In this document: positions 1 through 64,000 of the stretch, piece by piece
How the letters are laid out: each line of letters begins with the position of its first letter
Numbering within the stretch: the first letter of the stretch is position 1
Source: Opitutales bacterium
GTDB taxonomy: Bacteria > Verrucomicrobiota > Verrucomicrobiia > Opitutales > Oceanipulchritudinaceae
Direction of reading: 5' to 3'
NCBI GenBank assembly: GCA_020831485.1
Contig: JAFIGG010000008.1
Coordinates: 1 to 64,000, forward strand
Length of the DNA stretch: 64,000 nucleotides
Translations under genes and position numbers: made by a program
Notes under the pieces: model-generated
Seen by the model: only the letters and a program-made list of their open reading frames with translations
Told to the model about the DNA's origin: nothing
Database searches by the model: none

Positions 1-3000
1 CGAAAGCTGGTCGATGCTGCCGGTTACCGCTTCGACATCGATGGTTCCCGGGGCGTTGGCGATGACGACGTTGCCAGTGGTGGCGAAGCTTACGTCGCGA
101 CCGGCGATGATGGAGATGTTGCCGCTGTCGCTGAGGATGCGGGCGTTGACAGTGATGTCGGTGGAGAGGTCGAGGGCTTCGATCAGCACGTTGCCGCTGC
201 CGTTGGCCGAGACCGCTGCATCGGCGATGCCGCCTACCCCTTCGTTCAGGGTAATGTTACCGCTTAGGGTTTGCAGGATGATGTTGCCGTTGCCAGCGGT
301 TACCAGGTCGGAAAGGGATTCTACGGTGGTGTCGCTGGTGGTAGCATCACCGGCGACGCGGTGGGTGCTGAAAGTGGAAACGGTGTCAACGGCAATGTCG
401 GTGGACTCGACGATGTGGATGCTGCTGCCGATTCCGCCGGCGGTCGTAACCGCGCTCATGGTGGACAGTTCGGTCTCGATCGCATTATCTGTATCTTCAC
501 CGACGATGCCGATGGAAGTCTTGGCTTCGAGGCGAGCACCGTTGGCGTAGAGGTTGATGGCAGTTTCGGCGCGGTCCTTGTTGTCGAGAATCGATCCGGC
601 GGTGGCGGTGATGGCGATGTTACCCCAGCTGGACTGGTCATCCAAAGTATTGTCGGCGCGGTCGCTGTTGAGGCGGGCGTCGATGACACCGATCTTCACA
701 TCAATGGCGCTCTTGAGCATGATGTTGCTGCCGTCGGTCTGCAGAGCGAGGGTCGAAAGCTGGTCGATGCTGCCGGTTACCGCTTCGACATCGATGGTTC
801 CCGGGGCGCCGGCGATGACCACATTGGCGGTGGTGGCGAAGGTTACGTCCTGACCAGCGATGATCGAGATGTTGCCGCTGTCACTGAGGATGCTGGCATT
901 TACCGTGATGTCGGCGTCAAGAGCCAGTGTTTCGAAAAGAATATTTCCGCTGCCATGGGCGGTAATCGGTCCATTGACGGTCAAATTACCTGCGTTCACG
1001 GTCACGATGATATCCCCATTGCCACCCTGGGTTGTCAAACCGGTCGGAGCAATTTCGAGGGTGTCCACTTCGCGCAGCACCATGCGTCCGCTAGTGGTGT
1101 TGGTTGCGGTTACAGAGCCAACATCGAGATTGATGTCCTCAACGCCGACATCACCAATGCCATTGACTGCCAGCAAGGTGGCAAGACCGGTGGTGCGAAT
1201 GTTCGGTTCTTCAAGTAGCGTATTGTCGCGAATCCGGTCTCCAGAATCGACAGTAACATTGCCGCCAGCGGTGCTTTCCAGGAGGGAAAGGAAGATGTCT
1301 CCGGCAGCGGTGTAGGTGATTGTGCCCGTTACCGTTTGCGTGGTGGTTCCGTCCAGCATGGTGACATTGCCGTCTTTTGCTTCCACCGAAATCGTTCCGG
1401 TTTCGTTGGTGAGGATATCGGCATTCTGATCGATGAAGGTGGCGGCCTCCACCACAATGCTACCGCCTTGGGATTGGATGCCGATGCCGTTATCGTTGAC
1501 TCCATCATTGATGGTGATCGATCCGGTTTCGGATAGGATGAGGATGTCTCCATCGGCACGGATATCGCTGATGGGTTGATCGCTTCCGGGAGCCATTGAA
1601 CCGTAGGAGGTTAAGCCGGATGCGTAAAGAACGTCCATGACCCCGACAACGGCGACGGTATCGATGGTCAGGGAGCCGAGGTTGGTAATCTGAATCGGCC
1701 CTTCTACGGTGTAGGCGGCGATGGTGGAAACATCGATCCGCATCGGATCGGCGGCGTTGCCAATTCCGGCCTGGGCCCGCAAACGAAGATTCTGGGCAAC
1801 GATATCGCGAAGGTTTTCATGGCCACCGCTGGTGATCGCTCCGTTGACAACCGCTACTTCAACGGTGGCGGTGCCGGCATGGATTCCGGTGATTTGAGCG
1901 TTGTTGCCGGATTCGACGATGATGTTTTGATTTTCGGTGACCAGGGCCCCGAAGGTATCCACAGCATCGTTGTGGACGAGAATTTCAGCCGTAGCCGAAG
2001 GGGCGACGACGAGGATGGTGCCGATTTGATCGGCACTGACGGGTGCGGAGAATTCAATCCGATCGTTGGCACGAAGGGTGATATGTCCGTTGGTCGCTGT
2101 GATTGCGGCATTAACTATCAGTTCGGTGCCCACGGCCATTCCGCGGAGGGCAATGTGTCCATAATCGGTGCCGGTATTGGCGGCTGCGGTGCGAACTTCG
2201 CCATCTACGCCAATCCGGTTGGCCAGCGTCAGAATCCGGATGTCGCCGCCAATGGCATTGTTGACCACACCGCCGAGGGTCAGCTCTTCATCATTGGTTA
2301 GAGTGAAGCCGGTTTCTTCCTGGATGATGATATCGCCAGAACCGGTGTTGAGGGCGGTCAGGCCGGCAACGCTGGTATTAAGATCCTGTTCCTGGGTGGC
2401 ATTTGCGCCAATTCCGGTGGCAGCCTTCAAATGTGCGGTTCCGCCAGTAACGAGGTTGGCTTCTTCCAGAGCGGTGTTATCCCGGATGGTTCCGGTTTCG
2501 GCATGGAGGAAGAGATCACCCGTGGTGCTTTGGATCTGCGAAACATCTATATGGGTAAGTGCGTGGAGGTCGATGTCCCCGTCCTCATTGACGATGGTCG
2601 AGCCATCGGTCATGAGGATATAACCGTTTGTTGCGGTAAGGGAAATTTCTGCATCCCCGGCGGTAACAACGTCAACGTTAGCTGCTGCGAGAACAATGTT
2701 GCGGTTGGCGGTCAGAGTAATGTCTCCTGTGCCGCCGAGGATATCCGCATTATTTTGAGCAATGATGTCCCGGTCGTTGCCGTTGGCTACGAGAATGACT
2801 TCACCGCTGCCGACGGCGTTGATTGCGGATTCGCTGGCATTGGCATCGGTGAGCGTGATGGTTCCATCCACTGTGGTCAGGGCAATGTCTCCATCGTTTC
2901 CGGTGACCAGATCGGATTGACTGGTTTCGGTGACTTCGGCGGTGGTGGCATCGGTCAGGACTTGCTGAACGGTGACTTCCACATCGCGGACGATCACACT

Positions 3001-6000
3001 GGTTGCGTTGTTCAGGTAGAGTCCTTTTTCATCCGCCGAGTTGCTTTTGGCGTGTGCGGTCAGATGATCCACTGTGGTCAAAATCGGTGCGTCAGCCGTG
3101 CCGATTGCCTTTCCGGCCTGGAGGCGCAGATCGGTGGCGGTGGCATTCATGGACGTGCCATCCGCGCTGAAGATAGAACCCTCGTAGGAGCGGCTGGATA
3201 CATGGCTGGCCGTCAGCAGGCCTAAGGTGGCATCCCCGCCCGTACGGGCGATGATGGAGGAATTGGTTGCCGTGACTACCGCATCCGCATCCATGGTAAA
3301 ATGGCCTTCTTCGGCCGAGATGTAAACGGTGCCCGGCGCTCCGGTGGTGACATTGGCATTTTGGGCGATGGAACCTTCGGCGTAGAGGGTGATGTGGCCG
3401 GTAGTAGAGAGGACGTTGCCATTGATGGTGAGGTCGGCGGTTGCCCCGGTCGCCCGGATGAGAATGTTCCCGGATTGATTGGCAACAACGGCTCCGCCAT
3501 TTTCATTACCGTCATTGAGGGTTATGGAGCCTTCCGCGCGCAAGACGATGGACCCATTATCACCGGTGCGCAAATCCGCGAGCGGGGTAGAATCAGCTAA
3601 TTCAGTCTGTTCATTATCGGCATCGACAAGCTGCACTTCAACCGGGGCAATTTCCGTGATCACCAAGTCCCCGATCTGTGCCAGATAAATACCTTTGGAG
3701 CTGATATGATTCGATTTGGCGGATGCGGCCAGATTATCAACGGCGAGGGTCAGCGGATTCAGAGCAGTGCCGATGGCGCGGTCGGCTTCCATCCGCAGAT
3801 CCTTTGCGGAGACGTTCAAGGTGGATCCGGTTGCATTGAAAATGGAGTGGCTTTGCGACACGATCGAAACCCGGCCCAGATTGCCCGCATTGATGTTGCC
3901 GAGGTGGATATCGCCCTCGGCCTGGATCCTAATCGAGGAATCGGTCGCGGTGACGGTTGCGGATCCGTTCATGCTCAGATCACCGGTTTCAGCGACCATT
4001 GAGATCGTACCCGCCGTAGCGGTGGAAACGGATACACCCGCTGCAAGGGTCATATTGTTTTTGGCAAAGAGGGTAATGTGGCCGGTAGCGCTGCTGAGCG
4101 CTGCACTGATCACCATGGAACCGTCCAAGGCTTCCAGAAGGATGTTCCCGCTGCCGTTGGCGCTGACTGGATTGTTGACGGTCAAATTGCCGTCTTGCAG
4201 GGAGATAAGGATCGGTCCGTTTCCGGCGGTGGTCACCGAGCCGGCAATTAGGAGGCCATTGCGCTCGTCGATGTGAATGCCGCCGGAAACCGTGGTTTTC
4301 GCCGTCAAGCTGGCGACGAGGGTATCGAGATCCGCGTCGCCCGGTCCGCCGATGCCCGTACCGGCAGTCATAATCAGCTTGGTGGACCCACCGAGGATGT
4401 TGAGATCTTCGGTTGAAAGATTGTCGGTAATTTTGCCTGAGGTGGCGGTCAGGTCGACCGTTCCGTCGGCATGGATGACACTAAGTGCAATGTTTGTGCC
4501 TGCGATGAGCGTTACGTCGCCAGTGGCGCTGCCATCGACGGCGGTGGTTGTCACTCCATCCTGCATGGTGATGCTGCCTGTGTCAGCCGTTAGGTCGACT
4601 GGTCCAGTGGCGCTGGTTATATCACTGTTTTGAAGGATATTCCTGGGGGCAGTAAGCTCGACAATGCTTGCCGCCATCAAAGCATCGTTGATCGTCAAGT
4701 CGCTGGTCGCGCCGGTCAGGGAAATGCTGATATTGCCATTGCCAGCAACTACGCCACCGCTGGCACTGCGGATGGTCAAACTGCCTTTGTTGACGAGGGA
4801 GATATTCCCGTTTGCGCTTTTCAGACCTTCGAGGGACTTATCGGCAGCGCCGAAGAAAACATTGGAGTCGATGGCGGCTATATTGTTGCGAGAATTGATG
4901 GAAACCTGGCGAATTTCACTGACCTCGGTGTTCAGCGCGATACTACCCTCCGCATCCACTGCCAATGAATTGGCAGACAAGGTACTAAGCTCATTGAGGC
5001 CGTCAATCGAACCCGCTGGAGAGTATAATTTGATCGCTGAATCACCACCTGCGGCAGAGATGGTGGTATCCCAGAAGATCATATTACCGGCCTGAGATCC
5101 AGTAACCAGCTCAATAATACCGTTGGCAACGGTGTTCGTCGTCGCCAGGAGTCCGGTGTTGCTGCCATAACCGTTAACGACAATATTACCAAAATCATTT
5201 AGTGAATCGCCATCAGCATCAAAGCCTGCAGCGATCGAAATGCGGTTATTGGCATAGACCGGCGCATTGACAACAACATCTGCCTGCGACTCGATACGAA
5301 TCCAATCGGTGCGCACGGTGCTCTCTCTGCCGATGACGGCATTAACTGTTACCCCGTTACCAAACGGGTCGTTCGCCTTAAGTAGAAGATAATCAACGCC
5401 GGTTGTTGCAAATTCAATCTCCTCTTCCACCACGACGCTTCCACCATGAATTTGGAAAGTGTTGCGCAAGGATGAAGTCTGACTCACGAGCAAGGTTCCA
5501 ACGCGAACAGTTCCCATTCCGGTGTTCAAGTGACCTATCACGACTCTGTCCCAATTGGTCGCCATGGCACGAATGTCCTGGTCCGATATATCCAGAGTGC
5601 CACTATTGGAGACGGGAGATCCGATGTCTATAGACGTCGCCGCAGAGGGGCTGTAGGGAGCCAAGGTCAAGACAGACCCTGTCGTTCCGTTGATGCTGCC
5701 CGTGTTACTACCGAAGTTGATCTGATTTGAAAACAGAGTCATATTGCCGGTGATCGTCACGGTATTCGCCATGATTATCCCGATTGCACTCTTTATATAG
5801 ATATCGTTCGCGGTGATCTGCTGACTAAAGGTAGCAGTTCCACTGGCGTTGGAGACGGTCAGATTACGGACATTCACGCTGCCGCTGAAGGTAGAGTTTC
5901 TGGTTTTCACGATATGGAAGTCGGAGTTACCAGACTCCACCGACAAAGTTTCGCCGATGGCAATATCTGCGGTATTCGAAGTCTCGAGAGTAATGTTTTT

Positions 6001-8290
6001 ACCTGAAGTCAGCGACCTTTTGAAATTGATCCCACCGGAAACAGTCTCGATGTCCACTCTACCACCAATTTGTGCATCGCGGTCAACCGTTACCCGATCG
6101 AGTCCGGTGAGCGTGAGGTTCCCGCCGACAGTGAGTGAATCATTGAAATCGATTATGTAGTCAGTGGCTGGGATATTTCCGACAATGATTACAGTGAAGT
6201 CATCCCCAACGAGCACGGTATCTTCCAGACTGATTCGTTGCGCGTTCAATACGACGTTGTCGGCTACTGTCAGTTCATCACGGAAGCGAATCTGATCGGT
6301 GGTATTGATCGATACGTCCTTATTGGCAATTAATTCGCGTCTGAAGGTCGTCGAGCCATTACCAGCAATCTGGGTAAAATTACGAACAACCACATCATCA
6401 TCAAAGTTGAGATTGTTCACTTGGTGAATGGTAACATCTGAGTTGCCGTTATTAACTGTCAGCGTGCGACCGAAATTGATGTTCTGAGTCACCGGAGCCG
6501 TCAGTTCCACAAAACCGCCACTTGTGACATCGCCGCTGAAGGTCATACTGCCATTCGTGGTAACAATAGTAATGGTGCCGGCAACATTAAGGTCTCCATT
6601 AAAATTCAGCTGATCCACATCGGATACAATCAGGTTACCGCCAATGTTCACATTACCATTGAAGGTGACGGAGGTACCGCCCGTGATTCGAAGATCACGT
6701 GTTATATCGACACTCGTCATATTGATCGAACTGGAGGAATTCAAAGTTAAGTCACGCAGCGGCTTTATGGAATCTCCAAAGGCCAGTGTGCTTACGATCG
6801 CTCCACCCGCATTGAGGGTCAGATCATCATCTCCACCTCCGTTGCCTTTGGCTTTCAATCCCGGTGCTCCAAAGGTTATCTGCCCGTCTGATTGCACGAC
6901 CCGCGTGCCGTCGACCTCTACCGTATCGTTGAAGGAAATGGATTCCGAATCCGTGATATTGGCCGACAAGGTTACGGTGTTGCCATCGCCGAAGAATACC
7001 AGGTTTTTAGCCGAAATATCGTTACGAACATGAATGGTATCGCCACGCAGGAAAACACTTGGAGCGCTAAACTTAATCGCTGTACCGTTGCCATCGCCCA
7101 GCACGAGGTGGTTCGTCAGCTCTTCTGCCCCGATGAACACCGTTCGTGGCGTAAGCAGTCGATCCATTTCATTCTGGTCAAGAATCATACCGGAGTTTGC
7201 CTCTGGATTATTTCCAATCCATGCGAGGTTGGGAACGATTACAATCGGCAAACGTTTATCTGTGGTCGCAATGAAGATATTATCGGATGTCGTAACGGTA
7301 TTGAGAATTTCAAGCTGATTGCCTGAGAAAAAGACCGGCTTATCAAAAGCATTTACGGGTATGTGGACCTCTGCTCTTCCCAATAGACTGATGAGGTCAA
7401 GCTTTCCAATCGACGAGTCTCCGCCGACAACAATATCGTCAAGCTCAATCAAAGCTGCATTCTGCAAATTCGTGCTATTAAGTGTGACGGAGCGAACATT
7501 CGTAAATATCGATAGTGGACTTACATGAAAGGCACCAACCGTATCGTGGCCGATCTGATTGAATGCAGAAATATTCAGTGAACCGTTTCGGGATGCGATC
7601 AGGGCACCGTTTCCTTGGCGAATTGTCGTTCCGTTTGCCAGGAAAAGGGTTTCCTCAAAGCTCTGTGCGCCGGCAATTGTAATTTCCAGTGTATCCGAAT
7701 TGATAGACCCGGCATTAAAACGGCTGTTGCGCAGTGCCCAATCAAGATTAAGTGGAAAACTTCCGGCCTCGAAGGTTCCATCGTCCCGAAGCCAGCCTTT
7801 GGCGTCTGTCAGCACAGACCCCTTTTGAGCGATAAGCGTGATATCGCCGGAGCCATCCCCCACCCTTGTGCTGCCCGCAGAGCTGTAAATGCCTTCGTGC
7901 AGTTTTATGTCGCCTTTAGCCACATTAAGGGTAACAGGTCCGTTGTTGCGAGCTATCAAATCATGATGGATAGTGATGCCTTCTTCCGTCTGAAAATCAA
8001 TCAAGCCGGCATTCACATACCCGTCCCAGGTGAGGAATTTGGATTGGATGGTAAATTCTTTTTCAAGATCGATCTTCTTTGCTCCGATCCCTCCGTTACC
8101 CGTTATTTGAACATCCGCAATGAGCGCGTTGATATTGATTGCGGCAACGTTATGGTAATCATGAGCATATCTCACGACATTGCCACTCTGCGAGATTTTG
8201 GAATCACCGGCAGTGTGGGAGACAGTCAGGGTTGCGGCCAAAGGTGTTGAAACGTTTAGCACATCGTAATCGGTGTTATTGACCTGATCG
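1..8290 (-). repeat. Filamentous-haemagglutinin-like repeat region of the giant protein
   Basis: The minus-strand translation is an imperfect series of short beta-helix-style turns such as GSGNILIEA, ITLTA, SGNISIIAG and DNTLLEE, with recurring lines of the type LTAxTxxSGxIxI. These resemble filamentous haemagglutinin and other large exported adhesins. Units are loosely 220-250 residues long. One pair near the left edge is almost identical at DNA level with a 753-bp period (1-55 against 754-808). A parallel beta-helix fibre is the likely structure, inferred from pattern only. Confidence 0.75.
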
Positions 8291-11200
8291 TCAATAATGA
8301 CATCACCTGCCAATGCTCCCAAAAGAATATTGTAGGTGTCATCACCAGAATTCCCCCTTAGAGTAATGTCGTTGTTGTTGGTTGCAGTGACATTAAATGT
8401 ATCATTGCCCGATCCACCCACAAAAACTTCGATCCGCTGGTCGCTGTCTATAATCGAGTTTGATCCGGCGGTGACAACATTACGACCCGAAGCCCCCAGA
8501 TCGAAGGTGATATTGGCAGTCACTGCCGAAAGATCAATGGTATCAACATCGGTTGTGGAATCTGTCTCTACGATAAAATTATTCCCGAAATCGCCTGTGA
8601 ATATGTAAGTATCATTGCCTGACCCCCCGTTAAGAACGTTGTTGCCTGATCCAACGTAAATGATGTCATCACCGGAACCAGCATTTATCGAGTCATTACC
8701 GTCGCCACCATAAATGATGTCATTGCCAGCATTAGTGGAAATGGAGTTATTGCCCCCGCCAGCATGAACGATATCGTTTCCAGCACCAGTAACAATGGTG
8801 TCATTACCAGGGCCGCCGTATATTAAAGCGTCACCGCTTATGTTCACGAGAATCGTGTTGTTACCCCCGCTCACATGAATTTCTACAGGCATAGTGCCGG
8901 TTCCAGTAATGGAGATGAAATCATTCCCGTTACCAAAGCTCGCAAAAATCTTGTTTACACCGCTGTATGTCTGATCGAGGCCGATCGCACCGACATGCAC
9001 AGTAGATCCGCTGGTGCGTAATGTGTAATGATTCGAGTAGCTTGTATTCAGTGTAAGCACACCTCCGCTGACACTTGCCAAAGCCGGTGGAGCCTGGCCA
9101 CCAATAGTGAATGAAAACAACTCTTCGCCGTCCGTTCCGGCTGATTTAGTGACCATTTTGGGCATTTGCTCGTAGCCAATCAAATCCCCAAATTCATCGA
9201 AGATCGGCTTACTCAGGTCATCCACGAAAAGCTTATTTCCGTTCGCGTCCTCATCCTGAACCTCCCGGCTTACGGAACTAGAACCCAAGGCGACGGAAAT
9301 CTTCACCTGGCCCGTGTTAATATTCACATCAACGGATCCGCCGATGGATGCAGAGATGCCCTCCCAACCCCAGATCGGAATATAAACTTCGACAGATCCA
9401 CCCGCAGACAGGGATCCAAAGATCCCGGAATTGCTGACTGTTAGCGTAACATCGAAATGGAAGCTGGCACGAATGAGACCAAGATTCACGGATTCATTCA
9501 CTCCAGCTTGCATGGTGATGGAAAACTGTCCGTCTGATTGAGCATAACCAAAGACACTGAAATTGAAAGGACCCCATCCAAGGCTGCTAGTGAAATCGAA
9601 CCGCAGGATATTTCCACTGTAGGTAATCGAAGCATTCACGTTCATCTCGAAGATCCATGCACTTACACTGCCGACAAGGTCGACTTTGTATGTGCTGGTG
9701 CGCGTATCGAGTTCCAACGTAAAGTTCGCACTAAGTTGGAATCCAGCAATCGACAGAACGTTGGCCCCAAGCCCAATGTTGGCTGCAAAGTAGGGCGAAG
9801 CAACTCCAATCACAGCGTTACCATTGACCGAAAGCTTTCCAAAGCCGAGCATATCCAGAGTAGCCCGGACATCGACTGCAAGCGTGCTCGCACCAAGCTC
9901 AATGGTGGCAGCACCATCCATGGTGAATGGACCCACGCCTATGGCTCCCCCAAAGCTGACGATAATCGTTTGTGCCGCTACATTCTCATTCCTGAATCCT
10001 GCTACAGCTCCGGACCCCGAATGCACATTCAGCACCCGTATTGGCTGGGTCGAGGTGGTGGTGTTGATCGCAATTTGGAAACGTCCTTCAAAATTCACCA
10101 CCCCAAAGCCCAATGAGGCTCCGGAAGTTGCCCCCAACTGCAAGCTTCCGACAATTCCAGCTGCGCTAATGTCAAGTGAGCCGCTGGCATTTAACGTTCC
10201 CAGGGGTTTGATTTCGACGGAGCCATTCACATCAAAGCTGAAGCCGACTCCATCCACTTTGATGGAAAGATAACCGTTTATATTGACGAGATTGATCAGC
10301 GACAATTGTCCGGCGAAGAGGATCTCTGCGCTGCGCGCCGCCACTGTATTGAAGCCGAATGTTCTGTTTAGCGGCGAAGTATTGACTTTAAGGGTGTAGA
10401 TGCCTCCCAACTCAAAACCGACTCCAGCGAAAGCACCGGAGGATACGGTCAGCGACATGGCAGCTGCAAAGCCTGCATCGTCACCGAAGTAAATCCCGGC
10501 CCCACCATCTACTTTGAGTGTATTTCCGATGATATCTATAGCCGCATCAATTGTGACCTCAAGATTCCCGTTCCCTGTGACGAGGAAGCCGAAATTACCA
10601 TGAAGTTTGAAGGAGTTAAGAATCTCCAGCATTCCAAAGGCTTGAATCATCAGATAGGGAGTTGCTGACCCTCCTTTCATCGGCGGCGCACCAGGAATCA
10701 CGAGGATGCGATTGCCGGCACCATCCGTGGATTCATCAGGCACCGAAATAAAGCCATCGGGAATCACATAACTGATGTTTTGACTGCTTGTATTAAAGGT
10801 GACTGAGAAATCTGCATTCAAGTTAATGCCCACGTCGGCGCCCAAACCAAGGTCGAGAGAGGCGTCCAGTTTCATCGCGGCACCATCTCCATTAACGATG
10901 AACAGCCCTGTTGTGCTTAAACTGACGAAGGGAGAAGATTCCGGCCCGATAAAGAGCTGCCCATTGACAAATGCCTGCAGATGGTTGGAGCTCAACTCAA
11001 AGTCGAGGTCACCGTTGATTCCAAACCATGATTCACCCCCTGTTTCGACACCGATTCGAACTGATCCGAAGGCCTTTATCAGCAAGGAATTAAAATCAAG
11101 GATTACGCTATCCGCGCCGGCGGGAACGGCAAAGCCATCACCATCGACAACTGAATCGCCGGTCCAATCCTGGTCTGGGAAACTCGCCAGGAAGTCAATG

Positions 11201-14200
11201 ACTTCAAGATCGAGCACGATCCCGGCAGATAGATTCACGGCGATCTCCAAATTAGAAGCCTCAGCCGTTATTCCCGGAACGCCCACCAGTCCAATACTCT
11301 CCACGGTGGCTTTCGCCGACAGGAATTGCCGCAAATCGAACAGATTGGTTGGCGAGCCCATGAGGATCCCGATATCCACATTATTCATTACCAGGCCAAC
11401 TGCGGACGTATTGATCTGATCAAACTCATTGATCAATAGATCACCATTGGTGTCGCTCCGGTAGGGCCCATTGAATCCCATGAAGGCGTTGATATTGGCA
11501 GCCCCCAGAGTAACGGTTTCAATTTCCACCACGTCGCCATTGGTCAGTTGCACGGTTTCCTTTGGTCCCTTGGCAAAGGTAAAGCCACCGGTCAACTGAA
11601 TTGCACCTCCGATAGTGGCTTCGGCATAATCGATGGAGGCTTCTATCAGGAAGGAATCAAAATCCAGATAGATGGAATCGCCACCAGTCTTAACCTCAAA
11701 CCCACGAGGTTCACCGAATTTGCCATCATTATCCAGATCCTTACCGGCTGGTTCTGCCTCCAAACCCTCTGAAGCCGCGAAGTCAATGTAGGGAGTAAGT
11801 CCTGGCACGGTAACCGTCGACATATTCATCCGCAGATTGAGGTTATAGGCATTCATCTCAAGCAACCCCTGCCCTCCAGAAAAACCAACCGAATCGGCTT
11901 TGAGGTCCAGCGCAAAAAAGACTGGATCCGGAGCTAAGCCTGCCAATCCGAGTATCGGTGATGTTGGCTGGAAGAGCGCCAATCCAAAATGCATATCATC
12001 GATGAAGAACCCAAGTGCGCTTTCATTAACCGAGTCGTCAGCGGTGATACGACCGTCACCGTCAGTATCCTGATAGTATCCACCAATTCCGACAAAGCCG
12101 AACACATCGGTAGCCCGGAAAATATAGGAAGCCATCTCATGGGTTTCTGCCGATGCACCCGTTTTGCCCAATTTAACGTTCAGATCATGGGTAGCCCCTA
12201 GTTCAAAAGCAAAGCTACCATAAAGACTCGCAAAACCACCGAGCTCAATCTCGGCATAGCCGATTTCAAGTCCGACAATAAGGTCGGTGAAGCCAATAAA
12301 TATGGGGTCGCCTCCGGTTGAAACTTCGAAACCAAGATCGGGGATACCGTCCCCAGTCCTATCCTCAGTTCCAAATGATTCTATAAAGTTGATTGAGGGC
12401 AAATTGGCCAAGGTGTTGCCGGTCAAGGTGGCAAATAGTGGAGTCCCCATATTCACACTCAAACTCACGTCCTCCACCGAGATGTTAAAAACATCGCCAA
12501 ATCCATAGGTGCCTACCGAGCCAACCTCGACATCCATCGCGACGAAAGTCGGCAAGGTCAGCCTAAGAAAATCAAGAATGGCAACCTGAGATGGTGGAAG
12601 CACGCCAGCTAACACCGCAGCGGGGGGCAGATTATTCCGAAAAACGGCCATTCCAAAATCGAGGTCTTCCAAGCCAAAGCCAATCAAATCCTGAGAGTCG
12701 AGAGGCGCATCAAAGTCGGGTGTGCCGAGGCCAACAAATCCGGAAATATCGGAGCCGCCAATCGTCATCGAACGGAACTCCAGTCCGGATATCGTGGAGA
12801 AATCACCGGCGATATTCGCTCCGAGTAAACCCGACAGCGTATTGATAACATCGTTACGACTTAATGAACCCAGAAGGTTACCAAAATTCGACCCCATGCC
12901 GGTGTTGAATGTCAGCGCATGAATCCCACCGTATTGGAATGAGAAGCTTCCCCTAAAGTGGATGAAATCGGCCAGTGCGATGTAGCCCTGCTCGAGTTCC
13001 ACTGCAATGAATGAATCGGGTCCATAGTCCAGATAGACCGGATCACCACCAGTTGCCAGCTCAAATCCAGCAGGCACGTCCATTAGACCACCTTCGCCCG
13101 TATCTATAGTGTGGGCGGGGAATGATGACTTAAAGTCAATTACCGGCATGCCAATAACGGGTTCGCCAAACCAACCAGTGCTGGCATTGACCTTCAGGCT
13201 GAGCCCATTTGCGCTAATGGTCATGATATCACCAAAACCATGCGTTGAAAAGGACTCCACTTCCGCACTCAAAGCGGCAAACACCGGCAGCCCCAGAATA
13301 GGCAGCCTGGAGGCAAACAGCCCCAGCCCGATATCAAGGTTTTGCATACCAAAGCCCAGCAGGTCCTGATCCGCGAAGGCCGTATCAAAGTCCGGGTCGC
13401 CGATACCCACAAAAACACTGACATTACTTGCCCCCATAGTCATTGCGTTGACCTCCAGGCCATCAATCCTGGAGAAGTTTTCACCAACAGTCACCCCGTC
13501 CATCGAGTCCAGTATGTTTACCACTGAATCGAGGCCCAAAGGCCCCAGGGCGTTAGCGTAGCTCGCTGGCACTCCTGTATCAATCGACACCCGGTGGCTA
13601 GTCCCCATCTCGAATGCAAAAGTACCTTGCATGTGTACGAAGCTAAACAAGGACATTCGTGCATCAGCGACCGAAAGCTTAAGCCGGCTCCCCCCGTCCA
13701 AGGCCAGGTAGGCCGAATCAACATCACCTACGGCCTTTATCTCGAATCCAGCTGGGTGGCTCTTACCGTTACCATTGACATCGATCCCCTGATTCTCCGC
13801 CGGGAAGGATGCGGCCAGATCAACCGTCGGCGTGTACAAGGTACCCAGCCACGGAGTTCCGGTATGAACTTCCAAATTAATATCACTGGCACTCAAAGAC
13901 ATTATCGGATCAAAGCCGACCAATGCGATATTCTTGATACTCGCTTGAGCCGATAGAAAAACCGGCAAGCCCGGAATACTGGAAATAAAGCTGGCGAGCT
14001 CTATATTTACGCCCTGCACGCCAAACCCATACAATCCATCCTGCTCAGAAAGAGGAGTTTCGGAATTAAAGTCAGGGTCACCGTAGCCGATGAAACCGTT
14101 CATGTTGATGGCCCGGAAACTTAAAGAGCGCACATCCAGTCCGGTGATCGTCTGTAAGTCACTGCTGATCGAAGCACCCCCGAGCTCAGCAGCAGCATTC

Positions 14201-17200
14201 AGTAGATCACCAAGACCACCCGTGATGTCACTCAGACCAGCTGGCAAACCCGTGTCCACAGTAACCTGGTGGGTAGGCCCAAACTCGAACATCATTCCGC
14301 CGTTTAGCTTGATAACATCCAGGATTGAGATCTCAATTTGACCGATTCCCAACAGGTATCTTTCCTGTCCGTCAAATTGCAGATAAAAGGCATCTTCTCC
14401 GGTAAGGATTTCCATCCCGGGAAGGTCGTTCAAACGATCAAAGTCATCTTCCTCGACAGGGAAACTTGAAAGGAAATCGATCGCAGGGACATAAAGTGTG
14501 CCCAGCCAAGGGATGCCGGTATTGAATCCGAGGACAATGTTCTCGGCCGACATTGTGAAGAAGTCTCCAAAACCAAGCGTTGTAACCGCTTTTGCCTCCG
14601 CATAGCCAGCAATGTGAACCAGGGGTGGGAAAAGTACTGCTCCAAATATGCCGAAGCCAAAGTTCAGGTCTTGCAGCCCAAATCCGTACAGATCCTGCTC
14701 TGTCAAATCCTTGTCGAAATCCGGGTCCCCGTAGCCGACAAAGGCATTCACATTGACACCGGAGAAGGTAATCCCGCGGTAATCCAAGCCTTCGATAGTC
14801 GAGAAATTTTCGCCAATTGTCACGCCACCGAAGTCGGCAATGGTATCCGCTACTTCCTGCAGACCTATCGAATTCAGTGCCGTCCCAATCGATTCGGGGA
14901 TGTTGGTATTGATATTGAGCTTTTTCTGGTCAAATAGCTCAAAAGCAAAGCTCCCCGACAAATGAACGGTCTTGGCGACCCTAAAAACAGCATTGGTGAT
15001 CGTGCCTTTGATCGTGAGTTCGGACGCAGTAATTTTGACCGATGAGTTAGTGCCCGTCTTCAAATCAAAGCCCGCTTCTGCCGGTCCGTCTCCATCGGGA
15101 TCTGCCGGGAAGGTTAATGGAAAATTCAACGAAGGAAGGATTGTCATCACCCCGAAAGGCCCGGCGGGAATGAAGATCGGTGGCGAACTCAGGTTGAATT
15201 CGAGACGGATCGAGTCCGCACTCAACTCGACATAATCACCAGTGCCGACAAGTCCTACATTGTCTGCATTGAGGAATCCTGCTACAAACCGTGGACGCCC
15301 AGCCTCAGCCACGAGTTTTGCAATTTGCCCTAGCACCCGACCTATTGTGGCTCCGGTCGTCCCTCCACCTTTGGCGCCTGCAGAGCCGCCCGAAGCAGCG
15401 CCCCCAGCACCAGCCGCGCCGCCCGTAGCAGCACCACCAGCAGTTGCACCCGCAGCACCTCCGGCCGGGGCACCCGCAGCAGCTCCAACCCCCCAGGCAG
15501 CAGCACCGGCAGTGCCCCCTCCAGCGGCGCCCGCGCTTCCGCCTGTGGCAGCCCCTGGGGCAGCACCTGCAACTCCAGTAGTACCACCGGCTGCACCGGC
15601 ACCACCGGCACCACCGCCGACGGCACCAATAGCGCGACCAATCCATTCCGCAAGTTTCTGGAGCACTTCCCCAAGCACATCGAAAACAGGATTCGTAGAA
15701 TCGAAAATCCCCATTCCGAAGCTGACGTTGTCAGCAACCATCCCAACCGCATCCTCATTAACAGGATCGTTTTCGTCGATCACCAGGTCACCATTACTGT
15801 CGGGGCGATAGGGACCGTTCATCCCTATAAAAGCATTGAGGTTTTCCCCGCCCAGAGTAAATGTACTTACGTCCATGAGGAACGTCCTAAAGCTCGGATC
15901 GAGCCCCAAAGACTCGACAAGATTCAGCACTTCATCCGGCATGGCAGCAAGAAACTCATCCGCCAGATCCCCCAGTATATTGCTGATGAAGGATGGTAAA
16001 CCGGTGTTAACCGTTGCCATAAATGCCGGACCATAAACAAAAGCCAGAGAACCGCTGAGGTGAATCGCCTCTGAGATGGTTAACATTGCTTTTCCGATGG
16101 ATGCTTCGACACGGAATTCGCCATCAAAATCCAAATAGATGGGTTCTCCACCGGTCAAAACCTCGAACCCAGGCGGGATTTCTTCACCATTGGAACCAGA
16201 TGTTTCTCCCGGGAATGTCTTGGCAAAATCAATAATCGGTCGACCGAAAGGCGGGAAGCTCCTTATCCAAGGCGAGCCGTAGTTGAACTTGATTTCAACA
16301 TCCTGGACGACAGCAGTCGTCTCTGGTATGCCAACTAGTCTTGCATCGCCCACAAAAGCTTTGATAGCGATGAATTTCGGTAGCGGCAAGAGCCTGACCA
16401 GAGGCAGTGTCGAAGTGAACAATCCAAAACCAAAATCCACTCCCTGAACGCTCAAGCCAACAGCGTTGTCATTTACCTCGTCATTTTCATCGATAACACC
16501 ATCGCCGTTAGTGTCCTCAAAATACGGACCATTGTAACCAAGGAAGACGTGCGCATCTTTGACCGCGACAGTCAGTGACTTCATTTCCAACGGTAACTCA
16601 CTCGCCAAGTTGACGATGTCATTGATGATCTCAGCATCCAGTAAATCCGCAGCCAATTCCCCGAAGGCTTCCATGAAATTGACAATGTCACCAGGAAACC
16701 CGGGATTTACGATTGCGGTAAAAGTCGGCCCATACTCGAAACCAAACGAGCCTGAGATGTGTAAAAGACCGGCAATGTCCACCACGCCTTTTCCTACAGA
16801 GAAGGCATATCTCTGATTGCCATCGAGATCAATATAGTAAGGAGCGTTCTCTGTGCCGACGTTCAAACCGGCAGGCGTAATTTCACCATCCTCGTTGACG
16901 TATCCTCCGGGGAACGATTCCAGGTAGTTCACAACCGGAGTGCCCAAGGCCTTGACCTTACCCCAGGCCGATCCGGTATTGACGCGGATTTGAATGTCTC
17001 TTGCCGACATTTCAAAGCCCGGAACACCGACAAAGGCAGCTTCAGCGATGTCGGCCTGAAAAGCGAAATGTTTGGGCATGAGTGCTTTCAAGGCTTTGAA
17101 CGGGGCCAAAGTCGACTGCATCATGGAAAAGCCGAAATTGAAATTTTGCAGAACAATTCCGATTGCATCTTCGTTGATCTCGCTTTCCGCAAGTGTCCCA

Positions 17201-20200
17201 TCGGGATTGAAATCAATCCTTCCGCTACCATTTCCATCTTTCCAATAGGGACCATTAATACCGACAAAGCCGAAAACCTCACTGGCCGAAACGGTCAACA
17301 TTTCCATTTCGATGTTTTCCAGTTTTGAAAGATCGCCCATATCACCGAGCCCGAGAATGTCATTCAGCTCATCCTTTATGCTATCGGGAATGAAGTCGGC
17401 CCCAAGGCTGATGAGATTTGTAATATCTCCGGGGAAACCAGTCGATAAGGTCACGTTGGTCGTTGGGCCTTTCTGGAAGGAGAAATTGCCGATCAAGTGA
17501 ACAAACTGAGCTAATTGGATGACGCCATTCTCAACGGTGACACCTACGCGGGAATCGCCGTCAAAATCCAAAGGAACGGGTTCCTCTCCGGCGGGAACCA
17601 TGAACGCGCCGTCATTTGCACCGGGTTCGGTTTCAAAGGATTTCTGAAAATCGATAATGGGCCTCGCTATCCCTCCAGGCCACGGCGTCGAGTAATTGAG
17701 GACAAAATCAATCTTTTCGGCACCAAGTGAGAAGATGTCATCGCCACCAACAAACTGGAAAGATTGGATCGACGCTTTTGCGGCCTTGAAAATGGGCAGT
17801 CCTTTAATCGGCAAAGTCGATTTAAACATGCCGAAGGCCAGATCAACGTCGGCGACAGCAAAGCCCGTCAGCCCCTGCTGACTCAAATCCTCGGTAAAGT
17901 CAGGCTCTCCAATACCAATGAAACCGCTAAGATTGGATGCGGCGACGGTCATTACCGAAACCTCAAGGCCGCTGATTGAATTCAAATCAGGTGCGACTTC
18001 AACTCCGGTGGCATCTCCCAAGAGACCCAAAGCTTCCTCCAGAAGCGGAGTTTGCGAAAGGATAGAGGTAATGTTGCCGGGAAGACCTGAAGATACCGTT
18101 ACGGTTTCGGTCGTACCCCACTGGAATTCAAAGCTGCCGTTGAGATAGACAAAATTCAGCAGCTTCAGGGACGCATGCCCGAGTCTGACGCCAACCAGAT
18201 AATCTTCGTAATCCAAGGTCACCGGATTGAAGCCACTGGTGTCCGTCTCAATCCGATAGCCGGCGTCAATTACGCCGTTCCCGTTCAGGTCTGTATCCGG
18301 CTCAATGAAATCGGCAAAATTGATGGAGCTGAAACCCGTCACCCCTTTGATCAACTGACCACCGGTATTGATCCTGATTTCGAGATCGCTGGCAATCAGT
18401 TCGAGGAAACCTTCAGGGATCGCACCTCCGCCAAACTCACCACTCTGAGCCGTAATTTTGGCAGAGACAAAGGGTTTTATCTTTTCAGTCAGCGTGGGTG
18501 TAAAGTAAGCCAAGCCCATATTGACGCCCTGGACCGAGAATCCAATAACATTGTCTTGCTCACTTAAAGGCGTATCGAAATCGTAACTTCCCCCAACAAC
18601 GATACCCGCAAAGATCTTGCCGCTGCCGAGACCAAACTTCACCGCTCTGGTTTCCAGACCACTTACCGTTGCAAAATTTTCTCCGATCGTCATCCCCGTC
18701 AGACTCTCGAGTTTCTGCAAATAGGGAGAGAACTTGATCGCCAGGCTAGTGGTTTGTTGATCGATCTTAAGCTCGATTGTTGTCAGCGTTGGATTGAGCG
18801 TATTTTCAATTTTTTCTCTGCGTGCCTCCAATTCCTGACCTGCAGAATCCATCGCGATTCGAATAACTGGCTGTAAGGACGAAACAATCAAATCGACAGC
18901 CATGTTGACCGATTCCTCCTGAATCCTGCTGAAACCGTCTTTCAGGATATTACCGAATGGATTGATCAAATTTTCGACAATAGTATTGATCGGAGTTGGG
19001 AAAGGATCAGTCACCCCGCCGATCAAGCTGTCAATGAGAGGATCCAGAACGGACGAATCGACCAAACCGAGCAAGCGACTTCTGACCATATCAACGATGA
19101 GATTCTCTATTTCGTCCACCGCCGCATCCATGTTGTCCAAGATGAGATCGATCAGATCCTCACGAATGAATTCAATGCTTGCTTTGACGGTATCGAGTGT
19201 GTCGGTCAGCAAGCCGATCACCTGAGTCTCAATATTCTCCAGTTCACCGGAAAGATCGTTTAAGAGTTCGCGCACATCACCGAGTAGTGGTTCCGCTATC
19301 TGGCCAATATTGCCCGAAAGGCCGGTGTTTATGGTTACCTCCTCAATCTCACCCATTTCGAAATTCATACTCGCTTCAACCACGAGGAATTCGGAGATCG
19401 AGAGTTTTGCCAAATCGGTAGAAGCTCGGATGATCCTGTTATCGAAATCCAATTCGGCCACTTCCGATCCAGTTTTCACACCGTAGAAACCATCCTCAAA
19501 CTGGCTGAAATCGATGACGGGGTTCTCCGAACCTTGGCTACCGCCTGAGGCAAGATTGAGCTCTATAACTATATTGGGGATGTTGACATTGAGAATGTCA
19601 GTCCCCACGAAACCTACTTCGTCCGCCGATGCTTTGAGCCCGACGTAATTGATTTTCAGTGTTTCATCGACTGGCTTCATCCAAGTCATGGCCAGATTGA
19701 CATTGGTGGCATTGAAACCAATGGCATCTTCATTGATTTCGTCCGCATCGGTGACAACACCATCGCCATTGGTATCGCTACGATACGGGCCATGCATCCC
19801 AAAAAATGCACGCCCATTTTCGATTCCTATATCGATCGGGTTGACCGGGATCGGGAGTCCATTTTCAAGGACTGCTTCAACTGTTGCCCCCTTCTCAAAG
19901 CTGAAACCACCCTCTACCAACAGGAAGTCGGAGACCCGCATGAGCGCATAGCCAGCCCGAGCGTAAAGTTGCTGTTGTGAGAAATCGAAAGTTACACTGC
20001 CTGATGGGGAACCAAAATCAAATGATCCGTCCGGAAATGCGGAAAAATCGATAACCCGTTGATCCTGCTTGTTGTCTTTATTGCTTACCAGATTGACCCC
20101 GATACTCATATCGCGGACCTCAAGATCCATAAAGTCCAATCCGACCACGCCCGCCCGGGTTGCTTCGGCAACTGCGGTCGTATAAGTGACCTTCTTGAAA

Positions 20201-23200
20201 TCCTTCGGTTTAGTAACCATCAACCCAAAGGTCGCACCCTCCATGGCTATGCCGAGAGCATCTTGATTGCGGGCATCACGGGCATCGATCACGCCATCCC
20301 CGTTGCTGTCTTCAAAATAATTTCCATATCCAACAAACACATCCAGGCTGTGCCCACTGAATCCGTATGCTTTCGAGGTCATCGTGCTACCATCGGAAAT
20401 GGGCGCCTGAAACTCATCGATGTAGGTGAAAGACATGCCGCCCGAGAAATAGACAAAGTTGGCAATCGAGAATAAGGCGTCATCGATGGAAACACGAGTT
20501 AGGCGGCTAACGAAGTCAAAATCGATTGTGCGTCCATTGCCAAGATCAACGGAGTAAAACCCTTCCTCCAAGGAGGAGAAATCCACCGCGGGTCTCGGCG
20601 GCGAAGTCGAACCACCGGCACCTGTTGTTTTACCCTCGGAACCCGCATTTACTTCGATTCTGTAACCACTGGCACTGAGTTTGATAGGGCTATCAATTTC
20701 TTCTAACCCGGTCAGTTTGACTTCCTGAGCGAAAGCACTTAAAGCGTAATAACTCCCTCTGTCAGTGGAATCAGTGGGCCTGAACAGGGAGAGGGCGAAG
20801 TTAATGTCATCAAAGACCAAACCAAAAGCATCTTCGCTCGGCGTGTCATTCTCATCGATAACACCGTCTCCATTACTATCCACGAAATAAGGTCCGTCGC
20901 CAACAAAGATCCGGACACCGCCAGCGGCGATACTGGCAACCGAAAGTTCCTTCTCCTCGCCGGTGGTCAAACTCGCAGTGAGGCCATCATGCTTAAGATA
21001 GCTGAAGGAACCCTGCACAAAAATAAAATCGGAAATGCGGAGAAGTCCGTTGGCAATATTCATGCCGATCCGATTACTGTCGAAATCCATTTCCACGACC
21101 GAAGAGCCGGTATTAACTCCGTAGAAGCCGTCATCCATTTGTGAAAAGTCGACCACAGCTCGATCGTCGGCATCAGTTGGATTCGACACACGGTTCATTT
21201 CAACGACTGCTCCGGACGCAGAGAGATCCAATGCATCGATACCAACAAAGCCAATTTCGTCGGCACTGATTTTGAGGGAGGAGTATCTTATGTTCTTCAG
21301 CGCTTCATCGGTTGGACGCATCGAGAGGTAAGCGAACGAGACGTTGTCAACTGCCATGCCGATTGCATCCGGGTCGCGGATGTCGTTTTCATCGATCACT
21401 CCATCACCATTGCTATCGATAAAATAGTTTCCGTAACCAACAAAGACATTGATACTGCCGCCGGCCAGAGCCAGACCGCTGACTTCCCGCTCCGTCTGGT
21501 CATCATCGTTCAGTGTTACCTCAAAAGCTGCCACCTTCGTCATCGCGAAGGAGCCAGAAATGTGGATAAAGTTTTCGATTGAGAACAGTGCTTGCGCAAT
21601 CGACAGCTGCATAGTGCTAGTCGAGAAATCAAAGTTCAACCCGCCATCACCAACTGGCACCGCCATTTCACCCGCAGGAGATGCAGAAAAATCAATCGCG
21701 GGTTGTGCGTCCGGATCATTTTGGTCACTGCCACTATTGACCTCAATCCGATAGCCCGAGGCCGAAAGCGCGGCGGCTCCATCGCCGTCAAGCCCCAAAC
21801 CGACCAAGCCGGCAGAATCAGCATCTATTTTTACGGCATAGTAGGATTTTCCATTCTTGATGGTGGGCGAGAACAGCCCGATAGCGACGGCAACATTCTG
21901 CATGGCAAACCCGATGGCATTTTCGTCTGGCGTGTCTTGCCCGTCGATAAAGTAAGGACCAGCTCCAACAAAAACATTCAAATTGTCGGCTCCAATGAAA
22001 CTTGCCGTCACTTCTTCACTCTCCCCGTCCACCAGAGTGACCGTCTCCTTGCCCAGACGAAGGAAATAGAAATCCCCGCTGACCGAAACAAAATCTGACA
22101 CCCGCAGAAGTGCATCCTGCATTTGTAGGCCGACAAGATCAGTATGGAAGTCGATCAGAATGGGCGAACCCGGTGTCTGGATCTCATAAGCACCGCTTTC
22201 AAAACTGCCTGCGAAGTCAACTACCGGATTTACTCCTTCAAGACCCGCCCAGGCACTGCCGGAATTCATCACCACACCGGCTTTGCCAATATTGAACTCG
22301 AAAAAGCCCCAATCGATGTTAAAGAAGTTATCAATGGATGCTTTCATTGCCGTCATGGCCGGAACCACTCCGTCGGGATCGGCTTCGCTATCTGCAAAAA
22401 CAAAAGCGAGGGCAAAATCTATACCTGAAAAGGAAAATCCGAGCGCACTATCATCGACCGAATCACTTGCGTCGATGAAGCCGTCGCCGTTGGTGTCTTC
22501 GAAATACGAACCCGGTCCCACGAAAACTTCTCCATTGGCCACCGCGACGGCTGAAATCAAAACCGACAGATCCTCAATACGGCCACTTTCTTCATCAAAG
22601 CCTTCAATCAGCTCCAGGCTGGTGCGCAGATCGGGATTCGCATCCAGGTGGTCAGCGTTCAGCCCCGTCAATATGTTGACCTCCGCTTTTACAGCCTCAA
22701 AAGAAAAACTACCCTGCAGCTGCACAAATCCGAAAAGGTCGAAAGTCGCGTTGGCCGCATAGACCTCTTTTTCAAAGTAGTGGCTGTTTAGCCACTCACC
22801 CAGAACATGCGCATCCGCTTCCGTTTGGGCATACAGATTGGCGATACCCCCGAGAACGCGCTTCACAGTCAAAGTAATAGCTGAGTCGCTTTGCTCTATC
22901 TCAAAATAGAGATCCGCCGAAATACTCAGTAACCCCTCCGCCGAATCAAACCGGCCTTCAATCGAATCGGCCGTCAAAACCGTAAAGCTATCTCCCACGG
23001 ACGGGACAAAGCCGTCGATCAATTGAACTTCCAATAGACCACCGAGCTGGGCTGTGCCGGTGACCTGAACTTTGTCGTGTTGCGTTCCGGGATTGGCGCC
23101 GCCAATCTCGATGGTGATGGTCCCGGAACTGTTGTCCAGATTGCCATCAACAGTGATGATTCCGGGGCTGTTGCCCGGAGCCAAAATACCCTGGTTTGTC

Positions 23201-23790
23201 AGAGAACCTTTGACGGTTCCCGTCCCGGAGAGGGTCTCTCCGGAGGAAATAGAATAGCTTAACTCATCCGAGGGTGGTCCCTGAGCTGAGTGCAGGGTCA
23301 ATTTCAAACGTTCCGCCATCACGGTAGAAGCCGTGTTGGAAATAAAAATCGTATCGGCTGAATCCGACTCCGGCGAAGAATAAGAAACGCTGGATTCCTC
23401 CGTGGAAACCTCTGCATTATTCGCCTTGAGGGTCAGGATAGCGGATTCTGTCGCGCCCTCTGGAGTGCCCTCTGCCTCGCCTTCTACGCCTTCCTGGAGA
23501 GTAGACTGCGAAGGAGTTTCCTCACCGGAATAAATCAATTCCTCCAAGGTTGAAGCATCGATATCATCATCCGTGAACGCCAGGCTCGAGCCCTCTGCTG
23601 CTACTGACTCGTTGCCTCCATCCACCATTAACACCTCCCAAACGGCAGGGATCTCTTCATGGGGTTCGGCCCACAACTCTCCATCCATCACTGAGGCGGA
23701 TAGCAATATGCGGGCTTCTAGAACCTCGACAGTAAACTGTGGTTTTTTAGTCAACACGGCAACAGATGCACCTTTAACAGGGCTATTCAC
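1..23790 (-). CDS. Giant LEPR-XLL / FHA-like / RTX surface or secreted protein (3' end outside window)
   Basis: Reading the minus strand from GTG at 23790, the frame stays open in every row sampled to the left edge, giving at least 7,930 residues with no stop reached. Residues about 19-33 read FTVEVLEARILLSAS, matching the LEPR-XLL N-terminal domain of giant proteins in Planctomycetes and Verrucomicrobia. An acidic Glu/Ser-rich linker (about 40-160) follows, then a passenger-like beta segment (about 165-265), a tandem array (about 410-4,130), a beta-rich Gly/Ser region (to about 4,950), an internal RTX block (about 4,950-5,165) and filamentous-haemagglutinin-like repeats to the edge. Family knowledge suggests a calcium-stabilised adhesin or surface fibre; its export route is not shown. 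The start is uncertain: GTG 23757 also precedes the LEPR motif, and neither has a good Shine-Dalgarno sequence. A LuxR-type gene lies upstream on the same strand. Confidence 0.9.
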   Translation of the reverse strand, partial: MNSPVKGASVAVLTKKPQFTVEVLEARILLSASVMDGELWAEPHEEIPAVWEVLMVDGGNESVAAEGSSLAFTDDDIDASTLEELIYSGEETPSQSTLQEGVEGEAEGTPEGATESAILTLKANNAEVSTEESSVSYSSPESDSADTIFISNTASTVMAERLKLTLHSAQGPPSDELSYSISSGETLSGTGTVKGSLTNQGILAPGNSPGIITVDGNLDNSSGTITIEIGGANPGTQHDKVQVTGTAQLGGLLEVQLIDGFVPSVGDSFTVLTADSIEGRFDSAEGLLSISADLYFEIEQSDSAITLTVKRVLGGIANLYAQTEADAHVLGEWLNSHYFEKEVYAANATFDLFGFVQLQGSFSFEAVKAEVNILTGLNADHLDANPDLRTSLELIEGFDEESGRIEDLSVLISAVAVANGEVFVGPGSYFEDTNGDGFIDASDSVDDSALGFSFSGIDFALAFVFADSEADPDGVVPAMTAMKASIDNFFNIDWGFFEFNIGKAGVVMNSGSAWAGLEGVNPVVDFAGSFESGAYEIQTPGSPILIDFHTDLVGLQMQDALLRVSDFVSVSGDFYFLRLGKETVTLVDGESEEVTASFIGADNLNVFVGAGPYFIDGQDTPDENAIGFAMQNVAVAIGLFSPTIKNGKSYYAVKIDADSAGLVGLGLDGDGAAALSASGYRIEVNSGSDQNDPDAQPAIDFSASPAGEMAVPVGDGGLNFDFSTSTMQLSIAQALFSIENFIHISGSFAMTKVAAFEVTLNDDDQTEREVSGLALAGGSINVFVGYGNYFIDSNGDGVIDENDIRDPDAIGMAVDNVSFAYLSMRPTDEALKNIRYSSLKISADEIGFVGIDALDLSASGAVVEMNRVSNPTDADDRAVVDFSQMDDGFYGVNTGSSVVEMDFDSNRIGMNIANGLLRISDFIFVQGSFSYLKHDGLTASLTTGEEKELSVASIAAGGVRIFVGDGPYFVDSNGDGVIDENDTPSEDAFGLVFDDINFALSLFRPTDSTDRGSYYALSAFAQEVKLTGLEEIDSPIKLSASGYRIEVNAGSEGKTTGAGGSTSPPRPAVDFSSLEEGFYSVDLGNGRTIDFDFVSRLTRVSIDDALFSIANFVYFSGGMSFTYIDEFQAPISDGSTMTSKAYGFSGHSLDVFVGYGNYFEDSNGDGVIDARDARNQDALGIAMEGATFGLMVTKPKDFKKVTYTTAVAEATRAGVVGLDFMDLEVRDMSIGVNLVSNKDNKQDQRVIDFSAFPDGSFDFGSPSGSVTFDFSQQQLYARAGYALMRVSDFLLVEGGFSFEKGATVEAVLENGLPIPVNPIDIGIENGRAFFGMHGPYRSDTNGDGVVTDADEINEDAIGFNATNVNLAMTWMKPVDETLKINYVGLKASADEVGFVGTDILNVNIPNIVIELNLASGGSQGSENPVIDFSQFEDGFYGVKTGSEVAELDFDNRIIRASTDLAKLSISEFLVVEASMNFEMGEIEEVTINTGLSGNIGQIAEPLLGDVRELLNDLSGELENIETQVIGLLTDTLDTVKASIEFIREDLIDLILDNMDAAVDEIENLIVDMVRSRLLGLVDSSVLDPLIDSLIGGVTDPFPTPINTIVENLINPFGNILKDGFSRIQEESVNMAVDLIVSSLQPVIRIAMDSAGQELEARREKIENTLNPTLTTIELKIDQQTTSLAIKFSPYLQKLESLTGMTIGENFATVSGLETRAVKFGLGSGKIFAGIVVGGSYDFDTPLSEQDNVIGFSVQGVNMGLAYFTPTLTEKIKPFVSAKITAQSGEFGGGAIPEGFLELIASDLEIRINTGGQLIKGVTGFSSINFADFIEPDTDLNGNGVIDAGYRIETDTSGFNPVTLDYEDYLVGVRLGHASLKLLNFVYLNGSFEFQWGTTETVTVSSGLPGNITSILSQTPLLEEALGLLGDATGVEVAPDLNSISGLEVSVMTVAASNLSGFIGIGEPDFTEDLSQQGLTGFAVADVDLAFGMFKSTLPIKGLPIFKAAKASIQSFQFVGGDDIFSLGAEKIDFVLNYSTPWPGGIARPIIDFQKSFETEPGANDGAFMVPAGEEPVPLDFDGDSRVGVTVENGVIQLAQFVHLIGNFSFQKGPTTNVTLSTGFPGDITNLISLGADFIPDSIKDELNDILGLGDMGDLSKLENIEMEMLTVSASEVFGFVGINGPYWKDGNGSGRIDFNPDGTLAESEINEDAIGIVLQNFNFGFSMMQSTLAPFKALKALMPKHFAFQADIAEAAFVGVPGFEMSARDIQIRVNTGSAWGKVKALGTPVVNYLESFPGGYVNEDGEITPAGLNVGTENAPYYIDLDGNQRYAFSVGKGVVDIAGLLHISGSFGFEYGPTFTAIVNPGFPGDIVNFMEAFGELAADLLDAEIINDIVNLASELPLEMKSLTVAVKDAHVFLGYNGPYFEDTNGDGVIDENDEVNDNAVGLSVQGVDFGFGLFTSTLPLVRLLPLPKFIAIKAFVGDARLVGIPETTAVVQDVEIKFNYGSPWIRSFPPFGRPIIDFAKTFPGETSGSNGEEIPPGFEVLTGGEPIYLDFDGEFRVEASIGKAMLTISEAIHLSGSLAFVYGPAFMATVNTGLPSFISNILGDLADEFLAAMPDEVLNLVESLGLDPSFRTFLMDVSTFTLGGENLNAFIGMNGPYRPDSNGDLVIDENDPVNEDAVGMVADNVSFGMGIFDSTNPVFDVLGEVLQKLAEWIGRAIGAVGGGAGGAGAAGGTTGVAGAAPGAATGGSAGAAGGGTAGAAAWGVGAAAGAPAGGAAGATAGGAATGGAAGAGGAASGGSAGAKGGGTTGATIGRVLGQIAKLVAEAGRPRFVAGFLNADNVGLVGTGDYVELSADSIRLEFNLSSPPIFIPAGPFGVMTILPSLNFPLTFPADPDGDGPAEAGFDLKTGTNSSVKITASELTIKGTITNAVFRVAKTVHLSGSFAFELFDQKKLNINTNIPESIGTALNSIGLQEVADTIADFGGVTIGENFSTIEGLDYRGITFSGVNVNAFVGYGDPDFDKDLTEQDLYGFGLQDLNFGFGIFGAVLFPPLVHIAGYAEAKAVTTLGFGDFFTMSAENIVLGFNTGIPWLGTLYVPAIDFLSSFPVEEDDFDRLNDLPGMEILTGEDAFYLQFDGQERYLLGIGQIEISILDVIKLNGGMMFEFGPTHQVTVDTGLPAGLSDITGGLGDLLNAAAELGGASISSDLQTITGLDVRSLSFRAINMNGFIGYGDPDFNSETPLSEQDGLYGFGVQGVNIELASFISSIPGLPVFLSAQASIKNIALVGFDPIMSLSASDINLEVHTGTPWLGTLYTPTVDLAASFPAENQGIDVNGNGKSHPAGFEIKAVGDVDSAYLALDGGSRLKLSVADARMSLFSFVHMQGTFAFEMGTSHRVSIDTGVPASYANALGPLGLDSVVNILDSMDGVTVGENFSRIDGLEVNAMTMGASNVSVFVGIGDPDFDTAFADQDLLGFGMQNLDIGLGLFASRLPILGLPVFAALSAEVESFSTHGFGDIMTISANGLSLKVNASTGWFGEPVIGMPVIDFKSSFPAHTIDTGEGGLMDVPAGFELATGGDPVYLDYGPDSFIAVELEQGYIALADFIHFRGSFSFQYGGIHALTFNTGMGSNFGNLLGSLSRNDVINTLSGLLGANIAGDFSTISGLEFRSMTIGGSDISGFVGLGTPDFDAPLDSQDLIGFGLEDLDFGMAVFRNNLPPAAVLAGVLPPSQVAILDFLRLTLPTFVAMDVEVGSVGTYGFGDVFNISVEDVSLSVNMGTPLFATLTGNTLANLPSINFIESFGTEDRTGDGIPDLGFEVSTGGDPIFIGFTDLIVGLEIGYAEIELGGFASLYGSFAFELGATHDLNVKLGKTGASAETHEMASYIFRATDVFGFVGIGGYYQDTDGDGRITADDSVNESALGFFIDDMHFGLALFQPTSPILGLAGLAPDPVFFALDLKADSVGFSGGQGLLEMNAYNLNLRMNMSTVTVPGLTPYIDFAASEGLEAEPAGKDLDNDGKFGEPRGFEVKTGGDSIYLDFDSFLIEASIDYAEATIGGAIQLTGGFTFAKGPKETVQLTNGDVVEIETVTLGAANINAFMGFNGPYRSDTNGDLLINEFDQINTSAVGLVMNNVDIGILMGSPTNLFDLRQFLSAKATVESIGLVGVPGITAEASNLEIAVNLSAGIVLDLEVIDFLASFPDQDWTGDSVVDGDGFAVPAGADSVILDFNSLLIKAFGSVRIGVETGGESWFGINGDLDFELSSNHLQAFVNGQLFIGPESSPFVSLSTTGLFIVNGDGAAMKLDASLDLGLGADVGINLNADFSVTFNTSSQNISYVIPDGFISVPDESTDGAGNRILVIPGAPPMKGGSATPYLMIQAFGMLEILNSFKLHGNFGFLVTGNGNLEVTIDAAIDIIGNTLKVDGGAGIYFGDDAGFAAAMSLTVSSGAFAGVGFELGGIYTLKVNTSPLNRTFGFNTVAARSAEILFAGQLSLINLVNINGYLSIKVDGVGFSFDVNGSVEIKPLGTLNASGSLDISAAGIVGSLQLGATSGASLGFGVVNFEGRFQIAINTTTSTQPIRVLNVHSGSGAVAGFRNENVAAQTIIVSFGGAIGVGPFTMDGAATIELGASTLAVDVRATLDMLGFGKLSVNGNAVIGVASPYFAANIGLGANVLSIAGFQLSANFTLELDTRTSTYKVDLVGSVSAWIFEMNVNASITYSGNILRFDFTSSLGWGPFNFSVFGYAQSDGQFSITMQAGVNESVNLGLIRASFHFDVTLTVSNSGIFGSLSAGGSVEVYIPIWGWEGISASIGGSVDVNINTGQVKISVALGSSSVSREVQDEDANGNKLFVDDLSKPIFDEFGDLIGYEQMPKMVTKSAGTDGEELFSFTIGGQAPPALASVSGGVLTLNTSYSNHYTLRTSGSTVHVGAIGLDQTYSGVNKIFASFGNGNDFISITGTGTMPVEIHVSGGNNTILVNISGDALIYGGPGNDTIVTGAGNDIVHAGGGNNSISTNAGNDIIYGGDGNDSINAGSGDDIIYVGSGNNVLNGGSGNDTYIFTGDFGNNFIVETDSTTDVDTIDLSAVTANITFDLGASGRNVVTAGSNSIIDSDQRIEVFVGGSGNDTFNVTATNNNDITLRGNSGDDTYNILLGALAGDVIIDDQVNNTDYDVLNVSTPLAATLTVSHTAGDSKISQSGNVVRYAHDYHNVAAININALIADVQITGNGGIGAKKIDLEKEFTIQSKFLTWDGYVNAGLIDFQTEEGITIHHDLIARNNGPVTLNVAKGDIKLHEGIYSSAGSTRVGDGSGDITLIAQKGSVLTDAKGWLRDDGTFEAGSFPLNLDWALRNSRFNAGSINSDTLEITIAGAQSFEETLFLANGTTIRQGNGALIASRNGSLNISAFNQIGHDTVGAFHVSPLSIFTNVRSVTLNSTNLQNAALIELDDIVVGGDSSIGKLDLISLLGRAEVHIPVNAFDKPVFFSGNQLEILNTVTTSDNIFIATTDKRLPIVIVPNLAWIGNNPEANSGMILDQNEMDRLLTPRTVFIGAEELTNHLVLGDGNGTAIKFSAPSVFLRGDTIHVRNDISAKNLVFFGDGNTVTLSANITDSESISFNDTVEVDGTRVVQSDGQITFGAPGLKAKGNGGGDDDLTLNAGGAIVSTLAFGDSIKPLRDLTLNSSSSINMTSVDITRDLRITGGTSVTFNGNVNIGGNLIVSDVDQLNFNGDLNVAGTITIVTTNGSMTFSGDVTSGGFVELTAPVTQNINFGRTLTVNNGNSDVTIHQVNNLNFDDDVVVRNFTQIAGNGSTTFRRELIANKDVSINTTDQIRFRDELTVADNVVLNAQRISLEDTVLVGDDFTVIIVGNIPATDYIIDFNDSLTVGGNLTLTGLDRVTVDRDAQIGGRVDIETVSGGINFKRSLTSGKNITLETSNTADIAIGETLSVESGNSDFHIVKTRNSTFSGSVNVRNLTVSNASGTATFSQQITANDIYIKSAIGIIMANTVTITGNMTLFSNQINFGSNTGSINGTTGSVLTLAPYSPSAATSIDIGSPVSNSGTLDISDQDIRAMATNWDRVVIGHLNTGMGTVRVGTLLVSQTSSLRNTFQIHGGSVVVEEEIEFATTGVDYLLLKANDPFGNGVTVNAVIGRESTVRTDWIRIESQADVVVNAPVYANNRISIAAGFDADGDSLNDFGNIVVNGYGSNTGLLATTNTVANGIIELVTGSQAGNMIFWDTTISAAGGDSAIKLYSPAGSIDGLNELSTLSANSLAVDAEGSIALNTEVSEIRQVSINSRNNIAAIDSNVFFGAADKSLEGLKSANGNISLVNKGSLTIRSASGGVVAGNGNISISLTGATSDLTINDALMAASIVELTAPRNILQNSDITSATGPVDLTADTGSITMQDGVTTTAVDGSATGDVTLIAGTNIALSVIHADGTVDLTATSGKITDNLSTEDLNILGGSTKLIMTAGTGIGGPGDADLDTLVASLTAKTTVSGGIHIDERNGLLIAGSVTTAGNGPILISLQDGNLTVNNPVSANGSGNILLEALDGSMVISAALSSATGHITLFAKNNMTLAAGVSVSTATAGTISMVAETGDLSMNGSATVTATDSSIRIQAEGDIHLGNINAGNLGRVSIVSQSHSIFNATGSTLNVSAKDLRMEADRAIGTALNPLTLAVDNLAASAKSNHISSKGIYLAQIGDLVITEIAPVEVQLVDADNEQTELADSTPLADLRTGDNGSIVLRAEGSITLNDGNENGGAVVANQSGNILIRATGATADLTINGNVLSTTGHITLYAEGSIAQNANVTTGAPGTVYISAEEGHFTMDADAVVTATNSSIIARTGGDATLGLLTASHVSSRSYEGSIFSADGTSMNATATDLRLQAGKAIGTADAPILTTVDHLTAHAKSNSADEKGLYLNNATSVIVRDVEVTVQQVLTDATTAEVTETSQSDLVTGNDGDIALTTVDGTITLTDANASESAINAVGSGEVILVANGNDRDIIAQNNADILGGTGDITLTANRNIVLAAANVDVVTAGDAEISLTATNGYILMTDGSTIVNEDGDIDLHALTHIDVSQIQSTTGDLFLHAETGTIRDNTALEEANLVTGGTAHLKAATGIGANATQEQDLNTSVAGLTALNTGSGDIIIQEETGFTLTNDEELTLGGVVNNAIGGDIRILTLANRIGVDGEVRTAAANTGTDYGHIALRGMAVGTELIVNAAITATNGHITLRANDRIEFSAPVSADQIGTILVVAPSATAEILVHNDAVDTFGALVTENQNIIVESGNNAQITGIHAGTATVEVAVVNGAITSGGHENLRDIVAQNLRLRAQAGIGNAADPMRIDVSTIAAYTVEGPIQITNLGSLTIDTVAVVGVMDVLYASGLTSYGSMAPGSDQPISDIRADGDILILSETGSITINDGVNDNGIGIQSQGGSIVVEAATFIDQNADILTNETGTISVEAKDGNVTMLDGTTTQTVTGTITYTAAGDIFLSLLESTAGGNVTVDSGDRIRDNTLLEEPNIRTTGLATLLAVNGIGDVGVEDINLDVGSVTATNTTSGRMVLREVDTLEIAPTGLTTQGGNGDIIVTVNAGNLTVNGPITAHGSGNILFETLALDADITVNASILSDSGNISIIAGQDVTFATTANVVIAGAPGTIDVEAVTGSIDQLSTLALQTDGSNIMLKSAIDVKIGVIDARLNSDRADNTLDDQSSWGNIAITATAGSILDNKDRAETAINLYANGARLEAKTSIGIVGEDTDNAIETELSTMSAVTTAGGIGSSIHIVESTDIAVDTVSTFSTHRVAGDATTSDTTVESLSDLVTAGNGNIILQTLSGNITLNEGVGGIADAAVSANGSGNVLIEALDLSTDITVNARILSDSGNISIIAGRDVSFATTGNVVIANAPGTIDVEAVTGSIDQLS
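8300..8940 (-). repeat. Internal RTX-type calcium-binding nonapeptide block
   Basis: In the giant frame this stretch gives repeated GGxGxDxUx-type motifs: YGGPGNDTIV, TGAGNDIVHA, YGGDGNDSIN, AGSGDDIIYV, NGGSGNDTYIF and VGGSGNDTFNV. It also has the VDTIDLSAV segment usual after RTX repeats. RTX repeats bind calcium and fold outside the cell. They normally sit close to the C-terminus of type I secretion substrates; here at least 2,760 residues follow them. Confidence 0.85.
15349..15630 (-). repeat. Gly/Ala-rich low-complexity tract inside the giant protein
   Basis: About 94 residues (roughly 2,720-2,814) are almost only Gly and Ala, with a few Thr, Pro and Ser, in runs like AGGAGAAGGTTG and GGAATGGAAGAGG. 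They are flanked by amphipathic helical-looking segments (EVLQKLAEWIGRAIG before, RVLGQIAKLVAEAG after). The tract makes its repeat unit about 1,060 bp between anchors instead of about 700. It resembles silk-like or hinge segments in composition; its role is unknown. Confidence 0.85.
18720..19310 (-). other. Helical insert interrupting the beta-rich array of the giant protein
   Basis: Residues about 1,494-1,690 change from strand-like text to a run rich in Leu, Ile, Glu, Asp and Arg with few Gly, for example TVKASIEFIREDLIDLI, AAVDEIENLIVDMVR and QELEARREKIENTL. The heptad-like spacing of hydrophobic residues suggests amphipathic helices or a coiled coil. It lengthens one repeat unit to about 1,200 bp. 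Confidence 0.6.
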
Positions 23791-23877
23791 CCTAATTTGG
23801 TCAAGGAAATAATCTTATTTTACTCTTATTTAATTCTTACTTTGTCGCGTAGAACACCTAATTTTGGACTAATTTAA
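23791..23877 (-). promoter_or_regulatory. Phased direct repeats upstream of the giant gene, possible operator
   Basis: On the minus strand AAATAAGA occurs at 23820-23813 and 23831-23824, and AAGTAAGA at 23842-23835, a spacing of exactly 11 bp each time, so all lie on one face of the helix. A second motif, CCAAATTAGG or CCAAAATTAGG, occurs at 23800-23791 and 23867-23857. Tandem sites one helical turn apart are typical of response-regulator binding. The binding protein is unknown; the LuxR-type product encoded next door is one candidate. Confidence 0.4.
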
Positions 23878-24135
23878 GCCCCACAATTAAGAGTAGTGGG
23901 TTGCTTCAGAGGAGCCACCGATAGCATACTTTTGCCCTGTAATCATGACGGATAATTGCGAATCGGGAAGAGGCACATTCTTCATCAGGTCACCAAAACC
24001 ACCCCAAAAGCGTGCTTCGCGCGAGCCGGTTGAGGGGCAGTATGGCAGCGCAGCGTCGGCTGATAGCAGTAAAAAAACTACTGCCCCCGTCAGCCATCCC
24101 TCTTCGGAGGAGAAAGGTATCCCCCTAACCTGCGT
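23843..24135. other. Intergenic stretch between giant gene and LuxR-type gene
   Basis: No supportable gene is seen in the 345 bp between 23790 and 24136. It holds the phased repeats listed separately and a small hairpin (arms GCAGTA/TACTGC at 24066-24084, loop AAAAAAC). On the minus strand the hairpin could slow transcription leaving the LuxR-type gene, but it lacks a flanking T-run, so it is not called a terminator. Whether the two genes share a transcript cannot be told. Confidence 0.4.
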
Positions 24136-24960
24136 TCACAACCCCGCAGCCTGGCGGACCGGAACTTCAAGCTTACGGCTCGCTGCATCGGCGAGCTGGA
24201 GATAGTGGAAGCAGGTGCGGCGTCCCCAGACAATCGCCGCAATCCGGTTATCCACTCCCACTTTATTGAAGATCGAACGGATGTGGTCCTTGACGGTGTA
24301 AACCTGAATCGACAGCACAAGCGCTATCTCAGGATTGCTCTTGCCTTGATCCATCCAGTACAGCGCCTCCGCCTCGCGCGGGGTCAACCCGGCTTGGACC
24401 AGCAAATCAATATTCAGCGGAGCCTCCATTAACTCGGCCTGGGAGGCAGCCAGCTGGTAGGCCGACGCCAACTGCCGCTGAGCGACCTCGAGCAGCCGCA
24501 GCTCAGGCTCCGAAAAATCGATTTTGCCGACGCGCTCAATGCCAAAGTACATGACATGGTCCGGTCTGGTGGGGACATACACGGCGCAGTGATTGTCAAT
24601 TCCAAGCGGTTGATACACCTCTTGGTAGATATCCAGATTGCGAAACTCCTGCTCTCTAAAAAAATGCCTGCGGCAGAAGGGGCGGCCATTGTTCACCTTT
24701 GGATCCCAGGAGTACATCTCATACTTGCTCATCAATGCGCCAAGCGCCTCCATGGCCCTTGGAATATCCGGGTGGTCGTTATCAAAAACGATGCCCAAAT
24801 TTTCGTTCTGAACATCCAATTCGCCGCAAGCCACAAACTCCCCTGGAACCAGAGCCTGTAAAAATTGAAACCCGCGGTCCGCATAATTACCCAAACAAAG
24901 CCCCGGAGCGTAAAGCCCCTGACATGCATTACTGAACTGTTTCAAATGATTATCCGACAC
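24136..24960 (-). CDS. LuxR-type transcriptional regulator
   Basis: The 274-residue product has a C-terminal LuxR/GerE helix-turn-helix at about 191-245 (LTPREAEALYWMDQGKSNPE, then VYTVKDHIRSIFNKVGV). The family's usual T-V-K-x-H-I pattern is intact. The N-terminal 180 residues have no receiver-type phosphorylation site that I recognise and look like a GAF/PAS-like sensing domain. It starts with GTG at 24960 with no clear Shine-Dalgarno. It is divergent from the GH43 gene (133 bp between starts) and upstream of the giant gene on the same strand, so it could control either one. DNA binding is well supported; ligand and targets are unknown. Confidence 0.85.
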   Translation of the reverse strand: MSDNHLKQFSNACQGLYAPGLCLGNYADRGFQFLQALVPGEFVACGELDVQNENLGIVFDNDHPDIPRAMEALGALMSKYEMYSWDPKVNNGRPFCRRHFFREQEFRNLDIYQEVYQPLGIDNHCAVYVPTRPDHVMYFGIERVGKIDFSEPELRLLEVAQRQLASAYQLAASQAELMEAPLNIDLLVQAGLTPREAEALYWMDQGKSNPEIALVLSIQVYTVKDHIRSIFNKVGVDNRIAAIVWGRRTCFHYLQLADAASRKLEVPVRQAAGL

Positions 24961-25093
24961 GGCAAAAACGAACTATACGCTATACAAAGGAAAGCAGCAG
25001 ATATTTCAAGCACACTTTGTAAACACCCATTGAACTTGCCACAGATTCAGGAACGCTTTTTCCTCAGAATTCTCCCATAAACCAACTACCATT

Positions 25094-26119
25094 ATGAACC
25101 TCCTATACTTGAAAACCATGTCTACCCCAAGGCGTCACCGCTCCCTGTTTGCCTTTATGCTTTCAGGGCTCACGCTCACAGCCACAGCCTTTGGCCAACA
25201 GGGAGACGTTACCCATGTGCACGACCCTGCAATCATCAAGGAAAACGGCACTTACTATATCTTCAGCACCGGCCACGGAGTGCCCATCCGCAGCTCCAGC
25301 GATCTCAAAAACTGGGAGCTGAGCGGGCGCATCTTCGAAAACGAAGCGGTCCCCGAATGGACCGCCGAGATGATTCCCGGCACACGTTTCCCCTGGGCGC
25401 CGGACGTATCTTACTTCAACGGCCGCTTTCACGTATACTACAGTATTTCAACCTTTGGCAGCCAGCGGTCGGTCATCGGCCTTGCCACCTCTCCGACCCT
25501 CGATCCGGAAAGTCCGGACTACCAATGGACCGATCACGGGATGGTGATCGACTCGAAGCCCGAGCGGGACAGTTTCAACGCTATTGACGCCAATCTGATT
25601 ATGGACTCGGACGGCAATCCCTGGCTCAACTGGGGATCCTTCCATTGGCGCGACACCACCCCGGGAGGCATCATGATCCAGGCCCTGGATAAGGAGTCCG
25701 GAAAGCCCAAAGAAGGTTCTGAAGCGATCCATATCGCCGGTCGACCCGAGCAGAGGTCCATCGAAGCCCCCTTTATCATCCGCGCAAACGATGCCTACTA
25801 TCTCTTTGTTTCCTTTGACCATTGCTGCCGGGGGGTCGACAGCACCTATCGCATCATGGTTGGGCGCTCCGAATCCATCACCGGCCCCTATGTCGATCAT
25901 GAGGGCCGCCCGATGACGGAAGGTAATGCCTATGAGGTCTTGGCCGGTGATGGCAATCGGGTTATCGGACCGGGCCACAATTCGGTGCTCAAAGACGGCG
26001 ACCGGCACTACCTGGTGCACCATTTCTACGACGCTGAGAACGAGGGGATTCCTACCCTTCAAATCCGCCCAATGAGCTGGGATGACGAAGGTTGGCCAAT
26101 CGCAGGAGAACCGCTCTAA
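25094..26119 (+). CDS. Secreted GH43 glycoside hydrolase, probable endo-arabinanase
   Basis: A signal peptide (Arg-rich start, hydrophobic 18-33, ending AFGQQ) precedes a five-bladed-propeller GH43 domain. The three family acidic residues are visible: Asp44 in VHDPAII (base), Asp165 in FNAIDAN (pKa modulator) and Glu224 in RSIEAPFI (acid). WAPDVSYF and GHNSV are typical of endo-1,5-alpha-L-arabinanases, which cleave the arabinan side chains of pectin or algal polymers outside the cytoplasm. At 341 residues it is full length with no extra carbohydrate-binding module. ATG 25118 is an alternative start giving a more standard signal peptide. No sugar transporter or other pectinase gene is adjacent. 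Exact substrate within GH43 is less certain than the family. Confidence 0.88.
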   Translation: MNLLYLKTMSTPRRHRSLFAFMLSGLTLTATAFGQQGDVTHVHDPAIIKENGTYYIFSTGHGVPIRSSSDLKNWELSGRIFENEAVPEWTAEMIPGTRFPWAPDVSYFNGRFHVYYSISTFGSQRSVIGLATSPTLDPESPDYQWTDHGMVIDSKPERDSFNAIDANLIMDSDGNPWLNWGSFHWRDTTPGGIMIQALDKESGKPKEGSEAIHIAGRPEQRSIEAPFIIRANDAYYLFVSFDHCCRGVDSTYRIMVGRSESITGPYVDHEGRPMTEGNAYEVLAGDGNRVIGPGHNSVLKDGDRHYLVHHFYDAENEGIPTLQIRPMSWDDEGWPIAGEPL

Positions 26120-26122
26120 GCC

Positions 26123-28351
26123 TTACTCGTTCTGCATCGCCACGATGCGCTCGGTGAAACCTTTCCAGGAATAGGGCAGCACGCTGCTACGGATATCCGC
26201 ATCCAGCTCAAAGGCCTTATCGACGCGCTCGACAATGGCCTCGACCGGCTCCTCGACATTGAACAGGAATCCATTTTTCTCATCCTCAATCAAATCCGGG
26301 GCAAATCCCGTGCGGGAGGAAACCGGGACCGCATTGCACATCATGGCCTCCAGCAGCGGAATAGGCCCTCCCTCCAGGCGGGAAGGCATTACAAAGACAT
26401 CCATCTGAGCGTAATACTTCGGGTAGTCCGAGTAAGCTGCCTCCACATACTGCAGGTTAGGCATGCCGCACAGCTCGGCAAAGCGGGGGTAATTGGTCCA
26501 CATGCGCTCCTTGGTACGCATTCCATCCGCCTGTGGTCCAATCAGGAGAAACTCTCTGTGCGGCATCCGCCGGACCAGCTCCAGTATGATCTCAGGAGAC
26601 TTGCGCGGATAATAGGCGGAACAAAACCCAACTTTTCCTCCGCCCCGAACGTGCCCTCTGAATCGATCCGGCTCCGCACCGCCAAGAACAACTTTGGCAA
26701 CCTCAGGCCGAACTCCGTAGCGCAACATTTCATCCCTGTGCAGGCTGCAGGTAAAGATGACACGATGGCACAAGTTCAATGCATCCACCAAATCGCAAAG
26801 CGGAATCTCTTCCTTGCTGGGATGGGTGTACCAGACATACAATTCCCGCTCTTTCATCCAGGGAAACTGTTTCAGACAAGTGAGCAGGAGCTGGAAGTGG
26901 GAAAACCAATAACGCTTGGAGTCAGGCATGTCGCCCGTAAACGAGCGGTTTTTTCGTGTCCAGGCCCAGCAGGTCGATCCCGGATAATGGCTCTCAACAC
27001 GCTTACAAATGGTCTCGAGAACCCAGCCCCGATTGTATTCGCTGATCACAAAACAAAGCTCGGACTCACCCTCCTGTTTAGCCCGCTTCCGCCTCTCTGA
27101 GGCGACGACGCCTTGACCATTGGTGAAAACTGGTGGCCAGGCAGGCGTTGATTCCAAACGCTCAAAAAGGCGTCGCTGGCGTTCATCCCATGTATAGCGG
27201 CGGGCCGCCAGACGGTTCTGCTCGTAGCCTTCAAGCCTACGGGGAAAGCGTTCAAGAGCTGATTTCAAGCCGCTGACCAACCCTTCTGTGTCGCCTATGT
27301 CGGTCCACTCCACAGCGAGGTCGTCGCGGTTGAAAAAGGACGACAACATTGGCATCCGCGCGGACACCACCGGAATCCCGGCGGCCAGATACTCAAAAAA
27401 CTTCAACGGCGAAGTGATCTGGGCAACGTCCGGATCGGCATAGGGCAAAAGCAATAAATCCGCAGCCTGCAGGCGACAGGTCAGCTCGGAGTGCTCCAGA
27501 TAACCGGCAAATTCGATGTTTTTGAGGCCAGCCATTTGCTGTTTGCGCTGATAGCTCTTCACCTGGCGCTCACGCCCTCCACAGACCATGAAATAGGTGT
27601 CAGGCATGGATTGCGCGGCCTCGAGCAGCATATCCACTCCGCGAAACCGGTACAGTCCGCCCGAATAGACCAGCAACCTCCGGTAACCGTTCTGAATGTA
27701 GCGCGCCCGCACCAATTCAGCAGCCTGAGGATTCCGTTCAAAGGATTTCCGATTCAAGCCGCTGGGCAAAAGCATGACTTTTTCCAGCGGCATGCCACGC
27801 TCACACATGCGTTCCCGCGCTTCGTCCGAAATGGCGACGGCCAATAAAAAATAGGGTGACCGCGTAATAGCCTGGGGATAGCGACTGACCTTAACGTGAA
27901 AGCTCTCCGCATGGTCTTCAAAAATGGTCGGAATACCCTGCGACACCGCCAACTCGACCAGAGTCCAGTCCCGCGTATGCAGACAACCGGCAACCGAAAG
28001 CAACTGTCGAATCAATTGCTTGCGCGCACCATAGCGGGAGATCGGATTGACCGCATCCAGTGCACGCGGCCCGTGGAGGAACAAGCGGGGACTAAAAATT
28101 CTGAATGCTTCAGTAACATCGTAAAACTGCCTGAACCGCTCCGGTGGACGTGTCCAGACCGGATCCCTCTTCAACTGCAATGGATTGAAACTGCGCTGCA
28201 GAGCACCGCACAAAGCCGAGGGGAAACCGAGCCGATGCGTGGCATCGGCCGTATTTGCCGCCCAAATCAATCGCGCACGGCCAGGCTCATAAAGAGGATC
28301 ACCCAAGCGCGGTATGATCAAATAATGCTTATTGCTGCTCAAGCCCTTCAT
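26123..28351 (-). CDS. Double glycosyltransferase (two GT4-like domains in tandem)
   Basis: The 742-residue product holds two GT-B glycosyltransferase halves. The first spans about 15-410, with YSGGLYRFRGVDMLLEA and SPLKFFEYLAAGIPVVSA, the nucleotide-sugar-binding region of GT4. The second spans about 435-742, with FCSAYYPRKSPEIILE and EGGPIPLLEAMMCNAVP. A polar linker (about 410-430, Arg/Lys/Glu-rich) joins them. Each presumably transfers one sugar, so the enzyme may add two residues to a polysaccharide, LPS or protein glycan. No signal peptide or obvious TM segment is present. ATG 28351 is chosen; a TTG at 28378 would add nine residues. The ATG overlaps the stop of a 64-codon frame (28348-28542) of doubtful reality. 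Its 3' end is 3 bp from the convergent GH43 gene. Acceptor and donor are unknown. Confidence 0.85.
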   Translation of the reverse strand: MKGLSSNKHYLIIPRLGDPLYEPGRARLIWAANTADATHRLGFPSALCGALQRSFNPLQLKRDPVWTRPPERFRQFYDVTEAFRIFSPRLFLHGPRALDAVNPISRYGARKQLIRQLLSVAGCLHTRDWTLVELAVSQGIPTIFEDHAESFHVKVSRYPQAITRSPYFLLAVAISDEARERMCERGMPLEKVMLLPSGLNRKSFERNPQAAELVRARYIQNGYRRLLVYSGGLYRFRGVDMLLEAAQSMPDTYFMVCGGRERQVKSYQRKQQMAGLKNIEFAGYLEHSELTCRLQAADLLLLPYADPDVAQITSPLKFFEYLAAGIPVVSARMPMLSSFFNRDDLAVEWTDIGDTEGLVSGLKSALERFPRRLEGYEQNRLAARRYTWDERQRRLFERLESTPAWPPVFTNGQGVVASERRKRAKQEGESELCFVISEYNRGWVLETICKRVESHYPGSTCWAWTRKNRSFTGDMPDSKRYWFSHFQLLLTCLKQFPWMKERELYVWYTHPSKEEIPLCDLVDALNLCHRVIFTCSLHRDEMLRYGVRPEVAKVVLGGAEPDRFRGHVRGGGKVGFCSAYYPRKSPEIILELVRRMPHREFLLIGPQADGMRTKERMWTNYPRFAELCGMPNLQYVEAAYSDYPKYYAQMDVFVMPSRLEGGPIPLLEAMMCNAVPVSSRTGFAPDLIEDEKNGFLFNVEEPVEAIVERVDKAFELDADIRSSVLPYSWKGFTERIVAMQNE

Positions 28352-28586
28352 TGCACGCGATGGCACCCATAGCTCCAATGGACCCCCAGTATCCAGGAGG
28401 GTTCCATGAAAGGCGGGCTGAAATGGTCATTCCGCCTGCGCATCCATTTGAATTGAGCTGCTTCGTGCATGCTATAGATCCCGAATTCGATCGCGCACAG
28501 TGGGCAATTTTTACGCCGAACCCAAGCCTGCAAACCAGCCAACGCATCAATTTTATAATAATTTTACAACCAAGACTGGCAAACCT

Positions 28587-30956
28587 TCACGGCCGAAGTG
28601 TCAACCGATGGCGGGCGCGGCCTGGCAATAGGGGCAGAGGTTCTCCCACGAGCCACTCCTCATGTCCGGACCGATAAAAAGGCGACAGAAAGTGTTCCGA
28701 GGCACCTCCGGGCATGTTGAATAAGCCGGCCGCCTCATAGCCGGGCGACACCGTCAGGCGTTGCGACTGGCCGAGGGCCTGATGCTGCGTGCGGATGCTG
28801 AACCGGTCACCCGGAATCGGAGCCTCCTCCATGTCCAGAAGCCGCGCGAGCAGAGGGAAGGCCCCACTCAAGGGATGCTTGATCTGGACGCGGTTGAAAG
28901 CGCCCCAATTTGCAGCATCCAGACTGCCGTATTCCATCTCCAACCGCTCAGCGCTCTCATCGAGCGCTCGCAGGATTTCGGAGCGCCAACTCGATACCTG
29001 AGGATCACTGGCACCGGAGGGCTGTTCCGTCACCAGGCGAAAGACGGGTTCTTCCCATCGATAAAAGCGAAAATCGAGTCCTGGGTCCAGGCGCCTGAGG
29101 GGCTCGAACAAACGCCGAAGCACCTGCTGGCCGACGCGCTCTCTCGCAGACCAGACCAATAGATACGCGGATGAATCCACCGTAGCCCCTCCACGCCAAT
29201 CCAACAGGGTCTGGCGGATTCGGTTTCGCGAGGGGCGCTCGTGCAGGGCTCGCTCATCCAGGGTCTCGAGAAACAGCCGATGCCAGCGTTCCATGACCAC
29301 CGAACGGAGGTCCAGCTGCAGCTCCGCAGATGAACGCTCATCCCAGTCATCCCGTTCCAGCAAACGCTCTCGAATCATCCAGGAGCGGCCATCAACATGA
29401 AAGCCTCCTTCTCCTAAGGAAGTATAATCCAGTTCGGTGCTGACGACTGAATTTGCAGTCCACACCCGTGCATTCGCTGGATCCTGAATCCCCGGCAGGT
29501 TGTCCTCGTGAAATCCGTCCCACAGATCATCCAGCTCCGCTGAACGATGGGGAAAGCGACCACCTTCAACCCTGCGCTCGGGCACTCCGCCGATAAGTCT
29601 CCAGCCGATGTGTCCGGCGGCATCGACAAGGACGAGGTTCTGCACCGGCATGCGCACCTCGTCCGCACGTGCAAAGGCCTCCTCGAGACCAGAGGCACCT
29701 TCAAGATCCCAGAGCCGCAGGTTCAGAAAACCGGACCGGTGACCGGCCCAGGCCAATGCATAGCTTTTCCCAGACGCAGAGGATTCGCTCAGAATTGGGC
29801 CCCAGCGCGTCAAACGCACCGGCAGCAAATCAGCGCTGCGGCCGGCTATTTCAATGCGTTCCGTTTCGATCTCAATGCGCTCCCAACCTTCCATTGAAAG
29901 GTATTCCTGACGATCGCCATTTAACTCGAGTTCGACCAGATCGGTCTGGTCAATGTAGGCATTGGTAAATCCCCAGGCGATGCTGCCGTTGCTACCAGCT
30001 ATCATCAATGGCATTCCCGGAAGGGTCAGGCCAACCGCCTCGACCGCATCCCCACCCTGTCCATAACTCCAGTAGGCGTAGTACCAGGTATTCGGCAACT
30101 GATGCCGCAGGTGCATATCAAAACTGATCAACGGGCGCCCATGCCGGGTTCCGGCTGGCCCTATCGCCCAGGCATTGCTGCCAACAGGCAAACCCTCTTC
30201 AATCGGCGCTGCGCCAAGCGAATTCTCAGCGCCCATAAGCCATTCACGCCAACTGCCGTTGGAAGGCATGGCGGGCTCCAGCGGAAGTTCCCCAAGCATG
30301 GGCGCCGACAAGGCTGAAGGATGCTCCATCAGGTAGTCAAATACCGACTCCGGCATGTGCTCCCGGGCAAGCCCATGCAGGCGGTCCAAGTCCCCTCTGT
30401 AATCCTGCAAGTCCATTGCCATCGCCATACCGACCAGCAGGCTATCAATCGGCTCCCAAGGCCGCGGACGTGAGCGCAGAACCAGATAAGGCCAGGGCCA
30501 GGTCATCAATGCTTCCAAGCCCGCATTCACTCCATGGCTGTAGGCCTGCAGTAAAACTCGGTCCTCATCGACGAGCCCATCCAAAGTCCTCTGCAGGCGA
30601 CTGCGAGCCTGATGCAGACGCCGCTCGCGGTCAAAATCCAAAACCCCTTCGCCGAACAACTCCGCCAACTCCCCCGCCGCACTGCGCCGGGTCAGGTCCA
30701 TTTGGAAAAATCTGTCCTGCGCATGCAGAAACCCAAGCGCTCGAGTCAAATCGAGGCGGTTTTCCGCGACCAGGCGGACACGCCCGAAGGCATCTCGCTC
30801 CACCTCAACCGGCGCCGACAAGTCCGGCAATACCCGCTCACCATCCAACTGCGCCAGACTGCCACGCACAAGGAACCAGCCCGCCAGCAAAAAGCTGAAA
30901 AGCAGGACAAGAAGCGCCGAGAGGATCCATCCAAAGCATTTGAGCCCGCTACGCAT
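28587..30956 (-). CDS. Penicillin acylase family hydrolase (Ntn hydrolase)
   Basis: This 789-residue protein has an N-terminal TM anchor or signal (about 8-30), then the alpha region with DAFGRVRLVAE and FLHAQDRFFQMDLTRR, and the processing site at Gly259/Ser260 in VGSNAWAIGP. Ser260 would become the N-terminal nucleophile of the beta chain after autocleavage. The HGRPLISFDMHL and TANS segments are also typical. Family members hydrolyse amide bonds of penicillins, acyl-homoserine lactones or other N-acyl compounds in the periplasm; substrate cannot be told from sequence. It starts 72 bp after the stop of the M16 peptidase gene on the same strand, so the two may be co-transcribed. Confidence 0.88.
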   Translation of the reverse strand: MRSGLKCFGWILSALLVLLFSFLLAGWFLVRGSLAQLDGERVLPDLSAPVEVERDAFGRVRLVAENRLDLTRALGFLHAQDRFFQMDLTRRSAAGELAELFGEGVLDFDRERRLHQARSRLQRTLDGLVDEDRVLLQAYSHGVNAGLEALMTWPWPYLVLRSRPRPWEPIDSLLVGMAMAMDLQDYRGDLDRLHGLAREHMPESVFDYLMEHPSALSAPMLGELPLEPAMPSNGSWREWLMGAENSLGAAPIEEGLPVGSNAWAIGPAGTRHGRPLISFDMHLRHQLPNTWYYAYWSYGQGGDAVEAVGLTLPGMPLMIAGSNGSIAWGFTNAYIDQTDLVELELNGDRQEYLSMEGWERIEIETERIEIAGRSADLLPVRLTRWGPILSESSASGKSYALAWAGHRSGFLNLRLWDLEGASGLEEAFARADEVRMPVQNLVLVDAAGHIGWRLIGGVPERRVEGGRFPHRSAELDDLWDGFHEDNLPGIQDPANARVWTANSVVSTELDYTSLGEGGFHVDGRSWMIRERLLERDDWDERSSAELQLDLRSVVMERWHRLFLETLDERALHERPSRNRIRQTLLDWRGGATVDSSAYLLVWSARERVGQQVLRRLFEPLRRLDPGLDFRFYRWEEPVFRLVTEQPSGASDPQVSSWRSEILRALDESAERLEMEYGSLDAANWGAFNRVQIKHPLSGAFPLLARLLDMEEAPIPGDRFSIRTQHQALGQSQRLTVSPGYEAAGLFNMPGGASEHFLSPFYRSGHEEWLVGEPLPLLPGRARHRLTLRP

Positions 30957-31028
30957 AGTGCAGGAGACTGAAGGCTCTGCCTCAAAAACTCAAGGCGAGA
31001 TAACGCACCTCAGAACTCAGCACAGAGG

Positions 31029-33863
31029 TCAGTCCCTCTGAGCCGGCAAGACCAGTACTTTGACAGCGTCTTCCTCCCGCAAGTATTTGCGCGCCAACTC
31101 GGCCACAGCATCAGCATCAATATTGTCCCAGAAGGGCAGGATCGTGCGTGACCACTCGAGCTGTTCCGGACGTAGCTGACTGCCGGCGACAACGGAATTC
31201 AACCAGTATCGATTGTCACGGCGCTGCTGGCGAATCGAGGTCTTCTGCGGCTCGATGGTGCGCAGCAACTCATCTTCAGAAAATCCGTTTTCAGCGAGGT
31301 CGGCACCGAGTTCGATAACCAGGTCCGCGATGAAATCCGCCTGCGCGGGATCCACACCAACGAAGCCCCGCATGTAGCCGTAGCCCGGGAATGTCCGGTA
31401 GCCTCGGTTAAAGGCAAAGGGACTGTATGCCTCCCCGATCTCCTCGCGGATCTTACGCCGCAGGCGATCGCTCAGGATGCTTCCAAGCACCGAAAGGTTG
31501 CGGGCTGTTTCAATTTCCAATGCGTCTGTTGTCGGCCAATGAACCGCCACCATGCCCTGGGGCAGGTCGCCGTAAAAATGAAAAACCTGCCGTCCTGCAC
31601 CACGTGGAAACTCGATCTCACGGCCTTCCGCATGCTCCTCTGGCCATTCCATACGTTCCGGCAAAGCTCCGAGTGTCTCAGCCACGACAGACAGTACCTG
31701 ATCGTGATCCTCGACATCGCCAACGATGGACAATTCGACAAAGCCGGACTTCAGCGGCGCTTCCAGAAAGGCAGCCACCGCAGCCAGATCGACAGCCTCA
31801 AGGGACTCCCGATCGGGATACCCGAAGCGGGGATCTCCTCCCGCGAGAAAGCGGGGCACCTGATTCTGCATCACGGCCTGCGGATTGACCCGAAGTTGAT
31901 TGTAGAGCGAATCATACTGCCGCCGGGCAACACGCTCGGCCTCGGGGCGATAGCCGGGATCCGACAGGTAAGCGGTCAAAAGCTGCATTTGCAGACGAAA
32001 ATCGTCAGGGCTGGTTCGCCCAGACAAAACAAAGGCCTCTTCATCAACCGAAAACCCAGTCGATACGGTATGCCCAGCCATCAGTTGCTGCAGCTCCTCG
32101 CGGTCGTGCTCGCCCAGTCCACCCTCGATAAACATGCTGCTGGCAGCAACGGCAAGGCTCGCTTGCTCTGGATCCACCTCAAGCAAGCCCGAGCCAAAGC
32201 GCAAGTGCACGTGAATGGTGCCCGCATCGTAAGGGGTAGACATCACATTCACCCGGACTCGGTTGTCCAGCGTGGCCTGAGTCAACTCAAGGTCTTCAAT
32301 AAACTCCCGTTCAACCACTTGACCGGGTTCACCGAAATAGGTGTAGGCAAACTCCAGCTCGCCCCGCTCATCCGGTGCCAGAACTTCCTTCTCAAGGGCA
32401 GCTTCATAGACCTCGCGACCCCTTTTACTGAGGTCTCCGGCAACGTAAATCAAGCGGTCTTCGCTGTCCCAGGCCTTCGCAAAGGCACGATTCAAGTCTT
32501 CGACCGTCAAGGCATCCATCAAGGGCAGTAACTGGTCCCTTACTTGTTCCGGATGCATGAACACCTCGCCGTCGATGATTGCCCGGTTAATTGCATCCGC
32601 AATGCTGCGCGAGCGGCGGGTTGAAGCCTGGCGCACAGCATCTTCCAACTGGCTGCGCGCGCGTGCCCGCACCTCGTTCAGCTCCGATTGGGTGAAGCCA
32701 AATTCCAGTGCCCTGATCAGTTCGACGGTGATGCGGTCAAGGGCGGCCTCCCAGTCCTCCGGACGGGTCGCCGCGTACATCCCCGCATAGCCGACAAAAT
32801 CCATCCAATCGTAGGCGTAAGCCGAAGCGCCCATGAAGGGGGCATCCTCTTCGATCCGCATGATCACTTCGAAGCGCCGGTTCAAAATTTCAGTAGCCAG
32901 ATTTAAAATCAGTTCTTCACGCCGACCTTCCAGAGTATCGGGAGAAGGCTCATGCGGCTTCATGCTGAACAGGTGAACCTGAGTAAACGGCAGCTGTGCG
33001 TCATCGTAAAAACGACTCTCGACACCGCGTGATGGCAGGCGCCCCAGGGCAGGATCCGGACGCCGTTGCTCCGGCGCTTCCATGCTGCCGAAATGCTCCT
33101 CGAGATAGGGCAGCAAGGTTTCCTTGTCGATGGCCCCGACGGCAATGATGGCCATCCGATCGACGGTGTACCAGTCTTCATAAAAACGGACAAACTCGTC
33201 CCGGTCGGCGTAACGAATCACCGACTCAATGCCGATCGGAATGCGATCGGGAAACAGAGCTTCCGGAAATGTGAACTTGAGCCGATCGTCCGATGTAGCA
33301 GTTTGCGGCGTCTTGCGATCACGCTTCTCACTCAAAATAACGCCTCGTTCGGTCTCGATTTCCTCCTCCAGAAACAGCATGCGGTCGGCGTAATCCCGCA
33401 ACAGCAAGAAGGAGTCGTGCATCAGATCTGGATTGTTGTTGGGCAACTCCAGCTTGTAAACCGTCTCCTTCCACCAGGTATGGGCATTGGTATCGGCCCC
33501 AAAATCCATGCCCAGACGTTGAAAATACTCCACCATCTCGCCGGCGGAATAATTTTCGGTGCCATTGAATGCCATGTGCTCTATAAAGTGCGCCAGGCCG
33601 CGCTGTGACTCGGTCTCGTGCAAGGATCCTGCCTCCACGACCAGCCGCAGACTAACTCGTTCCGGCGGCTCCTCCCACGGCAGCACCACGAAGCGCAGGC
33701 CATTTGAAAGCACACCCCATTCTACCTCGGGATCGGGCGCCAGATCGCTCTGCTCGTGGGCCCAGGGCGGCGTCGGCTGAGCGAACGCCGGGATGGCTAT
33801 TGCCAAAACGAGGCCCAATGAGGCCCATTGAAAACGATTACGTAAAGAGGAGAGATACACCAT
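31029..33863 (-). CDS. M16 family zinc metallopeptidase (insulinase/PqqL type)
   Basis: A signal peptide (hydrophobic 14-28, AFAQ) indicates export. The inverted zinc motif HFIEH lies at 92-96 (His92, Glu95, His96) and Glu172 in ETERGVILSE is the third ligand, at the family spacing of 76. The 944 residues make a four-domain clamshell: the active half is about 45-480. The second half (about 530-940) keeps the fold with the R/Y pair region (EEIGEAYSPFAFNRGYR) but lacks HxxEH, as in the family. Such enzymes degrade peptides in the periplasm. Its ATG is about 50 bp from the divergent waaA start, and penicillin-acylase-type and glycosyltransferase genes follow on the same strand. Confidence 0.92.
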   Translation of the reverse strand: MVYLSSLRNRFQWASLGLVLAIAIPAFAQPTPPWAHEQSDLAPDPEVEWGVLSNGLRFVVLPWEEPPERVSLRLVVEAGSLHETESQRGLAHFIEHMAFNGTENYSAGEMVEYFQRLGMDFGADTNAHTWWKETVYKLELPNNNPDLMHDSFLLLRDYADRMLFLEEEIETERGVILSEKRDRKTPQTATSDDRLKFTFPEALFPDRIPIGIESVIRYADRDEFVRFYEDWYTVDRMAIIAVGAIDKETLLPYLEEHFGSMEAPEQRRPDPALGRLPSRGVESRFYDDAQLPFTQVHLFSMKPHEPSPDTLEGRREELILNLATEILNRRFEVIMRIEEDAPFMGASAYAYDWMDFVGYAGMYAATRPEDWEAALDRITVELIRALEFGFTQSELNEVRARARSQLEDAVRQASTRRSRSIADAINRAIIDGEVFMHPEQVRDQLLPLMDALTVEDLNRAFAKAWDSEDRLIYVAGDLSKRGREVYEAALEKEVLAPDERGELEFAYTYFGEPGQVVEREFIEDLELTQATLDNRVRVNVMSTPYDAGTIHVHLRFGSGLLEVDPEQASLAVAASSMFIEGGLGEHDREELQQLMAGHTVSTGFSVDEEAFVLSGRTSPDDFRLQMQLLTAYLSDPGYRPEAERVARRQYDSLYNQLRVNPQAVMQNQVPRFLAGGDPRFGYPDRESLEAVDLAAVAAFLEAPLKSGFVELSIVGDVEDHDQVLSVVAETLGALPERMEWPEEHAEGREIEFPRGAGRQVFHFYGDLPQGMVAVHWPTTDALEIETARNLSVLGSILSDRLRRKIREEIGEAYSPFAFNRGYRTFPGYGYMRGFVGVDPAQADFIADLVIELGADLAENGFSEDELLRTIEPQKTSIRQQRRDNRYWLNSVVAGSQLRPEQLEWSRTILPFWDNIDADAVAELARKYLREEDAVKVLVLPAQRD

Positions 33864-33915
33864 AGGGACGAATAAGTTCTTGTTGATCCGGATTACATGG
33901 TTTGGATTGCTGACA

Positions 33916-35208
33916 ATGATTTGGCTCTACCGCATTTTGTTCCCACCCTTGATGCTGCTGGCATTGCCCCGGTATTTCTACCGAATGTGGAAACGTGGCG
34001 GATACCGCAACGGCTTCAGCAACCGATTCGGCAGGATGCAGAACATTCCGCCGAAACCGCCTGGAGTCAAACGGATTTGGATTCAGGCAGTCAGCGTCGG
34101 CGAAACCCTGGCAATACAGCCGCTGCTGAAGTCCCTGCACGACCAGGGACATCAGGTTTTTCTGACCGTTACCACCAGCACAGCCCTGCAACTCGCGCAG
34201 GATCGCCTGCGCGACCGCTGTGCCTGGATCGGTGTGTTTCCAACCGACTTCTATTTCTTCAGCCGCGCAGCCTGGAATAGCCTGCAACCGGACCTCGTCC
34301 TGCTGACCGAAACCGAGCTGTGGCCGGAACATTTGCGACAGGCCCGGATCCGCAAAGTCCCGGTCCTGCTGATCAACGCCCGCCTTTCAGATCGCTCTTT
34401 CAGCCGATTCCAACGCTTCCAGGGCCTCGCACGGCCTTTGTTCGGCAATCTCAACGGGGTCCTGGCCAGCACGAGCCAGGATCTGCAACGCTTCGAAACC
34501 CTCGGCTGGGGCGAGCACCGTGAACTGACCGGCAACCTGAAATTCGATGTCGCCGTGCAAACACCGCCTGAAGCGCAGCTCCAGGCACTCAGGGACGAGC
34601 TCCTCCAGACGAAAGCTGAATCCGGCACTGTCTGGATCCTCGGTGCCTCGACCTGGCCGGGAGAGGAGCGGGCCTTGGTCCAGGCCTGTAAACGCATTCG
34701 CGCAGAGGGCAGCGGTGACGTGCAACTGATCCTTACGCCGCGCCACGCCGAGCGTCGTGACGACATCGAGCGCGAACTGAAGGAGGAAAAGGTTCCCTTT
34801 CAGTTCCGCAGCCGCAAGCGTGAACGCAGTGCCGAAAACTGGGTGTATGTCGCCGACACGACCGGCGAATTGCGGGCACTGGTCGAACTCGCGGACATCG
34901 CATTTGTTGGCAAGTCCATGCCACCGCACCGCGAAGGCCAAACTCCGATCGAAGCTGCCGCCGCCGGCAAAGCGATTGTAATGGGGCCGGGCATGAGCAA
35001 TTTTCGGGAAGCGTCTCAGTCTATTTCCAGTGCCGGTGCGGCCCGGATAGTCGACACAGTAGGAGAACTTTATCAGGTTCTGAAAGAATTGGTTGAAAAT
35101 CCGACGGCACGGGAAAGTATGGGATTGGCTGGGAAAAGCCTGTTTCGCGCCAACGCCGGAGCTACGGAAAAAGTCCTCGATGCCATCAATGCCCGCCTGC
35201 GATCCTGA
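33916..35208 (+). CDS. waaA: 3-deoxy-D-manno-octulosonic acid (Kdo) transferase
   Basis: WaaA (KdtA) moves Kdo from CMP-Kdo onto lipid A precursor at the inner face of the cytoplasmic membrane, starting the LPS core. The 430-residue product has an N-terminal membrane helix, the SVGETLA segment with the likely catalytic Glu63, TVTTSTA, LTETELWP, INARLSDRS, GNLKFD and the C-terminal PIEAAAAGKAIVMGP region, all standard for the family. ATG 33916 (MIWLYRILFPP) matches the usual N-terminus; TTG 33880 would add 12 residues. A nearly perfect hairpin follows the stop. This gene supports an LPS-bearing outer membrane. Confidence 0.95.
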   Translation: MIWLYRILFPPLMLLALPRYFYRMWKRGGYRNGFSNRFGRMQNIPPKPPGVKRIWIQAVSVGETLAIQPLLKSLHDQGHQVFLTVTTSTALQLAQDRLRDRCAWIGVFPTDFYFFSRAAWNSLQPDLVLLTETELWPEHLRQARIRKVPVLLINARLSDRSFSRFQRFQGLARPLFGNLNGVLASTSQDLQRFETLGWGEHRELTGNLKFDVAVQTPPEAQLQALRDELLQTKAESGTVWILGASTWPGEERALVQACKRIRAEGSGDVQLILTPRHAERRDDIERELKEEKVPFQFRSRKRERSAENWVYVADTTGELRALVELADIAFVGKSMPPHREGQTPIEAAAAGKAIVMGPGMSNFREASQSISSAGAARIVDTVGELYQVLKELVENPTARESMGLAGKSLFRANAGATEKVLDAINARLRS

Positions 35209-35235
35209 ATAAACTGCGGCATGCGTACATTAAAA

Positions 35236-35263
35236 GGGCGGAAACCCTTTCGGATTTCCGCCC
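35236..35263. terminator. Hairpin terminator, probably bidirectional
   Basis: Nine-base perfect arms GGGCGGAAA (35236-35244) and TTTCCGCCC (35255-35263) enclose a 10-nt loop. Four A on the left give a TTTT run on the minus strand, and the right side has a looser T-rich tail. It lies 28 bp after waaA and 32 bp after a short minus-strand reading frame, so it can end transcription from both sides. Confidence 0.7.
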
Positions 35264-35294
35264 CAGTTATTTTCGATTTAGGATCAGTTATGCC

Positions 35295-35438
35295 TTAGCG
35301 AAGGACACCCGTCAGAGCGGATGAGCCGAACCGGGGATAGCTCCGAACCGTTGCGAGACGATCCGAAAACGAACCCAAGTAACGGCTGCGACGCCGCCAG
35401 GTTCCCTTTGCTGCGGACTTTGTAGTAGTACTGTTCAT
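35295..35438 (-). CDS. Possible very short basic protein (47 residues)
   Basis: ATG at 35438 opens a 47-codon frame ending in TAA. The product starts MNSTTTKSAAKGTWRRRSRY and has about nine Arg/Lys, with no membrane segment or cysteine. Support is indirect: an AT-rich upstream stretch and a hairpin with a T-run on the correct strand 32 bp after the stop. The surrounding gap is otherwise empty. An overlapping frame in another phase (35284-35490) is less convincing. It could instead be a noncoding transcript. I do not recognise a family. Confidence 0.3.
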   Translation of the reverse strand: MNSTTTKSAAKGTWRRRSRYLGSFSDRLATVRSYPRFGSSALTGVLR

Positions 35439-35570
35439 TATTTTTATTTATGTTAAGGTCCTCAGGCAGGGCCGTCGGACAGGTTAACAAAGTCTAAAAG
35501 TCTTTCCTGAACAGTGATTTGAAGTGACTAATAAAGAACTATGCGTTGAATGATCGCCACAACCCCCGCT

Positions 35571-35600
35571 TTGTCAAGCGCTGCTACTCAACCTTATTAA
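35571..35600 (+). promoter_or_regulatory. Sigma70-like promoter for the Bax-like gene
   Basis: TTGTCA (35571-35576) and TATTAA (35595-35600) are separated by 18 bp, five and four matches to the -35 and -10 consensus. Initiation near 35607 would leave a leader of about 15 nt before ATG 35622. This is a prediction from motif spacing only. Confidence 0.4.
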
Positions 35601-35621
35601 GAATTTACACGACTGTAACAC

Positions 35622-36407
35622 ATGTCTGCAAAAGTGTCCCGGAAAGTCGTCTGTCTCGGAGTCGCTGCCTTTCTAAGCGTCTATGGACTGCTTTGGTGGG
35701 CGGCGAGCTCTCAGCGCGAGCGCCTGCCCGACTTCAGTCAGTATGTTACTGCCGAGGAACGAAAAGCGGCCTTCACGGGATTTTTGGCTCCTTTGATTAA
35801 CAATGTTCAAGCTGAAATCCTGAGTGAGCGCCGCTCGGTGCTGGACATTGAACAAGCCTTCAAAGACAACGGCAATCTCAACGAGATGCAGTGGTTTCAG
35901 CTGCGTCAGCTCAGCGGAAAATATCTGCGCATCGAAAATCCGGATCGGGCCGACTCAGCGGAGCTCATCGCAGACCTGCGCCTCCGCGTCGATATCATCC
36001 CAACCGACCTGACCCTGGCTCAAGCCGCCCTCGAAAGCGGCTGGGGCAGCTCCTATTTCGCCCGTCAGGGCAATAACCTGTTCGGTATGCGTTGCTTCCG
36101 TCCGGGTTGCGGCATGCGTCCCCGCTGGAGCCTGGTCCAGCTTCCCTACGGCTACAGCCGCTACGCTAGCCCACGGGAATCAATCGAAGCCTACATGCTG
36201 AACCTCAACCGCCACGAGGCCTATCAGGACCTCCGTCGGGAACGCTCCCTCCAGCGGGCGCGAGGCACCTGGCCCAACAGCCGCACATTGAGCGGAACTT
36301 TGGACAACTACGCCGAGGATCCAAACTACATCCGGTCGATTCGCCGCATCCTCAACGATAACCCCGAGTGGACCGAGCTCATGGCGATCGGACACGATCC
36401 TGACTGA
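35622..36407 (+). CDS. Bax-like N-acetylglucosaminidase (peptidoglycan hydrolase)
   Basis: The 261-residue product has one N-terminal TM helix (about 9-28) and a glucosaminidase domain at about 115-255. AALESGWGSSYFARQGNNLF with Glu138 as likely catalytic acid, then GMRC, YASPRESIEAYMLNLNRH and YAEDPNYI, follow the Bax/FlgJ type of GH73 hydrolase. Such enzymes cut the GlcNAc-MurNAc bond of peptidoglycan in the periplasm, here as a membrane-anchored protein. It precedes rmuC by 84 bp on the same strand. Confidence 0.85.
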   Translation: MSAKVSRKVVCLGVAAFLSVYGLLWWAASSQRERLPDFSQYVTAEERKAAFTGFLAPLINNVQAEILSERRSVLDIEQAFKDNGNLNEMQWFQLRQLSGKYLRIENPDRADSAELIADLRLRVDIIPTDLTLAQAALESGWGSSYFARQGNNLFGMRCFRPGCGMRPRWSLVQLPYGYSRYASPRESIEAYMLNLNRHEAYQDLRRERSLQRARGTWPNSRTLSGTLDNYAEDPNYIRSIRRILNDNPEWTELMAIGHDPD

Positions 36408-36491
36408 GGCGAAATCACTGTGCGCTCGAAAGCGACAATCGCGCAGTTTCCTATTGGCTTCAATCACCGTAGGCTCTAACTAACACCAACG

Positions 36492-37769
36492 ATGGAGTGG
36501 ATTGCTGCACTGATTATTGGAATTTTGCTGGGCTTGGTGACAGGCGGGCTGCTGGGCACATTTCGCGCTGCGGGCAAAGCCCGGGTGGAAAAAGAGCAAC
36601 TGCAAAGCCGGCTGGCACATTCGGAAGCCATGCGAGAGGCGGAGGCGGCCAACGCCGAGCAGCGGATCCGGGAGCTCAAGGAACTCAAAGCCCAGTTTGA
36701 GCAGACCTTCAAGGCGCTGTCGATGGACGCGCTCAAAAGCAACAACTCGCACTTTCTCGAATTGGCACGGGCCTCCTTTTCCACCTTGCGCGAAGGTGCC
36801 AAAGGCGACCTCGAGAAACGTCAGCAAGCGATTCAGGAACTGCTGAATCCTGTTAAACAGCTGATGGAACAGGTGGACACCAAAATGCAGGCGATGGAGA
36901 AGTCGCGGGTGGGCGCCTACTCCGGTTTGCAGGAGCAAGTGCGCAACCTCATCGAGACCCAGAATCTACTCAAACGCGAAACCGGCCAGCTGGTGCAGGC
37001 ACTGCGCTCGCCAGGCGTGCGCGGCCGCTGGGGTGAGATGCAGCTGAAACGCGCGGTTGAATTTGCCGGCATGTTGAACCGTGTCGACTTCCTCGAACAG
37101 GTGTCGACGGCCACCGAAAATGGGGCTCTGCGGCCTGATATGGTGATTCAATTGCCCAACGAGAAAACTATCGTGGTCGATGCCAAAGTTCCGCTCGAAG
37201 CTTATCTGGACGCCATGGAGCAAAGCGACGATGCCAGCCGAAAAAGCAAACTCGAAGGCCATGTGCGGCAAATTCGCCAGCATATCCGCGCCCTTGGCAG
37301 CAAACAGTACTGGCAGCAGTTCAGCACCAGCCCTGAATTTGTGGTGCTCTTTTTGCCGGGTGAATCCTTTTTCAGCGCCGCCCTCGAACAGGACCCAACT
37401 CTAATCGAAACCGGTGCCGCGGACAAAGTCATCCTGGCCACTCCAACGACACTGATAGCACTCCTGAAAACAGTTGCCTCCGGCTGGCGCGAAGCCGCAG
37501 TAGCCGAGCAGGCGCGGGCGATCAGCGATTTGGGTCGCGAACTCTACGACCGTATCTGCACCCAAACCGAGCACATGACCAAACTCGGCAAAGCCATTGA
37601 GCGCAGTGTCGACGCTTACAACCAATCCGTCCGCTCGCTGGAATCCCGGGTGCTGGTCTCCGCCCGCAAATTCGAAGCCTTGCCAATCGGCAGCAGCAAG
37701 CAGCTACCGGAGATCAGTCAGGTCGAAAAAGCGCCCCAGCCCCCGGCCATCAACGAAAACGAAAAATAA
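36492..37769 (+). CDS. rmuC: DNA recombination protein RmuC
   Basis: RmuC proteins limit inversions at short inverted repeats; the core is a nuclease-like fold. The 425-residue product has an N-terminal TM helix (about 3-24), a long coiled coil (about 30-155) and the RmuC domain (about 170-390). Visible motifs are GVRGRWGEMQLKRAVE, RPDMVIQLPNEKTIVVDAKVP and FLPGESFFSAAL. The C-terminus is a short polar tail. Length and order match the family. It may share a transcript with the upstream glucosaminidase gene. Confidence 0.93.
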   Translation: MEWIAALIIGILLGLVTGGLLGTFRAAGKARVEKEQLQSRLAHSEAMREAEAANAEQRIRELKELKAQFEQTFKALSMDALKSNNSHFLELARASFSTLREGAKGDLEKRQQAIQELLNPVKQLMEQVDTKMQAMEKSRVGAYSGLQEQVRNLIETQNLLKRETGQLVQALRSPGVRGRWGEMQLKRAVEFAGMLNRVDFLEQVSTATENGALRPDMVIQLPNEKTIVVDAKVPLEAYLDAMEQSDDASRKSKLEGHVRQIRQHIRALGSKQYWQQFSTSPEFVVLFLPGESFFSAALEQDPTLIETGAADKVILATPTTLIALLKTVASGWREAAVAEQARAISDLGRELYDRICTQTEHMTKLGKAIERSVDAYNQSVRSLESRVLVSARKFEALPIGSSKQLPEISQVEKAPQPPAINENEK

Positions 37770-37839
37770 CTGGCTTAACAGCTCTGAGCGCGTAAATTTG
37801 AACGCAAACCCACATATTTAAATCCATATACTATCCGTC

Positions 37840-38274
37840 ATGAAGCGCACTTTATCTATAAACCCCAAGAACCGCCTCAACCGCAGTGGTTTTTCTCTGG
37901 TCGAAATGTTGATTGTTATCGCTTTGATAGCCGTCATCGGAACATTGCTGATCGGTCGGATTGGTTCCCTGTTTGAAGGCTCTCAGGAAGACGTGGCCCG
38001 TCAATTCGTGACCAACTCGATGACGGCCCCGCTTCTTCAATACCGAATCCACATGGGGTCCTACCCCTCCACAGATCAGGGTCTGGAAGCCCTGCTGACT
38101 GCTCCTTCGGAACGCAGCGAGCGTTGGCGTGGACCTTACATTGACCGGCTGCCTGAAGACCCCTGGGGCCGATCCTACCAGTATCGCTACCCGGGAACCC
38201 GAAATACAGATAGCTATGATCTGTGGTCAATGGGCTCCCGAAACAGCGAAGAGACCATTATCGGGAACTGGTAA
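37840..38274 (+). CDS. gspG: Type II secretion major pseudopilin GspG
   Basis: GspG is the main subunit of the periplasmic pseudopilus. The prepilin cleavage site is G17/FSLVE with mature Glu5, followed by the hydrophobic helix. The C-terminal region has YPSTDQGLEALLTAP, WRGPYIDRLPEDPWG and YDLWSMG, the calcium-binding GspG signature. At 144 residues it has the usual length. It is the first gene of a ten-gene operon; a prepilin peptidase to process it must be encoded elsewhere. Confidence 0.95.
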   Translation: MKRTLSINPKNRLNRSGFSLVEMLIVIALIAVIGTLLIGRIGSLFEGSQEDVARQFVTNSMTAPLLQYRIHMGSYPSTDQGLEALLTAPSERSERWRGPYIDRLPEDPWGRSYQYRYPGTRNTDSYDLWSMGSRNSEETIIGNW

Positions 38275-38300
38275 TCCACCGGATTTCCAACAGAACGTGC

Positions 38301-38798
38301 ATGCAAGGTGGTGGCCGCGCGGGGTTTTCCCTTATTGAATTCATCATCGTCATCGGCCTGATCGCGCTGGTGGGTGGCCTCGTCATTACCGGAGCCGGCA
38401 GTGTGCTGCGAGGCCTGGGCGAGCGGCCGGTCGACGAAATCCTTACCTTCGCAGTCCGCGAAGCGCGCTATCAGGCGGCCATGCAAAAAGAGCCCATGCG
38501 CCTGCGTTACGACACAGAACGAGCCCGTTTTGTAGTCGAATCTGAAACTGGACAAGCGGTTAAAACGTTTCCAACTGGTTATGACCCGGAGAACGTTGAT
38601 GTCCGCTTTTACCAGATACTGCCCTATCGCGGCACCTCGCGGTCCGGTTTTCTCAACCTCAGCCCGCTGGATGCTCCACGCTTTCGACCGGACCGTTCAG
38701 CAACGCCTTTTGAAGCAGAAATCCGCGTTTACGACAGCACCAGCCGCCACCGCTATGACCCCTTTTCGGATATCGAACTGAGCCGCGACGACGATTGA
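38301..38798 (+). CDS. Type II secretion minor pseudopilin, GspH-like
   Basis: ATG 38301 gives a 165-residue protein with cleavage site G8/FSLIE (mature Glu5) and a hydrophobic helix. A beta-rich tail with REARYQAAMQKEPMRLRYD resembles the GspH/FimT domain. The frame is open upstream to 38223 inside gspG, but the start beside the prepilin leader is far more likely. Its position after gspG fits GspH; the stop overlaps the next ATG by 1 nt. Confidence 0.85.
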   Translation: MQGGGRAGFSLIEFIIVIGLIALVGGLVITGAGSVLRGLGERPVDEILTFAVREARYQAAMQKEPMRLRYDTERARFVVESETGQAVKTFPTGYDPENVDVRFYQILPYRGTSRSGFLNLSPLDAPRFRPDRSATPFEAEIRVYDSTSRHRYDPFSDIELSRDDD

Positions 38799-39280
38799 TG
38801 CCCTCACACCTATGCAGTCCAAGGCCTCCCTCAAGGGAGAGCGGCTTTTCACTGGTGGAGATCATCATCGCCATCGCCATCGCCGGCATGGCATTTGCGG
38901 TGCTCACCCAGACCTTTGTCTATACGCTGCAGGCCATCCAGGGCGTTCGCGATATGCCCAACCAACAACCGGACTTGCGCTTCGTCCGCAGCCTAATCAT
39001 TCTCGAAACCGACCGCGATACCTTTGAAAACGGCGACGAGATCGAAACGCTGGAACTGGGGACCGTGCGCTGGGAAGGCTTTGTCGAAGAAACCACTGTG
39101 GTGGATCTATTTCGGGTGGAATTGACCATGGAGATCGATCCCCCCGACGGCGATCGCCGCACCAAACGCGAGACCCTTTACCTGCTGCGCCCAACCTGGT
39201 CGGACCCGGCCGAACGCTCCATTCTTCTCGAAGATGCACGCCGCGAAATTGAAAGTGAACGTGCTTTCAGCAACTGGTAA
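38798..39280 (+). CDS. Type II secretion minor pseudopilin, GspI-like
   Basis: The 160-residue product has a prepilin leader ending G16/FSLVE with mature Glu5 and a hydrophobic helix (IIIAIAIAGMAFAVLTQTF). The remainder is short and acidic, without recognisable catalytic residues. ATG 38798 shares a base with the preceding TGA (TGATG), which indicates translational coupling. Position between H-like and J-like genes suggests GspI, part of the I-J-K tip complex; the assignment rests mainly on order. Confidence 0.8.
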   Translation: MPSHLCSPRPPSRESGFSLVEIIIAIAIAGMAFAVLTQTFVYTLQAIQGVRDMPNQQPDLRFVRSLIILETDRDTFENGDEIETLELGTVRWEGFVEETTVVDLFRVELTMEIDPPDGDRRTKRETLYLLRPTWSDPAERSILLEDARREIESERAFSNW

Positions 39281-39291
39281 CTTTTTCAACC

Positions 39292-40026
39292 TTGATTTAC
39301 GCACCAACAGTCCACAATGAAGCCGCTCCGCCCAAGCATGTGCGTGGAGGCTTCACGCTGTTCGAAATGCTCGCTTCGCTGGCGATCATTGGACTGTTCA
39401 TGACCCTTCTGTCCTTCCATCTGGTAAGCCTCAGCTCGATCTGGCTAAGCAGCAATGAAGATGAATTCTTCGACCAGCATGTGGACGGTGTGCAGCTCTT
39501 CCTTTCAAGCGCTCTGGAGCAATCCGAAGGGCTCGAGTCCAACGCTCTCGAGGGCAGCGCCACCGGCCAAACCACTGCCTCTGCCGATGCCTCGCTCTCT
39601 CCCGTGCGATGGTCCCGGCCACCCCACTGGAGCAACCTCGACGATCCTTTACTCGGCTTCAGCCAGACCGAGGCGCCGGCCCTCTTCGTCCGCGAAGGGC
39701 AGCACCTTCCAGCGATCCGGGCCTGGCTGTATTTCGACGAACGCGAAGGCCTGTCGATTCTCTGGCATTCCGAGTTGGAGGCTGAGCCACCTGAACGGGT
39801 CGAAGACCTCTACCTGACCCCCGTATCGCGCTTCATCACCCGCATGGAGTATGCTTACTACGATCTCGAAAACGACCGCTGGGAAATCGAGAGCCGCCCC
39901 GAAACAACCGGAGACGGCACGCATATTCTACCGCAGTTCCTCCGCTTTACCTTTGAATACCAGGGCGAATCCAAACAGCGCATGGTCTACATCCCACAGG
40001 CCGTAACCCACGTCCCACTCTTTTAA
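39292..40026 (+). CDS. Type II secretion minor pseudopilin, GspJ-like
   Basis: The 244-residue protein has cleavage site G20/FTLFE and a hydrophobic helix (MLASLAIIGLFMTLLSFHLV). A larger beta-rich domain follows, with FITRMEYAYYDLENDRWE near the C-terminus, as in GspJ. The only suitable start upstream of the leader is TTG 39292, 11 bp after the previous stop. Its stop overlaps the GspK ATG by 1 nt. GspJ joins I and K at the pseudopilus tip. Confidence 0.83.
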   Translation: MIYAPTVHNEAAPPKHVRGGFTLFEMLASLAIIGLFMTLLSFHLVSLSSIWLSSNEDEFFDQHVDGVQLFLSSALEQSEGLESNALEGSATGQTTASADASLSPVRWSRPPHWSNLDDPLLGFSQTEAPALFVREGQHLPAIRAWLYFDEREGLSILWHSELEAEPPERVEDLYLTPVSRFITRMEYAYYDLENDRWEIESRPETTGDGTHILPQFLRFTFEYQGESKQRMVYIPQAVTHVPLF

Positions 40027-41111
40027 TGCTCCAGCAAGACATCAGACAGCTGCAAATGCATGCGCGGCCAACAATCGGCCAAAGATCAGGCACCGTACTG
40101 GTCGCCGTACTGCTACTGGTCGTGCTACTGTCCTTCATTGTTGTTGCCTTCATGGAAGACGCCACCTCGCGGATCAAATACTACGGGCTGTTCCATCACC
40201 AGGATGACCTCCGCGTCGACGCCTATTCAGCCCTTGAAACCAGCCTCGCCGTCATCAACCAGTTCCGCGAAATCGACGGCGAAATATGGGGGCCGGCTCA
40301 AGGCTGGTCCGACCCACTCGAATACGCGGGCTTCAACACAGGAAACGGCACCCGGATCAACGTCCGTATTCTCGACGAAAGCGGACGCCTCGGACTGCAG
40401 TCCCTCGACGAATTCACCCTGCGGCTGATCTTTCAGGAACTGGATTTTGACATTCGCGAATCCCAGGAACTAAGCGACGCCCTGCTCGATTGGATGGACC
40501 CCAGCGAAACCCGTCGCCTCAGCGGATTCGGCCTGAGCGATTACCGCAACCTTGATCCGCCTTACTCGCCCGCCAACCGCCCCATTCGCAGTTGGGACGA
40601 ATTGCCGCTAATTCATGGCTTCCGGGAGGCCTTCTGGTCTGAAGACGGACGACCGCTCAGCCGTTTGCGCCAATTCAGGGAGGCCATCTCCCTCTACTAC
40701 AATGGCCCCATTAACTTGAATGCCGCCTCTCCGCTGGTGCTGAGAGTATTGGAGGCGCAGGGGCGCCTCGACCGCTACATATACGAAAACTATCGCACAG
40801 GTATTGGCTCCGGCTACCGCGACACCGGGATTCCACGCGTCATCCGCGATGCAAACGAAGCTGGCTACCTCGGCGAGGGAGATGGCGAAGGCGGCGGCCC
40901 AGTAGGCGTCACCGCCGGCATGCTTCGGGTCGAGGTCGAAGCCATCCGTGGGGAAGCCCGCTTTCTGATTTCAACGCTCGTGTCTTGGAGCGGCTCCAAT
41001 CCCGCAGGCGGCTCCGGCCAAGGCAACGGTAATGGCTCCGCGCTTGCCGGCGCAGCAAATCTGGGCTATCCCTTTCAAATCCACGCTCTATTCGAGAACC
41101 GCAAATTATGA
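40026..41111 (+). CDS. gspK: Type II secretion pseudopilin GspK
   Basis: GspK caps the pseudopilus. The 361-residue product has a short basic leader and a hydrophobic helix (GTVLVAVLLLVVLLSFIVVA) lacking the Glu5 of other pseudopilins, as is normal for GspK. The alpha domain includes LLDWMDPSETRR, SWDELPLIHG and GPINLNAASPLVLRVL, all characteristic. A Gly/Ser/Asn-rich stretch (about 318-342) near the C-terminus is an addition I do not recognise. The start overlaps the preceding stop by 1 nt. Confidence 0.92.
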   Translation: MLQQDIRQLQMHARPTIGQRSGTVLVAVLLLVVLLSFIVVAFMEDATSRIKYYGLFHHQDDLRVDAYSALETSLAVINQFREIDGEIWGPAQGWSDPLEYAGFNTGNGTRINVRILDESGRLGLQSLDEFTLRLIFQELDFDIRESQELSDALLDWMDPSETRRLSGFGLSDYRNLDPPYSPANRPIRSWDELPLIHGFREAFWSEDGRPLSRLRQFREAISLYYNGPINLNAASPLVLRVLEAQGRLDRYIYENYRTGIGSGYRDTGIPRVIRDANEAGYLGEGDGEGGGPVGVTAGMLRVEVEAIRGEARFLISTLVSWSGSNPAGGSGQGNGNGSALAGAANLGYPFQIHALFENRKL

Positions 41112-41139
41112 TCGACACTGAATCAGGGGGCTCCGTTAT

Positions 41140-42444
41140 ATGGCTGCCTACCCTTTACACCCGCTCACATCTCTAATGGCATCCATAGGAGACATCATCC
41201 AAACCCAATGGCAACAGCTGAAGGACCGCATCCCCCAGCGGGATATCTGTCTGGCGCCCGCCGATGCCTTTTTCTGTGAGTGCATCGAGATTCCGGAAGA
41301 CGTTTCACGCGGTGAAATTCAGGCTTTTGCAGAGCTGTCGCTCGAAGGCGCTTCGCCCTTCCCTCTTGAACAGATGGCGTGGGGATTTCTGCATGCAGCG
41401 GACAGTCCCCATCTGCTGGTGTATGCAACCCCGAAAAACCGTCTGTCGCGGGTAGGCCTTTCCGAACTTGAAAAGTGGCATCATGTTTTTCCTGGTTTTG
41501 CCTCTCTCTTCGGGAAAACCTGGGACCGCCCGGTCATCGTCTTTCTCAGCCAGACCGGTTCAATTTCAGCGCTCTACTACGAGGCCAAACAATCCGTCCC
41601 CTGTCGGGTGGTAAGTCGCCCCGTCGGAGCCGACCTCCTGACGGACGAGTCGATCCTCAAAGCCCAGAAAAAGCTCCTCGACCAACTGCCGGAAGTGGAT
41701 GAATTCGAAATCGAATCGGGGGTCTACGTCGGCGACGGCAGCTACGTACATAGTGACCACAGCTGCAGCTTTAAGCACCGCTACCTGAAAGACGGCCAGG
41801 AATCGGATATCCTCCACAATTTTCATTTGGCCGAAAGTGAATTGTGGCCATTGGACATTCGAGATCCCGAATTTGCCCAAAAAGAGGGAAAATCGCGCGC
41901 ACTTGGCAAACGCCTGTGGACGGCTTTGATCGCCGCCTCCGCTACCGCCGCGCTGCTTATAATTGCCCAGGTCGCATTCTTTGCACTCGAAAGTTGGAGC
42001 AGTCTGCGCGAGCGTCAGATCCTCAGCCTCGCACCGGCTGTCAGCCGTGTCGAGCACACCCAGACCCTGGTCGACCGCCTCACCCGCAGTGTCGAGCAGG
42101 ATATCCACCCTTTCTATATGCTGCAGACGATCAACAGCGAACGGCCACCATCGGTGTTCTTCAGCAAAGTGGGTGCCCGCGCCTACAACCGACTTGAAGT
42201 CGAGGGCGAGAGCACCGAGGGAGTATCCACGGTCAACCGCTACGCCGACGAGCTTGTGGCATCGTCTGCTATCAATGACGTCATCAACAATTCCCAGACC
42301 CGTGTCGGACGCACCAGCTTCGAGCTCGTGATCACTTTTGACCGCGATTCCACTCGGGGCGAAGTCGAAATCCCACAACTTGAAGAACCGGAAGACGCTG
42401 AAGAGGGCAACGGCGACGAGCTCGCCCAAAACACGCAACCATGA
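41140..42444 (+). CDS. Type II secretion inner-membrane protein, GspL-like
   Basis: The 434-residue product has a cytoplasmic actin-like part (about 25-240), a single TM helix (about 258-280) and a periplasmic part of about 140 residues. It ends in a Glu/Asp-rich tail. This is GspL-type architecture: the cytoplasmic domain holds the GspE ATPase at the membrane. An AGGGGG tract 9 bp before ATG 41140 is one of the few good Shine-Dalgarno sites in this window. The stop overlaps the next start as ATGA. Similarity is recognised mainly by architecture and position. Confidence 0.8.
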   Translation: MAAYPLHPLTSLMASIGDIIQTQWQQLKDRIPQRDICLAPADAFFCECIEIPEDVSRGEIQAFAELSLEGASPFPLEQMAWGFLHAADSPHLLVYATPKNRLSRVGLSELEKWHHVFPGFASLFGKTWDRPVIVFLSQTGSISALYYEAKQSVPCRVVSRPVGADLLTDESILKAQKKLLDQLPEVDEFEIESGVYVGDGSYVHSDHSCSFKHRYLKDGQESDILHNFHLAESELWPLDIRDPEFAQKEGKSRALGKRLWTALIAASATAALLIIAQVAFFALESWSSLRERQILSLAPAVSRVEHTQTLVDRLTRSVEQDIHPFYMLQTINSERPPSVFFSKVGARAYNRLEVEGESTEGVSTVNRYADELVASSAINDVINNSQTRVGRTSFELVITFDRDSTRGEVEIPQLEEPEDAEEGNGDELAQNTQP

Positions 42445-42983
42445 TACGCCAATTCTTTTTCAGTCTGAGTCTGCGCGAGCGACTGCTCCTCACCGTCTTC
42501 ATCTGGGTGCTGGTGCTGGCTTGGCTGCTCAGCTTGCTGGACAGCTATGGTGAAACCAGCCGTGAGTTTCGTAGCAACAAACAGACGCTCAAGGATTTCG
42601 AACAAATCCTGGAACAGAGCGATGTCGTCGAAGAGATGCTAAAAGAGGCCCGCACAGGCTTGGATTCTTCCCGCACCTTTTCCGGCTCCCAACTGGTCGG
42701 TCACCTCGACCGTCTGGCGCGCGAGGCGGATCTCAGCAGTTTCGACCTGAATGTTCCCTCAACTCAGGAAACCGACCTGTTCAGTTTTCACACGGTTCGC
42801 CTGAACATCAAGAACACGCGGATTGAGGATCTCATAGCCTTTGACCGCCGGATCAAGGAAGATACACCCTACATCGCGCTCACCCGATTTGAACTGGTGG
42901 CCAACCGCCGCGACCCCCGATACCTTGACGCCATTTTCGAATTGGCGTCGTTTGAATTGAAAGAAGATGCACTTAATGATTAA
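42441..42983 (+). CDS. Type II secretion inner-membrane protein, GspM-like
   Basis: The 180-residue product has a short cytoplasmic start (LSLRERLLL, very typical of GspM), one TM helix (about 16-34), a helical stretch and a C-terminal ferredoxin-like region. GspM pairs with GspL in the inner-membrane platform. The 4-nt ATGA overlap with the preceding gene and the overlap with gspD show tight coupling. Confidence 0.83.
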   Translation: MIRQFFFSLSLRERLLLTVFIWVLVLAWLLSLLDSYGETSREFRSNKQTLKDFEQILEQSDVVEEMLKEARTGLDSSRTFSGSQLVGHLDRLAREADLSSFDLNVPSTQETDLFSFHTVRLNIKNTRIEDLIAFDRRIKEDTPYIALTRFELVANRRDPRYLDAIFELASFELKEDALND

Positions 42984-45084
42984 GCCGTTCAAACTTTCCC
43001 TGTTCCTCTGCGCAATTGCAGTTTTGCCCTGGATGAGTCACGCACAGGTGACCGCCAACGACTCCGACATTGTCGACGAGGATGATCCCCGAATGCAGGA
43101 AACCGTTGGGACCATTCGCATTCCCGAAATGGGAACCAACGATGTGCTCGAACTGTTGCAGGAATACACCGGCAAACCAATTCTGCGACAGCAGAACCTG
43201 CCGGCCACGCGAATCACCTTCTTTAGTCAGGGCCCACTTACTCGTGGAGAAGCGATTCTCGCCATAGAGAGTTTGCTGGCGCTAAACGGGATCGCAGTAA
43301 CACCGCTGGGTGAGCGGTTCATCAAGGCGGTACCCGTCTCCATGATCACTGCCCAGGGAGCTCCCATCTGGGAGGGCACGACACAGAATGCCATCCCGAC
43401 CCAGAAGATCTACGAAAAGGTTTTCCGCCTCGACTTTCTGACTCCAGAGGAAGCGGTCCGCTACGTCGACCCACTGATGTCCCAGGGAGCTCCGCTCGCA
43501 TTCGACAAAAGTGGCTTCCTTCTGATCACGGATGCCTTGATCAATCTTCAACGCATTGAACGCATTCTTCGGATCATTGACACCCCAGCAGCCCTGACCT
43601 CGCGCATGCTGTTCTTTCAGTTGGAAAATACCGAAGCCCAGAATGTGCTGCGTCGACTGGAGCAAATGAAACAGGGTGCTCTTCGTCGCCAACTCGAGAA
43701 CAATACCACCTTCGATGCCGACGAGCGCACCAACCAGATCATTGCCTTCACCCACCCAAGTAATGAAGCGCTGATTACCGAGCTGGTCGAAAAACTCGAT
43801 GTCAATGTCGCCCCCCTCACCTCCACCCGGGTTTTCTATATTCGCTACGCGGATGCAACGGAAGTGGTCAATATTATGGACCAAATTGTGACTGGCCAAA
43901 CACGTGCCCGGGATCAGGCGGGAGCAAGCCGCACAGGAACTCGCTCGGCATCGGGAGATCAACAGCAGCGCCAGCGCACCACACAACAAGGCTCAGCCGC
44001 CTCCCGCGATGGCACCAACCTCCAGTTCAGCGACTACTTAACAATTGTACCCGATGAGCGGGCCAACACAATTGTCGCCAGTGGCACGCAGAGTGATCTG
44101 ACTTTTCTCGAGCAATTGATTGAAGAAATTGACAGCCTGCTGGCTCAAGTTCGAATCGAGGTAGTCATCACCGAAGTTCGCCTGACGGACGACGACACGC
44201 GGGGTATAGACTCCTTTGGTTTTCGCTACAATGTGGTCACCCCCGGAAGCAGCAGCAGTGCGCCGGTTTTTGGCATCGACGACGGCCAAACCAATGTTGA
44301 CCAACGCGTAGCGCTCCCAGGTAATTTTTATGGAGCGACTATCCCCGGAGTCACCTGGGGACCAGATGGATTCGGCATCGAAGCAATCCTCAACGCGGCA
44401 CGCACCCTCAGCAATGTAAGCGTGCTGTCCACGCCTACGATTGTCACCACGCACAACAAGGAAGCCAAGGTCTCCGTTGGGGAACTGCGGCCGGTGCTGA
44501 TCGGCACCACCGAGAGTGGTGTCTCCGGAACCATCACCAACAATATCCAATTTCAGGATATTAAGCTGGAACTGACTGTCACACCGTTGATCGGAGTCGA
44601 TGGGGTCATCCAGATGGAAGTCAGTCAATCCATCCAGAGCGTCATCGACAATATAACCATTGGCAACGAAAGTCGGCCGGTCATTGGAACACGCATGGCG
44701 GAATCCTATGTCAGCGTCGGCGACGGCGAACTGGTTGTGCTTGGAGGTTTGCAGGCGCTGGACACCAGTCGTCAGGAATCCCGAATGGCTCTTCTGGGCC
44801 GCCTGCCGGTTCTCGGCAATCTCTTCACCCGCACCCAGGACTCGCGTATTCGCAACGAATTGTTGATTTTCATCCGCCCCACCATTGTTCGCACGACGAC
44901 CCAGGCAAACCGGGATGCGGAACAACTGGTAGATGTGATATCATCGCGCGACGATATCCGCCGCTATTTGGACACCGGAACCTTCCGCATGGAAACCGAG
45001 GACGATTACAATGAGGAAGACGACGAGGATTCGGACTCCAACATCCGGGATCGCCGTCGCCCATCCAGTTCACCACGCCGCTGA
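42967..45084 (+). CDS. gspD: Type II secretion outer-membrane secretin GspD
   Basis: GspD forms the outer-membrane channel of the secretion system. The 705-residue product has a signal peptide (to about residue 26), N0 (TIRIPEMGTNDVLELLQEYT), N1-N3 domains (VFRLDFLTPEEAVRYVDPL, VFYIRYADATEVVNIMDQI) with a Gln/Arg/Ser-rich loop near 318-350, and the secretin core ending LVVLGGLQALD, LLGRLPVLGNLF and LLIFIRPTIV. The tail is unusual: strongly acidic then Arg/Ser-rich (about 675-705). The start overlaps gspM by 17 nt; ATG 42976 is an alternative. Confidence 0.95.
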   Translation: MHLMIKPFKLSLFLCAIAVLPWMSHAQVTANDSDIVDEDDPRMQETVGTIRIPEMGTNDVLELLQEYTGKPILRQQNLPATRITFFSQGPLTRGEAILAIESLLALNGIAVTPLGERFIKAVPVSMITAQGAPIWEGTTQNAIPTQKIYEKVFRLDFLTPEEAVRYVDPLMSQGAPLAFDKSGFLLITDALINLQRIERILRIIDTPAALTSRMLFFQLENTEAQNVLRRLEQMKQGALRRQLENNTTFDADERTNQIIAFTHPSNEALITELVEKLDVNVAPLTSTRVFYIRYADATEVVNIMDQIVTGQTRARDQAGASRTGTRSASGDQQQRQRTTQQGSAASRDGTNLQFSDYLTIVPDERANTIVASGTQSDLTFLEQLIEEIDSLLAQVRIEVVITEVRLTDDDTRGIDSFGFRYNVVTPGSSSSAPVFGIDDGQTNVDQRVALPGNFYGATIPGVTWGPDGFGIEAILNAARTLSNVSVLSTPTIVTTHNKEAKVSVGELRPVLIGTTESGVSGTITNNIQFQDIKLELTVTPLIGVDGVIQMEVSQSIQSVIDNITIGNESRPVIGTRMAESYVSVGDGELVVLGGLQALDTSRQESRMALLGRLPVLGNLFTRTQDSRIRNELLIFIRPTIVRTTTQANRDAEQLVDVISSRDDIRRYLDTGTFRMETEDDYNEEDDEDSDSNIRDRRRPSSSPRR

Positions 45085-45087
45085 GCC

Positions 45088-46809
45088 ATGCCGCTTTCCG
45101 CTTTAAACCCGTTTCAGGATAGACTCGGCCCGGATCAGGTCGAGATGCTCGAAAACGCTCCCATACACCAGCGGGTTCCGCTGCTGGCCCAGTATTTGCG
45201 CAGCAGTGAGCAGGAAGTCCTGAAAGAGCTGTCGGAACGGTTCAAGCTTCCGATCCTCGAACAGTTCGAGATCCCGGATGATGCCTCCGAACGTGTTCCC
45301 CTGCGCCTGATGCATGAATACCAGTGCCTGCCTTTGCAAAACGGCGTCGGCAAGGCGGATGGAGAGGAGCCTGAGGGTGAATCCGACCAAATTCATTTGA
45401 TCACGGTCTGGCCTCCCGAGGCCCGAATGAACGATTGGATTTTCGCTGTTTCCGGTAAAGAACCGATTTGGACTCTGGGCCCGTCGGCCCGTATCAACGA
45501 CACCCTTACCCAGCGCTTCGGGGTCGGAGCGGATTCCCTCAGCGACTCCGATATCGCAACCGAAGACAGTGGTCGTCTGGAGGAAATTGAGGAGGACGAA
45601 AACGCTGCGCTGGTTCGATTTGTCAATGAGATCATCGCCAAGGCCATCGATGACCGGGCCACCGATATTCATTTCGAACCGCTGAAGGAATCACTGCAAA
45701 TCCGCTACCGGATCGACGGCGAACTGGTGCCGATTCGCCTGCCCGACAACCTGATCCGCTTCCAGGGGGCGATTATTTCCCGCCTGAAAATTATGGCGAA
45801 GCTCAATATCTCGGAAAAGCGGCGTCCCCAGGACGGCCGCATCGTCTACAAAGGCAAGCACTCCGAGTTGGATATCCGTATTTCGACGATGCCAACCATG
45901 TATGGCGAAAGTATCTCCCTGCGCCTGTTGAATCAGAAAAACCAGCCGCTCTCCATGGAGGAACTGGGCATGCTGCCAGGCGATCAGTCAAAGATCAAAC
46001 GAGTGCTGGAACTGCCCTATGGCATCATCCTCGTAACCGGGCCCACCGGTTCGGGTAAATCGACCTCGCTGACAGCATTTATCCGCGAAATCAACTCCCC
46101 GGGACGTCGTATCATTACGGTCGAAGATCCGGTGGAGTATGAAGTGGAGGGCGTCAACCAAACCCAGGTCCATTCCGATATTGGATTCACTTTCGCCAGC
46201 GCGCTGCGCCATATTCTGCGTCAGGATCCCGACGTGATCATGGTGGGTGAGATCCGCGATTCTGAAACTGCCGACATCGGTATCCGCGCCGCACTGACCG
46301 GTCACCTTGTGCTGAGCACGCTGCACACGAACGATGCACCGGGTGCCCTGACCCGCTTGATCGACATGGAGATCGAACCCTTTTTGATCGCTTCTGCAGT
46401 CGAGATGATCATTGCCCAGCGCCTCGTGCGCCGTCTCTGCCCCAAGTGCTCGCGACCGGCAAACCACAGTGAATCCTATATCCGCGAGTGCCTGCACGCC
46501 CTGGGGATCGAGGCTACCCCTGAGCGCCTCAATGCAAAGATCATGGAACCGGTCGGCTGTGAATCCTGCCGGGGCCTCGGATTCCGCGGACGGGTCGGCA
46601 TTTTCGAAATTCTGCGAGTGGATGACACCGTTCACGAGCTAATCGTGCACAAGGCCTCAGCGCGGGAAATCCGCGAAGAAGCATTGAAACACGGCATGAC
46701 TACTCTGCAAAGCAGTGGCTGGGAACAGGTCTGCCGGGGGCGAACCTCGCTGAATGAAATCATGCGCTACAGCCACATCGAAGACGAATCTACTGACGCC
46801 GACTTCTGA
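45088..46809 (+). CDS. gspE: Type II secretion ATPase GspE
   Basis: GspE powers pseudopilus assembly from the cytoplasm. The 573-residue product has an N-terminal GspL-binding region with an acidic linker (about 85-175), Walker [10 protein letters not shown] (318-326), the Asp box [10 protein letters not shown], Walker [17 protein letters not shown], the His box [13 protein letters not shown] and the four-cysteine zinc motif (Cys451, 454, 491, 494). All catalytic elements are present. It lies 3 bp after gspD. Confidence 0.96.
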
Positions 46810-46822
46810 GTCCTGATAATCC

Positions 46823-48082
46823 ATGCCCGTTTTCGCCTACAAAGCAATCAACCCGGCTGGCAAAAGTGTCAGCGGAGAAGTCGATGCAAGGGACCGCAAG
46901 CACCTCCTGCAAATGCTGTCCAAACAGGGGCTGCGCGCAACTTCGGTGGAGTCCAAGGGTGAGTCGGTCACAGCGGATGCGGACATCGAAAACGAAGACT
47001 TTTTCAAACAGGGCCTCAACCTGGCCCGCTGGCTGCCATTTCGAAAGCCCAAGGGTGCGCTGGCACTGGAGTTTCTGAAGAGACTCCTGGTTCTGCTCAC
47101 ATCCGGCATGTCTCTGGGGGATGCGGTCAGCCTTTTGAGTCAACGGCTCAGCGAGCCATTCCTGCAAAAGCTCTGCTCACGTGTATGGAAAAAGCTGAGC
47201 GAAGGCCATTCCCTGGGATCTGCCCTGCGGGATGAAAAGGACCTTTTTGCCCCGTCCACCCTTCACCTGGTCGAGGCCGGCGAAAGCAGCGGTAATCTCA
47301 TCCCGGTTCTGAAACGCATTGTCGCTTATCTGGAAGAGTCTCGAACCGTCCGCAAGCAGTTGATCAGCAGCCTAATGTATCCAGTGTTCATTCTTTTCGT
47401 GGCAATCATTGTGGTCATTATAATGCTCACATTTCTACTGCCGCGAATCCAGGAAATGCTCGACCAACTGGGCGGTGACTTGCCGGGAATTACGCAGCTG
47501 CTTTTGGACACCTCCGAATTCACAATCCGTTACGGCCCCTTCATCGCTGCAGGAATCCTATTTGCAATCCTTGGCCTGCGGCAATGGCGTCGCACCGAAA
47601 AAGGGGCTTACCGAACCGACTATTGGTTGCTCAAACTGCCGCTTATTGGCCGCATTTATCTGTATTCCAATATTTATATGACCACCAATTTGCTGAGCAC
47701 CCTGCTCGGCAGCGGGGTCAACACAACGGAATCCCTGCGCCTTGTGGAGCGCACGATTGCCAACAGGATTCTCAAAGCTAAATTTGCCAGTGCCCGCAAG
47801 CAGATTCAGGAAGGGGTGTCTATGGCCAGCGCGATCCACCGCGTTCGCTACATGCCGGACCTGGCAATGGATATTCTAACGGTGGGAGAAAATACCGGCA
47901 ACATCGTGTCGAGCCTGCAGGACATCAATGCGATCTACCGCGAAGAGCTGTCCAAATCGCTGAACCTGATGACAGTCAGCACAGTCGCGATCGCCTTGGG
48001 CGGCGCCATCAGTCTGGTTGCGGTGATCGCGATCAGTGTTGTGTTCGCGATTCTGAGTGTGGGTCAATCGATTCAGCTGTAA
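46823..48082 (+). CDS. gspF: Type II secretion inner-membrane platform protein GspF
   Basis: The 419-residue protein begins MPVFAYKAINPAGKSVSGEV, the usual GspF/PilC start. It has two T2SSF domains (about 85-210 and 290-410), each ahead of membrane helices (three in all). FLKRLLVLLTSGMSLGDAV and TNLLSTLLGSGVNTTESLRL are the two copies' signatures. GspF links the ATPase to the pseudopilus. It is the last gene of the operon and converges on ppdK. Confidence 0.95.
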   Translation: MPVFAYKAINPAGKSVSGEVDARDRKHLLQMLSKQGLRATSVESKGESVTADADIENEDFFKQGLNLARWLPFRKPKGALALEFLKRLLVLLTSGMSLGDAVSLLSQRLSEPFLQKLCSRVWKKLSEGHSLGSALRDEKDLFAPSTLHLVEAGESSGNLIPVLKRIVAYLEESRTVRKQLISSLMYPVFILFVAIIVVIIMLTFLLPRIQEMLDQLGGDLPGITQLLLDTSEFTIRYGPFIAAGILFAILGLRQWRRTEKGAYRTDYWLLKLPLIGRIYLYSNIYMTTNLLSTLLGSGVNTTESLRLVERTIANRILKAKFASARKQIQEGVSMASAIHRVRYMPDLAMDILTVGENTGNIVSSLQDINAIYREELSKSLNLMTVSTVAIALGGAISLVAVIAISVVFAILSVGQSIQL

Positions 48083-48172
48083 GAGCCATCCCCAATGCCC
48101 CTAATGTGCAGCGGGGACCGCCGCACCTACGTAGCCGCGCTCGTCCCGAGTGCGGAAGTCCGGGCATAAAAA

Positions 48173-48197
48173 AGCCCGCTCTGCAAGAGAGCGGGCT
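48173..48197 (-). terminator. Rho-independent terminator of ppdK
   Basis: Perfect 10-bp arms AGCCCGCTCT and AGAGCGGGCT around a 5-nt loop, followed on the minus strand by a T-run (48173-48168). It lies 31 bp after the ppdK stop. Confidence 0.85.
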
Positions 48198-48227
48198 GAA
48201 ATTAATAGAAAGCTTGTCGAAGCCTCT

Positions 48228-50957
48228 TTACTTCTTGGCCTTGATCGCGGCCTGAGCGGCAGCGAGGCGGGCGACAGGAACACGCGGCGGGGAGCAGCTG
48301 ACGTAGTCGAGGCCAACATTGTGGAAGAAGCCGATCGAGGCCGGGTCGCCTCCGTGTTCACCGCAGATACCAAGCTTGATATCCTTGCGGGTTGAACGGC
48401 CCTTCTTAACGGCCATATCGACCAAGCTGCCAACACCCGTTTGATCCAGCGATGCAAAAGGATTCTGGGTGAAGATTTCCTTGTCGCGATAGCTGTCGAA
48501 GAAGGAACCCATATCGTCGCGGCTGAGGCCAAGAGTGGTCTGGGTCAGGTCATTCGTTCCAAAGCTGAAGAACTCCGCGTCTTCGGCGATCTGCTCGGCG
48601 ACCAGTGCAGCACGTGGAATTTCGATCATCGTGCCCACCTGGTAGTCGAACTTCTTGCCCTTTTCCTTCATCACTTCCTCGGCGACCTTGTGCACAATGG
48701 CAACCTGGTCCGCCAGCTCGGCTTTGAATCCAACCAGAGGGATCATGACTTCGGGCTTCACACCACCCACATCCGCAGCGGCCTCAAAAATCGCACGGGC
48801 CTGCATTTCGGTGATTTCCGGATAAGTCACACCGAGGCGGCAGCCACGGTGACCGAGCATCGGATTTTCTTCGTGCAGGGAGCGAACACGCTCGTTGATC
48901 GTTTCCTGGGAAACGCCCAGACGCTCAGCCAACTCGCGGCGAGTGGTGTCGTCGTGGGGCAGGAACTCGTGCAAGGGCGGGTCAAGCAAACGAATCGTGA
49001 CCGGGCGGCCTTCCATAGCCGTGAACAAACCGGCAAAGTCTTCGCGCTGGAATGGCAGCAACTTGGCGAGGGCCTCACGGCGCTCTTCCTCGTCACTGGC
49101 CAGGATCATCTGGCGCATATAGCCGATACGGTCGCCTTCAAAGAACATGTGTTCGGTGCGGCAGAGGCCAATGCCTTCAGCTCCGAGTACAACGGCATTG
49201 CGGGCCATATCCGGTGTGTCCGCATTGGTACGGATTCCGAGGCGGCGGTATTTGTCTGCCCAGCCCATGACTGTGTTAAACAGCTCGTAGGTGTAGCTCT
49301 CCTTACCATCGAGTTTGCCCTCGAGCACGCGCTTGACTTCCGAATCGGTCGTCTTGATGCGGCCTTCGAAGATCTCACCGGTGGTGCCGTCGATGGAAAT
49401 GAAATCGCCCTCCTGGAGAATCACATTGCCAGCCTTCAAAGTCCGCTTGGCGTAATCAATCTTGACATCGCTGGCCCCGCAAATGCAGACCTTGCCCAAC
49501 TGACGGGCAACCAGTGCGGCGTGCGAGCTAACCCCACCACGGGAGGTCAGGATGCCTTCCGACAGCAACATACCCTTGAGGTCTTCCGGAGAAGTTTCCA
49601 CGCGGCACAATACCACTTTGTTGCCCTTCCGCGCCTCGCGCTCAGCAGCACTGGCCGTAAAGGCGATGTGCCCGGAGGCAGCACCGGGACCCGCTGGCAA
49701 GCCGTGGCCAATCACATTGGCAGACTTCATGGCAGCCGGATCAAACACTGGAACCAAGAGCGAATCGATGGACTCAGCCGGAATCTTGGTCACACCGGTT
49801 TCGGCGCTCATCAAACCTTCCTTCTCCATCTCGACCGCGATGCGGACTGCGGCAAGACCCGTGCGCTTACCGTTACGGGTCTGCAGCATATAAAGCTTTT
49901 TATTTTCTACCGTGAACTCGAAGTCCTGCATATCGCGGAAGTGGTCTTCCAGCTTGGCGCGAACTGCTTCGAGTTCGTGGAAAGCCTTCGGCATTTCCTT
50001 TTCGAGCTCTGCAATCGGCTTTGGCGTGCGCACACCGGCAACAACGTCTTCACCCTGAGCGTTGATCAGGTATTCGCCGTAGAAAACCTTTTCTCCATTG
50101 GCCGGGTCGCGGGTAAAGGCAACACCTGTGGCTGAATCTTCGCCCATGTTACCAAACACCATGGTCTGAATATTCACAGCTGTGCCCCACTCGGAGGGGA
50201 TGTTGTATTTCTGGCGATAAACAATCGCGCGCTCGTTCTGCCAGGAGTTGAACACGGCACTAACAGCTCCCCAGAGTTGTTCGTAGACATCCTGTGGGAA
50301 GGTCGAGCCCGTCCGGTCCTTAATCAGCTCCTGATAGCGCTTGATGAGCTCCTTAAGGTTATCCGGGGTGAGGTTGGAATCCTCCTCGACACCCAGTTCC
50401 TTCTTCAACTCATCCATAACCGCCTCAAAAGGCTCATGTTCGCTCTCGTCACGCGGCTGCACGCCCATCACCACGTCGCCATACATCTGGATAAAGCGGC
50501 GGTAGCAATCGTAGGCAAAACGCGGGTTGTCGGACAGCTTGGCAAGGCCCTCAACCGTCTCGTCGTTCAAGCCGAGATTCAAAATGGTATCCATCATGCC
50601 CGGCATGGACTCGCGGGCACCCGAGCGAACCGAGAACAACAGGGGGTTCTTGGGATCACCGAAAGTGCGCTCTTCCTGAGCCTCAATCTGCTTAACCGCA
50701 GCCTCGACCTGGGCATCAACCCCTGCAGGATACTGGCGATTGTTCTTATAAAACAACTTACAGACCTCTGTGGTAATGGTAAAGCCGGGAGGCACTGGCA
50801 GCCCAATGGCAGCCATTTCGGCCAAATTGGCACCTTTACCACCGAGCAAATTGCGCATTTTGGTGTTACCGTCGGTTTGTTTACCGAAGGCATAGACGTG
50901 TTTTTCAGCAGAGGCGCTAGAGCCTCCGTTATCTTGGTTGCTGGTATTGGCAGACAT
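48228..50957 (-). CDS. ppdK: Pyruvate, phosphate dikinase
   Basis: PpdK interconverts pyruvate, ATP and phosphate with PEP, AMP and pyrophosphate. The 909-residue product has an N-terminal ATP-grasp domain ([36 protein letters not shown]), the phosphohistidine domain with His479 in [16 protein letters not shown], and a C-terminal PEP/pyruvate barrel ([33 protein letters not shown]). ATG 50957 is chosen; the frame is open to 51248, but those 97 residues look non-coding. The N-terminus has a Ser/Asn-rich extension of about 20 residues. Confidence 0.97.
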
Positions 50958-51154
50958 ACTCGTTATTTTGACTAATGATGATAATGAAATTTTTCGCGCT
51001 ACAATTCTAACGACGGAAAAACGCTGGAAACTAATGCCTGAAGCAGGACTGTCAACGAGTAAGCGCCAAGAACAGCTCCATACAAGCCCGGACAATTTAA
51101 CTCGACCTGGAGCGCACAATTCACCACCACAGACAAAGCGCCAATTTCCTAACC

Positions 51155-51967
51155 ATGACCATCGCAACCGATCCAGACACCGAAGAAGACCAGGCAGAAA
51201 GGGGAGGAATGTCCTTTTTCGATCACCTCGAAGATCTACGCTGGACAATCGGCAAGTGCTTCATCGCTTTTTTTGTAGCGGCGGTCCTGGTGGGTGTCTT
51301 TCTGGCCCAGTTTTCGGGCCTTTTGCAGTGGCCTTATCAGTTTGCCATTTCGGGACGCGAGATGCAGATGGAAGGCCTGATCAACACCTCAATACTGGGA
51401 GTGTTCTCGGTCATTTTCTACCTCCTGATCGGCGGTGGGTTCTCCCTCAGTCTGCCATTCATGCTGTATTTTGTCGCCCAGTTTGTCGCTCCAGGCTTGA
51501 CCGAGAAGGAGATGAAATTGCTCAAGCCTTTCTGTGTCATGGCCTTTGCGCTATTTTTGATCGGCGTACTCTTCAGCTTTTTCATCCTCGCTCCAGCGGC
51601 GATGCGGGCCTCTATCGTTTTCAATGAACTGCTTGGTTTCACTCCACTGTGGACCGCCTCCAGCTACTATGCCCTGCTGACATGGATGGTGCTGGGCATC
51701 GGCATCGCCTTCCAGTTTCCGCTGGTACTGATGATTCTGATATTCATCGGGATCCTAAGTGTTCAGCAGCTCGAAGCCTTCCGGCGCTACAGCATTGTCG
51801 TTTTTCTGATCGTCGCAGCTCTGGTTACCCCAACGACAGACCCCTTCACTTTCCTGATTCTGGCAATTCCGATGTCGATCCTCTACGAGGGTGCAATTGT
51901 CGGTGGTCGTCGAATTGAACGCAACCGCGCCCGGCAGCGGGAAATTGACGAAATTGACGAATATTAA
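51155..51967 (+). CDS. tatC: Sec-independent protein translocase TatC
   Basis: TatC is the membrane receptor for twin-arginine signal peptides. The 270-residue product starts the domain with [16 protein letters not shown], the family signature, and has six predicted TM helices. [16 protein letters not shown] precedes helix 3 and [19 protein letters not shown] lies near the end, as expected. The last 20 residues are charged. It is divergent from ppdK (197 bp between starts) and is followed after 35 bp by a predicted outer-membrane protein. No tatA or tatB is seen nearby. Confidence 0.96.
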
Positions 51968-52002
51968 ATTGCGGTCTGCCCTGAATACCTTTCCTTGAAC
52001 CC

Positions 52003-52989
52003 ATGAAGTTTGGGGTCATCGGTTCAGTGCTGGCAATTGGCATTTTTTTTACCCTTACAGCTTATTCGGATACCGACACCGAAATCCAATCCGACCCTGA
52101 AAACGACAGCCCGTTCATGCGCCAAGTCTGGGAACAGCCTTTTCTGGTTGCGAATGAATTCTTTGGCACCGTTCTGCCGGGAACGCTTGAAAAATACAAC
52201 TTGAGCATGACCTTTCGCCCGCGAGGTGGCGACTTTGCCCAACGCGATTTCATCCGCTGGCCAATAGGCGTGCGCTACGGATTCACCGAGACCCTCGAGG
52301 GTCAGGCGGGGTTGAGTCCCTTTACTCCCAATCCCTTTCGTGGACTGAGGAACCACCGCACGGGCCTGGGGGAATATCGCCTGGGGCTCCGCCAGTCCAT
52401 CACACCCTGGCGGCCGTTCTGGAATCAGGCTATGGTTGGTCTGGAGTTTCGCAGTCCGCTGGGAAGGCCTCCGATCGAATTGATTGATGGCTATGCGCAC
52501 GTGCAACCCTTCATCACCATGACGCGGCCGAGCCGGCTACTGCCCAATACGCTCTTTTACCTGACCTTGAGCCACGACCACTCCATCTCCGCACCCTTCC
52601 GTAGTTCCGAGGTAGACGATGAAGTGATCCGCCAGCACATTTCCGAAATCACTCCAGGATTTCTCTACAAACCGGGCGAGTGGGGCTATTTTATCGATTA
52701 CACAACGCGCTGGATCAACGAACCGAGCCAAACCCGGCATGCACACAAATACCAGGTGGGCGTGGTCTGGGATCCTCCGAGAGCCCAGACGATCCGACTG
52801 GGACTGCCACGTGGATCCTGGCAGTTTGAGCTTGGTTATGCTCTGACAGACGAGCAGCAGCGCAGCTTTCGACATTCCGTTCAGTTTCGGGCCCGTTGGG
52901 AGGGTGACTTGAAGGAGATTCGCCGCTGGAGCAACTCAATCTTCAACGGCAGCAATGGAAACGATCGCGAACCTTCCGCAAGTCCCTGA
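52003..52989 (+). CDS. Predicted outer-membrane beta-barrel protein of unknown function
   Basis: The 328-residue product has a signal peptide (about 1-21). After that come alternating amphipathic strands with aromatic ends (IGVRYGFTETLEGQAGL, EYRLGLRQSITP, AMVGLEFRSPLG, WQFELGYALT, HSVQFRARWEGD), the pattern of a barrel or transporter-like outer-membrane protein. I do not recognise a named family. It may share a transcript with tatC. Its last 47 bp overlap the 3' end of the convergent glycosyltransferase gene. Confidence 0.65.
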   Translation: MKFGVIGSVLAIGIFFTLTAYSDTDTEIQSDPENDSPFMRQVWEQPFLVANEFFGTVLPGTLEKYNLSMTFRPRGGDFAQRDFIRWPIGVRYGFTETLEGQAGLSPFTPNPFRGLRNHRTGLGEYRLGLRQSITPWRPFWNQAMVGLEFRSPLGRPPIELIDGYAHVQPFITMTRPSRLLPNTLFYLTLSHDHSISAPFRSSEVDDEVIRQHISEITPGFLYKPGEWGYFIDYTTRWINEPSQTRHAHKYQVGVVWDPPRAQTIRLGLPRGSWQFELGYALTDEQQRSFRHSVQFRARWEGDLKEIRRWSNSIFNGSNGNDREPSASP

Positions 52990-54064
52990 TCCAAGCCTGT
53001 AACTGTTGGTCCGGATTGAATCGGGCCAGAGCGAGCTCAGCCCCTTCCGCTCCCATTTTGCGACACCCCTCCGGATCGCAGACCATCTCTTCCAGCTTAT
53101 CGCGGTAACTGCCGTCCGCATCCGCCGGCAGTATCCAGCCACTTCTGCCCGAGTACACGCATTCTGCGACACCCCGGTAGTCCAATGCCAACACGGGCAA
53201 TCGATTCGCCTGCGCTTCAATTAGAAAATTCGGTAATGCATCTTCGACCGAATAGGATACCGCTATATCTGCAGCCGCGTAAAAAGCATTTACGTGGTGC
53301 TGGTAGCCGGCAAACCAGATCCGCTCACTCAGGCCCAATGATCGCACGCGACGCTCGCAGGCGACCTTGCTGCGCCCCTCCCCGACAAACCACAATTGCC
53401 AGTCATGCCCGGGATGCTCTCCATGCCAGCGCGCAACTTGATCGATCAATTGAAGGTGCCGTTTTCCTCCACGAAAGGTCGCTACGTTTAGAAATACGCG
53501 GGCGGATTGCCCGATGCCACGCTCATTCCGCAAGTCCTCACGCATTACCTGCTGACCCGCCGCAGGCGTAGGCATCCGACTAAGTGGATTGTGATGCACA
53601 TAAACCCGCTGCGGGTCCAACCCCCTGCGGGTTAGTTCCGCCTTCCACCAGTGGCAGTTCACGAACAGGGCCACCACCTTTTTCCAGGATGCCCGCTGCA
53701 AAGGCAGAATGGACTTGCCGGTGCGCAGGCTGCCGACCACAGGTATCCGGGCCAATCGATCCTGCAACCAGCCGGCATAACAATTCGCGGTCCTGCCCAT
53801 GCAAATGATGATTCCTGGTTGAATCTCCCTAACCACCCTTAGAAGCCCGGGCGCCCACAGCGGCAGGTGAATATCCCGCTTTTGCAGAATCCGACAGGGA
53901 ATGCCCAGCTGCTCTGGTTCATCGGCAAGGCGACCTCCAGGACTAAATAACAACAAACGGGCATCCTCACCAAGTACTTTCAATGCCGCTGCCAGCAACA
54001 GCGATTGCCGCTCGGTGCCGCCATTGCGCAATTGATCCTGAATAATTAAAATCGGCGCTTTCAC
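52943..54064 (-). CDS. Glycosyltransferase family 4 protein
   Basis: GTG 54064 overlaps the stop of the preceding SDR gene as GTGA and gives 373 residues beginning VKAPILIIQDQLRNGGTERQ (first codon read as Met). The GGTERQ loop binds substrate in GT4 enzymes. The C-terminal half has VATFRGGKRHLQLIDQ, WFAGYQHHVNAFYAAADIAV and EDALPNFLIEAQANRLPVLA with the ExxxxxxxE pattern. It is a retaining GT-B enzyme, probably cytoplasmic; acceptor unknown, with LPS or exopolysaccharide likely. The operon is phosphatase-SDR-glycosyltransferase. Confidence 0.9.
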   Translation of the reverse strand: MKAPILIIQDQLRNGGTERQSLLLAAALKVLGEDARLLLFSPGGRLADEPEQLGIPCRILQKRDIHLPLWAPGLLRVVREIQPGIIICMGRTANCYAGWLQDRLARIPVVGSLRTGKSILPLQRASWKKVVALFVNCHWWKAELTRRGLDPQRVYVHHNPLSRMPTPAAGQQVMREDLRNERGIGQSARVFLNVATFRGGKRHLQLIDQVARWHGEHPGHDWQLWFVGEGRSKVACERRVRSLGLSERIWFAGYQHHVNAFYAAADIAVSYSVEDALPNFLIEAQANRLPVLALDYRGVAECVYSGRSGWILPADADGSYRDKLEEMVCDPEGCRKMGAEGAELALARFNPDQQLQAWIRDLRKVRDRFHCCR

Positions 54065-54861
54065 TGATGATAATACCGTCGAACCAGCCGTCGCATCCAG
54101 GACGCCGGCAGCAAACGGGCCGCCAGAGGTGCCCAGAAGGCCTGAACAGCGGAACCCATCTTCCAACTACCTGAGTGACCCTTTTGTAAGCGCCGCTCCA
54201 GACAACGGACCAAACGCTTCGGATCCGGCGCAGCGGACATCGTTTCCTCAATTCTAGCCCATGCTTTTTCTTCTTCTTTGGAAGTATCGATAGGCTGCGT
54301 TACATGCTGATTGAAGTTCGTGCGGAAATCCCCCAGGCAACAATTCAGGATCTGTGGACCGCCCTGCCCCTCCTCCACCAGCAAACTTTCGACAAACTGA
54401 CTCAGGCCCGCTTTGGCAGCATTGTAGACCGGAAAGCCCGGAATCGGAAATTGCCCGGCCAGGGAGTTGATAAAAACACAGGCCCCGCCCGGCTTGCGAC
54501 TCAATGCCGGCCACAGACCTCTGCTGAGCTGAATCACCGAGCCCAACATCAATTGCAACTGCCGCTCAATACCCGCTTCGGACTGGTTGGGGAAGAAGCC
54601 AAAATCGGCAGAGCCCGCATTCAGGATCACCAGGTCGACTTCGCTCAACCAATCCTGATGCTCCCCCAGAAAAGCGTCGACCCCAGCCGAGCTTGAAAAA
54701 TCCGCACTCAGGAGTTCCGGAGAATCGGGGGATGGAAAGCGCGTGGTCCCGCGAACCTCAAGGCCTTCGGATTGAAGCCATTTCAAGAGTGTCCGGCCAA
54801 TCCCCACCCTGCCCCCTGTAATGAGGGCCCGTCTGAACCGTTGCTGAAGCGCTGCTGCCAT
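54061..54861 (-). CDS. Short-chain dehydrogenase/reductase
   Basis: ATG 54861 gives 266 residues with an NAD(P)-binding Rossmann fold: TGGRVGIG at 15-22, NAG with Asn81, and the Ser133, Tyr146, Lys150 catalytic set (YNAAK). The C-terminal 40 residues (AFWAPLAARLLPASWMRRLV) form a hydrophobic-basic helix, as in SDRs that act near the membrane on lipids or sugars. The start lies one base beyond the phosphatase stop and the stop overlaps the glycosyltransferase start, so the three are one coupled unit. Substrate unknown. Confidence 0.9.
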   Translation of the reverse strand: MAAALQQRFRRALITGGRVGIGRTLLKWLQSEGLEVRGTTRFPSPDSPELLSADFSSSAGVDAFLGEHQDWLSEVDLVILNAGSADFGFFPNQSEAGIERQLQLMLGSVIQLSRGLWPALSRKPGGACVFINSLAGQFPIPGFPVYNAAKAGLSQFVESLLVEEGQGGPQILNCCLGDFRTNFNQHVTQPIDTSKEEEKAWARIEETMSAAPDPKRLVRCLERRLQKGHSGSWKMGSAVQAFWAPLAARLLPASWMRRLVRRYYHQ

Positions 54862-54862
54862 T

Positions 54863-55555
54863 TCAAATGTCGTATTCAACCCGAGCCTGAGCAGGCACTT
54901 GCACAAGTTTGCGATCGGGCAAGATACAGGCTGTAAGACAGTTGCCATAAGCGCAACCCGTATCGATTCCGATGGCAAACGCGTCTATTTCCGGATCGGG
55001 CCGCGGCGTGTGCCCGTAGATCACCAGCTCCGGCCCCTGCCAGGTCTGTCCCCAGGGCTGACCCAGCGGATCTTCGCTGCGCTTGGCGGGCTTGCCCTTC
55101 GCCGTGATGACCTGAATGCGACTGACCACGTCGACCTTTTGCTTCCACCAGGGCATACCGGGTAAAAAACCACCGTGCGCGACGATGACATTCCATTCGG
55201 GAAAAAAGAGCGTTGTCGGCATCGCCTCCATGTAACGCCAGTGCCGCTTCTTCAATTGCGCCATCGTGTCGGCATCGTAGGCCTTCAATTCGGCCTTCTT
55301 CGGATTCTTGCGGGCGCGCAGGAGACGCAACTCATGATTTCCCATCACCGAACGCAAGCGGTGCTGGATCGCAAAGTCGATGACCCCGGCACTGTCCGGG
55401 CCGCGGTTGACAAGATCGCCGACCAGGATGATCCTGTCTTCCGGCCGAGGCTGAATTTGCCGAATCAGCGACTGCAGCTCACTGAGACAGCCATGAACAT
55501 CTCCGATCACTATCAGGCGACCGGATACCTCCCGATAACTGGAAGCTTCATGCAT
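54863..55555 (-). CDS. PPP-family metallophosphatase (Ser/Thr phosphatase or Ap4A hydrolase-like)
   Basis: All metal and active-site motifs of the PPP family are present in 230 residues: GDVHG (18-22), GDLVNRGPDS (46-55), GNHE (72-75), His126 in AHGG and GHTP (180-183). Bacterial members dephosphorylate proteins or cleave diadenosine polyphosphates, and the sequence does not decide between them. First gene of a three-gene operon with an SDR and a glycosyltransferase; divergent from the gene at 55661. Confidence 0.92.
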   Translation of the reverse strand: MHEASSYREVSGRLIVIGDVHGCLSELQSLIRQIQPRPEDRIILVGDLVNRGPDSAGVIDFAIQHRLRSVMGNHELRLLRARKNPKKAELKAYDADTMAQLKKRHWRYMEAMPTTLFFPEWNVIVAHGGFLPGMPWWKQKVDVVSRIQVITAKGKPAKRSEDPLGQPWGQTWQGPELVIYGHTPRPDPEIDAFAIGIDTGCAYGNCLTACILPDRKLVQVPAQARVEYDI

Positions 55556-55660
55556 GATGGCTGTGTTGTGGCATTAAGGGCTGGCTGGCAAACCGAACTT
55601 TTCCCGATTGGGTATTTTATTGTTTCCAGTGCGCCAGCCATTCGCATTGAATGAGAACCC

Positions 55661-56143
55661 ATGGAACTGAATTTTCGGCCAGTCGGTAAAACATCCCAGC
55701 ACAGCGAGCGCACTTTTAAGCCCGGCGACCGGGTATTGAGCTATCTATACCGCTCTGAAAACGGACTGGTGGACCGGGTCGACATCCACGAGGAAGAGGA
55801 GGAACAGTTCGAACTGCCCGGGCCGCTGATCTGTCGCTGGGAGCAGTACATTCGCGAGCACGATGTCAGCGAAGCCGAACTGCGTAAACAGCAGACCCAA
55901 ACCACGGAAGAGTTGTTCCTGACCCTGGCGCAGGAAGGCGCACTTGAGGATGCCCTGCCCGAGCAGCAACTGCTCGGCTACTTCCTCGCCATCCAGCTCG
56001 AACGCAAAAGGGTGCTCCGGGCCGCCGGACGCGAACGCTACCTGCACATCAAAAGCAAAGTCGAATACCGCGTGCCCAACGTTGAAATCGATCCCACACT
56101 GTTGCTGAACATTCAGGAACAACTGGGTGGAATGATTCGTTAG
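55661..56143 (+). CDS. Small conserved-looking protein of unknown function
   Basis: The 160-residue product has an N-terminal part resembling short conserved proteins of Planctomycetes and Verrucomicrobia (FRPVGKTSQHSERTFKPGDR, then SYLYRSENG and RWEQY). The rest is a helical Glu/Gln-rich region, then a final segment with GYFLAIQLERKRVLR. No signal peptide, TM helix or catalytic motif is seen. The frame has strong coding character and is alone in its interval. It converges on rpsA. Confidence 0.8.
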   Translation: MELNFRPVGKTSQHSERTFKPGDRVLSYLYRSENGLVDRVDIHEEEEEQFELPGPLICRWEQYIREHDVSEAELRKQQTQTTEELFLTLAQEGALEDALPEQQLLGYFLAIQLERKRVLRAAGRERYLHIKSKVEYRVPNVEIDPTLLLNIQEQLGGMIR

Positions 56144-56160
56144 TGGCTCGAGCAAAAAAA

Positions 56161-56187
56161 AGCGCCTCCCGGAAACCGGCAGGCGCT
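56161..56187 (-). terminator. Rho-independent terminator of rpsA
   Basis: Arms AGCGCCT and AGGCGCT (7 bp) with an inner CCGG/CCGG pair and an AAA loop. Seven A at 56154-56160 give a T-run after the hairpin on the minus strand. It lies 29 bp after the rpsA stop. Confidence 0.8.
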
Positions 56188-56215
56188 GAAAGTTGCAATT
56201 GTTTCAAACCGTTGC

Positions 56216-57871
<1,656 letters not shown>

Positions 57872-57933
57872 AATTGGTTAGATGGTTGATTCAAACTCCA
57901 ATAAAGGAGGGTTGAGGGTTATGGATTAAAAAA

Positions 57934-57963
57934 CGGTCGCCCGCCTCAGTGCGAAAGCGCCCG
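57934..57963 (-). terminator. Hairpin with T-run between coaB and rpsA
   Basis: On the minus strand an interrupted stem (CGG/CCG, CGC/GCG, CGC/GCG) is followed directly by TTTTTT (57933-57928). It lies 43 bp after the coaB stop and 57 bp before the rpsA ATG. It may simply end coaB transcription. A weak TTGCGA-17-TTAAAC promoter-like pair just before it would place it in the rpsA leader instead. Confidence 0.55.
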
Positions 57964-58006
57964 TTTAAAAAAGAACCATCGAAAATCGCAAAGGACTGGG
58001 CAAAGA

Positions 58007-58672
58007 TCAAGCCTTAGTTTTTGGAATAGCCAGTTGCTGACTGAGAAACTCAATGAGCCGGGCCGCTATTTTGACTTTTGGCGCCGGCCCAAGCTGCAGG
58101 CGCTCGCCGGATCGACCAAAGAGGTAAAGGGTATTGCTGTCCTTCTCGAAGGCGCTGTCCGGGCCGCCTATTTGATTGGCGGCGATCCAGTCGGCATTCT
58201 TCTGCGTCAACTTACGCAGGGCGTATTCCTCTAGATTGTTGGTTTCAGCGGCAAAACCCAGAATCAACTGGTTCTTCTTGCGCTTCGAGATGGTGGCCAG
58301 CACATCCACCACAGGATCCATCTCGATAACCATTTCCAGCTCGTGTTTCTTGATCTTATGATCGGCCTGGGCACGGGGTTTGAAGTCAACAATCGCCGCC
58401 GTCATGATCAGGACATCGCAGTCATCAAAACGGGCATCCATGGCCTCGAACATATCCTGACCAGTCACCACCTGCTGCACCCGCACCCCCTCCGGAGCGG
58501 GCAGGGACACGGGCCCGGAAACCAGCTCAACCTCCCAGCCAATCTGTTGCGCCGCTGCAGCCAGCGCATATCCCATCTTGCCCGAAGAGGGATTCGTCAC
58601 AAAACGAACCGGATCAAAGAACTCTCGGGTGGGGCCTGCGGAAACCAGGCAGCGAATCGGTCTTGCCTTCAT
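58007..58672 (-). CDS. coaB: Phosphopantothenate-cysteine ligase (stand-alone CoaB)
   Basis: CoaB joins cysteine to 4'-phosphopantothenate with a nucleotide triphosphate, a step in coenzyme A synthesis. The 221-residue protein starts with [20 protein letters not shown] and [10 protein letters not shown], the CoaB nucleotide and substrate loops. [14 protein letters not shown] and [18 protein letters not shown] follow. Most bacteria have a CoaBC fusion of about 400 residues with an N-terminal flavin decarboxylase; that half is absent here, and no coaC-like frame is seen in the window. It is divergent from the next gene, with 30 bp between starts. Confidence 0.93.
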
Positions 58673-58702
58673 GCCTTAAAGCTAAAGCATCTGCCGGCAC
58701 GC

Positions 58703-59437
58703 ATGGAAAGCGAAAACCCAAATCAACGGCCTCAGCAGGAAAGCCTGTTCACCAGCATCTTCTTCAACATTCTGGCACCGGTGCTCCTGCTTACGCAGGG
58801 CGATCGCCTGATCGCGGAGCCTGCGTATGTGCTGATCATAGCGCTCGCCTTCCCGGTCATTTATTTCATCTATGACCTGCGCCGACGCGGCAAAAAAAAC
58901 CTTATTTCGGTTATTGGTTTCGTCAGCGTTTTACTGACGGGCGGCGTCGGTCTGCTGGAGTTGCCGCGCTTCTGGTTCATCGTCAAGGAAACCGCAATCC
59001 CGGCATTGATCGGGCTGGCGATCATCGGCTCACTGAAAACGCGTTTCCCTCTGGTCCGCACCTTTCTGTTCAGTCCTCAGGTTTTCGATGTGGACCGTAT
59101 CCAGCAAGCCCTGAGCGAGCGCAACAACCAGCCGCAGATGGACCGGGCTCTCGCACTCTCAACCTGGATGCTGGCGAGTTCTTTTTTTGTCAGCGCGGTG
59201 CTCAATTATTTTGTCGCCAACTACTTCATTCAAACCGAACCAAGCGTCGACAAGGCTCAGTTCAACGCCGAGGTCGGCGCAATGACGGGTTGGAGTTTTC
59301 TGATCATCGCCCTGCCCTGCACCGTGATCATGATGGCGGTGCTGTTTTACCTGATTCGCCAGATCAAACAACTGACGGGGCTTGAAGTCGACGATCTGGT
59401 TGCCGCTGCCCACAAGCAGCCCGACTCCATCAACTGA
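58703..59437 (+). CDS. Integral membrane protein, VC0807 type
   Basis: ATG 58703 gives 244 residues with about six TM helices. The segments LAPVLLLTQGDRLIAEPAYV, FPVIYFIYDLRRRGKKNLIS, GFVSVLLTGGVGLLEL and FIVKETAIPALIGLAI match my memory of the VC0807-type membrane protein family, whose function is unknown. The open frame extends upstream over coaB but that part is antisense. Its 3' end overlaps the ligase gene on the other strand by 8 bp. Confidence 0.8.
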   Translation: MESENPNQRPQQESLFTSIFFNILAPVLLLTQGDRLIAEPAYVLIIALAFPVIYFIYDLRRRGKKNLISVIGFVSVLLTGGVGLLELPRFWFIVKETAIPALIGLAIIGSLKTRFPLVRTFLFSPQVFDVDRIQQALSERNNQPQMDRALALSTWMLASSFFVSAVLNYFVANYFIQTEPSVDKAQFNAEVGAMTGWSFLIIALPCTVIMMAVLFYLIRQIKQLTGLEVDDLVAAAHKQPDSIN

Positions 59438-60386
59438 ACCACTCGCGGGCCAGTTCGATGCGCCGCGCACTCTCGGGCAGATCATTTGTGTCCAGCCAGG
59501 ACTCAACCTGACGCAGCCGTGGCACCAGCCCACGCCGATTGGCGATCTGGATGTTGAGCCCGGGACGGGCATTCATCTCGAGAATCAAAGGGCCTTTGTC
59601 GCGGTCGACCACGATGTCCACACCCAGATAGCCCAGACCCGTTGCTTCGTAGCAGCGACAGGCAATGCTCAACAATTCGTCCCAATCCGGCACCTGGAAC
59701 TGATTCAAAGACAAGCCGGTGTCCGGGTGTTTGTCGATCAGGTGGTTGTACTGCACTGCCTGCAATGGCCTTCCATCCGCCAGGTCCAGACCAACCCCAA
59801 TTGCGCCCTGGTGCAGATTGGCCTTGCCGTCGGACTCAGCCGTGGAAAGCCGCAGCATGCCCATAACCGGGAAACCCTGAAAAACCAGAATCCGGATATC
59901 CGGGACCCCTTGATAGCTCATGGCTTCAAACAGCGGGTCTGGCTGAATTCGGTATTCAACCATGGCCGTGTCCAGGCGGCCTCCCAAACTGTGCAAGCCA
60001 CTCAGTATATTCGCCAGGTAGCGCTCCATCTGACTGCGCAGCAATACCGCACCACTCGCCTTGAGGTACTGTTCTCCCTCTCGTCCTGAAACGACCAAAA
60101 TTCCGTTGCCACCCGAACCTTGGGCGGGCTTCACCACAAAGTCGGCGTAATCGCCGAGCAGTTGATGGAAGTGTTTTACTTCGTGATTATAGCGTATGAC
60201 CCCGTACAGGGGAGGTGTCTTCAAACCCGCGTTGAGAGCAATCTTTTTGGTCTCCAGCTTGTCGTCGACCATCGGATAAAGCTCACGGGCATTGTATTTC
60301 TGAATGAAATTAAAATTCCGGCTATTCAGGCCGAGAATCCCAGCCTGCGAAAGAAGCTTCGGTGCCCGTAACCAATTTAACAGCAT
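59430..60386 (-). CDS. ATP-grasp ligase, alpha-L-glutamate ligase-like
   Basis: This 318-residue ATP-grasp enzyme has a family-specific N-terminus (ILGLNSRNFNFIQKYNARE), the nucleotide-binding FVVKPAQGSGGNGILVV and the magnesium-binding ILEMNARPGLNIQIAN. It belongs to the RimK-related group found with an inactive transglutaminase/7TM protein and a retropepsin-like protein, and that partner set is exactly what lies upstream. Such ligases form an amide bond with an amino acid or peptide; the substrate is unknown. Its ATG overlaps the upstream stop by 1 nt. Confidence 0.9.
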   Translation of the reverse strand: MLLNWLRAPKLLSQAGILGLNSRNFNFIQKYNARELYPMVDDKLETKKIALNAGLKTPPLYGVIRYNHEVKHFHQLLGDYADFVVKPAQGSGGNGILVVSGREGEQYLKASGAVLLRSQMERYLANILSGLHSLGGRLDTAMVEYRIQPDPLFEAMSYQGVPDIRILVFQGFPVMGMLRLSTAESDGKANLHQGAIGVGLDLADGRPLQAVQYNHLIDKHPDTGLSLNQFQVPDWDELLSIACRCYEATGLGYLGVDIVVDRDKGPLILEMNARPGLNIQIANRRGLVPRLRQVESWLDTNDLPESARRIELAREWFS

Positions 60387-61972
60387 CAGGATTTAGGCAA
60401 AAAGGATTGGAAGCGGCGCAGCTCCGTGAGGCGGTAGCCGCTGTACTGGCCGAGCAGCAGAATAACCGCGAGGACGACCAGCAGAAGTTCGGGAAAGGTA
60501 TAGGTCAGGTGGCGGATTTCCGCAGCGCTCATCACTAGAAAAGCGGCCACCGCAACAAACAGACTTCCGGACATTTGAATCAACGCAGCCTCACCCCCTT
60601 CTTCCTCCCAGAGGATGGATAGGCGCTCAATTGTCCAGGCAATGATAATCATGGGGAAGAAGGTCACCTTCAGTCCCTCAGCCAGATTCATGTGGTGACT
60701 GACAATACTCATCCCTGCCATCAGTAATATGACAACAATCACCACCGCACTGATCCGCGGTACGACCAGCAGGTTCAGGTGAGACAACAGCGAGCGGATT
60801 CCCAACCCGGCTCCCACCACCACAAGAAATAGCAGCAAGCCGGGCAGCAGACGGGTCTCCTGGAAGGCCATCGCAATCAGAATCGGCATAAATGTGCCCG
60901 AAGTCGGAATCCCCACGATATTGCGCAAAAGCACGATGACCAGCGCACCGAAAGGAATCAGCAATAGCCGTTTAAACACGTTCTGATCCTCGATCGGCAA
61001 ACTGTATATCGAGTAATCCAGCAAAGCATGATCCTGCTCCTCAAGCCGTTGAAAGGCCAGAGTCTCAGCGGGTCTGGTGTCCCGCAGCACGGAAAAACGC
61101 ACCTGCGAACCGCGCCCGCCTTCGAGGTCGAGCAGCGATTGCCCTCCCCTTTGCCAACGGAAGAAAAACTCCGGCACACCTGGATTGCCAGTCAAAGGAT
61201 CGATAAATACCCAGCGCTGGTCATGATAAACCTCAATACCTTCAACAACAGGCTGAAACCGCCGCCCGTCAGCCAGGTAGACTCCTCTGATCAATCGGGT
61301 CGGAATCCCCTCGGTCCGCAACAGATCCAGGACCAGTCGACTGCGCCGATCTTCGGCCGAATACCGCGACAGCAAGAGACTGACACTCTGGTCATCCTGA
61401 CCATTCCGCAGCAAACGCACCAACTGCATGGCGAAGGACTCCGTATCGGCTGATATACGCCTGACCCTGTCCAACACCTCATCGACCGCAAGGCGATCCG
61501 CGCTTTCCCAGAAAGGCGCCGGATCTGATACCGGCAAAATACTCAGCTCACGCTCACGCATAGCTGCTGCTTCGGCGCTGGGACGCCGCACGATCTGCGT
61601 CCGGTAATACAAGCGCTGGGATCCATCCGCCTCACGCTTGGTCCACTCAGCCCGCTCGCGCCCATCCGCGCCAACGGTTCGAAAGAAGCCATAACCAAGC
61701 GAGGAGAAACTCTCATCAATCCGCTGGAACTCCGGAGAACCACTGGGCAAGGCCAATGTCGCCCGCACAGGCCGCCCGTCCGCCTGAAAGGAAATCTCCG
61801 CTTCAATCGTCCACACCGTTTCAGCAGAACGGGGACTCAGAGGGAAGCCATAGCTCCGGTGTTTGTGAATAGCCAAGCCAAGCCCGACCGCCGTCAGCAG
61901 AAGCGCCAGCACCCACACCTGCAGACGCGGTGAGAAGCGCCGTTGTCGAATGACCTTGAGCGCCTTACTCAT
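60386..61972 (-). CDS. Inactive transglutaminase-like protein fused to multi-TM domain
   Basis: The 528-residue protein has an N-terminal TM helix (about 17-37) and a periplasmic transglutaminase-like domain (about 45-310). A C-terminal bundle of about seven TM helices (about 330-515) follows. In the transglutaminase part, GIPTRLIRGVYL and WVFIDPLTG are kept. The catalytic cysteine position holds no Cys (the preceding segment is SAEDRRSRLVLDLL), and the usual His is replaced, so it should be non-catalytic and may bind a peptide. It overlaps the upstream gene by 4 nt and the ligase by 1 nt. Confidence 0.92.
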   Translation of the reverse strand: MSKALKVIRQRRFSPRLQVWVLALLLTAVGLGLAIHKHRSYGFPLSPRSAETVWTIEAEISFQADGRPVRATLALPSGSPEFQRIDESFSSLGYGFFRTVGADGRERAEWTKREADGSQRLYYRTQIVRRPSAEAAAMRERELSILPVSDPAPFWESADRLAVDEVLDRVRRISADTESFAMQLVRLLRNGQDDQSVSLLLSRYSAEDRRSRLVLDLLRTEGIPTRLIRGVYLADGRRFQPVVEGIEVYHDQRWVFIDPLTGNPGVPEFFFRWQRGGQSLLDLEGGRGSQVRFSVLRDTRPAETLAFQRLEEQDHALLDYSIYSLPIEDQNVFKRLLLIPFGALVIVLLRNIVGIPTSGTFMPILIAMAFQETRLLPGLLLFLVVVGAGLGIRSLLSHLNLLVVPRISAVVIVVILLMAGMSIVSHHMNLAEGLKVTFFPMIIIAWTIERLSILWEEEGGEAALIQMSGSLFVAVAAFLVMSAAEIRHLTYTFPELLLVVLAVILLLGQYSGYRLTELRRFQSFLPKS

Positions 61973-62601
61973 TTAGAACACGGGTGGCCCGCCAGGAAGG
62001 TTTCGTCCGAATCAATGAGACCCAAGCCCTTCAGGTAATTACGCCCAATCAGGATTTGGTAAACAAAGTTACTGCGGTCTGCCAAGCTGAACTCAACCTC
62101 CTGGTGAATCTCGCCCAGTTTCACTTCCATTTTAACGACCGGACGGCGCTGAGGATCGTCTCCATGCTGCACGATTCGGAGCCAGCGACTGACAGGGCGC
62201 TCGATATCGACCATCTCGCCTGACTCGGGGTGCTCAATCTTGAACCGGACCCAGTCATCTCCATCGCGCTCGAATTCGGTCAGATCCTGAGCGTTCATCG
62301 AGGATGTTCTCGCTCCGGAATCCAGCTTGGCCTTGATCTGGACGCGCTGCGGAAGAACACAAACCCATTCGACCCAGCCAAATACATAGCGTTCACCGAC
62401 ATCGCGGATACGAATGCCTTCGGATGGATCCCACTCAACCACTTCGTCCTGTTCGCGGACTTCCTCCGCTTCGGCAACAGAGTCAGCTTTCTCCCCGGAA
62501 CCGTTTCCATTCGGCACGGTCGCACAGCCAGCGGCAAAAACAATCATCAGGAGCCAGGTCAATTGACCCCTGCCCGCACGACCGAAAAGTGAAGTGGACA
62601 T
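61969..62601 (-). CDS. Retropepsin-like lipoprotein (annotated in databases as ATP-dependent zinc protease)
   Basis: ATG 62601 gives 210 residues. A lipoprotein signal ends VFAAGC (Cys26), with Ala rather than Leu at -3, so lipidation is likely but not certain. An acidic linker (about 35-60) follows, then a retropepsin-like domain with Asp94 in KLDSGARTSS, the flap region VRFKIEHPESG, and ILIGRNYLKG. Family knowledge places it with an ATP-grasp ligase and a transglutaminase/7TM protein. It may act as a peptidase on a product the ligase makes. Upstream ATG codons at 62616 and beyond would spoil the signal peptide. Confidence 0.88.
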   Translation of the reverse strand: MSTSLFGRAGRGQLTWLLMIVFAAGCATVPNGNGSGEKADSVAEAEEVREQDEVVEWDPSEGIRIRDVGERYVFGWVEWVCVLPQRVQIKAKLDSGARTSSMNAQDLTEFERDGDDWVRFKIEHPESGEMVDIERPVSRWLRIVQHGDDPQRRPVVKMEVKLGEIHQEVEFSLADRSNFVYQILIGRNYLKGLGLIDSDETFLAGHPCSK

Positions 62602-62668
62602 TTTCTGTAAAGCCATTTGGGGGCACGATGGGGCAAAAGTATCGGGAGTCAATTTCCCATGCTGTGTT

Positions 62669-62690
62669 CCAGGGAAGAATTATTCCCTGG
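62669..62690. promoter_or_regulatory. Inverted repeat in the divergent intergenic region, possible operator
   Basis: Perfect 8-bp arms CCAGGGAA and TTCCCTGG are separated by GAATTA. A further half site CCAGGGA lies at 62728-62734. The dyad is between the retropepsin-like lipoprotein gene (start 62601) and the LOV kinase gene (start about 62754). It could be an operator for one or both, or a transcript hairpin. It lacks a T-run. Confidence 0.45.
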
Positions 62691-62753
62691 ATTCTAGCGA
62701 AATTATCTACAGCAATCGTTGCAAAATCCAGGGATAAAGGCATCACTGACACT

Positions 62754-64000
62754 GTGCCGATCTTGTCAAAGCTGAGCTCCCGCACCCTTTTTGAAATCGG
62801 GCAGGACGCCATCTTCATCGCAGATGCGAAATCCGGGACCATTCTCGAAGCCAATCGAAACGCCCAACAGCTGTGCGGTGCTGAATTGCATGAACTTCAG
62901 AAGCGGCAGCTAGTGGATTTGCACAGCCCCTCGAGCCGGGAGCAATTGCGGGCCCGCATCGACGAACGGCGCCCGCCAGACGACGATGACCCGGAGATAC
63001 TTGAGATTGAAAACAGCTCCGGATTCACTGCCGTTTGCGAAGTTCAGCTGCACTGGGTGGAACAGCAAGACCAATGCTTTCTGATTGAGATAGCGCGGGA
63101 CGTCACCGAACGGGTCCGGGCCTCCGAGGAGATCAACCTGCGCAATGTCGCCATCGCCAGTTTCTCCGGTGGGGTTACCATCGCCGACGCCCGCCAGCCG
63201 GACCTGCCTCTGATCTACATCAACCGTGGCTTCGAGGAGTTAACGGGCTTCAAAGCCAAGGATGCCATCGGCCGCAGTTGTCGTTTTCTACAAGGGGCAG
63301 ACCGGAACCAGGAGGGCCTGGACACCCTGCGTGCTGCTCTCAAGGCGGGCGAATCCTGCGTCGTTCGCCTGCGCAACTATCGCAAGGATGGCAGCCTCTT
63401 TCACAACGAGCTCCACCTTTCGCCGGTGCGCAACGAGCAGGGTGAGCTGACGCATTTTGTCGGTTTGCAGATCGATGTCAGCGAACGGGTCCGCAACCGC
63501 GACCTGATCACCCGCAGTGAACGGCGCTACCGCCTGCTGACAGACAGCATCGAAGATTTAATCACCCGCCGGACACAGGACGGATTGCTCGAGTTTGTCT
63601 CCTCCGCCGCCGAAACCATGCTGGGCCTACAACCCGAAGAGTGGGTTGGCAAAGACTACCTCGAGTGCGTCCATCCAGACGACAGGAAGGCCTGCGCACA
63701 TCAGGCACAGCGCATTTTCGAGACTGGAGAGGCTTCCACAATGCGGCTCAGGCTCCGCCACGCGGATGGAGAATATGTCTGGATCGAATCCAGGGAGAGC
63801 CTCGGCGAGCCCTTGGAAGATGGAAGCGAACCGCTGCTCGTCAGCGTCAGCCGCGACATTACCCGGCAGAAACAGGCTGAAGAGGAAGTTCGCCAGGCAC
63901 TCGAAAAAGAACGGGAGCTCAACGAGATCAAGACCCGGTTCATTTCGATGGTCAGCCACGAATTCCGCACGCCGATGACCAGCATCAAGGCCTCCACCAC
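62754..64000 (+). CDS. LOV/PAS sensor histidine kinase (3' end outside window)
   Basis: At least 415 residues. PAS1 spans about 10-118. A LOV-type PAS domain (about 130-252) carries GRSCRFLQG with Cys176, the residue that forms the flavin adduct in blue-light receptors, followed by LRNYRKDGSLFHNEL and HFVGLQIDVSE. A third PAS domain (about 262-370) and the start of HisKA (FISMVSHEFRTPMTSIKAS with the phospho-accepting His) follow. Asn of the usual GxNCRFLQ is Ser here. The start is uncertain: GTG 62754 is chosen, GTG 62664 is also in frame. ATPase domain and partner regulator lie outside the window. Confidence 0.88.
   Translation, partial: MPILSKLSSRTLFEIGQDAIFIADAKSGTILEANRNAQQLCGAELHELQKRQLVDLHSPSSREQLRARIDERRPPDDDDPEILEIENSSGFTAVCEVQLHWVEQQDQCFLIEIARDVTERVRASEEINLRNVAIASFSGGVTIADARQPDLPLIYINRGFEELTGFKAKDAIGRSCRFLQGADRNQEGLDTLRAALKAGESCVVRLRNYRKDGSLFHNELHLSPVRNEQGELTHFVGLQIDVSERVRNRDLITRSERRYRLLTDSIEDLITRRTQDGLLEFVSSAAETMLGLQPEEWVGKDYLECVHPDDRKACAHQAQRIFETGEASTMRLRLRHADGEYVWIESRESLGEPLEDGSEPLLVSVSRDITRQKQAEEEVRQALEKERELNEIKTRFISMVSHEFRTPMTSIKAST

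Follow-up and report, generated by a model that had tools for sequence, protein, structure and literature searches.

Coupling of a LOV domain to a HisKA kinase has been described for YF1, in which the LOV domain drives the kinase via a coiled-coil linker and the kinase carries an HExx(T/N/Q) phosphatase motif (PMC6798134). YF1 is an engineered fusion of YtvA and FixL that acts on FixJ (PMC6798134), whereas the Opitutales kinase described here holds its LOV domain between two PAS domains and has a partner with a LytTR domain. A LOV-PAS-kinase order is shared with the Brucella LOV-HK (structures 6ph2, 6pps and 6ph4), whose LOV domain in 6ph2 is structurally close to the Opitutales LOV domain (Z 21.0, rmsd 1.2, 33% identity). 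The Brucella protein is an HWE-type kinase with the canonical Asn, while the Opitutales kinase is of the HisKA type, has an extra N-terminal PAS domain and carries Ser in place of this Asn. The best match in both sequence and structure is the LOV domain of Mrub_1259 from Meiothermus ruber (9vf7, 9vf8), a protein named as a histidine kinase, which differs in having Asn in GRNCRFLQG and Val instead of Thr at the position of residue 416 in AsLOV2. The same Ser and Thr residues, at the same pocket positions, are found in the AsLOV2 variants N449S and V416T (PMC10751770, PMC3867380), but these are engineered single mutants of oat phototropin, whereas in the Opitutales kinase both residues are natural and occur together with Gly 414 and Leu 494. 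Finally, short LOV proteins of Methylocystis have a native Thr27 at the equivalent of AsLOV2 position 416 that speeds adduct decay, but they lack a kinase and have lifetimes of 38-180 s (PMC4416707).

Whether a LOV receptor integrates light over minutes or tracks it as it changes depends on its recovery rate, and there is a demand for fast LOV switches in optogenetics. In our literature search, which mostly covered papers available without subscription, we found neither a LOV histidine kinase joined with a LytTR regulator, nor the string SCRFLQ, nor a published measurement on a natural Ser-type LOV domain. We consider it probable, for the reading taken as a whole, that the Opitutales kinase is the functional sensor of a blue-light two-component system with a lit state that probably reverts fast. 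If true, the one substitution that speeds AsLOV2 most among published variants is already at work in nature, in a kinase whose output is a compact two-gene system, and a light-reading LytTR system is present in a little-studied verrucomicrobial group.

The window, by which we mean the whole 64,000-nucleotide stretch that was analyzed, comprises bases 1-64000 of a contig of 72,626 bases (C29), and the features of the locus are collected in Table 1. Beyond the window end, the kinase frame continues to a stop at contig position 64634, giving 626 amino acids when counted from the GTG codon. An ATG at 62628 would give a frame of 668 residues, but the in-frame stretch 62628-62753 exhibits no codon bias (codon-position G+C of 0.43/0.45/0.43, as against 0.65/0.41/0.72 from 62754 to the window end). 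In the longer frame, whole-protein alignments start at residues 43-50 for five of the six best relatives and at residue 152 for the remaining one, and one tblastn alignment (G016) starts at residue 37. Thus, the GTG is the better start, as the upstream stretch lacks codon bias and is matched by relatives at most in its last residues.

Table 1. Features of the LOV kinase locus and its surroundings (contig coordinates).
Feature	Coordinates	Strand	Remarks
rloABC-like operon: retropepsin, inactive transglutaminase with 7 TM helices (RloB-type membrane protein), ATP-grasp ligase	59430-62601		
RloA-type retropepsin, PF05618	61969..62601	-	neighbor, outside the kinase-regulator system
Gap between divergent genes	62602..62753		if the rloA-like gene starts at 62601, judged by eye from the lipoprotein signal
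Inverted repeat, perfect 9-bp arms and 6-bp center	62668-62691		within the divergent gap
LOV sensor histidine kinase gene, PAS-LOV-PAS-HisKA-HATPase	62754..64000	+	GTG start; runs beyond the window end
N-terminal PAS domain	62781..62951	+	PAS_8 match
LOV domain	63138..63509	+	124 aa; matches solved LOV domains
Codons AGT TGT, Ser (AsLOV2 449) and photoactive Cys (450) in GRSCRFLQG	63276..63281	+	
Second PAS domain, between LOV and kinase	63525..63794	+	
Codon of predicted phospho-acceptor His in SHEFRT (HExxT motif)	63957..63959	+	HisKA extends past the window
Response regulator, receiver and LytTR DNA-binding domain	64631-65368		4-bp overlap with the kinase stop

Pfam analysis recognizes three PAS stretches, a HisKA domain (PF00512, 53.3 bits; curated cut-off 26.9) and a HATPase_c domain (PF02518, 103.1 bits; curated cut-off 26.4), which gives the domain order listed in Table 1. 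The NCBIfam model for blue-light-activated histidine kinases (NF052306, BluLightHisKinLov) scores 122.4 bits against a cut-off of 450 and covers residues 170-300 only. An earlier note, made from the window alone, had described a LOV sensor kinase with an intact adduct-forming Cys, which the domain matches bear out, and had suggested looking to the right of the window for a partner response regulator. Such a gene does lie directly after the kinase, and its product has a receiver domain (PF00072, 102 bits; curated cut-off 30.2) and a LytTR domain (PF04397, 79.5 bits; curated cut-off 22.6).

The motif at the center of the earlier note, GRSCRFLQG with the Cys kept and Asn changed to Ser, is present inside a clear LOV domain, where GGCCGCAGTTGTCGTTTTCTACAA at 63270-63293 (+) encodes GRSCRFLQ and is followed by a Gly codon. 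The Asn of the consensus GXNCRFLQ is absent, with Ser encoded by AGT (63276-63278) where Asn is usual; a 2025 paper terms GXNCRFLQG superconserved (PMC12202551). The motif is not a chance occurrence, because it is located inside a 124-amino-acid stretch that matches solved LOV domains. The best phmmer match of this stretch is the Meiothermus ruber LOV domain 9vf7 (E 2.6e-33). The alignment used for an AlphaFold2 model of the LOV domain comprised 30 Ser-type LOV sequences, namely that of the window and those of 29 of the 30 loci described below, with L137 excluded as its LOV domain is cut by the locus end. The model has a mean pLDDT of 95.0 and superimposes on 9vf7 with a TM-score of 0.95 (Z 21.9, rmsd 1.1 over 124 residues), with 47% identity of the LOV domain in the structural alignment. 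The LOV core also aligns with AsLOV2 without gaps, where C450, R451, Q454, R467, N482, N492, L496 and Q513 are kept, while positions that tune kinetics are changed (N414G, V416T, T418A, N425L, I427L, N449S, I466L and F494L). We take R451, Q454 and R467 to be FMN contacts of the LOV domain. N482, N492 and Q513 are named as FMN contacts of AsLOV2 (PMC3903614). All of the contacts checked in this alignment are thus kept, and the loss of FMN-contact residues that the earlier note had named as evidence against its reading is not observed. With its Cys and these contacts kept, the Opitutales LOV domain would be predicted to bind FMN and to form a reversible adduct absorbing at 390 nm.

To describe the distribution of the pair we searched 55 genomes, comprising the source genome and 54 relatives, with 17 genomes (the source included) belonging to the family. 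The kinase was detected at E <= 1e-60 in 11 of the 55 genomes, every one of them inside the family, and regulator orthologs that are 71-74% identical occur in the same 10 relatives as the kinase. The family thus has 11 genomes with both proteins and six with neither ortholog; two of these six contain a distant LytTR protein (35-40%), and the completeness of two of the six is only 80-84%. The kinase gene adjoins the regulator gene in every one of the 10 genomes in which this is testable, which are the source and 9 of the 10 relatives; the tenth relative (G013) has a contig that ends within the kinase and falls outside this count. In one genome of 74% completeness (G004, L022:3357-6002) frame changes break up the kinase and a stop interrupts the regulator, which reflects either decay or an assembly error. 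In the Ser-pattern scan described below, the same LOV domain is found in six records named Opitutales or Verrucomicrobia, and isolate names, GSL and CSSed among them, might indicate a saline or soda-lake origin.

Conservation within the family is uneven across the kinase. Identity to the Opitutales kinase is 55-74% for the LOV domain in the ten relatives, but only 19-27% for the N-terminal PAS domain (residues 48-160, seven relatives with the whole domain) and 35-43% for the second PAS domain (six relatives that possess it). Identity of the HisKA region in the ten relatives amounts to 58-70% and equals or exceeds that of the LOV domain in five of them. Consequently, no other sensor domain comes close to the LOV domain in conservation, though the LOV domain is not where the protein as a whole is most conserved. 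LOV and HisKA regions are found in all 11 family kinases while the PAS domains are not; the second PAS domain is missing from four (G003, G006, G010 and G011), and in G003 and G010 the LOV domain is the sole sensor domain, as judged from the alignment and by eye. This pattern bears on the possibility that the LOV domain is degenerate and free of flavin, with the other PAS domains doing the sensing. AsLOV2 N449A, N449I, N449K and N449T bind no flavin (PMC10751770), so position 449 matters for binding, but AsLOV2 N449S retains its flavin and photocycles (PMC10751770). Given this, and a LOV domain whose conservation far exceeds that of both PAS domains and which stands alone in two relatives, we regard a flavin-free domain as very improbable. 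On the kinase side, SHEFRT is present in all 11 family kinases and fits the HExx(T/N/Q) motif of bifunctional kinases (PMC6798134). Nine kinases have a linker of 34 residues from the DxT motif to the kinase His, and the other two have one of 41. The difference is a single heptad, in line with what the heptad rule described for such kinases predicts for a coiled-coil signaling helix (PMC6798134).

The residue ahead of the photoactive Cys is Ser in 8 of the 11 family kinases (AGT in seven, AGC in one) and Asn (AAC) in the three from G003, G010 and G011, a swap that involves one transition at the second codon base. Since three of the 11 orthologs have Asn, Ser is not essential, and these Asn sister genes provide a ready natural comparison. 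The position of AsLOV2 residue 416 is a native Thr in ten family kinases and Ser in the eleventh, with Ser 449 and Thr 416 occurring together in eight. Ser is found in all seven kinases that have the second PAS domain and in one of the four that lack it, a count that disregards kinship and from which no association is claimed. A tree of the regulators is unrooted, because the outgroup rows were empty and were dropped, with a midpoint root used for drawing only. On this tree the Ser/Asn trait needs at least two changes, and its clustering was equaled by shuffled labels in 95 of 500 trials. The shortest reading is an ancestral Ser with two reversions, with Ser present on both sides of the drawing-only root.

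Ser-type LOV domains are also encountered well outside of this family. We scanned one genome per species (84,980 species) for exact GxSCRF(L/F)Q with an AGY serine, and obtained 115 loci, 30 of which encode a LOV domain (blastp E <= 1e-8). These 30 consist of six from the Opitutales family and 24 others from several phyla, including four Halomonas (L119, L165, L172 and L183), two Pseudoalteromonas, three Gallionella, five cyanobacteria, two haloarchaea, Mesorhizobium, Rhodocyclus and Dyella. The count is a lower bound because TCN serines and other sequence contexts are missed. With Ser-type LOV domains in 24 further genome records of several phyla, the Asn-to-Ser change is, as judged by sequence comparison, recurrent and mostly kept in the family rather than a product of decay, and other lineages may have reached Ser 449 independently. 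A separate sample of 387 genomes from the phylum, searched with an Asn/Ser(AGY) pattern, yielded 11 matches spread over 10 genomes, of which three are Ser-type LOV domains, all in the Opitutales family, and six are Asn-type LOV domains, one of them in the family; a chance match in G300 and a match in G359 with only a 9-residue open stretch were dropped.

The kinetic consequences of these residues can be gauged from measurements on AsLOV2 and Methylocystis proteins. AsLOV2 N449S recovers with a tau of 0.99 s, about 60-fold faster, with flavin kept and the photocycle intact, and is the fastest single AsLOV2 variant in the literature according to that report (PMC10751770). Likewise, AsLOV2 V416T recovers in 2.6 s as compared with 55 s, or 21-fold faster, and was the fastest variant in a 2013 screen (PMC3867380). 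Acting in the opposite direction, N414G (615 s) and F494L (206 s) are slower than wild type AsLOV2 (80 s) (PMC3903614). The Opitutales LOV domain natively has all four residues, the speeding Ser 449 and Thr 416 and the slowing Gly 414 and Leu 494. When the four published factors are multiplied by hand, starting from 80 s (21-fold and 60-fold acceleration, 7.7-fold and 2.6-fold slowing), the result is about 1.3 s, a value that serves as illustration only, as additivity is not assured and further substitutions are unaccounted for. By analogy with these mutants, the protein could be a naturally fast-reverting (~1 s) LOV histidine kinase that informs a LytTR regulator of the blue-light intensity at each moment, a proposal that we advance tentatively and at somewhat less than even chance.

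The main competitor is a blue-light receptor with an ordinary or long-lived lit state, in which Gly 414 and Leu 494 cancel the effects of Ser 449 and Thr 416. In keeping with this, the two slowing substitutions are documented in AsLOV2, and three family members do without Ser. Additionally, native Thr at the 416 equivalent speeds a Methylocystis LOV protein about 100-fold relative to an Ile mutant (80-180 s against 12,300 s for T27I), and the lifetimes of the Methylocystis proteins with native Thr are still in the range given above (PMC4416707). Against it are the product of published factors, with the same proviso on additivity, and the co-occurrence of Ser and Thr in 8 of 11 family kinases, and we judge it rather unlikely.

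The earlier note had proposed that the protein is probably a blue-light receptor kinase, or else a redox or FMN sensor should the Ser change weaken photochemistry. The first part holds in that a LOV kinase with its Cys is present; the switch to redox or FMN sensing is not the first expectation, because AsLOV2 N449S speeds dark reversion with photochemistry retained (PMC10751770). A sensor that binds flavin and responds physiologically to its redox state or to FMN level, with light being incidental, would have precedent in that flavin photoreduction can signal in LOV proteins that lack the Cys (PMC4682037), and LovK, a LOV kinase, is on record as one said to integrate light and redox. A pure redox sensor needs no photoactive Cys, however, and this Cys is present in all 11 family kinases, the Ser types included, which makes such a sensor quite unlikely.

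Under the preferred reading, that of a blue-light two-component system, blue light would cause the FMN in the LOV domain to bond to the Cys of GRSCRFLQG. From the LOV domain, the resulting change would reach the HisKA dimer by way of helical linkers and of the second PAS domain, and would there shift the balance of kinase and phosphatase activities. As output, the extent to which the adjacent LytTR response regulator is phosphorylated would change, leading to altered transcription. Adjacency and co-occurrence of the two genes are consistent with light-dependent phosphotransfer from kinase to regulator. If Ser 449 and Thr 416 act as they do in the AsLOV2 mutants, the lit state would be short-lived, on the order of seconds, and the system would thus follow current light intensity and store no memory of light. 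The two other PAS domains could carry other signals.

The divergent neighbors of the kinase resemble the rloABC operon involved in hypo-osmotic stress of Pseudomonas (PMC12239564). The ATP-grasp glutamate-ligase-like protein passes the TIGR02291 cut-off of NCBIfam, while RloA3, the best NCBIfam match of the retropepsin, is below its cut-off, as is the RloB score. The operon occurs here in a verrucomicrobial genome, though according to a 2025 paper 96% of RloB hits come from Proteobacteria. A functional tie of the kinase-regulator pair to this operon, with light or another cue acting on osmotic or envelope stress through the shared gap, draws on the perfect inverted repeat in that gap, on the role of rlo genes in Pseudomonas hypo-osmotic stress (PMC12239564), and on relatives of one genus that have a divergent glutamate dehydrogenase (G011 and G016), a nearby MscS channel (G006) or nearby Mrp-type antiporter genes (G006 and G016). 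The rloA, rloB and ligase genes, however, do not adjoin the pair in any of the 10 relatives examined, three of which are represented by contigs of 3.4-5.2 kb with 1.5-2.6 kb visible upstream of the kinase. Consequently, the placement beside a peptide-ligase operon, which the earlier note had singled out, looks local and is not borne out as meaningful.

The inverted repeat likewise gives no sign of a regulon site, having no second place in the genome at <=2 mismatches and two places at 3 mismatches, equal to a reversed-pattern control (2). Across ten upstream regions of 250 nt (without that of G004), spaced 4-mer pairs were shared by at most 4 of 10 (6 patterns), and approximate dinucleotide-block shuffles reached 4 in 11 of 20 runs, with 6 patterns in one, so the candidate shared promoter motif was rejected. 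All told, the tie to the rlo genes is improbable. Conserved neighborhood was also discarded as a clue to targets; ten proteins of the source locus were compared with the loci of ten relatives, with Pfam analysis of eight neighbors, and only the kinase-regulator pair recurs across genera. Other neighbors of the kinase in relatives include a solute-binding protein (G003) and a DJ-1/PfpI protein (G005). Of 19 genomes, 15 have a photolyase (PF00875), which is uninformative as a correlate because it is found both with and without the LOV pair; a rhodopsin occurs in 1 of the 19, which is not the Opitutales source genome.

Several minor features of these loci were also recorded. An 8-bp half of the inverted repeat has a further copy at 62727-62734. 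At two loci of one genus (L023:10352-17286 and L020:11767-16496), Mrp/Mnh-type antiporter genes are located a few kb after the pair, with MscS in one of them. Further along contig C29, at 70452-71002 (L002:15452-16002), a small overlapping gene pair resembles, by eye, a RelB/YafQ-type toxin-antitoxin system, and an IS110-like transposase, also identified by eye, follows at L002:16687-17610.
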